The position numbers were made by a program, and so were the translations under genes. Positions 1 through 32,668 of a stretch of DNA of 32,668 nt are shown piece by piece; the first letter of the stretch is position 1, and each line of letters opens with the position of its first letter. Under the pieces are notes generated by a model, which saw only the letters and a program-made list of their open reading frames with translations, ran no database searches and was not told the DNA's origin. Source of the DNA: a virus; IMG/VR virus record IMGVR_UViG_3300025466_000123, positions 1 to 32,668 of that record, one strand, 5' to 3'.

Positions 1-507
1 CCACGCCTGACCTTGGGTAGTTTCTTGATGCGCCCAGAGGTGGCTCAATCGGCCTACCCAGTTGTTATGGATGTCACCGATGCAGCCAGCGTACATTCCT
101 GGCGTCCGTTTGATGATTTCCATGTCACGCTCTAGGGCGGCAAGATCAGTACCATCATCGTCCAAATGAGGATCGCCAATAAAAACAACTGCGACAGGGT
201 CATTAGTGCGTACTTTAACTGGAATGAGTTTACGGGCTTTAGCGGCTTTATCTTTTCTAGCAAAAACCGCCTTTCGGCGGTCTATGAGTGTTCGGATATC
301 AATTTCGCCAGATGGCAATGTCGGGATATGGATGTTTCCCAGTTTTCTCTGAGAACCCCGCATGGTTTCCTCTGCGGTTATTTTAGCAATTCGATGCTGG
401 AAGGCTCTGCGTGAAAGACCGACTAACGAAGCTGCGACCGTCTTGTTACCAGTCGTTTTGAACGCTTCGACAATCTGCTCATCACTTACGTTGCTTTTTG
501 GCTGCAT
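1..507 (-). CDS. Metallophosphoesterase, calcineurin-like, partial (3' end beyond window)
   Basis: The first 169 codons are visible; the gene runs off the left edge. Residues 111-114 read GDPH and residues 144-149 read GDIHNN, the first two metal-binding blocks (GDxH, then GDxxxN-like) of the calcineurin-like phosphoesterase fold. Residues about 8-43 (SDEQIVEAFKTTGNKTVAA, then LSRRAFQHRI) look like a helix-turn-helix of the kind placed in front of phage phosphoesterases. The catalytic histidine blocks would lie beyond the edge. The ATG at 507 overlaps the upstream gene by 26 nt and has no clear ribosome binding site; a second ATG at 366 is possible but would drop the helix-turn-helix. The family cleaves phosphoester bonds in nucleotides, nucleic acids or proteins; the substrate here cannot be told. 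Confidence 0.8.
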   Translation of the reverse strand, partial: MQPKSNVSDEQIVEAFKTTGNKTVAASLVGLSRRAFQHRIAKITAEETMRGSQRKLGNIHIPTLPSGEIDIRTLIDRRKAVFARKDKAAKARKLIPVKVRTNDPVAVVFIGDPHLDDDGTDLAALERDMEIIKRTPGMYAGCIGDIHNNWVGRLSHLWAHQETTQGQAW

Positions 508-709
508 TTTTTGCTTTTGTGATTCTGGCTCTGGCTTTTTTAGTTTCTTTATCGTCACGCGCATAATTTACATAGATGCGGCTATTTTCGATTTTCCAAC
601 TCACGCGATGAACCAAACCGCAGTCACAACATTCTTCCAGTAAAGGTTTTGCGCCATGCGCGACCGCATACCATTTTTTTGAATCCAGTTGGATCGGATC
701 ACCTTTCAT
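482..709 (-). CDS. Small Cys-containing phage protein, 75 aa
   Basis: A 75-residue protein with a CCDCGLVH block near residue 27, followed by a short beta-rich stretch and a very basic C-terminus (KKARARITKAKNAAKKQRK). It resembles short hypothetical proteins common in proteobacterial phages, where a CxCGLVH motif precedes an RR/K tail. Its function is unknown. It lies 8 nt after the lysozyme-like gene and overlaps the start of the phosphoesterase, as expected for a cotranscribed gene. The Cys pair may bind metal but only two or three cysteines are present. Confidence 0.7.
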   Translation of the reverse strand: MKGDPIQLDSKKWYAVAHGAKPLLEECCDCGLVHRVSWKIENSRIYVNYARDDKETKKARARITKAKNAAKKQRK

Positions 710-717
710 CGCAAATC

Positions 718-1122
718 CTAGGCTAATGCGTCTTCAATGCCCGTTTTAATAACAGCGTCTGAAAACGGTTGTTGACCTTGTTCTACATGAATCATCGCAG
801 GAACAATCAGATGGAGCGACTTTACAATATCAATTATGTCATCAACATGACAACCACAGGCTTTTGCTACGGTTTCTGCATAAATATCGGTTTGATTTTC
901 TGAAGGGGGCGCCCAGCGAGCAATCATGTCCTTAATCGTCTTAATTCCAGACATCTGGTAATGCGTGAGAATCCTGCAAGCAGCTCGAATACCAAATTCA
1001 GGCGTTTTAAACGAAACGAAGGCTTCATCCGGCTGATCTAAGGTTTGTCCACGCCAAACGACGCCAGTGCGACGAATGTTTAGAGGATTATTGATTCTTA
1101 GACCTCTTGGGACATTACTCAT
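718..1122 (-). CDS. Lysozyme-like virion protein / peptidoglycan hydrolase (structural protein P5-like)
   Basis: The protein has 134 residues. Residues 6-18 read RGLRINNPLNIRR, followed by a GIRAACRILTHYQ helix, then RWAPPSENQTDIYAETVAKA and a C-terminal GQQPFSD. This ordered set is the signature of a phage family usually annotated as structural protein P5 or lysozyme-like, thought to degrade the cell wall at entry or lysis. The ATG at 1122 is preferred because CAGG lies 9 nt upstream. A longer reading from 1152 would start inside the U-tract of an intrinsic terminator. The gene therefore begins directly after a terminator, so its expression may depend on read-through or on processing of the upstream RNA. 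No signal peptide is visible. Confidence 0.82.
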   Translation of the reverse strand: MSNVPRGLRINNPLNIRRTGVVWRGQTLDQPDEAFVSFKTPEFGIRAACRILTHYQMSGIKTIKDMIARWAPPSENQTDIYAETVAKACGCHVDDIIDIVKSLHLIVPAMIHVEQGQQPFSDAVIKTGIEDALA

Positions 1123-1137
1123 CGAATTTACCTGTTG

Positions 1138-1167
1138 AAAAAATAAAGCCACCGGTTTAAGGTGGCT
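1138..1167 (-). terminator. Intrinsic terminator upstream of the lysozyme-like gene
   Basis: On the minus strand AGCCACC, a loop TTAAACC and GGTGGCT form a 7 bp stem, followed directly by TTATTTTTT. This is a textbook Rho-independent terminator for leftward transcription. It is not between two protein genes: no leftward gene lies before it until the divergent promoters near 1560. It therefore appears to end a short leftward non-coding transcript, or to act as an attenuator of the lysozyme gene 16 nt downstream. Confidence 0.75.
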
Positions 1168-1548
1168 CTACCGGCGTTTACCAGACGTTAGGGATGTAAA
1201 GAAGACTTACGGATTCCCGCCTACGGGCAGAATCCTAACACACCTTCATCCCTACTCTGCAACACCAGTCGTCAAGACACACGTTAGTCGTACCCGTTGA
1301 TTGTCGGGGTCTGTCAGAAAAGCAATTAACTGTCACGGGAGGGTAGCGTGTTCCCAGTGGCTTAAGACCAGGCTCTGACCCACCCCTGTCAACTTGGCGC
1401 CCTACACGGAGAAGCGCAGACGAGTATCCCCTAGTAAAGAGGTCAGAACCTCTCCACCGGAAGGGAGAAAGTGGGGATTCTATGGCCTTTTTCTACCGAA
1501 TCCTGTGTACCTAATCTGGTGCAAAGCAAATAATTGTTGACAGACCCT
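1168..1548 (-). ncRNA. Candidate structured non-coding RNA, about 350-400 nt
   Basis: No credible protein gene fits 1168-1500. The stretch is rich in complementary segments. Positions 1189-1196 pair perfectly with 1247-1254 (8 bp), enclosing a hairpin 1211-1216 with 1230-1235 (6 bp) capped by 1219-1221 with 1226-1228. Positions 1296-1303 pair with 1323-1330 (7 of 8). Positions 1426-1431 pair with 1473-1478, enclosing a perfect 6 bp hairpin 1438-1443 with 1448-1453. A minus-strand terminator closes the region and a weak leftward promoter opens it, so the minus strand is the likely sense. I could not match it to RNase P, tmRNA, 6S, a group I intron or any large phage RNA class I know. The strand and ends are inferred. 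Confidence 0.45.
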
Positions 1549-1564
1549 AATATAAGCATATATA
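1537..1564 (+). promoter_or_regulatory. Rightward early promoter for the recombination operon
   Basis: TTGACA at 1537-1542 is a perfect -35 box, followed after 16 bp by TATATA at 1559-1564. Transcription would start near 1572, giving a leader of about 28 nt before the ATG at 1600. A GAAGGGG tract at 1585-1591 would serve as the ribosome binding site. Confidence 0.65.
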
Positions 1565-1583
1565 GTCGTTTTTCCTGACACAA
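1555..1583 (-). promoter_or_regulatory. Candidate leftward promoter
   Basis: On the minus strand TTGTGT (1583-1578) is followed after 17 bp by TATGCT (1560-1555). It is a moderate sigma70-like match. It overlaps the -10 of the rightward promoter on the other strand, so the two would compete. It would drive the structured RNA candidate and, past the terminator, the lysozyme-like gene. Confidence 0.35.
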
Positions 1584-1599
1584 CGAAGGGGTTTATTAA

Positions 1600-1821
1600 A
1601 TGCAAATTATCTGTGCCGATTGTCGATTCTTTATCCCGTCTCAGCTCAACGTTGCTTTTCACAAATGCAAAGCGACTGAACGGTTTGACCTTGTGACTGG
1701 TCAGCCTATCTACGACTACTGCTCTATCGAGCGCAATACCACGAGTCCTGCTCGCTGCGGGCAGAAGGGTCGTCACTTTGAACTCAACATGGAATTGGAG
1801 GAGATGAATCATGGCGAATGA
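1600..1821 (+). CDS. Cys-rich small phage protein, 73 aa
   Basis: Residues 5 and 8 form a CxxC (ICADCRFF), followed by HKC near residue 23, then DLVTGQPIYDYCSIER and ARCGQKGRHFE. Five or six conserved Cys/His positions in this order are typical of a widespread short phage family, probably zinc-binding, of unknown role. It is the first gene of the rightward operon, with the GAAGGGG ribosome binding site at 1585-1591. It overlaps the nuclease gene by 11 nt, which suggests coupled translation. The open frame on the opposite strand here is a shadow. Confidence 0.8.
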   Translation: MQIICADCRFFIPSQLNVAFHKCKATERFDLVTGQPIYDYCSIERNTTSPARCGQKGRHFELNMELEEMNHGE

Positions 1822-2713
1822 TCGCAATGACTTTGAACCATCAGTGCGTAATAGCGCCTGGTGGTCTGGGGATTCCCGTAAGGCTGCTAACGGTCACGCC
1901 AATGAAGCGGTGATGACCAAGATGGGGCTGATGCCTCCGGTCGATCTGAGCGATGTGGAGGCGGTGCAGATGGGTCATGTCATGCAGCCTGTCATAGGCC
2001 GTCTGGCTTCTGAGAAGCTCCGGTTGGAGCTGAAGGATGCCGACTATGTGATGACGCATCCTAAAGAGACATGGCTCAAGAGCCATTTTGACTTCATCAG
2101 TGCCGACGGTAAGACACTGGTGGAGGCCAAAAACTACGACAAGATGACTAGGAATAAGTTCGATGAGACTGCCAACATTATCCCTGCCGCTGACATGGCT
2201 CAACTTATCCATGAGTCTGCTTGTCATGGTATTGATCGGGTTGTGCTGGCTGTTCTGTTCGGCGGTAATGAGTTCCAGACCTTTGATTTTACGATTACGC
2301 AAGATCAGCGCGATCTTTTAATCAAGGATATGGCGGTGTTCTGGGGTCATGTTCAATCAGGGGTTCCTTTGCCGCCTGAGACGGTTGCCCAAGCCCGTCT
2401 GATGTATGCCACAGATTCGGGAACCAGTGTCACGGCTAATCAGCAGATCGAAACGGCTGCGGCACAGCTTAAGGGCATTAAGCAACAGATCAAACAGCTT
2501 GAGGAACATGAAGCAAACTTAACCTTGGCTCTGCAAGGCTATATGCGCGATCACAGCGAGATCATTCGTGTGGATGGTACGGTGGTAGCGACTTGGAAGA
2601 CAGCCAAGAGCAGTATGAAGTTCAATGCGACGCTGTTCCAACAGGCCATGCCTGACATCTACAAGCAGTTCGTGACGGAAGTACCAGGCAGCAGAAGGTT
2701 CTTAGTCAAATGA
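1811..2713 (+). CDS. YqaJ/lambda-exonuclease-type viral recombinase nuclease
   Basis: A 300-residue protein of the PD-(D/E)xK YqaJ family. It should digest one strand of a double-strand end to give a 3' overhang for the annealing protein encoded downstream. Residues 55-70 (GHVMQPVIGRLASEKL) form the conserved N-terminal helix, with Gln where lambda exonuclease-type proteins often have Glu. HFDF at 92-95 supplies Asp94 and VEAKN at 104-108 supplies Glu105 and Lys107, matching the D, E and K of the active site. QLIHESACHG (131-140) and VVLAVLFGG follow as in the family. Residues about 205-245 form a probable coiled coil (IKQQIKQLEEHEANLTLAL). The pairing with RecT at 3344 supports the assignment. 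Confidence 0.88.
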   Translation: MANDRNDFEPSVRNSAWWSGDSRKAANGHANEAVMTKMGLMPPVDLSDVEAVQMGHVMQPVIGRLASEKLRLELKDADYVMTHPKETWLKSHFDFISADGKTLVEAKNYDKMTRNKFDETANIIPAADMAQLIHESACHGIDRVVLAVLFGGNEFQTFDFTITQDQRDLLIKDMAVFWGHVQSGVPLPPETVAQARLMYATDSGTSVTANQQIETAAAQLKGIKQQIKQLEEHEANLTLALQGYMRDHSEIIRVDGTVVATWKTAKSSMKFNATLFQQAMPDIYKQFVTEVPGSRRFLVK

Positions 2714-2955
2714 ATAAAAATGATTACTACCACATGGCGGTTAAATCAGGGTTATGGCAAAGCACGCCTATTTCAGACAATGCGCTTATGGCTATATCTC
2801 TAATGGAGTTTGTTGATATGGTGGTTCGAGAAGAACGTGAGGCGTGTGCGAAGGTGTGTGATGATTTGGTTGCTGACGGAATGAGGGGAACGCCGGAATG
2901 GAATAGCGGTGTACTGAATTGCGTCGCAGCCATCCGCGCACGGGGGGAGAAATGA
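2710..2955 (+). CDS. Small conserved phage protein, 81 aa
   Basis: It starts with an ATGA overlap with the nuclease stop and ends with an ATGA overlap with the next gene, so it is embedded in the operon. The C-terminal half contains REEREACAKVCDDL and ends in AAIRARGEK. These are hallmarks of a short, helical, very common protein of proteobacterial phages with no assigned function. The REACAKVC helix has two cysteines four residues apart. Function unknown. Confidence 0.75.
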   Translation: MNKNDYYHMAVKSGLWQSTPISDNALMAISLMEFVDMVVREEREACAKVCDDLVADGMRGTPEWNSGVLNCVAAIRARGEK

Positions 2956-3044
2956 GCGATCATCAAATGCTTACGTGTTTGTTCTGGTTCGCAATTATTG
3001 ACAGTGCAGTATATTTGATTACGCAATGGAGAAACCGCGAATGA
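2952..3044 (+). CDS. Tiny single-span membrane peptide, 30 aa
   Basis: A 30-codon gene joined by ATGA overlaps on both sides (2952-2955 and 3041-3044). The centre, LTCLFWFAIIDSAVYLI, is a single hydrophobic helix and the C-terminus is WRNRE. It looks like a minimal membrane peptide. No homologue comes to mind. The chain of exact 4-nt overlaps and the composition support it as a real gene. Confidence 0.55.
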   Translation: MSDHQMLTCLFWFAIIDSAVYLITQWRNRE

Positions 3045-3331
3045 GCGCATTACCTAACATTATCCAATGCGGTGTGTATTTCCTAACCGATGACGGTACG
3101 CATCATTCGATGGCTCTTGTCCACTTGGATAAGGACACGATCGCGGGTGTTGAGATGTTGTTTGAGAAGATGAAAGAGACGGCTGGCACTGATCTAGCGG
3201 CACGTTTGGAGATTCTTGAATTCAAAACGAGTTTCGTTAGTTCGGTGGTATTACAGCAGACCTTTGCTGCACTGGCACACAAGGTTGAGACCGAAAAACT
3301 GGCGGTATTCAAAGTACCGCTTAATTCCTAA
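3041..3331 (+). CDS. Hypothetical phage protein, 96 aa
   Basis: The ATG at 3041 is chosen over the one 15 nt earlier because it forms the same ATGA overlap as its neighbours and has GGAGAA at a good distance. The protein (MSALPNIIQCGVYFL at the start) is a mixed alpha/beta domain of ordinary composition with no recognised motif. It sits between the nuclease and RecT in the recombination operon and may be an accessory to it. That is inferred from position only. Confidence 0.7.
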   Translation: MSALPNIIQCGVYFLTDDGTHHSMALVHLDKDTIAGVEMLFEKMKETAGTDLAARLEILEFKTSFVSSVVLQQTFAALAHKVETEKLAVFKVPLNS

Positions 3332-3343
3332 CTTGGAGGTTGT

Positions 3344-4225
3344 ATGAACGAAATAGTGAGATCAGGCTTTGCGCCGGCAAACCTGTCAGAGGCGGTGACT
3401 TTCAGCGATATGCTCGCCAAGTCATCAATGGTTCCAAAGCAATACCAAGGCAAGCCAGAGGACATTCTGGTAGCCGTTCAATGGGGCTACGAACTGGGTC
3501 TAGCACCCATGCAAGCCCTGCAAAACATCAGTGTCATCAATGGCAGACCATCCGTATTCGGGGATGCTGCCTTGGCTCTGGTGCAGTCGAGCCGACATTG
3601 CGAGGACATCGAGGAGACGATGGAAGGCGATGGGACTGAGAATCCAACCGCCGTGTGTATTGCCAAGCGGGTAGGTCGCAAGCCAGTGGTGTCCAAGTTC
3701 AGCGTAGCCGATGCTAAACGTGCAGGGCTGTGGGGCAAGCAAGGGCCGTGGACTCAGTACCCTAAGCGGATGCTACAGATGAGGGCGCGTGGCTTTGCCT
3801 TACGGGATGCCTTCCCAGACGTTCTTAAGGGGCTGATTACCCAAGAGGAGGCTGTGGACTACCCGTCAGAGGCTGTCAGGGCGGCAGAAGCCCGTATAGA
3901 GGCTCCTAAGGAGGTTGTTGTGGATATTATTGACCCGTCACGGCTTAAGTATCACCTGATGCTGCCTGGCAATCAGGTCTACAGCAGCCATGAGACGGCT
4001 GATGAGTTCATCAATGAGTACGGTAACTTGGTTAAGAAGATTAAAGCTTCCACCAAGTACAGCAAGGAAGATAAGCAGCTCAAGATTTCAGATTTGAGGG
4101 AGGCCAATGAGCCTACCCGTCGTTTGCTTGATCCGGTGCAGACTCTAAGGCTGTCTGCGGCTTGCGCTACGTCAGAAGTTCTAGTTGAAGTTGAAGACAC
4201 ACAAGGAGACGATCATGCCGCATGA
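3344..4225 (+). CDS. recT: RecT-family single-strand DNA annealing protein
   Basis: A 293-residue member of the RecT family, which coats single-stranded DNA made by the partner exonuclease and anneals it to a complement. Residues about 36-75 (KPEDILVAVQWGYELGLAP, MQALQNISVINGRPSVFGD) and the later KRAGLWGKQGPWTQYPKRML and RARGFALRDAFPDVLKGL blocks are characteristic. The C-terminal third (after about residue 190) is more variable and acidic at its end. A strong GGAGG precedes the ATG. The gene overlaps the next by 11 nt. Together with the YqaJ-type nuclease it makes a complete phage single-strand-annealing pair. Confidence 0.88.
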   Translation: MNEIVRSGFAPANLSEAVTFSDMLAKSSMVPKQYQGKPEDILVAVQWGYELGLAPMQALQNISVINGRPSVFGDAALALVQSSRHCEDIEETMEGDGTENPTAVCIAKRVGRKPVVSKFSVADAKRAGLWGKQGPWTQYPKRMLQMRARGFALRDAFPDVLKGLITQEEAVDYPSEAVRAAEARIEAPKEVVVDIIDPSRLKYHLMLPGNQVYSSHETADEFINEYGNLVKKIKASTKYSKEDKQLKISDLREANEPTRRLLDPVQTLRLSAACATSEVLVEVEDTQGDDHAA

Positions 4226-4469
4226 GCCGAAAGAGGGAAGTGGAGTGTTTTTCCCTCAGAAAGATAAGAAACATCCTAAAGCACCTGACTGGAAGGGTCA
4301 GATATTGCATAACGGGGAAACCATTAAGCTGTCAGGCTGGATCAAGAAATCATCCTATGGTGAGTTCTTGAGTCTGTCAGTCGATAAGTGGCAAGAAGGG
4401 GTTAGAAAGTCTTATCCTAGGGATATTACGCATAAAGAATATCCTAAAGACAGCGACATACCTTTCTGA
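4215..4469 (+). CDS. Small DUF736-like protein, possibly single-strand DNA binding, 84 aa
   Basis: The ATG at 4215 has AAGGAG 6 nt upstream and lies inside the end of recT. The core KAPDWKGQILHNGETIKLSG, then WIKKSSYGEFLSLSVDKW, resembles the DUF736 pattern (a beta-barrel with GxxxxxGxxYxLxxWxKxxxxGxxYLSL). The C-terminus is acidic and ends in SDIPF, a short D/E-x-P-F tail like those of single-strand DNA binding proteins. Position between RecT and RusA fits a DNA-recombination accessory. The role is inferred. Confidence 0.6.
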   Translation: MPHEPKEGSGVFFPQKDKKHPKAPDWKGQILHNGETIKLSGWIKKSSYGEFLSLSVDKWQEGVRKSYPRDITHKEYPKDSDIPF

Positions 4470-4888
4470 AAGCCACACTTACACTCCCGCAGCCGCCGTC
4501 AATTAACGGCTATTGGCGATCTTTTAAAGGACGCCAAATCCTCTCTAAACGAGGGCGGGAGTTTAAGAAAGCCGTAGCTGATTACGTCCTAATTCACAAA
4601 GTTCCTAAATTCAAGGATGCCAAATTGAAATTGACCCTGACGCTCAGGCCGCGCAACAAACGAGCCTGTGATATTGACAACTATATCAAGGCCACTTTGG
4701 ATGCTTTGGAGAACGCTGGGATATACGGGAATGACTTTCAAGTGGATCACCTAGAAATGATTCGTGGAGAGCCTATCAAAGATGGGGCAATTCACATTAT
4801 GATAGAAACACTTGACGCACCCCCAGAAGTGAGGGCTTCAGACGAACCCCCCACAAGCCCAGATGTGAGCGCGTCAGCGCAGAGTTAG
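4466..4888 (+). CDS. rusA: RusA-family Holliday junction resolvase, apparent CTG start
   Basis: This is a 140-residue endonuclease that cuts branched DNA. Read from CTG at 4466, residue numbers match E. coli RusA within one: Asp69, Asp71 and Asp90 correspond to its catalytic Asp70, Asp72 and Asp91, and Lys75 to Lys76 (CDIDNYIKATLDAL, then GNDFQV). The N-terminus KATLTLPQPPSINGYWRSF is the normal RusA beginning. The frame is closed by TAA at 4445-4447 and has no ATG, GTG or TTG before this point; the next, a TTG at 4625, would remove a third of the domain. CTG overlaps the upstream stop as CTGA, like the ATGA joints elsewhere in the operon. The last 28 residues are a Pro/Ser/Ala-rich tail. Confidence 0.85.
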   Translation: MKATLTLPQPPSINGYWRSFKGRQILSKRGREFKKAVADYVLIHKVPKFKDAKLKLTLTLRPRNKRACDIDNYIKATLDALENAGIYGNDFQVDHLEMIRGEPIKDGAIHIMIETLDAPPEVRASDEPPTSPDVSASAQS

Positions 4889-4947
4889 GAACGTCAGCGG
4901 AGCGACGTATTTGGGCGGCTCCGCACTTCTTCTCCTAAAGGAAACCT

Positions 4948-5694
4948 ATGACCACCAAGACTCATATATTTGTTGCCACACCGATGTACGGCGGTATGTG
5001 TACTGGCTTCTATACCCAGTCCATTATGACCTTGCAGAAGGCTTTATATAGCCAAGACATGGATGTGACGTTCAGCTTCATGTTTAACGAGTCTCTTATC
5101 ACTAGGGCGCGTAATGCACTGGCGCATCAGTTTTTGAAATCAGATGCCACCCATCTGTTGTTCATTGACGCAGACATTCGATTCTTTTCTGAGCATTTAT
5201 TGCAGATGATTCAGGCTGATGTTGACATCATTTGCGGCATTTATCCTAAGAAAGAGATCAACTGGCACATGGTCAAACAGGCTATGGATAGGGGCGTTTC
5301 TAACGATCAGCTCAAGCACCATACCGGCAGTTTCGTGGTCAATCTGGTCAACTATTCCGGTGAAGTGACCGTACCTATGAATGAGCCAGTGGAAATCTGG
5401 AATGGCGGTACAGGCTTTATGCTGATTAAGCGCCAGGTGTTTACTGACCTAGCGCCTCATGTCCCGTCATATACCAATAATGTGCATGACTTGGCTAATC
5501 CTGCTAATACCGATGCCATCAAAGAATACTTTGCAACGAGCATTGAGCCTGAAACTAATGTGCTATTGAGCGAGGATTATCACTTCTGCCGTCTGGCACG
5601 AATGAACGGTATCAAGGTCTATGCAGCGCCCTGGGCGCAATTGGGACACATGGGTAGCTATCTGTTTGAAGGCTACCTAACCCAGTCTGATTAA
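4948..5694 (+). CDS. GT-A family glycosyltransferase
   Basis: A 248-residue protein with a Rossmann-like GT-A start (THIFVATPMYGG), SLITRARNALAHQFL at about 49-63, and FIDADIRF at 72-79, whose DAD is the metal- and nucleotide-sugar-binding DxD motif. EDYHFCRLARMNGIKV near residue 210 matches the acidic acceptor-site block, and the end GHMGSYLFEGYL is typical of phage members of this family. It has AAAGGAAA before its ATG and closes the rightward operon. In phages such enzymes may modify DNA bases, virion proteins or host surface sugars; which applies here is open. It converges with and overlaps the next gene by 4 nt. Confidence 0.8.
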   Translation: MTTKTHIFVATPMYGGMCTGFYTQSIMTLQKALYSQDMDVTFSFMFNESLITRARNALAHQFLKSDATHLLFIDADIRFFSEHLLQMIQADVDIICGIYPKKEINWHMVKQAMDRGVSNDQLKHHTGSFVVNLVNYSGEVTVPMNEPVEIWNGGTGFMLIKRQVFTDLAPHVPSYTNNVHDLANPANTDAIKEYFATSIEPETNVLLSEDYHFCRLARMNGIKVYAAPWAQLGHMGSYLFEGYLTQSD

Positions 5695-5927
5695 CGGCAT
5701 CCCCAGCGACGGCGGGCAGCGCGTCCTCGCTCACCTTTCCAACTACGACTACGAGCGCAGAACGACTTGTGGCGTGGGTTGGAAGGGTCTTTGCTGGGCG
5801 ATTTCAGATTATGTCCCGCTGCCTTGGCTTTCTTTCGGCCTTTCTCAGTCAGGCCAGCACCTTTGCTTGCGGGCAACTTCTCGCCACGACCAACGCTTAG
5901 GTTCGGAAATTTACGCTTGTTAGCCAT
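5691..5927 (-). CDS. DUF6321-like basic protein, 78 aa
   Basis: The protein is very basic (Lys/Arg about a third). It contains GRGEKLPASKGAGLTEKGRK, then AAGHNLKSP, then RHKSFCARSRSWKGERGR. The order (PASxGAGLTxKGRxK, NLKxP, RxSFCARS) is that of a short conserved phage and bacterial family known as DUF6321. The function is unknown; such proteins are found in virion gene clusters, and the charge suggests nucleic acid binding. It is the last gene of the leftward operon and collides tail to tail with the glycosyltransferase gene. Confidence 0.75.
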   Translation of the reverse strand: MANKRKFPNLSVGRGEKLPASKGAGLTEKGRKKAKAAGHNLKSPSKDPSNPRHKSFCARSRSWKGERGRAARRRWGCR

Positions 5928-5956
5928 TAAGTTCCCTGTACCTGCTGTGGTTCTTC

Positions 5957-6718
5957 TTAAATTGGAGTTGAGTCGTTCTGGACAAGGTATCCCTCAATTT
6001 GAATACCTACCGCAGCGGTACTGGACGGCGTATTTGCTTGAAATTGTAAATCAGTTTTTTGTGCATAAGCAAACGGAATAACGCGTAAGGCAATGAATGA
6101 ATTAGTAAATGGGGTTTGTAAAACAGTCTGCGTTACCCCTGTCGAAGAAATACTTTGTACTCTATAAGTACAATATGAACTAGATATGTTGCCTACTTGG
6201 TTAGATGTGGCTTCTGCACGGGTCAAATAGAACGTATAGCCGTTAGGTACAGTATAAACGGCCATCTGACTTTTACCAGCACCTACTTGAATTTCAGCAT
6301 ATTGAGTTGTAGTAAGAGTTGCAGACGGGCCGATATTAACAATACCAACAGGTGCAGTAGCACTAGTTACAAATAAGTTATTGATTCTTAAATAAGAATT
6401 CGTAGTCGCCACATGGGTTGTGCCGTTGAGAGTCACCGTTTCTGAAATTTGGTTATAGCTCCCATCTAGCCCCTGAACCAAAATAGTATTAGTTGTATCC
6501 GAAGACGAAGAACTCCACAAATACTGGATGGCAGCAGAACTAGGGTAGGCTGGATACGCCGTGGTGTTCTCCCAAATAGGGATAAATGTAGTACCCACAG
6601 CCGATTGATAGCCAAAGATATTAATCGCACTGTGGTACGGAACCTGACCCCTAGCAACTTGCAGCTCGAACGGCTCTGTGCGTCCGTTCTGGCTCATCGA
6701 CAAGGTGGACTGTGCCAT
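5957..6718 (-). CDS. Virion structural protein, beta-rich, 253 aa
   Basis: The ATG at 6718 shares one base with the upstream stop (TGATG) and has TAAGG at a good distance; a TTG one codon earlier is less likely. Residues about 15-40 (PFELQVARGQVPYHSAINIF, GYQSAVGTTFIPIWEN) followed by a Ser/Thr/Asn-rich beta domain match structural proteins of marine and freshwater phages and myovirus decoration proteins. The middle (VTLNGTTHVATTNSYLRINN) fits the same family. It is probably exposed on the virion. The exact position (capsid or tail) is not known. Confidence 0.7.
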   Translation of the reverse strand: MAQSTLSMSQNGRTEPFELQVARGQVPYHSAINIFGYQSAVGTTFIPIWENTTAYPAYPSSAAIQYLWSSSSSDTTNTILVQGLDGSYNQISETVTLNGTTHVATTNSYLRINNLFVTSATAPVGIVNIGPSATLTTTQYAEIQVGAGKSQMAVYTVPNGYTFYLTRAEATSNQVGNISSSYCTYRVQSISSTGVTQTVLQTPFTNSFIALRVIPFAYAQKTDLQFQANTPSSTAAVGIQIEGYLVQNDSTPI

Positions 6719-6972
6719 CAATAAACCTTACGACCGCCATTCTTAACCAGATTCATCTTTGTTGAATCAGGCCCATCAGAGAAATCAAACACGCTGCGGA
6801 AGCCACCCTTTGGCATGGTTCCTGGTGTCCAACGGTTCTGACCATCCCGCGAGCCATCACGGGGTAATTGTGGGCGAATAGCCTTAGCATCCTGCTGTCC
6901 CCAGTTGAGGTTAGTATCCGCGTCCTTTTGCGGAACGCTACTCTTGGGAACTAATTTGCGATTGCCGTGCAT
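6718..6972 (-). CDS. Small hypothetical protein, 84 aa
   Basis: The start at 6972 (MHGNRKLVPKSS) is chosen because AAAGGAAG precedes it; an upstream Met is without a ribosome binding site. The sequence is hydrophilic and low in predicted structure, with PRDGSRDGQNRWTPGTMPKG in the middle and NGGRKVY at the end. No family is recognised. It sits between a structural protein and a membrane protein gene and overlaps both. Confidence 0.6.
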   Translation of the reverse strand: MHGNRKLVPKSSVPQKDADTNLNWGQQDAKAIRPQLPRDGSRDGQNRWTPGTMPKGGFRSVFDFSDGPDSTKMNLVKNGGRKVY

Positions 6973-7165
6973 CGTTCTTCCTTTCTTTTGTCTGTATGAC
7001 AAGATAACTAAATAATACGAAAATGCCTAGTGTGGCTACTCGATCCCATTGCGGCCCCCACATCACCCAACAGGCAAGGCCACACGACATCGACAAAGCC
7101 AGAATCGTTATCAAGCGTTCCGAGATTACAGCCAAAGCCAAACGAACTAAAGCAATCGTATCCAT
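6938..7165 (-). CDS. Membrane protein with two helices, possible holin, 75 aa
   Basis: Two hydrophobic segments (LVRLALAVISERLITILALS, and VATLGIFVLFSYLVI) are separated by a short loop WGPQWDR and followed by a charged tail KERKNDARQ. Size, two spans and the basic tail fit a small holin-like phage membrane protein; a related conserved phage family starts MDTIxLIRLALAVIxERLITI. The ATG at 7165 has GGGGAT 6 nt upstream. The gene overlaps the next one by 35 nt. A lysis role is inferred from topology only; the lysozyme-like gene is far away at 718-1122. Confidence 0.65.
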   Translation of the reverse strand: MDTIALVRLALAVISERLITILALSMSCGLACWVMWGPQWDRVATLGIFVLFSYLVIQTKERKNDARQSQISSQE

Positions 7166-7205
7166 GAGTATCCCCAATAATGAGCAAGGTACTCACATAC
7201 TAACG

Positions 7206-7409
7206 CTATTCGTCTTCGTCATCAATGGCAAAGCCGGAACCCCATTCTTCATCTGAAATCTTCATCTTGATCTTCTCAAGACTAAGCGCCCTGTCAATCA
7301 CCTTGGTCTTATCGGTAATCGAGCAAGTAGGGTCGCTCATCACTTCCTCTAGCATCTTGGAAATCGCTTCCTCAAGAGCTGGATCAATACCTTTGGACTT
7401 CTTAGCCAT
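7206..7409 (-). CDS. Small conserved phage protein, 67 aa
   Basis: A short acidic protein with ALEEAISKMLEEVMSDPT, then ITDKTKVIDRALSLEKIKMK and an acidic end GFAIDDEDE. The combination is typical of a small conserved phage family found beside virion genes. The role is unknown. Its two amphipathic helices suggest a protein-binding or chaperone-like role, which is inference. The start follows AGGTAAAAGAT. Confidence 0.65.
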   Translation of the reverse strand: MAKKSKGIDPALEEAISKMLEEVMSDPTCSITDKTKVIDRALSLEKIKMKISDEEWGSGFAIDDEDE

Positions 7410-7414
7410 ATCTT

Positions 7415-9853
7415 TTACCTAGAATAAAAGTCTTGTTGATTTTCAGATTTTTCTCTTTGTTCTTCTAAAATCGCCGCTTGTGCGGCAGCAGCTTGCGCTT
7501 TTGACCGATCAACCTTTGACAGATTTCTTTGTATTGCCCTTGGATTTACTACAGAACTAAGAGCATTGACTAATGCAGACTTACTTCTTCCAAGAACACC
7601 AGATACCGTATTTAACGGCGGGTATTTTGTTCCGGTAAATCTGGAAACTAATTGAGTTTTTCCTCCAAGTTTTCCTAATTCGTACAATGGATGACCTGAT
7701 CTTCCAGACCCATATCCATATACATTAGTAGACATCCAGCCGTCTAATCCCTTCAAATCAACTTTTCCGTTTGGCGTGACCCAGCCTTGTTCAATGCCAG
7801 CTTCCATTGCTTTTGCAACAGAATATTTAGAACCGGCGTCTTCTAATTTTTTTAATAAAAGAGGGTCAGATCGACCGATAATTTCTTTGTCAATTAAATT
7901 AAGCAATTCATTGGCTCTGAATCTATCATTTCCATTGGAGGCGCTTCTTGCAATATATTTTAAATCGCTCCTAAGAATTTGTAGTTCTTTACCAGGTATG
8001 TTTGCTACAACATCTTCAGTAGGAATAGATAAAGGGGTTTCTTTTGAAACGGAAGAAACAGATTCAATAGCTTGCTGTATCGGATCGGTTCCACCTTGTT
8101 GCATCCTGTTTGCCGCTTTTGAATCTAGCCACGCTTTCATTTCTGGAGCTAATGGAGTGTGTCCAGTTATTTTTGAATAAATCTCTTTCCATCCATCAGA
8201 AATATTTTTAAAGAATTTTTCAACTATGTTAGTTGGCTCTTTGGTTTGAGTAATCCAACGAGAAACTTGTTCCGCATACCATTCGCTAAAATTTCTAAAA
8301 TAATTTCTATCAGCTTCTGCGCTTGGTGCATTAAATCTAGCTTCCCCATACTTTCTTGAAGTAATAGGACGTAATTGTTCTATTGTTTTTGAGCCAAAAG
8401 GAACTTGTGAAATTTCTCTTTTGTGAGCCGCAATAATTGCGTTTTGAACTTCTGGCGGCGCATCTATAAATGCTTGCGCTTCCGCTTGATGTCCAAACTC
8501 ATGCGCTCCAGTATCAAAAGCATACGCTCTTGGTAAGTCTCCACGAATAATAAGATGACCTGGCCCTGAAGGATTAAGGGTTGTCATGCCAAACAATCCA
8601 GAACGATGAGTATAACCAGCCCATACTTTAGGAGGGTTTCTAAAACCCAATTTAGCTCCTAACTCCTCAAGAGAGGCTTGCATATCTTTCATCCACTCAG
8701 GCGCATTAGGATGATCGGCGTCATAGAGGGTATGCCAATCCTGGTGCATCCATAACGGCGCACCGGTTGGGCCTTCTCCACCGCGACGACCAGCCTGTTG
8801 CTGTTGACGTTGGACAATTTTTTGCATTTGCTGAAGAACTTGTTGCCTTTGTTTTTCAGCAAGAGCAGCTTTCCACCTTGCCAATAAATTTTCAGCAGTT
8901 CCAGAAACAACGCCCTGACCAGAAGGATTAACTCGACGCTCTAACAAAGCCGCTTCTTTTAAAAGAGTTGCCGCCTGAGTGTCTATTGGCATATCTCTAA
9001 CAAAAACTTCGCCAATTTTTTCGCCTTCTTCATCTAAAACATTTCTAACCCATTTTTCATCTATGGTTTCTGTTTTTCGCCCAGCTAATGAAGAAACATC
9101 TTGAGTTGCTAATCTTTCATTTATTTCAGCATCTTTTGTACTAGCCCCAGGACTAGGTAATGGTTTTTCTTGCCTTAATTGAGAAGTAGAAAATTTGTAT
9201 CCTCTTTTTTCAAAAGGTTTAACAAAATTTTCCATTGCTTGCGATGTGGTTCCAACCAATCCTTTTATTCCAGCACCCACAATAGGCAACGTGCCAGTTA
9301 AAATTCCTCCAGTTAATGCCCCCTCTTTTGCTGCTTTTTTCTTTTCTTCTAAAATTGAAGCGGGGTCTGTTGATCCAGTCATTAACGCACTGGCTAGTCC
9401 AGTAGTTGCGGCTCCAACGCCAATGTCAGCTAAATAACGAGGATAACGAGATAGACCCTCAACTGCTTTAAATGCTCGGCCAACAGGAGCCGCAGTTAAT
9501 GCAGTTTCAGCAGTAAATTCTCCGATACCCGTGGCTGCTGCCAAAGCCGGATCAGATTGAGCAAGTTTTTTAATATCTCTTAATTTTTCTGCGCTGTATT
9601 TTTGAACAGGCTCATAAGGAATGTTTTGAGCCAATCCAAGAAGTGGTTTAGAAACTCCACCTACATACGCTTGTTGTGCTTTTGCTTCTTCTTGTGGATA
9701 ACCAAGAAAAGCTCGACCAATTAAATCTCCTGCTGAATACTCTTTTTTAGAGTCAACAGCAGACAAGTCAGATGCCGCATCTTTTTTATCAGAAGTTACC
9801 CAACTAGGGGTTGAGTCTTTTTTTGTAACCCAACTTGGAGTTTCATCAGCCAT
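7415..9853 (-). CDS. Large internal virion protein with an HEFGH zinc-metalloprotease domain
   Basis: The protein has 812 residues, starting at the ATG one base after the upstream stop. The N-terminal 230 residues are Ala/Gly-rich with hydrophobic stretches (about 135-210). A Gln-rich coiled segment lies near 335-360 (KQRQQVLQQMQKIVQRQQQQ). Residues 451-455 are HEFGH within TGAHEFGHQAEAQAF, and FSEWYAEQVSRW near 524 can supply a third ligand, the layout of a gluzincin. The C-terminal 200 residues are helical. Large multidomain proteins with lysozyme or protease modules are typical of ejected internal or pilot proteins of podoviruses. Protease activity is inferred. The DNA of this gene and the next is visibly AT-richer than its neighbours. 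Confidence 0.7.
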   Translation of the reverse strand: MADETPSWVTKKDSTPSWVTSDKKDAASDLSAVDSKKEYSAGDLIGRAFLGYPQEEAKAQQAYVGGVSKPLLGLAQNIPYEPVQKYSAEKLRDIKKLAQSDPALAAATGIGEFTAETALTAAPVGRAFKAVEGLSRYPRYLADIGVGAATTGLASALMTGSTDPASILEEKKKAAKEGALTGGILTGTLPIVGAGIKGLVGTTSQAMENFVKPFEKRGYKFSTSQLRQEKPLPSPGASTKDAEINERLATQDVSSLAGRKTETIDEKWVRNVLDEEGEKIGEVFVRDMPIDTQAATLLKEAALLERRVNPSGQGVVSGTAENLLARWKAALAEKQRQQVLQQMQKIVQRQQQQAGRRGGEGPTGAPLWMHQDWHTLYDADHPNAPEWMKDMQASLEELGAKLGFRNPPKVWAGYTHRSGLFGMTTLNPSGPGHLIIRGDLPRAYAFDTGAHEFGHQAEAQAFIDAPPEVQNAIIAAHKREISQVPFGSKTIEQLRPITSRKYGEARFNAPSAEADRNYFRNFSEWYAEQVSRWITQTKEPTNIVEKFFKNISDGWKEIYSKITGHTPLAPEMKAWLDSKAANRMQQGGTDPIQQAIESVSSVSKETPLSIPTEDVVANIPGKELQILRSDLKYIARSASNGNDRFRANELLNLIDKEIIGRSDPLLLKKLEDAGSKYSVAKAMEAGIEQGWVTPNGKVDLKGLDGWMSTNVYGYGSGRSGHPLYELGKLGGKTQLVSRFTGTKYPPLNTVSGVLGRSKSALVNALSSVVNPRAIQRNLSKVDRSKAQAAAAQAAILEEQREKSENQQDFYSR

Positions 9854-9854
9854 T

Positions 9855-11489
9855 TTATGGGTCTCGACCAAATTGTTTTCTAAAATCTGCAATATGTTCT
9901 GGATGATCGTTTATATAATCAATATCCGCTTGACTTGGCGCGGGATAACGCCGACTGTCATCTGTATTATCAATCGGCAAATCTCCCCGTGTCGGAGCTG
10001 TTGCTAAAAATTTAAAATCGTCACTTATGGTTGCTCGACCCTGATTTGCCGCTTTGATAACTTGGTCAACATCCCACGGAATGTATTTATCGTGGTTTTC
10101 TTTTGCTCTGTTAACTCTACTAATCATTTTATCTGTAGCGCCTGGATGCGCTTCATACACATCGGCAAAAATGTTTAATTCTTGTTTCATTCTTGCCAAG
10201 AATAACGCTTCAACCGCAGGACTATCACCTGATCTTGCAACTTGTTGTTTATAAGCTTCAAGCAATCCTTTTGCCGTTGAACTGGCATAACCTCCACCTA
10301 AAGTTCTTGCCATGTTTTGGTCGAGACCAGCAACTAATTGACCGAAAATACGTTTATCTTGATCTGTCAATTTACGAGCAAATAAAGTGCTTAATGAAGT
10401 TGTCATGCTGTCTGGAGATTGCCCAGCCAATTCAGCAAAAGCACCCAACATGGTTCCCTTAGGAAGTTTTGCAATGTTTGCTAAATCTGTAGATGCTTGA
10501 ACAAAAGATTCAGCCATATTAAACGCATAGCGAGTGTTTAAACCAGAACTGCGACCGCCGCTGGCTGCTCGTACTTGAGCCAACCTATCTCTTTGTTCGT
10601 ATTCTAATTTGAATCGTCTTTCTGCATTAGCTTCTTTTGCTCTATCATCATTTCTTTTTTCTATGTGTTCAATCGACGTTTTGATGCTTTTTATTGTAGC
10701 GGCAGCAGCCTCAAGCCGACCTTTTTCTATTTGAGCAGAAAGAATACCGCTGCTACCCGTTTTGCGAATCAATTCTTCTCTTGCATACATAGCCGCTTCT
10801 TTATCAGTAGAAAGCAATTTCATGTATTCATTAAAATTATTTTCAATATCAGCGTGTATTTGTTTTACTTCGGCAAATCGCGCATCAAATTTTTCTTTCT
10901 CTCTTTTAAATAAATCTCGTTTACCTTCTTGCCATCCTTGCATCATTCCCGACATAGCGCCAAGAGCGTTCATAGCTCCTAACTTGCCAGAACCGCCAAG
11001 CATTAGACCAATGACTGACATCACGCTAAACAATCCACCCAATTCTTTTATATTGGTTTCGGTGGGGTGCATTTCTGGGTATTCCCACTTAGCAAGTTGC
11101 TTTGCTTTTTGATCTACCGCTTCGTGAGTTTTATCTGCATATTCTTGAATAACTTGTGCTTTTCCTTCTGCTTGAGCATCAGCTTGAGCAGCAGTAGCCT
11201 TAGCAAGGTTTTCATTGGCTGTCGTTAACTGCGAGCCAATTTTCATTTCTTCTGATACTAAATTTTCTGTAGAGGGAATAACATTGTTAGAGGGCGTTAG
11301 ATTAGTAGAAACAGGAGGCAATGTTTTTTTAACAGGAGAAATATTAGGCTGCATACTTGTGTTTAAAGCGCCTGGCAAACCTGAAGATTTAGTTATTTTT
11401 GGCGTTTGACCAAACTGTTGCGGAGCCACTGGCGGTGAAGCCAATGGATTGGTATTTACATCCGAATATATTTGTTGTAAATCAGACAT
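9855..11489 (-). CDS. Putative internal virion / DNA ejection protein, 544 aa
   Basis: The first 80 residues are Pro/Asn/Ser-rich and look disordered. Residues about 85-140 are a long Ala/Glu/Gln helix. A hydrophobic stretch follows near 150-185 (LGGLFSVMSVIGLMLGG, then MNALGAMSGMM), able to insert in a membrane, and then a charged coiled region to about 310. The last 30 residues (PSQADIDYINDHPEHIADF) form a tail motif seen in many phage virion proteins. Position, size and this layout fit a podovirus ejection protein. Function is inferred from context. Confidence 0.65.
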   Translation of the reverse strand: MSDLQQIYSDVNTNPLASPPVAPQQFGQTPKITKSSGLPGALNTSMQPNISPVKKTLPPVSTNLTPSNNVIPSTENLVSEEMKIGSQLTTANENLAKATAAQADAQAEGKAQVIQEYADKTHEAVDQKAKQLAKWEYPEMHPTETNIKELGGLFSVMSVIGLMLGGSGKLGAMNALGAMSGMMQGWQEGKRDLFKREKEKFDARFAEVKQIHADIENNFNEYMKLLSTDKEAAMYAREELIRKTGSSGILSAQIEKGRLEAAAATIKSIKTSIEHIEKRNDDRAKEANAERRFKLEYEQRDRLAQVRAASGGRSSGLNTRYAFNMAESFVQASTDLANIAKLPKGTMLGAFAELAGQSPDSMTTSLSTLFARKLTDQDKRIFGQLVAGLDQNMARTLGGGYASSTAKGLLEAYKQQVARSGDSPAVEALFLARMKQELNIFADVYEAHPGATDKMISRVNRAKENHDKYIPWDVDQVIKAANQGRATISDDFKFLATAPTRGDLPIDNTDDSRRYPAPSQADIDYINDHPEHIADFRKQFGRDP

Positions 11490-11491
11490 AA

Positions 11492-12520
11492 TTAAGCCCT
11501 ATACATTGGTAAACCAGCCGCTATTGAAGCCAACTGTGTGTAGAAAGCCTGACTTGTCTGATTAAGTTGCTGGTCTAATTGAAGACCAGTCTGGATGGCT
11601 CCAAGCGCCATTCTGTCACCCACTTGGGCAATCTGTAGACCGTACTGCATTTGATTATTAAGCAGATTAGTCCGAATCATTGCTAACTGGTTCTGAGCCT
11701 GTTCAACGCCAACACCGCCCCTGTTCTGAGCGTTCTGCGTCAACTGAGCCTGTGCCGCCTGATATGCCTGTTGGGACGCGGGACTCAAAATACCTTTAGA
11801 CGCTTGGCCTACTAGCTCATTGCCCATCTTTTGATAGGGCTGTGCCATAGCCTGTTGTTCTCTTTGCGCCGCTTCAATCTGTTTACTTGCTTTACGGGAT
11901 TGCAAAGCGCCAGCAAGTCCACCAGCACCCGCTAACCCAAGGCGAGCCAAATCCTGACCAGTCATCTTGCTAAAAAACCCTTTAGAGGCAGGAGTAGTAA
12001 CTGGAGCATTTTCAGAATCTGGAGCGGCAGCACTACCAGCAAGTCCTTCTGACGCCGCTTGTAATGCGGCATCCCGATTTTGTTGAGTCATATCAGGAAT
12101 TTGAATCGTAAACGGTGTTTGTCCTGTTGTTTCTCCTGAAGGAGAGATATTAGGAAAACTATACGTTTCTGGAGTGAAAGTAGTTGTTTCTGCTGGAGTA
12201 ACGCCAGTCACTCCTTGTGGAGCAGCATAAGTTTCGCTTGGAACATAAACATCTGGAGCCGGAGCCGGAGCATCTTGCCCTGCGGTCACCGTGACATCAG
12301 GAGCAACCGTGGAACCCCCCTCGGTTGGATCAAATTCCAACAATCCCGTATCTGGGTTACGTGTTCCAGAGCCACCACGCTTTTTGAGGAGTTCCGCTTC
12401 TTTTGGCGTAATGTGAGCCAAAATGGTGTCCTTGCCCCTGCCCTTGCTTTGCAGCATCTTGGCTAAGTCTTGCAGATCACCCGATATCTCGGTTTTTAAT
12501 AATTTCGCTAACTTACGCAT
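11492..12520 (-). CDS. Putative internal virion protein, 342 aa
   Basis: Residues about 27-65 (GRGKDTILAHITPKEAELLK, then KRGGSGTRNPDTGLLEFDP) are a widespread phage motif at the N-terminus of virion proteins. A Pro/Thr/Val-rich linker (about 70-185) follows. After that comes a Gly/Ala-rich segment LARLGLAGAGGLAGALQSRK and a long Gln-rich helical C-terminus (QREQQAMAQPYQKMGNEL, QNQLAMIRTNLLNNQMQYGL). The gene overlaps its upstream neighbour by 8 nt. It belongs to the block of three large hydrophobic/Ala-rich proteins likely to form the internal core or be ejected. The conserved head suggests a shared attachment or maturation signal. Confidence 0.65.
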   Translation of the reverse strand: MRKLAKLLKTEISGDLQDLAKMLQSKGRGKDTILAHITPKEAELLKKRGGSGTRNPDTGLLEFDPTEGGSTVAPDVTVTAGQDAPAPAPDVYVPSETYAAPQGVTGVTPAETTTFTPETYSFPNISPSGETTGQTPFTIQIPDMTQQNRDAALQAASEGLAGSAAAPDSENAPVTTPASKGFFSKMTGQDLARLGLAGAGGLAGALQSRKASKQIEAAQREQQAMAQPYQKMGNELVGQASKGILSPASQQAYQAAQAQLTQNAQNRGGVGVEQAQNQLAMIRTNLLNNQMQYGLQIAQVGDRMALGAIQTGLQLDQQLNQTSQAFYTQLASIAAGLPMYRA

Positions 12521-13286
12521 TTTCGGACTCCGACGGGATTCCCGTATTTCTTATAGATTCTACATTCCAGCCGCCCTTTTTGCCCGCCTTGTCATCCGTA
12601 CCTGCTCCCATAACGGGAGACCCCGCATCGCCTACATTAAGCGCCTGACCTAATGCGGCAGAGCCTGGTGACTGTCCGGCTTGCGGTGTGGCTGACATTC
12701 CTGCTGTCGCGCCTACTCTACCTGCCGTAGCAGATGGCGTTGACTGGCCTATGCCAAGAGCTTGTTTGAGGCCACCAGTAGCAAGGGCTTTTTCTACTCC
12801 ACCAACGTAATCATTTCCCCCTTTAGTTGGTATAACATAATCAACTAGACCAGAAACAAGGCCACCTTCGGCAGCGGTCTTTAAATTTTGACCAGAAGCC
12901 AATGCACCGGCAGTTCCTTTAAGTCCTGCGGTTAAAGCGCGCTCACCCGCTGTAGCGGTTTCTGCTGTGCCAAACAAACCTACAGAACCGTCTGGAGCAA
13001 GTTTGCTAGGCGCACTACCTAAAAGTTGTTGACCCACTCCACCCACAACAGCTCCAGTAAGAGCGCCTTTCTCGGCAGCTTTAAGCAATTGACTGCCTAC
13101 AATTGGTTGATTATTAACAACATCATTTACAACAGTTCCGGCAACTGCGGATTCCACTCCAACAATTGCTCCCGTAGCAACAGCAGCAATAAAAGTATTT
13201 GCAATTACCCCTCCTACAGCGGCTGCAACAGCGTCTGTTGATGCCGCTGCCACAACAACTTCAACAACTACGGCTACTGCTGGCAT
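12513..13286 (-). CDS. Ala/Gly/Val-rich putative internal virion protein, 257 aa
   Basis: The N-terminal 60 residues are almost entirely Ala, Val and Gly (AVAVVVEVVVAAASTDAVAA, then AVGGVIANTFIAAVATGAI) and could span or insert in a membrane. The rest alternates KAAEKGALTGAVVGGVGQQL-like glycine-zipper helices with Ser/Pro-rich linkers and ends in a polar tail. Glycine-zipper repeats are frequent in phage pilot and ejection proteins. The start overlaps the upstream stop by one base. No catalytic motif is seen. Confidence 0.6.
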   Translation of the reverse strand: MPAVAVVVEVVVAAASTDAVAAAVGGVIANTFIAAVATGAIVGVESAVAGTVVNDVVNNQPIVGSQLLKAAEKGALTGAVVGGVGQQLLGSAPSKLAPDGSVGLFGTAETATAGERALTAGLKGTAGALASGQNLKTAAEGGLVSGLVDYVIPTKGGNDYVGGVEKALATGGLKQALGIGQSTPSATAGRVGATAGMSATPQAGQSPGSAALGQALNVGDAGSPVMGAGTDDKAGKKGGWNVESIRNTGIPSESENA

Positions 13287-13795
13287 TACAGTTCTAATTC
13301 AAATGTATATACAGGTTGAGCCTTCCCAGACACTACACGGGCGCTCTGACCTATTTTTACGGGTAAACCGGTCTTTTTGGCAATCTCAAGATAGCCAGGA
13401 GAGTCAGCATAAGTGACTGCTTTTTTAATTCCCTGATTTTTCAATAACTTAGCGGCTCCCGTAAAATTTTTTATCAGGTTAGCCGCTGTGTCTGCTGAGA
13501 AAGTATGTACCTCGACCGTCGTAGGGTCGGTTTTTTGCATCAGAAACACGGTGTTACCAAACTTGGCTAGCTTGTTGTTTGGGTCTTTTAACTTGGTAGC
13601 GAGCTTCTGAATGAACACTTCAAAGGTATCTTTGGTTGTTTTCTCCCTGTTAAAAGATCGTCTAATGATCTCTAAAACATGGAGTTCGCCTTCCTTTTTG
13701 CCCTGCTTTTCGTTCTTTAAAGCAGACATAACATCAGGTGTTTTGTCGGGTTGTTGCGCCGCAGCAATCTGTAAACTTTCTGGCTTGGTTGGCAT
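13286..13795 (-). CDS. Hypothetical protein, possible GNAT-like fold, 169 aa
   Basis: The N-terminal 35 residues are Lys/Gln/Pro-rich. The remainder is an alpha/beta domain with FGNTVFLMQKTDPTTVEVHT, then SADTAANLIKNFTGAAKLLK, and GIKKAVTYADSPGYLEIAKK, ending KPVYTFELEL when the intervening strand is included in part. This order resembles the internal-core-associated proteins of T7-like phages that are sometimes annotated as GNAT acetyltransferases. The acetyl-CoA loop is not clear, so an enzyme role is doubtful. TAGGAACG precedes the ATG. Confidence 0.5.
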   Translation of the reverse strand: MPTKPESLQIAAAQQPDKTPDVMSALKNEKQGKKEGELHVLEIIRRSFNREKTTKDTFEVFIQKLATKLKDPNNKLAKFGNTVFLMQKTDPTTVEVHTFSADTAANLIKNFTGAAKLLKNQGIKKAVTYADSPGYLEIAKKTGLPVKIGQSARVVSGKAQPVYTFELEL

Positions 13796-13803
13796 TTTCG
13801 TTC

Positions 13804-14148
13804 CTACGCAGATAGATGCAATTTAGCGGCTATCTGTTCATGTATGTAGAGATGACTGGCAAGCCAATCATAAAAATCAGATTCTTTACCAAAATCAACG
13901 TCTAACATATTGAACGGATTATTGAGTCCTAACAAGGCGGCAAATCGTTGATGCTCGACCTGATGAGACAATAACCAATCATCAAAATTGCTGGTGTCCA
14001 CCTCACCCAAGGGGTAAACCGGCATAGGAGTGCCTTCCCTTTGGAGGGTCTGTCTAAACAAACGATGCTGAAGCTCATTCTCAAATAGAAATACGTTAAG
14101 AGATTCTTGATCCCCGTATTTTACAAATGATAGAGCATCAAAATTCAT
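13804..14148 (-). CDS. Hypothetical phage protein, 114 aa
   Basis: The protein is acidic and rich in aromatic residues and His. It contains two related blocks: FDDWLLSHQVEHQRFAALLG near residue 55 and FYDWLASHLYIHEQIAAKLH at the end. They look like an internal duplication of an F-x-D-W-L-x-S-H-x-x-x-H-x-x-x-A helix. Such paired His could bind metal or simply be structural. The gene overlaps its upstream neighbour by 11 nt. Function unknown. Confidence 0.65.
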   Translation of the reverse strand: MNFDALSFVKYGDQESLNVFLFENELQHRLFRQTLQREGTPMPVYPLGEVDTSNFDDWLLSHQVEHQRFAALLGLNNPFNMLDVDFGKESDFYDWLASHLYIHEQIAAKLHLSA

Positions 14149-14368
14149 GCTTATCCGCTTTATCGTCTAACTTGTCGAATATCTGCTGGCAAATACGTTT
14201 AATTTCGTCAATATCGCGCCGATAATCTTCTTTCGTAACGTACATCATTGGCATCTCACGAACATCATCATCCAGTCTGTCTAAACTGTCTGTAATGCGA
14301 TTTATGCTCCAACCGCCGAAGAAGGCGGCTACGCCTACTGCCAAGTCAAATAACGTCTGGTAGTCCAT
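14138..14368 (-). CDS. Small membrane-anchored protein, holin/spanin-like candidate, 76 aa
   Basis: One N-terminal hydrophobic helix (LFDLAVGVAAFFGGWSI) is followed by a charged coiled-coil domain (RITDSLDRLDDDVREMP, and YRRDIDEIKRICQQIFDKLD). This N-in or N-out single span with a soluble helix and a MxxxYVxKxDYxxDIxEIK block is a recurrent phage family often placed next to tail genes and called a putative holin or superinfection protein. The assignment to lysis is uncertain. The start is coupled to the upstream gene by a TAATG overlap. Confidence 0.65.
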   Translation of the reverse strand: MDYQTLFDLAVGVAAFFGGWSINRITDSLDRLDDDVREMPMMYVTKEDYRRDIDEIKRICQQIFDKLDDKADKHEF

Positions 14369-14703
14369 TATAGGCCGTCACCAGGGGTTATATAGACCAC
14401 CGCACTGCCTGAGCTTGTGATGCCCGTAAAGTACGCGCCTGGAACAAAAGTTAAGATTTCATCTGTACCGGCAAGCAATGGAATAGCAGGGCCTGAGCTA
14501 GTCACTACCGCCGCATTGGTAGTTGCCAAAGCCGCAGTCGTGCCAAAGCCTAAAAACACTGTAACAGTACCCGTATTGATAAGGCGGTACTGGTTCGAGC
14601 CAAGACCATAGCTTGGCACTTGCACTGGGGTAGGCGGGGTCGTGATAACTGCGGTAAAAGTCACCGTGTTACCGGTCGGGGTAAATGCTGCCGAAACGCT
14701 CAT
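14368..14703 (-). CDS. Small beta-rich virion protein, 111 aa
   Basis: The protein is Thr/Val/Gly-rich and predicted all-beta, with YGLGSNQYRLINTGTVTVFL in the middle and PLLAGTDEILTFVPGAYFTG later. Such domains are found in phage head-decoration and fibre-associated proteins. AAGGAAT precedes the ATG. It lies between the glycine-rich fibre and the membrane protein, so a tail-tip or decoration role is likely but unproved. Confidence 0.6.
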   Translation of the reverse strand: MSVSAAFTPTGNTVTFTAVITTPPTPVQVPSYGLGSNQYRLINTGTVTVFLGFGTTAALATTNAAVVTSSGPAIPLLAGTDEILTFVPGAYFTGITSSGSAVVYITPGDGL

Positions 14704-14705
14704 TT

Positions 14706-14909
14706 TTATTCCTTTAAGGTTGGGATAGATGGCACAAAAGCGCCGTTCTTATACAAAAGACCATAGTTTGCAGTTGATGGATCGGTGTCTGGAACTGCCG
14801 TTAAAGGGTTGCCATCAACGTCGTTGCCTGGTGTCCAGTCGCTAATTCCGTCCCACAGAACCATGTTTACAACAATGTTCGCAGTATTGATAACAGCATA
14901 TCTATTCAT
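14706..14909 (-). CDS. Small tail-fibre-associated protein, 67 aa
   Basis: The N-terminus MNRYAVINTANIVVNMVLWD and the following GISDWTPGNDVDGNPL match the pattern of short proteins encoded beside phage tail fibres (MxxYAVIxNGxVVNxIxWDG). They are often annotated as tail fibre assembly or hypothetical. The gene starts one base inside the stop of the glycine-rich fibre gene (TGATG), which supports a partnership with it. Confidence 0.6.
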   Translation of the reverse strand: MNRYAVINTANIVVNMVLWDGISDWTPGNDVDGNPLTAVPDTDPSTANYGLLYKNGAFVPSIPTLKE

Positions 14910-15847
14910 CAGAAATACTCCACAACGTAAATAAAGCCGTTGCCGCCAGCGCCACCATTGCCACCGCTAACCGTGTTTGAAGCACCACCGCCGCCACCGC
15001 CGCCTTGAATTCCCGCACCACCCGCTTTAGTGCTTGAGCCGCCAGTACCGCCACCTGCACCGCCACCACCGGGCGAATAAGTTGTGACCGCAGTACCCGG
15101 ATTACCTGCGCCTCTGCTTACACCAGTTGCTTGAGTATTAGTTACGGCTAAAAAACCACCGGCTGCGCCAGTACTGTTTCCGCTACTTGAGTTTCCTGCG
15201 CCGCCTCCTGTTGGAGCAAAAGCGTATTGATAGCCAACACCAGCTCCACCAGCACCATAAATACCCGGTGAGCCGGGGGTTCCACAAAACCCGATTGTGT
15301 TGGCGGTTCCATTAATGCCTGTGCTTCCGGTACTCACACCGTTTACACTGGTTATGCCATACACAGTTGTATATGTTCCGGCGGTTCCACCAACTGCTCC
15401 GGCAGGGGTAGCGTTGCCTGGAATTCCACCTGCACCGCTTCCAGAATTGGTTGAGGCAGTTACTTGACCGCCGCCCCCGTTACCACCGCCAGTGGCATAA
15501 ATAAATGTTCCAAAGTTTGAGTTACCGCCGGATGTTCCGTCGCCACCAGCAGTGTTAGATGAAGTAGCGCCAGTTCCACCTGTGCCGCCAACGCCAACCG
15601 TGCAAGTGACAGAAGAACCTAAAGCAGAAACGGGGAACCATTCCTCAATGTATGCACCGCCACCACCACCAGCGCCTCCAGAAGCGCCGGTAACATAATA
15701 TGCACCGCCTCCACCGCCGCCACCGCCACTACATACGACCACTTTGACAAAAATAGCGCCCGCTGACGGGGTGTATGTTCCGCTTGAAGTGAACAGTATT
15801 TTGTTGGTCGGGGCGGTTCCCGCTGATACAGAAAATGTTTTAAGCAT
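14909..15847 (-). CDS. Glycine-rich tail fibre / adhesin protein, 312 aa
   Basis: After a short beta segment (NKILFTSSGTYTPSAGAIFV, ending VKVVVCSG), the protein is about one third glycine, in blocks such as SGGGGGGGG, SGGAGGGGGAYIEEW and GGSSTKAGGAG. This is the polyglycine domain found in phage receptor-binding proteins, where stacked polyglycine-II helices display variable loops for host recognition (as in T-even gp38). It is encoded after the tail spike and before a fibre-associated small protein. AGGTGA precedes the ATG. The repeats are prone to slippage, which would change host range. Confidence 0.75.
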   Translation of the reverse strand: MLKTFSVSAGTAPTNKILFTSSGTYTPSAGAIFVKVVVCSGGGGGGGGAYYVTGASGGAGGGGGAYIEEWFPVSALGSSVTCTVGVGGTGGTGATSSNTAGGDGTSGGNSNFGTFIYATGGGNGGGGQVTASTNSGSGAGGIPGNATPAGAVGGTAGTYTTVYGITSVNGVSTGSTGINGTANTIGFCGTPGSPGIYGAGGAGVGYQYAFAPTGGGAGNSSSGNSTGAAGGFLAVTNTQATGVSRGAGNPGTAVTTYSPGGGGAGGGTGGSSTKAGGAGIQGGGGGGGASNTVSGGNGGAGGNGFIYVVEYF

Positions 15848-15855
15848 ATGTCACC

Positions 15856-17676
15856 TTATGCGCTAATCGCGCCAAATGTTTTCCAAGTGCCTGGAGTGCC
15901 AGCTGTTGTGCAAACCCAGCCAACGTAACCACCGGCAGTTGGAGCAGAGTTGTACACAAGGCTACCAACAGCCCATGTGCCAACCGTGGGAGCCGCTGAT
16001 AACTGATACAGGCGTGTTTTGAACTGACCAGGGTTATACAACCCGTTACGCACAAAGTTGCTGAGATCGGCAACATTAGGCGCAGTCATCGAATGAATTT
16101 TACAAATCTTTAAGGTTTGGCCCACAGCACTACTATCATAAGCAGTGAAAATGCAATAAGCACCTCTTGTGGCAAGCTGTAACTGACCCACAAGAATAAT
16201 GCGCACCCAAGTGTTAGCAGGAAGTGAAAAGTTTGTATTAACTGTGTCTTGTGCGAAACCAACATTATAAACCGCCGACGACGAACTAGTTTTGACCAAA
16301 AAGCTAGTAACGACATACGTTCCTATTCCCGTGTATGAAGCAGAAGCCGTATTCATTACGGCTTGACCGGCACTGCCTGTTGATGAAAAACTGAATTGAT
16401 TGACATAACCCATCTGGGAATCAGTGACATACGCATATGTCGCATTGGTTCCACCAGAGGCGTATCCCCATTCGACAGCAGAGCCAACCGTGCCACCTAG
16501 CGCATTAGTTGCGTTGATGGCGTCATTGGTAAGCCATGCCGCTTCCGTCAACATGGGCGATACAAACAGCGAGAACGCGTTACCGCCAGGGAACCAGCGA
16601 GGAGCAGCACCCAGAACACCCGATGTCTGGCTAGTAACGTCTCTAAATATGCTTGGGCAATCAGCAAAGGTTAATAGCGATGTAGAGTCGCAATTAGGAA
16701 TAAACGTACCCACCGATCCGCTGTCAATCGACACAACCGAACTGTTTTGGATATAAAACTTTTGGGTGTTACTGACGTTTTGATAATTCTTGATGGCAAC
16801 CATTGATGAGGTGGTTGCTTGGAAAATGCTGTTAGTAACTGTATAGCCGTTGTAAGTAAACGACGCAGCTCCTGATCCGTTTGCTTCAGGCGCCCAGCTT
16901 TCAATGCTGACGTTTTGCGCTTTGTTAAGATAAAACGCAGCAACCGAGTTGTTATTGGTTACGCAGTTGATGAACCTATCAATACCCATTGGGTAGGTTC
17001 CAAGGCCAATGAACATGATGCCAACTACGTTATTTCTGAACCAGCAGCTGTCAAACGTACTTGAATTGCCACCGCCCTGTGTTGGGTCTTGCGTGAAATA
17101 CAAGCCAACATTTCCGTAAGACGCTGAAATTGTGCTGTAAGTACAGAACTGATTGCCGAGCAAATAGAATCCAACATCGCAGTAATTGATCTGGATATTG
17201 TTCATCTGAACGCCAGATGTGCCATTGGTGCTATTGGAATAAATGCCCCACTGACCGGTAGTTACACTAGCCGCCGTGATGTTAAAATTCTCCATCAGCA
17301 GGATTTCATTCTGCCAGTTGTTACCAGGCAAAATGGTTATCACAGGGGCGGCAAAACTGGTTGGCGCAATGATGGATGTGCCACCGTCACCAAAAATGTA
17401 AAAAGGATTATTGCCAGAATTGATCGTAATGGTTGACGTTGTTTTGTACGTTCCGCTTGGAATATAAACAGGGACTTTATTGGTCAGCGCGTCGTTAATA
17501 CATTCTTGAATAGCAGCTGTACTGTCTAATACGCCAGCAGGGTCAGCACCGTAATCAACAATGCTGTATCCCTGACCGCCGCCACCAGCGTTGGCAAGAA
17601 CATAAGTGAAGTTCGCGTCTAGTTCAGACAGCGGGATCGGGCCGGTTTGATTGGCAAAGGTAAATGGAATACTCAT
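15856..17676 (-). CDS. Tail spike with pectate-lyase-type beta-helix, 606 aa
   Basis: Residues 12-24 (GPIPLSELDANFT) form the short virion-anchoring segment seen in phage spikes. From residue 37 (YSIVDYGADPAGVLDSTAA) the pectate-lyase-3 beta-helix begins, and the body runs in Asn/Ser/Gly-rich coils to about residue 330. The following 200 residues resemble a carbohydrate-binding jelly roll, with a C-terminal block TRLYQLSAAPTVGTWAVGS, VGWVCTTAGTPGTWKTFG that is a frequent phage tail-tip module. Such spikes bind and often cleave surface polysaccharide. Catalytic residues cannot be assigned by eye. It lies 1 nt after the hub gene, the order expected in a podovirus. Confidence 0.8.
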   Translation of the reverse strand: MSIPFTFANQTGPIPLSELDANFTYVLANAGGGGQGYSIVDYGADPAGVLDSTAAIQECINDALTNKVPVYIPSGTYKTTSTITINSGNNPFYIFGDGGTSIIAPTSFAAPVITILPGNNWQNEILLMENFNITAASVTTGQWGIYSNSTNGTSGVQMNNIQINYCDVGFYLLGNQFCTYSTISASYGNVGLYFTQDPTQGGGNSSTFDSCWFRNNVVGIMFIGLGTYPMGIDRFINCVTNNNSVAAFYLNKAQNVSIESWAPEANGSGAASFTYNGYTVTNSIFQATTSSMVAIKNYQNVSNTQKFYIQNSSVVSIDSGSVGTFIPNCDSTSLLTFADCPSIFRDVTSQTSGVLGAAPRWFPGGNAFSLFVSPMLTEAAWLTNDAINATNALGGTVGSAVEWGYASGGTNATYAYVTDSQMGYVNQFSFSSTGSAGQAVMNTASASYTGIGTYVVTSFLVKTSSSSAVYNVGFAQDTVNTNFSLPANTWVRIILVGQLQLATRGAYCIFTAYDSSAVGQTLKICKIHSMTAPNVADLSNFVRNGLYNPGQFKTRLYQLSAAPTVGTWAVGSLVYNSAPTAGGYVGWVCTTAGTPGTWKTFGAISA

Positions 17677-17677
17677 T

Positions 17678-20236
17678 TTAGAATCTCACTCTTAATTCGT
17701 GTTCAAACTCAAACGTGTTCACCACATAAGAGGGCGCGGTTGAGGTCAATGTTAAGCCTAAATATTTACCGTATTGCTGGGCATCAGACTTGTACAAGTA
17801 ATAGCCACTGGCTAATCCGACCTTTCCTGTCCAGTTCACATTATTCAAATATGTATTTATCCAAGACACATTTGAGCCTAAATCGTTTTGCCAATAATAC
17901 GGGTTATCAGACAGGGTATAAACTGGGCTAGATGAATACTCAGAGTCAACCGTGACATTCAGCGGATACCCGTAAAACAGGCCAGTTGCTTCTACAGCAA
18001 ACTTAAGGGCTTGCTTGGTTCGGATAGGATCGCTCATAGGCAGCAACGCGGTCTGAATGTAAGTGCTTACGTTAGAGGTTGGGTCTGAATACATTTGATA
18101 TACATTTGACCCGTCATAGCCGTACATACTGATTTTGCCGCCAACAGGGGCAGATGCAATAAATTGCATATCTGTTGTAGTGCTTGTAAAGAACCATTTC
18201 TTATCAAAGAACACGGCTTGAATAAATCTAGGCACGTTGGAAGACCCTTTACCACCTGTGTAACGGAAATTGAACACCGCACACAAGATGTTGTTCAACA
18301 ATACCTGCCCGCCATACACGGGATAAGTAAAATCAATATTTGTGAATATCCCGTCTAACGGGTCTGAAATCTTTGTGGTTGTCGAGCCAACTAACGCATA
18401 AATACCGTAGTCGTTCATAAACAACACGGTACGGAAATACGGAAATATCGAATACGGCTTTCTTGAACCGATACTGGCGCTGATGTTGGTATTGGTGAAT
18501 ACCGTTGTGCCAGTGCTGGTTACTTGAACGTCAGAAAAGACGTTGATGCTATCGTCGCCAAAAACATACAGAAAGTTGTTTGCAGACAACAACTGAGTGA
18601 TGTTGCCGTGCAATGTAGAGTCTGAAATGACCACTTCACCAGCTGACACGCTAACAAAGTCGCTGATTGACCCTGCCGCGCTGTAATACACATTACGGCC
18701 TTGGGCGATCCACACACGACCCGAAAATGAATCTATGCCAATGTTTTGATTGGTATTAACGACAGCATTGGCCTTGGCATTACTGCCTCCACCGCCACTG
18801 ATGGTAACGGTAATGTTTGCCGCATTGGTGTATCCCGTACCGGCATTGGTCATAATCACCGACACTACTTCACCACCGGAAATGATGGCCGTGCCAGCCG
18901 CATTGATTCCACCGCCGCCTGTGATGTTTACTACCGTGTTGGCAGCGTTAGTGTATCCATTACCACCAGAAGTCACCTGAACGGCAACTGTACCTTGGGC
19001 AAAAGTTAACAGCTCAGTAATCGCATTAGCATTTGTGCCGCCGCCACCGCTAAATGTGACTGTCGGCGGGCTAGTGTAGCCAGACCCTGCGTTGGTCAAA
19101 AATATCTGGTTTACCGATCCTGTATCCACATTGGCTATAGCATTGGCTCCGGCTCCACCGCCACCTGTGATGGTCACAGAAGGAGCAGAGGTATAGCCAG
19201 AGCCTGGATTAATAATTCCAATAGAAACAACTGACAAGTTGCCGACGTTGCCAGAAATGCTCGCAGCACCCACGGCTCTAATGCCTGGAGCAGGAGGCGC
19301 ACTAATAGTGACTTTAGGAATTGAGGTGTAACCGCTGCCTGGGTTATTAACCAAAATATTAGTGACTTGCCCTGCCGTGTTGGTAATCGAACATAGGGCA
19401 GTTGCTTGGATACCGTTGGCTTGGTCAGGAACGCTGATAGTTATGGTCGGTGGCGATGTGTAACCCGTGCCTGGGTTAGTGATGCCAACACCGCCAACAG
19501 AACCTACGTTATTTAGGTTGGTTCCGTCCCAAGTAAAGTATCCATTAACAGGGTCTAATATTAGCGCGTATTGATTGTTCCAGTTGCTAACATTGAACTT
19601 ACCCTGAACGGAGTTACCATTAACTATAACGCTGCCCGTTACCGCTATTGGCCCGCGAGTACCGGCAGAGGCATTTAGGTAATATGTACCAATACCGCCG
19701 GTTCCAGTGCCGTATGAAGAAATGGTGATTCCGGTAGGTATGCCCGCACCAGTTATGATTTGACCAACGGCAAAAGTGCCTGTGACTCCAGCGGTCACAT
19801 TCAAAATATTAACCGTCAGCGTTGGACTAAGCCGCACAGAAGAAACATAAGCGGTCGTTGCAGTAGCAACCGTTTGCAATGAATAAACTGAAAATGTTCC
19901 GGCTGGCGCAATAGTGCCAATGGTATTAACTGGTAGCGGTGGGTTAGCCGATGACGCTAAGATCATGTACTCGGCGCTACCGTCAATCTCAAAAGCAATT
20001 AAGTAGTCTGTCAAATTAAGACTAACGCTGAACAAATTGATGACAGTCGATGTGAATCCAACTGATCCTAGTTTGAGATAGTTAGGCGTGATCTTTAGGT
20101 TAGCCGCGCCAATCGGCATAGCATTTTCAAGCCATGAGAACTCATCTTCATTGATAGCCGTGCGATCCGCTTTGGTATTGACACCACGGAACTGTCTTAC
20201 GACTTGATACGACTTTTTTTGTTCTGCTGCTGCCAT
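17678..20236 (-). CDS. Tail hub / tubular protein B-like (P22 gp10-like beta-propeller) with repeat insert
   Basis: The protein has 852 residues. Residues 15-28 (QFRGVNTKADRTAI) and FSWLENAMPIGAANLKI mark the start of the phage tail-hub propeller family. The C-terminal 350 residues (IDSFSGRVWIAQGRNVYYSA, then DFVSVSAGE, and later VFFDKKWFFTST) fit the same fold. Two modules interrupt it. One at about 128-205 contains FAVGQIITGAGIPTGITISS and GTGTGGIGTYYLN. The other at about 250-494 has six NxGxGYT repeats. Without them the protein would be near 500-530 residues, closer to the usual length. The hub joins portal and adaptor to the spike. The gene lies 5 nt after the adaptor gene. Confidence 0.75.
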   Translation of the reverse strand: MAAAEQKKSYQVVRQFRGVNTKADRTAINEDEFSWLENAMPIGAANLKITPNYLKLGSVGFTSTVINLFSVSLNLTDYLIAFEIDGSAEYMILASSANPPLPVNTIGTIAPAGTFSVYSLQTVATATTAYVSSVRLSPTLTVNILNVTAGVTGTFAVGQIITGAGIPTGITISSYGTGTGGIGTYYLNASAGTRGPIAVTGSVIVNGNSVQGKFNVSNWNNQYALILDPVNGYFTWDGTNLNNVGSVGGVGITNPGTGYTSPPTITISVPDQANGIQATALCSITNTAGQVTNILVNNPGSGYTSIPKVTISAPPAPGIRAVGAASISGNVGNLSVVSIGIINPGSGYTSAPSVTITGGGGAGANAIANVDTGSVNQIFLTNAGSGYTSPPTVTFSGGGGTNANAITELLTFAQGTVAVQVTSGGNGYTNAANTVVNITGGGGINAAGTAIISGGEVVSVIMTNAGTGYTNAANITVTISGGGGSNAKANAVVNTNQNIGIDSFSGRVWIAQGRNVYYSAAGSISDFVSVSAGEVVISDSTLHGNITQLLSANNFLYVFGDDSINVFSDVQVTSTGTTVFTNTNISASIGSRKPYSIFPYFRTVLFMNDYGIYALVGSTTTKISDPLDGIFTNIDFTYPVYGGQVLLNNILCAVFNFRYTGGKGSSNVPRFIQAVFFDKKWFFTSTTTDMQFIASAPVGGKISMYGYDGSNVYQMYSDPTSNVSTYIQTALLPMSDPIRTKQALKFAVEATGLFYGYPLNVTVDSEYSSSPVYTLSDNPYYWQNDLGSNVSWINTYLNNVNWTGKVGLASGYYLYKSDAQQYGKYLGLTLTSTAPSYVVNTFEFEHELRVRF
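18757..19489 (-). repeat. Six tandem GYT repeats inside the tail hub gene
   Basis: Residues 250-494 of the hub hold six units of 39-45 residues, each with N-x-G-x-G-Y-T (Tyr-Thr at residues 259, 303, 348, 387, 428 and 469) followed by a strand and, in four units, a GGGG turn. The units have diverged at the DNA level and are not a recent slippage product. Similar GxGYTxxPxVxxxGGGG repeats occur in bacterial and phage surface proteins. Confidence 0.85.
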
Positions 20237-20241
20237 ATCTG

Positions 20242-21090
20242 TTAATACGGCGTACTGTAAGGGTTAGGCATCCTTCTGGTATAAGTGGACACCAAGACCG
20301 ATTGCGTATGCTTAATGTATTCCTGCTTAAATATCTCGGCTTCACCGAACGATTGCTCGTAATACTTGGCTAAATAAGCCGCATAGAACTGCACTGGGCC
20401 AGTATATGGGTCATTAATGGTGTCTACGTCTGCCAGAGCCACCAAAGGAGTTGGCAATACCACCGTATCTAGCTCAATGATGTAAACTTGGTCAGGAACA
20501 GGCGATATATAGCTTTGAGCCTGTCCGTAGGAGCTAAAAGCAATAGGACGGCCTATGTAGTTCTGCCAAAAACGCAATTCAGCGTTAAATTGCGTCCACG
20601 GCAGGTATCTCTGGGGTACACGGCTGTTTCCCCAGTACAAATTGATGTTAATGATGTCTAAAGTATTGGTTCCCTGCGGTAAGCAGCTCCAATTTATGAT
20701 TTCTGAGTTGCCAGCGTATTGCAGCATAGCTGTACCGTTCGCAAAAGGCGTTGACGGTGGTATAGCACCCGATCCCGTGGGATATATTGGCGCTGAACTG
20801 CCCAACGTACCCGCAGTCACTACCTTATAGATAAAGATGTTGCTTACAACGTAGTCATTTAAGGCTACAGGCGTATTAGCAGACCAAAAGTAAGGATTAG
20901 CGCCCCCAGGTACGGGGGTAGTAGGGACTTGCGCTTGTTGAAGAACTCGGAGACACCCTGTGTCTCGGACGATACGCTGACGCGCTTCGTTGATGTAAGA
21001 AGTTAGCTGGGGCTGTGTGTAAAAATTATAGTTGGCATCGTGCAACAGGCGCTGAACCTGTGTGATGTACCCTGAAAGTGTTTGCGACAT
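20242..21090 (-). CDS. Head-to-tail adaptor, P22 gp4 / tail tubular A-like, with inserted domain
   Basis: The protein has 282 residues. Residues 6-50 (SGYITQVQRLLHDANYNFYT, then QLTSYINEARQRIVRDTGCL) are the signature of the gp4-like adaptor family, which docks on the portal and gates DNA. The C-terminal half (VQFYAAYLAKYYEQSFGEAE, IFKQEYI) matches the same family. Residues 66-127 (PYFWSANTPVALNDYVVSN, YKVVTAGTLGSSAPIYPTG) form an inserted beta module like those of carbohydrate-binding or decoration domains. The ribosome binding site is weak. A stable hairpin lies just upstream at 21111-21144. Confidence 0.78.
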   Translation of the reverse strand: MSQTLSGYITQVQRLLHDANYNFYTQPQLTSYINEARQRIVRDTGCLRVLQQAQVPTTPVPGGANPYFWSANTPVALNDYVVSNIFIYKVVTAGTLGSSAPIYPTGSGAIPPSTPFANGTAMLQYAGNSEIINWSCLPQGTNTLDIININLYWGNSRVPQRYLPWTQFNAELRFWQNYIGRPIAFSSYGQAQSYISPVPDQVYIIELDTVVLPTPLVALADVDTINDPYTGPVQFYAAYLAKYYEQSFGEAEIFKQEYIKHTQSVLVSTYTRRMPNPYSTPY

Positions 21091-21110
21091 TTGAGGCCCA
21101 TGCTAAATAA

Positions 21111-21144
21111 CCGTGCGAGTAATCTTTTTTTATCACCCGCACGG
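21111..21144 (-). terminator. Long hairpin between capsid and tail genes, attenuator or processing site
   Basis: Positions 21111-21123 pair with 21132-21144 in a 13 bp stem with two G-U pairs on the minus strand, closed by an A-rich 8-nt loop. On the minus strand it is followed by TTATTTAGC, a short U-rich run, so it could partly terminate leftward transcription and lower expression of tail genes relative to capsid genes. An RNase III processing role is equally possible. Confidence 0.55.
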
Positions 21145-21150
21145 CTTGTC

Positions 21151-21591
21151 TTAGAAGCTGACCACATCACCATAAACGCAAATGTCTACCGTGTTGGCAT
21201 TACCAGACGCGGTGTTGACATTGACGTAAAGGGTGGAAGTCGTGTTGCCCGAAACAAACGTAGCAGTCGGAGTAATATCTTGGAACGTACCCACAGCAGA
21301 CACGCTGCTGATTACCGTGTTAGCCGTAATCAGGTTTGCGCCGTTGTTGGTTGATCCAATCGAAATGTTAGCCGATGCCACCGATCCACTTGGATTTTGG
21401 ATCGTTACTCGACGGACAATCACGCCTCCAGAGTTAGCAACAGCACCGCCAGCAGTTAATCCACCGCTTAAAAGCGGAAGTGCAATAACCGCGTTACCAG
21501 CCGAATTTAACGACTGGGCGCGAATGGTTGCAATTTTGTAGTTTGAAAAACTATCTGGCGTATTTTGTGCTACTGAATCTGAATTTGCCAC
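21151..21591 (-). CDS. Beta-rich virion protein, possible decoration, 146 aa
   Basis: It starts with GTG at 21591, with AAGGAAT at the right distance. The protein is Ala/Val/Thr/Ser-rich and all-beta (GGVIVRRVTIQNPSGSVAS, then ISIGSTNNGANLITANTV). This pattern is common in small phage proteins encoded just after the major capsid protein and is likely to form a surface or decoration protein. Paralogy with the next gene upstream is not evident by eye. Confidence 0.65.
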   Translation of the reverse strand: MANSDSVAQNTPDSFSNYKIATIRAQSLNSAGNAVIALPLLSGGLTAGGAVANSGGVIVRRVTIQNPSGSVASANISIGSTNNGANLITANTVISSVSAVGTFQDITPTATFVSGNTTSTLYVNVNTASGNANTVDICVYGDVVSF

Positions 21592-21600
21592 GGTAATTCC

Positions 21601-21957
21601 TTACTTGTTATTGAACGTACCGGACACAGCCTGACCACCGTTCGAGCCGTACAACGTCACAGTGATGTTGGATGTGTTGCTCGAAATCGCTTGCACGTTC
21701 ACGCCATCAGACATGAAGAATGAAGCGACGTTGACCGTGGAGATGTTCACCCAGGTCAACGAGGAAGCGTTGTTTGACGTATTGAGCTGAATCACCACGT
21801 TGGTGGTGGGCGGCAACTGCCAAACACCGGCTGGCACTGAAACGCCAGTTGTAGAACCCGTTCCCGTGTAAACGGTGACGGGCTGGAAAAATGCACCTGC
21901 GGTATTAGTTACCGCATTAGCACCAGCAAGAACGATTTTATTAGTTGAAAGTGACAT
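21601..21957 (-). CDS. Beta-rich virion protein, possible decoration, 118 aa
   Basis: An AGGAG ribosome binding site precedes the ATG. The protein is Thr/Val/Asn-rich with a PAGVWQLPPTTNVVIQLNTS segment and no charge clusters, as in small head-decoration proteins. It lies 9 nt after the major capsid gene in the leftward operon, so high expression is likely. The exact role is unknown. Confidence 0.65.
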   Translation of the reverse strand: MSLSTNKIVLAGANAVTNTAGAFFQPVTVYTGTGSTTGVSVPAGVWQLPPTTNVVIQLNTSNNASSLTWVNISTVNVASFFMSDGVNVQAISSNTSNITVTLYGSNGGQAVSGTFNNK

Positions 21958-21966
21958 GGTCGCTCC

Positions 21967-22980
21967 TTATAGCGAGATAGAGTTGTAACCGGTCACTTGA
22001 GTCATTGATTTTGGCTTCACTGATACCAGTTCAGCAATCATCAACACAGCGCCGACATAACCGATCTGCCAGTTTGGAAGCGTGGATTCAAACCCAGTGA
22101 ACACAAACGAACCTTGCTCATGGATGTAGAGCGAGAGATAGTTGGTGTTCAAGAAGTACACGGTTCCCTCTGGGCAATATGGGTCTGGATAAATTGGCAC
22201 ACCAGCAACCATCAGGGCGCGGAACGCAGCCTGTGGGCCGTTAGCTTCGCCATCAAAGCCCGAACCTGGGGTAATGACATATTGCTCTTGACCAACGTAG
22301 TCCTGAGCCAACAGCGTCCAAGTACCAAAACCGCAAACACCGAACGTAGGCACTTCAGCGCCGTACTTCACAGTACCCGAAATGTACTGCAAGATGTTCT
22401 GACGGGTTGGGTTGACGTTACCAGCGGCATACACTTTTGACTGCCACCATGTGTTGCTTGAACGGGAAATGTTGCCGTAAGCACCAGCGGCTGGGTCAGT
22501 GTTCGATACCGCACCAGGCAGACCGATGAACTGCTGCGTGTTGGTGGTGTTGGTGTACAGAGCCGTCGCCATCGCGTCCATCATCACGTTAGTCGCGTCA
22601 TTCATACGCGCTTCGATCAATGGAATAATGGCAGCGTCTTGCTGAACAGCGCCTTCCATGCCTAAGAATGGCACTGGAGCGATCATCAGCTTGAGGTCGA
22701 ATTCTGCGTTGTACGCACCCTGCTGAACGCTGGGCTGGTTGAACGAACCAGAATAGTCTGACCACTGAGCGTTCACAAATTGTGAACCCTGCACTGGCAC
22801 AGTGACCGAACTGACACCGCCCGATGCGCTCTGACTGTTGGCAATCAAAGCAGCCATCAATGGCGTTGAGTTATAAAGCTGGACAACCAGCTTTGGGATA
22901 AACGCTCTACGCGTTACATAGGTAAGTTCCGTATATTGCGAACTACCTGTTGCGGGTACAATACCACCACCGATTGGCAT
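21967..22980 (-). CDS. Major capsid protein (HK97-like fold), 337 aa
   Basis: The protein has the length, composition and position of a major capsid protein: after a scaffold-like gene, with a strong GGAG ribosome binding site. It begins YTELTYVTRRAFIPKLVVQL, has NSTPLMAALIANSQSASGG as an N-terminal helix, and its middle (DLKLMIAPVPFLGMEGAV, then IEARMNDATNVMMDAMATAL) is the spine helix region of the fold. The C-terminal part QIGYVGAVLMIAELVSVKPK matches the A-domain end of podovirus capsid proteins. No N-terminal delta domain or protease gene is seen, as expected with a separate scaffold. Confidence 0.82.
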   Translation of the reverse strand: MPIGGGIVPATGSSQYTELTYVTRRAFIPKLVVQLYNSTPLMAALIANSQSASGGVSSVTVPVQGSQFVNAQWSDYSGSFNQPSVQQGAYNAEFDLKLMIAPVPFLGMEGAVQQDAAIIPLIEARMNDATNVMMDAMATALYTNTTNTQQFIGLPGAVSNTDPAAGAYGNISRSSNTWWQSKVYAAGNVNPTRQNILQYISGTVKYGAEVPTFGVCGFGTWTLLAQDYVGQEQYVITPGSGFDGEANGPQAAFRALMVAGVPIYPDPYCPEGTVYFLNTNYLSLYIHEQGSFVFTGFESTLPNWQIGYVGAVLMIAELVSVKPKSMTQVTGYNSISL

Positions 22981-23002
22981 AATTTTTCTCCAAATTCCTT
23001 AA

Positions 23003-23530
23003 TTAAAAACCGATTGGGCGCGAACCTTTTCGCAGTTCAGCTAATGCTTTTGCAGCTTCGTCCCTAGCGCCAGTAACCGGATTCTTCCAATATTTGTTAA
23101 GGTCGAATTTGCTAATAGCACTTGGGTTGTAGCCAGACGGAGTTGGTTGAGCAGATTGCTTCATCCACGACCAATATTCCGCAGCGGCTTCGTGATTGGT
23201 AATGCCCTTGTCGAGCATTACTTTTTCAATAGCTTCAATATCTTCTTCTTTTGCAAGACCATTTTTAACCACACGATTGCGTCGTGCAGTCAATTCTTCC
23301 ATCGCATCACGTTCCCGTAATTGCGATTCAAGGCGCTCTACCCGCTTGTTAGCGGATGCGACTGCCGTGTTGGTTTGATCTTCGATGTCTAGTTCAGGAA
23401 TTGACATCTCAGGCTTGGCTTTCTTGGTTAGACGCAAGAAATCTTTGCGCGTAGCGGGGTTATCCGCAAGGCTGCGCGCAAGCATTGCCAATTCATCACG
23501 GGCTTCAAGCGATAGGTCTTCTAGGCTCAT
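23003..23530 (-). CDS. Capsid scaffolding protein, 175 aa
   Basis: The protein is highly charged and helical. A coiled coil covers about residues 55-85 (ANKRVERLESQLRERDAMEE), followed by HHxx-like LAKEEDIEAIEKVMLDKGIT. A Pro/Ser-rich linker precedes the basic end ALAELRKGSRPIGF. Position immediately upstream of the major capsid gene plus helical, charged composition with a basic tail matches podovirus scaffolding proteins, which guide shell assembly and then leave. Confidence 0.72.
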   Translation of the reverse strand: MSLEDLSLEARDELAMLARSLADNPATRKDFLRLTKKAKPEMSIPELDIEDQTNTAVASANKRVERLESQLRERDAMEELTARRNRVVKNGLAKEEDIEAIEKVMLDKGITNHEAAAEYWSWMKQSAQPTPSGYNPSAISKFDLNKYWKNPVTGARDEAAKALAELRKGSRPIGF

Positions 23531-23536
23531 TAGGAA

Positions 23537-23689
23537 TTACCTCGGTGCTTTTCTTGATTTACGATTAGGATTTCGTTGTGCAGCCGTTCGCTTAGGGTTG
23601 GGAAGTCCCTTAGCAGAACGGTACGCCAAAACGTCGTTGGCAAACGCTTCACGGTTGTCATCTTGTTTTGACGAAGTATTAGCCATCAT
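23537..23689 (-). CDS. Small basic protein, 50 aa
   Basis: It starts with ATG ATG, the first sharing one base with the upstream stop (TAATG at 23687-23691). The protein reads MANTSSKQDDNREAFANDV from the second Met and ends with a Pro/Arg/Lys tail (KRTAAQRNPNRKSRKAPR). The role is unknown. It is one of several tiny basic proteins between portal and scaffold that may bind DNA or enter the head. Confidence 0.6.
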   Translation of the reverse strand: MMANTSSKQDDNREAFANDVLAYRSAKGLPNPKRTAAQRNPNRKSRKAPR

Positions 23690-23796
23690 TATCTCTTGCT
23701 ACGACGCTTAGAAGACTTATGCTTTTGTTGCATAAGCTCTTTCCCGCTGCGCTTATGCATAGGGCTGTGATGCTTGTAGGGATTACCCTTAGACAT
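23689..23796 (-). CDS. Tiny basic protein, 35 aa
   Basis: A 35-codon gene with TAATG overlaps on both sides. It begins MSKGNPYKHHSPMHKRSGKE and ends KHKSSKRRSKR. More than half the residues are Lys, Arg, His or Ser, giving a strongly positive peptide. The exact overlaps show it belongs to the operon. It is likely a nucleic-acid-binding peptide. That role is inference from charge. Confidence 0.6.
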   Translation of the reverse strand: MSKGNPYKHHSPMHKRSGKELMQQKHKSSKRRSKR

Positions 23797-23981
23797 TAGA
23801 TTACTTTCTTGCCGTTGCCGCGATCATTCACGGCCATCTTGTTCTTAGCGCCAATCTTGGTTGGGCCAGACAAACCGCCAAATGGCTCATAGCGTGGGGT
23901 GTTGATAATCGGGCCATTGGCCTGGTTATTGTCGGTTGGGCGACGGGGTTGCGAAGCGCCACGGGGCTTAAATAAATCCAT
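23796..23981 (-). CDS. Small hypothetical protein, 61 aa
   Basis: The protein is hydrophilic and Asn/Pro/Gly-rich (MDLFKPRGASQPRRPTDNNQ, then INTPRYEPFGGLSGPTKIG) and ends in basic NDRGNGKKVI. It lacks a recognised motif and is likely unstructured alone. AAAGGAAA lies 7 nt before the ATG. It precedes the two tiny basic genes and shares one base with the first of them. Confidence 0.65.
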   Translation of the reverse strand: MDLFKPRGASQPRRPTDNNQANGPIINTPRYEPFGGLSGPTKIGAKNKMAVNDRGNGKKVI

Positions 23982-23993
23982 GATTTCTTTCCT

Positions 23994-24485
23994 TTACATC
24001 GGACTTGGAGGAGGAGGCGGTGGAGCGCCGCTTGGAGCAGCACCTGGTGGGCCACCCATTGGAGGCATAGGGATGGCGGGAGCTTGCGCCATTGCTTGGC
24101 CTTCTGGCGTAGCACCTCCCGCTTGCGGTAAATTCTGCAACATCTGAAGTATTTCAGTTTGCTGTAATTCTTTGGTCTTGCCCTTACGAGGGCCGATCAC
24201 GCCAGTCAAGGCGCGTATCGCAGCCATTGCTTTCTGGCCTTCTACCGATTCGCTTCCAAGGGACGGCAATGATTGTTCAATCAAATCCATCGCCATCGAC
24301 AGGTTGACCATCGCGCCTTCTTTGTTTCCCATCTTAGGTTCTGGGGTAGACATGGGCGATGCCATAGGAGGCGTACTTGAATCAGACATACCAGGAGCCT
24401 GAATACCAGCATCAGGAGCCGCACCTGTAGGCGCACCCTGTTGCTTCTTCATCAGCTCCATCATTTTATCTTGCGAAACGCTCAA
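23994..24485 (-). CDS. Pro/Met/Gly-rich structural-type protein, 163 aa
   Basis: The reading from TTG at 24485 (SVSQDKMMELMKK) has GGAAA upstream; an ATG at 24464 is an alternative start. Residues about 20-60 and 120-163 are Pro/Met/Gly/Ala-rich and disordered, ending in a run of prolines (GAPPPPPPSPM). The centre (NLSMAMDLIEQSLPSLG, then GQKAMAAIRALTGVIG) is helical. The arrangement of a helical core with flexible tails between portal and scaffold is seen in accessory head proteins. Function unknown. Confidence 0.6.
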   Translation of the reverse strand: MSVSQDKMMELMKKQQGAPTGAAPDAGIQAPGMSDSSTPPMASPMSTPEPKMGNKEGAMVNLSMAMDLIEQSLPSLGSESVEGQKAMAAIRALTGVIGPRKGKTKELQQTEILQMLQNLPQAGGATPEGQAMAQAPAIPMPPMGGPPGAAPSGAPPPPPPSPM

Positions 24486-24552
24486 GTTATTTTTCCAGTC
24501 GAATTTAACCGATTGTGAATCATACTTTTAAAACTTGTCAACTTTAGTTGAA

Positions 24553-24576
24553 AGAGGGGTAGTTACCCACCCCTCT
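24553..24576 (-). terminator. Strong hairpin, weak terminator candidate
   Basis: AGAGGGGT (24553-24560) and ACCCCTCT (24569-24576) pair perfectly over 8 bp around an 8-nt loop. On the minus strand the stem is followed only by TTTCAAC, a short U-run, so termination would be partial. It falls between the tiny basic genes and the Pro-rich protein gene, a place to reduce or process the long leftward transcript. Confidence 0.4.
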
Positions 24577-24586
24577 CTCTGTAAGG

Positions 24587-24604
24587 CAAAGGATTGCTCC
24601 TTTG
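24587..24604 (-). other. 7 bp hairpin with GCAA tetraloop
   Basis: On the minus strand CAAAGGA, loop GCAA and TCCTTTG form a perfect 7 bp stem with a stable GNRA loop. It begins 3 nt after the stop of the first 13-codon gene and lies before the 8 bp hairpin, so two hairpins follow that gene in tandem. Confidence 0.55.
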
Positions 24605-24607
24605 ATC

Positions 24608-24649
24608 TTACTTGCGAGCCTTACGACCCTTGCGTGCCTTGCGAGCCAT
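24608..24649 (-). CDS. Micro-gene encoding a 13-aa Arg/Lys peptide
   Basis: ATG at 24649 is preceded by GGAG with 7 nt spacing and followed by 13 codons, giving MARKARKGRKARK, then TAA. Nine of 13 residues are Lys or Arg. The region is otherwise without any long frame. A second 13-codon gene of matching size and similar C-terminal motif lies 69 nt upstream in the operon. A real product is suggested by the ribosome binding site and the pairing; it would be nearly the smallest possible phage protein. There is no proof of translation. Confidence 0.45.
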   Translation of the reverse strand: MARKARKGRKARK

Positions 24650-24718
24650 TACGGTTCTCCAGTGCAGGGCCAACTTAAATTGGGAAGTCAGCCAAACCCA
24701 TTAAATCCCAAGTGGGAA

Positions 24719-24760
24719 TTACCGACGAGCCTTCCGACCCTTTTTGTGCATTTTACGCAT
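24719..24760 (-). CDS. Second micro-gene encoding a 13-aa basic peptide
   Basis: ATG at 24760 follows AGGAAGG with 7 nt spacing and one base after the TAG of the preceding small gene. The product is MRKMHKKGRKARR. It shares KGRKAR with the first micro-gene, at the same position near the end. Nine of 13 residues are basic or His. The strong ribosome binding site directly follows a long imperfect hairpin (24775-24809) that could control access to it. Translation is unproved. Confidence 0.45.
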   Translation of the reverse strand: MRKMHKKGRKARR

Positions 24761-24761
24761 A

Positions 24762-24929
24762 CTAGTACCTTCCTAAAGCGCGTCCCATTTTTCTGGGACT
24801 TGACGCTTTGTAAGTTTTAACATTGGTTGTTTTATATTGCAAATTTCCTGGGCCGCTTCTCGCAGATAACGCTTGTGAGCTAACTCTCGGTTGATCTGCG
24901 GTTGAGGAAATCTCTGGTTTTCTAGACAT
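24762..24929 (-). CDS. Small basic protein after the portal gene, 55 aa
   Basis: The ATG shares one base with the portal stop (TAATG), as other genes here do, and GAAGG lies 9 nt upstream. The product starts MSRKPEISSTADQPRVSSQA and ends KMGRALGRY; it is Ser/Arg/Lys-rich with several AGA codons that look unusual for the phage. The same DNA in the portal frame also stays open for 51 codons with more ordinary codons. Which frame is the real product, or both, is undecided. Confidence 0.45.
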   Translation of the reverse strand: MSRKPEISSTADQPRVSSQALSARSGPGNLQYKTTNVKTYKASSPRKMGRALGRY

Positions 24930-26566
24930 TATTCAACTGCCTTCAAATCAGGTTTGCCCTTGCCTTTCGGTTGAGCAGGAGGAGCTAATGCTGCTTGCGC
25001 GGCCTCTGCTTTCTCTCGCTTTTTGAGTTTCTCAATCAAGTGCTGCTTCATCGGCGGTTCTAACAAATCAATCAATGATTCTTTGTCAATCGCGCCGGTC
25101 TTGAACAGGTTAAATGCCAACTGCCGTAAATCTTCGGTGAATATTGGGCTATTGGAGTGAGCGTCTACTTTAACGACAAAGTCTTTGGTGAACTGTTCGG
25201 CAATGAACTTGTTTCCGGCTTCGTCCTTGAAGTGCGTGTTGTCATACGCTTGCATGAGCTTGAGATACATGGTTGCCACTTTCTCAAGGCTGTCTTCAAC
25301 GATCAGCGCCCGCTTTTTAGCGCGACTTGAACCTAATCTAGCTAACTGCGAGGCGTGACCAGCGGAGCGAACACCCTTCTCACCCTGACCAGACAAGATG
25401 CTTGAAATACCACTGGCTTCCGCAAACATGGCGTCCACTTCGTGAATAACTTCAAACAACTCGGCGGGCATGGCAGGGGCTAAACGATCTGCCTTAGCGT
25501 TTGGCATATCGGTTGATAGCAATCCACCAGCGCGATTCAACGCAAAATTCTTTTCATCCAAGATACCGGTAAATCCGGTAAGTGCGGTAGGTGGATTAAC
25601 TTGCTTAGATAGCAAGTCCAAAATCTCGGTCATGCGTCCGTTGCGAAGCTGCTGAAGCAAGATCAGCCGCTGTACCTCGGACTGACCCCAGTAGTAATCG
25701 TACTGTGGGCTTGGGCAAATCTGCACAAAGGGCAATTCGCCTTTGAGGAATACGGTTTCACCAGGTCGGTCATAGATGAAAATATCTGGATCAGCCATCG
25801 TCACCACGTTGTAATCGCTGATCTCATCGTTCCAGACCCAGAGTTCGTGCATCTTGACGGTATCTTCCGCAACACGGGCTTTGTAGCGGTTCATGCCGTA
25901 CAAATCGAGGTTGACGTTACCGTAAATGGTTGGATTGGTCTGCGACATTACAATTCGGTCGATACCCTCTGGGATGTCTTCTGTTCGGGTATGAACTGCC
26001 GTTCCAATCCGTTTAACAATGGCGTCTCGCTTCGGATGACTATACAAACGGTTGTATAGCTCCGACTTGGTCATGTAATACGTCTGGACAATGGCTTCTT
26101 GCCGGTCTGTGTAGGGAACATCTTCTCGCAACACACCCATGCAGCCGGGTTCTACCAAGTAGGGATGAATTCCGTTATTAACAACAATCTTGATAAATGA
26201 ACTGTTGTAAACCAGTGCCCAGGTGAGGGCTGCGCTAAACACTTGGTCAGTATTGGAATTTAGCCACTCGTCGTTCAGTGCTTGTGTCAAACGGGGAACC
26301 TTAACGTGTTCCGGTTGTGGAACACTTGCGCCCATATTGATGGTGAAACGTGTGGTTTCAGCCGAATACAAGAAGCTGGTCAGTTGGTCAATGTGCGGAT
26401 AAATCTTGTTAAAGTGGGACGGGGATTCTTCCGGCCCCGCCCCAAACAAGTACCAAGCGCGTAAAGACGAATAATCGCCCTTACGCTCATTCAGAGAAAC
26501 AAGGCACTTTTCTACCAGATCACGGTAAAAATCTTCCCTGTCATCATGATTGGTTGGTATACGCAT
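24929..26566 (-). CDS. Portal protein, 545 aa
   Basis: The portal forms the dodecameric ring through which DNA enters and leaves the head. The protein opens with an alpha/beta N-terminal domain (SLNERKGDYSSLRAWYLFG and FNKIYPHIDQLTSFLYSAET), has ELPFVQICPSPQYDYYWGQS and SEVQRLILLQQLRNGRMTEI in the middle, and SGISSILSGQGEKGVRSAGH in the crown/stem region, the normal order for podovirus portals. The C-terminus is Ala/Pro/Lys-rich. Length 545 is typical. Its start overlaps the upstream stop as TAATG. After its TAA the frame stays open for 51 more codons. Confidence 0.85.
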   Translation of the reverse strand: MRIPTNHDDREDFYRDLVEKCLVSLNERKGDYSSLRAWYLFGAGPEESPSHFNKIYPHIDQLTSFLYSAETTRFTINMGASVPQPEHVKVPRLTQALNDEWLNSNTDQVFSAALTWALVYNSSFIKIVVNNGIHPYLVEPGCMGVLREDVPYTDRQEAIVQTYYMTKSELYNRLYSHPKRDAIVKRIGTAVHTRTEDIPEGIDRIVMSQTNPTIYGNVNLDLYGMNRYKARVAEDTVKMHELWVWNDEISDYNVVTMADPDIFIYDRPGETVFLKGELPFVQICPSPQYDYYWGQSEVQRLILLQQLRNGRMTEILDLLSKQVNPPTALTGFTGILDEKNFALNRAGGLLSTDMPNAKADRLAPAMPAELFEVIHEVDAMFAEASGISSILSGQGEKGVRSAGHASQLARLGSSRAKKRALIVEDSLEKVATMYLKLMQAYDNTHFKDEAGNKFIAEQFTKDFVVKVDAHSNSPIFTEDLRQLAFNLFKTGAIDKESLIDLLEPPMKQHLIEKLKKREKAEAAQAALAPPAQPKGKGKPDLKAVE

Positions 26567-27051
26567 TATTTCTTAATCTGAAGACCTTCGTGGTCTTGAG
26601 TGTAAGACGCGGCTCTCGGCCCAGTCAAATTGCCTTGCGCCTTCGGATTGATGCCAACCCCTTCATCGCGTACTGGCTTACCGTATCGACCGGACAGAAC
26701 AGACTTCATGTTCATACCATTGATACCACCGCCCCAGACCGCTGCATCACCAGGTCGTGGTTCTCGCTTGATGTTCTGCGATTGAACAGGCGCTGTGGGC
26801 TGAGTGTTCTTACGGGTGTAATAACCCGCTTGATTCTCGCCCTCACGCGCTGACTTGATGTTGGTCATGTTGAAATCCATAGCCAACTGATTCAGCGTCT
26901 TATCGCTCTTTTTAGTGGTTTCAGAACCAATGCTGGGGGCTTGTAGAAAGACCACCATCACGGTTTCTTGACAGTCTTCGTTGACACACGAAGGAACATT
27001 GCTTTCAAAATAGCCATGTACGGGACATTTGTAATCGTGAAGCACACCCAT
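26566..27051 (-). CDS. Zinc-ribbon-like phage protein, 161 aa
   Basis: The N-terminus HDYKCPVHGYFESNVPSC, then VNEDCQETVMVVFLQAP, carries a C-x2-H...C-x4-C set like a zinc ribbon. The rest is polar with AAVWGGGINGMNMKSVLSGR and a DEGVGINPKAQGN stretch. The family is common between terminase and portal genes in podovirus-like phages, with no known role; the position suggests involvement in packaging or head assembly. GGAGG precedes the ATG at a good distance. Confidence 0.7.
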   Translation of the reverse strand: MGVLHDYKCPVHGYFESNVPSCVNEDCQETVMVVFLQAPSIGSETTKKSDKTLNQLAMDFNMTNIKSAREGENQAGYYTRKNTQPTAPVQSQNIKREPRPGDAAVWGGGINGMNMKSVLSGRYGKPVRDEGVGINPKAQGNLTGPRAASYTQDHEGLQIKK

Positions 27052-27052
27052 C

Positions 27053-27448
27053 TCATTTACCTCCTAGCATTTCATTCAGAGTAGGATTTGAATAATCAGC
27101 CTTATTAGTAATACCCAACTTAATCTTTATTTCGCCATTAACCACTTGTAAGCCAGTGCTGCGTTTCATTCTTGGCGCAGCGTCTTTGCTGTATGCAACA
27201 TATCGGGTGTTATCTCTGTTTTGGAATATGCGTACCCTGCCCTCGGCATAGGTGTGGTACGCCCGACTGACCCGACGTTGAATGGTTTCCGTTAAAGTGT
27301 CTTGCTCATACAGAAACACCTTTTTGAAGTGCGTCAGGCTCATGCCAGCCAGATCGCAAAACAAAGCAAGGCTGATGCCTCGGTCTTTGTCTTTGGCAAA
27401 CCGTTGCATATAAAGCAACAGGTCTTTTTTTGGAATCACCTTATCCAT
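27053..27448 (-). CDS. Putative terminase small subunit / HTH DNA-binding protein, 131 aa
   Basis: The ATG at 27448 is preferred to a TTG three codons earlier. An N-terminal helical domain (LLLYMQRFAKDKDRGISLAL, then FCDLAGMSLTHFKKVFLYEQ) looks like a helix-turn-helix, followed by RRVSRAYHTYAEGRVRIF and a basic segment. Small DNA-binding proteins next to the large terminase usually recognise the packaging site, so this is the best candidate for the small subunit, although here it follows rather than precedes the large subunit. It overlaps the terminase gene by 8 nt. Confidence 0.5.
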   Translation of the reverse strand: MDKVIPKKDLLLYMQRFAKDKDRGISLALFCDLAGMSLTHFKKVFLYEQDTLTETIQRRVSRAYHTYAEGRVRIFQNRDNTRYVAYSKDAAPRMKRSTGLQVVNGEIKIKLGITNKADYSNPTLNEMLGGK

Positions 27449-29198
27449 AGACGCCAATCTTCTTTAGGTAGTCAGACACATTGCGCCCGACCGCAATCTG
27501 CTCTGGCGTTTTATCTTCCTGATTACGGGAAATCTCCCGTGACAGCTTTTGGTTAATCAAACGGGGCTGAAGTTGTTCAGCATAGGCCGCTACCGCAAGG
27601 GCAGTGGCTATGACCCGATCATCCTTGTTACGTCCGGTTGCCTGAATCGTACCGCCATCCCGAACAATGGTCTTCATTTCCTCAAGCAAATCCATCGAAT
27701 AGATAGCCATCATGGAACGCTCAAAGTAATCCTTCATGTAGGACAACATCCGTTCCTTAGTCGCACTGGTGGTCAGCCATCCAATGCTGTTGCTAGGGCC
27801 ACTGAGCGTGTCATTACGCCGCCAAAGGTAGTTCTGCATATTGCCGTAGACATCCATCAGAGAACGTCCCATAGAGCCGCCTATGGCAACTGCCTGACGC
27901 TTGAGGTTCTTCAGTTCGTTGATAACTGCCTGACCTGGGCCATTGACCTCAAGGTTAAGGGTTGAGTTCTTGTAGGCTCCGGCTAGGTGGGCAATGACCC
28001 AAGCAAACTGATAGGTATTCAGTTCACTGGTTGCAAACTCTGCCACCTGTTCCATACCGTCTGAATAGCATCTGAATACTTGTATGCAAAAGCGATCAGC
28101 CCAGTCGGATGACCCGTAGGCTGGGTCTGCGCCAATAACGTAGTAAGCCGTATCAATGGGTTCTTCCCAAATCTTCAAGGTTGCCATGCGCTCGTTTGAG
28201 GGTATGACCTGCGTATCTTGGAAGTTGGCTCCCATGACGTAGCGGTAGGAATCAAACTTGAGTTTCTTAGCAATCTTTGCCGCATCGGTGCAGCGGGCAT
28301 TACTGAAGAAACTAGTGCCGGTCATGATGAACGCATAGTCCTCAGTGGGCGGGAACTCCTGATACATCAGGGATTCTTCTTTAATTCCCTCAAGTAGCTT
28401 CCAACGCCACCAAGCCATCTGACGGGAGTTGATCTCAACGTCATACAGTTTCTTGATGTCTTTTGTCCATTCCTTTTCTTCTGGCGTTAACTTGCCGTCC
28501 CAGTAGACCTTGTAGATATTGCTGTTAGGGTCTACGGAGTAATACTCATTGCGCCACCAGCCGCAGAAGATCGCCTTCTGTGTTCTGGCCTTCCGTGCAG
28601 TCACATACATATCGTGGAACATATTGAAGCCACGGGCTGTGCTTTCAAATATGTACATACGGTTAGGGTTGTTCTCAGCAAGTGATGCCAATAGGGATGC
28701 CAGACCTTCCTCATCGCCCCAGGAGGAGGTTTCAGTACCGTGCAAATAGGTAATTGCCTTACCGCGTCCTAGAGAGCCTTTGGCGCGTAACCCAGCCACC
28801 TGATAGAACAGACGGGAACGGTTCTTCAGGGAGAGCTGTGTTCTGTTATGCGCTAACAGGGGAATCCGGTATTCCTTGGGTAAGCCATCCATGTACATGG
28901 ACAGGGTAGACCGAAACATATCCCTGTTTTCTTCCGTATCGGTTGTCAGGGTTCCTTGGAGACCCGGATTGATAAAGTGCCAGTACAGATCGAGTGCTAG
29001 AGAGATTGTAGTGATGCCAAGCTGCCGTCCTTTGAGGATGACAAACATATGAACATCGTTTTCTAGGCCAGACGCAATTTCGTTCATCACATAGGTTTGA
29101 GTCCCTAAGAGATGATCCATGCGCTTTAAGCCTTCCTCTTTAGTTTCAATCTTTAGTTGAGAACAAAAGCTATAAAACTGTTTGAGGTTGAATTTCAT
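27441..29198 (-). CDS. Terminase large subunit
   Basis: A 585-residue packaging motor. Residues 56-63 (KGRQLGIT) form a Walker A variant with R-Q-L-G-I-T, and AITYLHGTE at 148-156 is the Walker B position. FEST at 184-187 is the coupling motif. In the nuclease domain ADPAYG at 357-362 supplies Asp358, LEVNG at 416-420 supplies Glu417, and NKDDRV at 524-529 supplies the third acidic residue. Length is normal for a podovirus. The start overlaps the preceding gene by ATGA. It translocates DNA into the portal and cuts it at packaging start and end. Confidence 0.92.
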   Translation of the reverse strand: MKFNLKQFYSFCSQLKIETKEEGLKRMDHLLGTQTYVMNEIASGLENDVHMFVILKGRQLGITTISLALDLYWHFINPGLQGTLTTDTEENRDMFRSTLSMYMDGLPKEYRIPLLAHNRTQLSLKNRSRLFYQVAGLRAKGSLGRGKAITYLHGTETSSWGDEEGLASLLASLAENNPNRMYIFESTARGFNMFHDMYVTARKARTQKAIFCGWWRNEYYSVDPNSNIYKVYWDGKLTPEEKEWTKDIKKLYDVEINSRQMAWWRWKLLEGIKEESLMYQEFPPTEDYAFIMTGTSFFSNARCTDAAKIAKKLKFDSYRYVMGANFQDTQVIPSNERMATLKIWEEPIDTAYYVIGADPAYGSSDWADRFCIQVFRCYSDGMEQVAEFATSELNTYQFAWVIAHLAGAYKNSTLNLEVNGPGQAVINELKNLKRQAVAIGGSMGRSLMDVYGNMQNYLWRRNDTLSGPSNSIGWLTTSATKERMLSYMKDYFERSMMAIYSMDLLEEMKTIVRDGGTIQATGRNKDDRVIATALAVAAYAEQLQPRLINQKLSREISRNQEDKTPEQIAVGRNVSDYLKKIGVYG

Positions 29199-29368
29199 CT
29201 CGCTTTCTTGCGGGCTGGCTTCTTGGCTGTCTTAGCCGACTTCCTAAAGGCTTCAGCCGTAGGCGCACCAGCAGAACCGACTTTACGCATCTTCTCGCCA
29301 GAACCTTTAGCTATCCGTTCCCGTTTAGCATGGATATTGGCGTACAGACCTTTTGCTTTGCTTTTCAT
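29195..29368 (-). CDS. Small basic protein preceding terminase, 57 aa
   Basis: The gene ends with an ATGA overlap with the terminase start and has GAGGG upstream of its ATG. The product begins MKSKAKGLYANIHAKRERIA and ends in Ala/Lys/Arg repeats (KSAKTAKKPARKKAR). GSGEKMRKVGSAGAPTAEAF in the middle is the signature of a short phage family (GSGExMRxxGxxGAPTAxA) found beside terminases and portals. It is likely a structural or DNA-binding peptide; no role is known. Confidence 0.75.
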   Translation of the reverse strand: MKSKAKGLYANIHAKRERIAKGSGEKMRKVGSAGAPTAEAFRKSAKTAKKPARKKAR

Positions 29369-29369
29369 G

Positions 29370-29603
29370 TTAATTGCCCTCTTTTAATTTCCAAGCCAGT
29401 ATCTTCTTCATTGAATCACGGTCATTCGCTAAAGCAACCAAGCCTTCAACATGAAGTGGCGGGTACTTCGCTTTCCATTCTTCCCAGAGAGCGCGTTTCT
29501 TTACTTTACTTTTCCTGCACTCAAATACTCGCAATACCTCTTGCTTGAGATTAATGCGAGATTGTCTTAACTTTTCTTGGATTTCTTTGGAATCGCAATC
29601 CAT
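29370..29603 (-). CDS. Small charged phage protein, about 77 aa
   Basis: The ATG at 29603 (MDCDSKEIQEKL) is taken as start; a GTG three codons earlier has a slightly better spaced GAGG. The protein is highly charged and helical, with RQSRINLKQEVLRVFECRKS and KKRALWEEWKAKYPPLHVEG. It precedes the terminase block and overlaps the Cys-rich gene. Size and helix content would also suit a terminase small subunit, an alternative to the gene at 27053. No motif decides this. Confidence 0.55.
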   Translation of the reverse strand: MDCDSKEIQEKLRQSRINLKQEVLRVFECRKSKVKKRALWEEWKAKYPPLHVEGLVALANDRDSMKKILAWKLKEGN

Positions 29604-29767
29604 TCTCCGCACCAGTCCTCTTCAGCAGTAACAGGCCAGTGGGCCATGACAGTCTCAAAGATACCTGAATTGCGGGAGACATGAGGACGGGGCGCATATC
29701 GCTTGCAGTGACCTGACAAAGCATAGTCAGGAATAGCGTCCCAGAACTTACAGGTGTTACATAACAT
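29567..29767 (-). CDS. Small Cys-rich phage protein, 66 aa
   Basis: Residues 3 and 6 form CxxC (LCNTCKFWD), then SGHCKRYAPRP near 20 and WPVTAEEDWCGEW near 45-57. Four cysteines in CKFW, CxRYAP and W-P-x-T-x-x-D-W-C-G-E-W blocks define a small family widespread in proteobacterial phages and prophages, presumably zinc-binding. Unlike the other Cys-rich gene at 1600 it is in the late operon. It starts by a TGATG overlap with its neighbour. Confidence 0.78.
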   Translation of the reverse strand: MLCNTCKFWDAIPDYALSGHCKRYAPRPHVSRNSGIFETVMAHWPVTAEEDWCGEWIAIPKKSKKS

Positions 29768-29928
29768 CAGTCGTAATCTCGCATTTGATGACGGAGTCGC
29801 AAAACCTCTTGCTCCAGCGCCTTTGTCCGGCGTTCTGTCTCAAGAAGCTGCTTAAGCACCTCAAGGGAGATCATCGAATACTCCCCGTAATGCTCAGGCA
29901 TGGGAATGTAGTTTAAGCACTTCTCCAT
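29767..29928 (-). CDS. Small helical protein, 53 aa
   Basis: The product begins MEKCLNYIPMPEHYGEYSMI, followed by a long coiled-coil helix (LEVLKQLLETERRTKALEQE) and RLRHQMRDYD at the end. It overlaps both neighbours (16 nt upstream, TGATG downstream), so it is clearly in the operon. The leucine heptads suggest a dimer. The function is unknown. Confidence 0.65.
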   Translation of the reverse strand: MEKCLNYIPMPEHYGEYSMISLEVLKQLLETERRTKALEQEVLRLRHQMRDYD

Positions 29929-30128
29929 ATTCGTACTCCATCCTCGCTGTTTCGAGCAATGAACTTCTTGCCAAACTTCTTAGAAGCTCGGTAATTGGAA
30001 TTACACGCTACTTGCAAGCTCTTACCAGGCATAAGGAAACTCTCGCCAATAGCCATAGTCTCGTAGGGATAACTACTACGCAAACTAGGCAGAGGTACAT
30101 CCTTATCTACTTTAATAGCACTGGTCAT
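29913..30128 (-). CDS. DUF7303-like small protein, first gene of the late operon, 71 aa
   Basis: The start at 30128 is selected because GGAG lies 8 nt upstream; earlier Met codons are too close to or before that site. After a short hydrophilic segment the protein reads ETMAIGESFLMPGKSLQVAC and later KFGKKFIARNSEDGVRIWR, matching a short phage/bacterial family (MxxGxSFxVP...KFxxR...VRVWR), which I associate with DUF7303. Function unknown. It directly follows a leftward promoter candidate, so it is the first gene of the long late transcript. Confidence 0.7.
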   Translation of the reverse strand: MTSAIKVDKDVPLPSLRSSYPYETMAIGESFLMPGKSLQVACNSNYRASKKFGKKFIARNSEDGVRIWRSA

Positions 30129-30156
30129 ATACATAACTCCATATACACAAGTAAGC

Positions 30157-30184
30157 ATCATATACAAATAAACAGAAGATGCAA
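30157..30184 (-). promoter_or_regulatory. Candidate leftward (late operon) promoter
   Basis: On the minus strand TTGCAT (30184-30179) is separated by 16 bp from TATGAT (30162-30157). The -10 matches consensus at five of six positions and the -35 only partly, as in phage promoters helped by an activator. The leader before the ATG at 30128 would be about 25 nt. Confidence 0.5.
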
Positions 30185-30519
30185 ATAAATAGGAATTTTT
30201 TATGGGGGGGTTGAGTTAAGGGTCACGCCCTACAGCCCCCCTGTGTCCAATGCCTGGGCGCGGGTGCTAGCGATCGCGTGTGCCAGCGAGCGACAAGGCC
30301 ATAGGAGGACTACAGAGAGCGAGAGAGTAGATGCGCGAGAGAGTGTAGATGGGTGGACATGATTACCCTAGATTGGGAGAGGACGGAGAGTAGACCTTCT
30401 CTCTCACTCTCACCCCTACATCAACGCGTTACATATACCTACATTACAGACCACTATTTATGTCTCATATATATATATAAGAGAGTTTGATCTATCGACT
30501 CTAACCTTCCACTAACCAA
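30185..30519. other. Gene-free control region, packaging-site or origin candidate
   Basis: No credible gene lies here. It begins with a T-run and seven G residues (30203-30210) that can pair with six C near 30236-30241 around an inner AGGG/CCCT stem. A GC-rich block with TAGCGATCGCG-like sequence follows (30260-30295). Next come a purine-rich stretch with GAGAG repeats (30311-30394), a pyrimidine-rich stretch (30396-30417), then an AT-rich stretch with TA repeats (30463-30480). Such a mix of GC-rich, polypurine and AT-rich segments, lying between two divergent operons and close to the terminase genes, would suit a cos/pac site or a replication origin. Neither is shown by the sequence itself. 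Confidence 0.4.
30319..30351 (+). repeat. Imperfect tandem GAGAG direct repeat
   Basis: GCGAGAGAGTAGATG (30319-30333) and GCGAGAGAGTGTAGATG (30335-30351) are two copies one base apart that differ by a 2-base insertion. A third partial copy GGAGAGTAGA lies near 30385-30394. They could be binding sites for a replication or packaging protein, or a simple slippage product. Confidence 0.7.
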
Positions 30520-30539
30520 ACATTAAGACATCTTAATGT
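30520..30539. promoter_or_regulatory. Perfect palindrome, operator candidate
   Basis: ACATTAAGA (30520-30528), CA, TCTTAATGT (30531-30539) is a perfect inverted repeat with 9 bp arms. It ends 9 bp before the -35 box of the rightward promoter. No U-tract follows, so it is not a terminator. The position fits an operator for a dimeric transcription factor activating or repressing that promoter. Confidence 0.65.
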
Positions 30540-30548
30540 AAATACCTA

Positions 30549-30577
30549 TTGACATCGCTATAACGCTTATATACGAT
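30549..30577 (+). promoter_or_regulatory. Rightward promoter for the clamp operon
   Basis: A perfect TTGACA at 30549-30554, then 17 bp, then TACGAT at 30572-30577. Like the rightward promoter at 1537 it has a perfect -35 and an AT-rich stretch with TATA at the -10, suggesting the same class of early promoter. The leader to the ATG at 30627 is about 42 nt. Confidence 0.6.
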
Positions 30578-30626
30578 ATATACGTTGATGTTGATAACTA
30601 ACTCTAACTAACAGGTGGTACAGATT

Positions 30627-30719
30627 ATGAGCGGATTAGAGATAACCGGTGTCGTGTTGTGTTTCGGTTTAATTGTGTTTGGTCTGATCGGAGCGATTAA
30701 GACATCGGGGGAGAAATAA
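30627..30719 (+). CDS. Tiny membrane peptide, 30 aa
   Basis: ATG is preceded by AGGTGG at a fitting distance. The product begins MSGLEITGVVLCFGLIVFGL and ends IGAIKTSGEK; residues 7-23 are a single hydrophobic helix. It lies 2 nt before the next gene, whose ribosome binding site (GGGGGAG) is inside its end. It resembles the 30-aa peptide at 2952 in size and layout but not in sequence. Function unknown. Confidence 0.55.
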   Translation: MSGLEITGVVLCFGLIVFGLIGAIKTSGEK

Positions 30720-30721
30720 CC

Positions 30722-30934
30722 ATGGCATTACCAAAAACAACAACAACAATAACCACAAGCAAAGGCACGTTCTCTGGGGAATTAGTCGCCTATTGGCAGA
30801 ATTTAGCAAGTTACTATCGCGCGCCTGATGGAACTGTTTGGTGCTATGGAATCACCGGACAATGGGTAAATAAGGGAAAACTGACTAAAGAAACATTTCA
30901 AAATAACTTACGCGGAACATGGGTAGAAGCTTAA
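30722..30934 (+). CDS. Small hypothetical phage protein, 70 aa
   Basis: A compact beta-rich protein, starting MALPKTTTTITTSKGTFSGE and containing YYRAPDGTVWCYGITGQWV near the middle. GGGGGAG lies 8 nt before the ATG. No family is recognised. It is followed by two hairpins and the clamp gene in a rightward operon. Confidence 0.65.
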   Translation: MALPKTTTTITTSKGTFSGELVAYWQNLASYYRAPDGTVWCYGITGQWVNKGKLTKETFQNNLRGTWVEA

Positions 30935-30944
30935 ATGCAGCTTG

Positions 30945-30988
30945 TAGCGCATCCGACTAGGGTGCGCTATTGGGTGCAAAATAGCACC
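30945..30988 (+). promoter_or_regulatory. Two tandem hairpins in the leader of the clamp gene
   Basis: Positions 30945-30954 pair with 30960-30969 in a 10 bp stem (one G-U pair) around a GACTA loop. Then 30973-30977 pair with 30984-30988 (GGTGC with GCACC). No U-tract follows either, so they are unlikely to terminate. They fill almost the whole gap before the ribosome binding site of the clamp gene and may control its translation or stability. Confidence 0.55.
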
Positions 30989-31014
30989 GTATCCTAACAA
31001 CAGAGGTAAACACA

Positions 31015-31629
31015 ATGACTACGACAATTACGATCGAATCTCACGTTTTGAAAGCTCATTTAATCACTGCATCAAAGAAAGATACTCGGTTTTATTTGTG
31101 TGGTGTGCTGGTTGACACCACCAACCGCCGCTTAGTGTCCACCGATGGTCACGTTTTACTGGTCACGCGTTTCTTCTCGGACATAGAGGGCGAGATTGTG
31201 CCTGATTTTATTATCGGGCGAGATCAAATCGTGAACGGTCTTAAGACTGTTGCCAAGCGATTGCCAGTGACAATCACAATAGACCAGGACGCTGTAACGG
31301 TGGGTGCTGTCACCGGAACCGTAATTGACGCTCGTTTCCCTGATATTTCGCGGGTGATTCCTACGTCAATAAGCGGCGAGACAGCGCATTTTGACTCAGA
31401 GCTCGTTAACCGCGTTTCGGATGCGCTCATTTTAGTTGCCGATTCATCCAGTAAAAATAAACCTACCTTGTTTCAAAATGGCACTTCACCCGCGATCATG
31501 ACTCACGGCGGCGATGCTTTCGGCGTGGTGATGCCCATGCGAAGTGATGCGATTGCCAGCGATGCGCTTATCTTGGTCGATAGCATCATGGGCCGGAAGA
31601 TAACCCAGTCTGAATCAATAGCGGCTTAA
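31015..31629 (+). CDS. DnaN-like sliding clamp homologue, abridged, 204 aa
   Basis: FYLCGVLVDTTNRRLVSTDG, with TDGH at 43-46, matches the ATDGHRL block of the bacterial beta clamp. DARFPDISRVIP at 105-116 matches its DGRFPDYRRVLP, and VVMPMR at 171-176 matches the MPMRL end that lines the protein-binding cleft. The order is the same, but E. coli DnaN has 366 residues in three domains. Here domain I and half of domain II are absent and the part between RFPD and MPMR is about 68 instead of about 119 residues. An extra 28-residue tail follows. The protein may be a shorter clamp used by the phage replisome or a competitor of the host clamp. Both are inferred. Confidence 0.72.
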   Translation: MTTTITIESHVLKAHLITASKKDTRFYLCGVLVDTTNRRLVSTDGHVLLVTRFFSDIEGEIVPDFIIGRDQIVNGLKTVAKRLPVTITIDQDAVTVGAVTGTVIDARFPDISRVIPTSISGETAHFDSELVNRVSDALILVADSSSKNKPTLFQNGTSPAIMTHGGDAFGVVMPMRSDAIASDALILVDSIMGRKITQSESIAA

Positions 31630-31643
31630 GTTTTACCACCACT

Positions 31644-31670
31644 GAGCGGGACTAACACCGCTCTTTTTTT
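31644..31670 (+). terminator. Intrinsic terminator after the clamp gene
   Basis: GAGCGG (31644-31649) and CCGCTC (31658-31663) form a 6 bp stem with an 8-nt loop, followed by seven T residues (31664-31670). A clear Rho-independent terminator for rightward transcription, 15 nt past the clamp stop. Genes further right must rely on read-through or another promoter. Confidence 0.8.
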
Positions 31671-31689
31671 CCTAACAGAAAGGTATTTT

Positions 31690-31965
31690 ATGACCAGGAA
31701 ACGCACGTTAGCACCTTGGAGGAAACACACACCAGGCCCTTGGAGCCATGACGACACGTGGAAACTAATTATGCACGGATCAACAGAGATTGCCACTTTG
31801 CGCTATTTCAACGTCGCTAACGCTCGCCTAATCACAGCAGCGCCAGAACTGTTACGCACGCTCAGAGATTTAGTCGCATTGGCTCGCGACCCAGACGGCT
31901 GCGATTTTGACGCGGATGGTTTGCTTTTAGACGCAGAAATTTTGATTGCGAGGGTGACAGAATGA
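31690..31965 (+). CDS. Conserved small phage protein (NARLIAAAPELL family), 91 aa
   Basis: KHTPGPWSHDDTW near residue 12 and VANARLITAAPELLRTLRDL near 42-61 are the two signatures of a very common protein of proteobacterial phages. The second half is acidic (DGCDFDADGLLLDAEIL). AGAAAGG precedes the ATG. The function is unknown even though the family is widespread, which supports the host call. It overlaps the next gene by ATGA. Confidence 0.78.
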   Translation: MTRKRTLAPWRKHTPGPWSHDDTWKLIMHGSTEIATLRYFNVANARLITAAPELLRTLRDLVALARDPDGCDFDADGLLLDAEILIARVTE

Positions 31966-32093
31966 CCGTTTATATATTGCATTGTGAGGTTGATGTCGTA
32001 GGGGTTTATCTGTCTCGCGCATGGGCAGAGTCCGACGCGATAAAGTTTGATCTATTTAACTGGTTTATCACTGAACACGAGGTGACAAAATGA
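31962..32093 (+). CDS. Small hypothetical protein, 43 aa
   Basis: It is joined to both neighbours by ATGA overlaps (31962-31965 and 32090-32093). The product begins MTVYILHCEVDVVGVYLSRA, then contains AWAESDAIKFDLFNWFITE. The sequence pattern (xVYILxxxVDVxGVYxSxxxAxxxA) is like short phage proteins where an aromatic beta strand precedes a helix. The function is unknown. Confidence 0.6.
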   Translation: MTVYILHCEVDVVGVYLSRAWAESDAIKFDLFNWFITEHEVTK

Positions 32094-32329
32094 AAACCAC
32101 TATTGAGAGCATTTATGTCCACGCGTTTATGACCACTGCGGATGGGGTGGAATATTGCGACTCAGCAAAGTTTACCCCCGATGGGTGGTGCGTTTACGAG
32201 CGCACAGTAACCGATGCTGGAGGGGAGTTTGATATTCCCTATGAGCAAGACTTTAAGACCAAAGAAGAAGCATTAAATGCGGCTGAAATACGCGCCGCGA
32301 TTCACAATGTAACGATTGACGAATACTAG
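32090..32329 (+). CDS. Small hypothetical protein, 79 aa
   Basis: An alpha/beta protein with YVHAFMTTADGVEYCDSAKF near the start and FKTKEEALNAAEIRAAIHNV near the end. It is acidic overall. The ATGA overlap with the previous gene and GAGGTGA upstream support the start. No family is recognised. The strand-helix order is similar to that of the preceding 43-aa gene, though no clear homology is visible. Confidence 0.65.
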   Translation: MKTTIESIYVHAFMTTADGVEYCDSAKFTPDGWCVYERTVTDAGGEFDIPYEQDFKTKEEALNAAEIRAAIHNVTIDEY

Positions 32330-32337
32330 GGAAAACT

Positions 32338-32460
32338 ATGAATAACCTTATAGACCGATTATTGATGCACCCAGTGCTGGATTGTCTCGCGCAAGCGACT
32401 ATTGCCCTGTTTTCCATTGCTATGCTTATTGCCGTGTTTGCCTGTTTTTGGTGGGGGTAA
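32338..32460 (+). CDS. Tiny membrane peptide, 40 aa
   Basis: The product begins MNNLIDRLLMHPVLDCLAQA and ends with a hydrophobic helix TIALFSIAMLIAVFACFWWG, a single membrane span at the C-terminus. TAGGGAAA precedes the ATG. It lies 8 nt after its neighbour and 1 nt before the next gene. Function unknown; like the other two tiny membrane peptides it belongs to an early-type operon. Confidence 0.55.
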   Translation: MNNLIDRLLMHPVLDCLAQATIALFSIAMLIAVFACFWWG

Positions 32461-32461
32461 C

Positions 32462-32668
32462 GTGAAAAACATAATCGAACTTCTGCGCCAGAAGCCACCC
32501 GTTTACGAAACGTGCTTAGAAGCTGCCGACACAATCGAACGGCTAGAGAAAGATTTCGCCGACGGTCTCGAGGACTGGCGCGCCAATAATGTGTACCACG
32601 CGCACAAAATTCAAGCATTAGAGGCAACCATCGCAAATGCCGACATTGAAGCTGATTACGCTGAAATG
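32462..32668 (+). CDS. Hypothetical coiled-coil protein, partial (3' end beyond window)
   Basis: It starts with GTG, preceded by GGTGGGGG, one base after the stop of the membrane peptide. The first 69 residues are visible: KNIIELLRQKPPVYETCLEA, then AADTIERLEKDF and HAHKIQALEATIANADIEAD. This is helical with heptads, like many short phage proteins that begin IIELLR and contain AADxIExLE. It continues past the right edge. Function unknown. Confidence 0.65.
   Translation, partial: MKNIIELLRQKPPVYETCLEAADTIERLEKDFADGLEDWRANNVYHAHKIQALEATIANADIEADYAEM

Follow-up and report, generated by a model that had tools for sequence, protein, structure and literature searches.

The short leader of phage lambda is the 6S RNA. 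Late control in lambdoid phages comprises the promoter pR', a short leader, the terminator tR', the lysis genes and the Q antiterminator (PMC6606751). In Pseudomonas aeruginosa, AlpA allows RNA polymerase to read past an intrinsic terminator that lies just before the alpBCDE lysis genes (PMC7969949). The put RNA of phage HK022 demonstrates that nascent RNA alone can make polymerase termination-resistant; it is about 70 nt long, consists of two stem-loops near the early promoters, and acts on the zinc-binding domain of the polymerase beta' subunit (PMC9378689). GOLLD and ROOL are large ornate RNAs of phages and bacteria (PMC12286853).

Here we analyzed a 32,668-base virus record (the window), in which a region at positions 1138–1548 may be the transcribed leader of a leftward lysis operon, gated by a terminator, opened by antitermination and thereby timing lysis. 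We hold this reading tentatively, as one that is quite possibly correct. As in the lambdoid pR'-tR' system, an intrinsic terminator stands between the leader and a lysis cassette, and the leader RNA would be constitutive, with read-through gating lysis. The differences from that system are a leader of about double the length under strong constraint, a cassette detached from the structural genes, and a lack of sequence similarity; neither a promoter of the pR' type, nor a -10-like pause element, nor a Q protein was recognized here. The locus shares with AlpA/alpBCDE the placement of lysis genes behind an intrinsic terminator directly before the first gene, but no AlpA-like family match was found among the early proteins scanned, and the leader of the AlpA system was not reported as a conserved structured RNA (PMC7969949). 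Like put, it would provide a phage leader RNA whose structure could itself confer termination resistance; however, its conserved core is about 228 nt long and precedes lysis genes, its size and fold are different, and no put-like match was found in Rfam (E up to 5) or by sequence. It resembles GOLLD and ROOL as a large structured non-coding RNA in a phage genome, whereas those RNAs are larger, widespread and represented by Rfam models, none of which matches here. The sequence thus appears to lie outside all Rfam families, with no homologue beyond three close phage lineages, while the type of control element would be one already known.

Gene setting, terminator and coding capacity

The region has a divergent early promoter to its right; to its left begins a separate leftward operon, the detached lysis cassette. 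The features are listed from right to left.

27441–29198, 24929–26566 and 21967–22980, all leftward: structural genes for terminase, portal and major head protein
From 1600, rightward: recombination operon (73-aa protein, YqaJ-like exonuclease, RecT, SSB, RusA)
1537–1566, plus strand: strong sigma-70-type promoter (TTGACA-18-TATAGT, 11/12 consensus bases) that drives the recombination operon, divergent from the leader
1506–1547, minus strand: putative 5' part of the leader, in which 1538–1547 is a 10-nt exact complement of 1308–1317 and could compete with the rod
1485–1505: segment replaced in L010, according to the alignment, by about 310 nt with a 107-codon plus-strand ORF
1257–1484, minus strand: near-invariant core of the putative leader RNA, containing the rod (about 1292–1400) and the 5' hairpin (about 1430–1465)
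1171–1256, minus strand: variable hairpin (spacer stem) in the interval between core and terminator
1138–1170, minus strand: intrinsic terminator with a 10-pair stem, a 7-nt loop and a U-tract
721–1122, minus strand: endolysin (lysozyme/transglycosylase-like; phrog_873 'endolysin', 3e-46), the first gene past the terminator
482–709, minus strand: 75-aa protein, second gene of the leftward operon (92% identity in L010)
1–564, minus strand: N-terminal half of a 368-aa HTH/metallophosphoesterase (phrog_7339, 1e-41), cut by the record end
Next in L089 after the phosphoesterase: GTA_holin_3TM holin (PF11351, 1e-13; phrog_3427, 5e-18)

Family searches with the 75-aa protein were without match, and the Metallophos_2 match of the 368-aa protein was below the Pfam cut-off. 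The gene for the latter continues at L089:6227–7333 in a near-identical contig. Judged by these assignments, the leftward genes for the endolysin, the 75-aa protein, the HTH/metallophosphoesterase and the 3TM holin form a lysis cassette. The 368-aa protein combines an HTH-like N-terminus with a metallophosphoesterase domain, and its gene is placed between those of endolysin and holin in the cassette.

Read on the minus strand from 1170 to 1138, the terminator is TAGAGCCACC-TTAAACC-GGTGGCTTTA-TTTTTT; its stem includes one G-U pair, and the hairpin energy is -14.5 to -17 kcal/mol. When both strands were scanned with a custom method, the entire record gave only two terminators, the one at 1170–1138 scoring better, and shuffled genomes yielded 0.2 terminators per genome at the same score cut. 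It was unflagged by a consensus scanner, and the call is based on the custom scan, folding and direct reading. About 15 nt separate the terminator from the endolysin start codon (ATG, 1122–1120), and this gap contains only a weak ribosome-binding-like AACAGG. A first reading of the sequence alone (the sequence-only reading) had placed a minus-strand terminator directly before the lysozyme-like gene; that terminator is real, and it is the strongest intrinsic terminator of the 32.7-kb record.

The region is non-coding, in agreement with the same reading, which had seen no plausible protein gene in it. The longest start-to-stop ORFs inside it are 33–48 aa, and its open stretches had no match in PHROGs or Pfam. 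Two relatives, L010 and L011, carry 1-nt deletions (at 1433 and 1411, respectively) within the otherwise unchanging core. These indels shift every frame across the core, which argues against a protein, and no protein-coding conservation was found there.

Sequence constraint and exchanged flanks

Across all collections searched, only two diverged relatives were found, L010 and L011 (L094 is a longer version of the same contig as L011). The core at 1257–1484 differs between the window and L010 at 4/227 positions, between the window and L011 at 6/227, and between L010 and L011 at 2/226 (1–3%). Four-fold sites of the exonuclease gene changed at 17/125, 24/126 and 25/131 in the same comparisons (14–19%; Fisher p 1.5e-5, 2.8e-7 and 4.5e-10 against the core), so that the core changes roughly ten times more slowly than these sites. 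None of the 33 terminator sites changed among the three sequences. By contrast, conservation is lowest in the hairpin at 1171–1256, the first example given by the sequence-only reading: comparing L010 with each of the two other sequences gave 10/86 and 13/86 changes, indistinguishable from four-fold sites (Fisher p 0.83 and 0.47), and the hairpin folds in all three sequences. Because the hairpin evolves at a neutral rate while the core and the terminator are constant, constraint is assigned to these last two units, and in these comparisons the hairpin behaves as a spacer stem between them.

Recent exchange among mosaic phages could account for part of the low divergence of the core. Patches of such exchange exist, since only 2/144 four-fold sites of recT changed between the window and L011. 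Transfer of the stretch as one block, however, would not leave a constant core beside a variable hairpin, which counts against exchange as the sole cause. Within the limits of three sequences, the comparisons show strong constraint on core and terminator.

The gene content on either side is mosaic. In place of the lysozyme-like protein, L010 and L011 encode an M15 peptidase (PF13539, VanY) as endolysin (L010:2063–2479, corresponding to 721–1122 of the window). DNA similarity to the window stops exactly at the endolysin start codon, and leader and terminator are unchanged. The 107-codon ORF of L010 (L010:2858–3181, plus strand) follows directly to the right of the core; it has its own ribosome-binding-like AAAGGA, and its final codons extend into sequence that does not code for protein in the window. 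The ORF has no relative in any searched collection and is therefore of no help in deciding the strand. Farther to the right, the 73-aa gene of L010 is only 71% identical to that of the window. With the endolysin swapped on the left and the ORF and the 73-aa gene differing on the right, leader and terminator were kept while the flanking gene content changed. In the relative L061, an M15 endolysin sharing 67% identity with the L010 enzyme is encoded at the end of the late operon; there the upstream gene overlaps its start codon and a leader is absent, suggesting that the leader goes with the detached cassette.

Folding of the region and searches for relatives

The sequence-only reading had argued from several perfect helices. 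The pairs 1189–1196/1247–1254, 1211–1216/1230–1235, 1426–1431/1473–1478 and 1438–1443/1448–1453 are indeed exact reverse complements; the pair 1296–1303/1323–1330 is imperfect, with one G.T on the plus strand that is an A.C mismatch on the minus strand. Compared with shuffled sequences, the region has 33 rather than 22 perfect helices of at least 6 bp (p = 0.048) and 5 rather than 1.4 of at least 8 bp (p = 0.046), a marginal excess over chance.

The minus-strand fold of 347 nt has an energy of -128.6 kcal/mol (z = -3.0), and the plus-strand fold is weaker by 17–19 kcal/mol. In a genome scan of 350-nt windows, in which 14 shuffles per window make the z-scores rough, the mean z was -1.07 (sd 1.5), and coding windows reached -4 to -6. 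Because other windows of the genome reach lower values, the region is not singled out by fold energy alone. Fold energy is supportive of the minus strand and does not decide function; the argument from helices and fold energy is weak once controlled. The minus-strand model of 1138–1484 consists of the 5' hairpin (about 1430–1465), a long irregular rod (about 1292–1400), the variable hairpin and the terminator. Among the three distinct sequences (window, L010 and L011), 0/117 predicted pairs vary on both sides, 5 are kept by a wobble change, and 8 are broken or gapped. Conservation in these three sequences is thus of sequence rather than of pairs.

The sequence-only reading had been unable to name a class, and a covariance-model search with 4227 Rfam models yielded no family either: no hit reached gathering score anywhere in the record, and 1100–1620 gave none even at E values up to 5. 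Group I intron, RNase P, 6S RNA, tmRNA and cobalamin riboswitch were dropped, none having an Rfam match, and a tRNA/tmRNA search found none. Searching phage, plasmid and E. coli genome sequences returned a single chance match to 33 nt (H1) and nothing else. DNA pattern scans of viral contigs with four core patterns recovered known contigs only, apart from chance and noise matches: L095 is a coding region that fits a core pattern by chance, and the roughly 70 contigs hit by a 14-base pattern scored at noise level against both a profile and a rod covariance model. Two genome-collection scans returned nothing. No related RNA was found in the exonuclease relatives L012–L086 (BLAST, profile HMM and covariance model), or in the relatives of the 75-aa gene (L092 and L093) and of the endolysin (L004–L006), which have other gene neighborhoods. 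A packaging RNA, which had also been suggested from the sequence alone, is unsupported: the terminase operon is a separate transcription unit about 28 kb away along the record, and there was no match to any packaging-RNA family.

Proposed control of the lysis cassette and competing readings

The same early reading had proposed a regulatory RNA or long attenuator. A leftward non-coding RNA or attenuator before the lysozyme-like gene is also our best reading, strengthened by the downstream lysis cassette and the near-invariant core, while the helix and fold argument once made for it is weak. RNA polymerase would start on the minus strand to the right of 1484, probably at about 1500–1570, back to back with the rightward early promoter. 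None of the minus-strand promoter candidates is convincing: the best match 8/12 consensus bases, with nothing better upstream of the core, and one candidate, with a 19-bp spacer, is inside the core. The product would be a structured non-coding RNA of roughly 350–410 nt that normally ends at the terminator and may accumulate as a small RNA. Late in infection, polymerase made termination-resistant would read through into the genes for the endolysin, the 75-aa protein, the phosphoesterase and the holin, and lysis would be timed in this way. The conserved core would be what this switch recognizes, in the form of either DNA or nascent RNA. No Q, N, AlpA or other antiterminator was recognized in the set of early proteins searched (part of them read from a relative, and several ORFs matching nothing).

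Protein-dependent antitermination with the core as recognition element appears the most likely arrangement, ranking above control by RNA only, a free small RNA and a DNA site. If it is correct, the locus would add an independent example in which a long leader and a terminator separate the promoter from the lysis genes, here in phages among which no antiterminator has been recognized, with 1257–1484 and the terminator as testable pieces. It would also mean that the control of lysis timing was kept constant while the lysis enzyme behind it was swapped for an unrelated one. A more far-reaching version is doubtful: the core of about 228 nt, within the nascent transcript, would make polymerase ignore the pre-lysis terminator, alone or with a phage protein of an unrecognized family, and would represent an undescribed class of phage RNA. 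It would be a new RNA class only if the core acts as RNA on polymerase.

Control by RNA only, as in HK022 put, would have the nascent leader refold with no dedicated phage protein, through pairing of 1538–1547 with 1308–1317 in competition with the rod, or of 1241–1251 with the terminator arm. The first pairing derives from inverted copies of TGACAGACCC at 1308–1317 and 1538–1547, and a 10-bp helix of this kind has a chance probability of p = 0.08. For a transcript starting to the right of 1547, the predicted fold pairs the two segments and opens the rod in 3/3 sequences, including L010 with its insertion; if the transcript includes 1538–1547, pairing probabilities are 0.84–1.0 over most of the helix in the window, L010 and L011. 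The two mutually exclusive folds are close in energy (-152.4 and -145.6 kcal/mol in the window, -151.1 and -147.2 in L011), which invites a switch model. However, the terminator hairpin is predicted to form at a probability of at least 0.97 in both folds, the transcript start is only putative, and the divergent plus-strand promoter has most of its -35 box within 1538–1547, so that conservation of this segment has another cause. The second pairing, in which the GGUG-containing segment 1241–1251 would act as an antiterminator, is predicted in the window and L011 (-9.2 kcal/mol) but lost in L010 (-3.2 kcal/mol), where the terminator is intact; we dropped it because it is absent from L010. Taken together, we consider control by RNA only unlikely.

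Alternatively, the terminator could end a discrete RNA that works in trans, by targeting messages of the host or the phage or by sponging a protein, the endolysin gene being transcribed otherwise. A near-invariant core with a strong terminator and no coding capacity would suit such a small RNA, as would the failure to recognize an antiterminator. The approximately 15 nt before the ribosome-binding region of the endolysin gene are, however, too short for a second promoter. Transcription of the operon would then depend on read-through or on an internal promoter located within coding DNA, and there is no homologue elsewhere that suggests an independent element. A free-standing small RNA is therefore, in our judgment, also improbable.

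No likelier is a double-stranded site between the divergent operons, such as a replication origin or a regulator-binding array, in which the hairpins would be incidental. The position between divergent transcription units, the inverted copies of the 10-nt sequence, and conservation of sequence rather than pairs all fit a DNA element. Against it, there are no iterons and no sharp turn of GC skew here, the better folding of the minus strand would be unexpected from pure DNA symmetry, and the divergent non-coding region at 30170–30545 is at least as good an origin candidate.

The leftward leader also has to be weighed against a plus-strand RNA that would lead into a gene read rightward. The 107-codon ORF of L010, immediately right of the core and having an AAAGGA of its own, is an example of such a gene. 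Since that ORF is without relatives and is missing from the window and L011 although the core is unchanged, and since no plus-strand promoter was seen at the left edge, the terminator U-tract is on the minus strand and the plus-strand fold is weaker, we regard this reading as very unlikely. That the region is intergenic filler, alike through recent exchange among three phages, is hardly credible, because the three sequences, the recT value (2/144, window vs L011) and an unexceptional fold energy that would allow it are outweighed by a core that is low in all three pairwise comparisons beside an adjoining hairpin that is neutral against L010 (4/227 vs 10/86, Fisher p 6e-4).

Two further non-coding stretches of the record were observed. 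The one at 30170–30545 (about 370 nt) has the main leftward structural operon to one side and a rightward promoter-like TTGACA to the other; it holds a GGGGGG/CCCCCC hairpin, has a fold z of about -1.8 on both strands, and is possibly an origin or late promoter region. The other, at 24486–24780 on the minus strand, is a late-gene gap adjoining the portal gene, in which two tiny ORFs encoding very basic 13-aa peptides, MRKMHKKGRKARR and MARKARKGRKARK, are followed by strong hairpins. The interval 24501–24850 had the lowest z in the rough genome fold scan (-9.2), the gap 24486–24780 alone had -3.35 (200 shuffles), and a 28-nt piece of the gap has a weak match to phage record MW202753.
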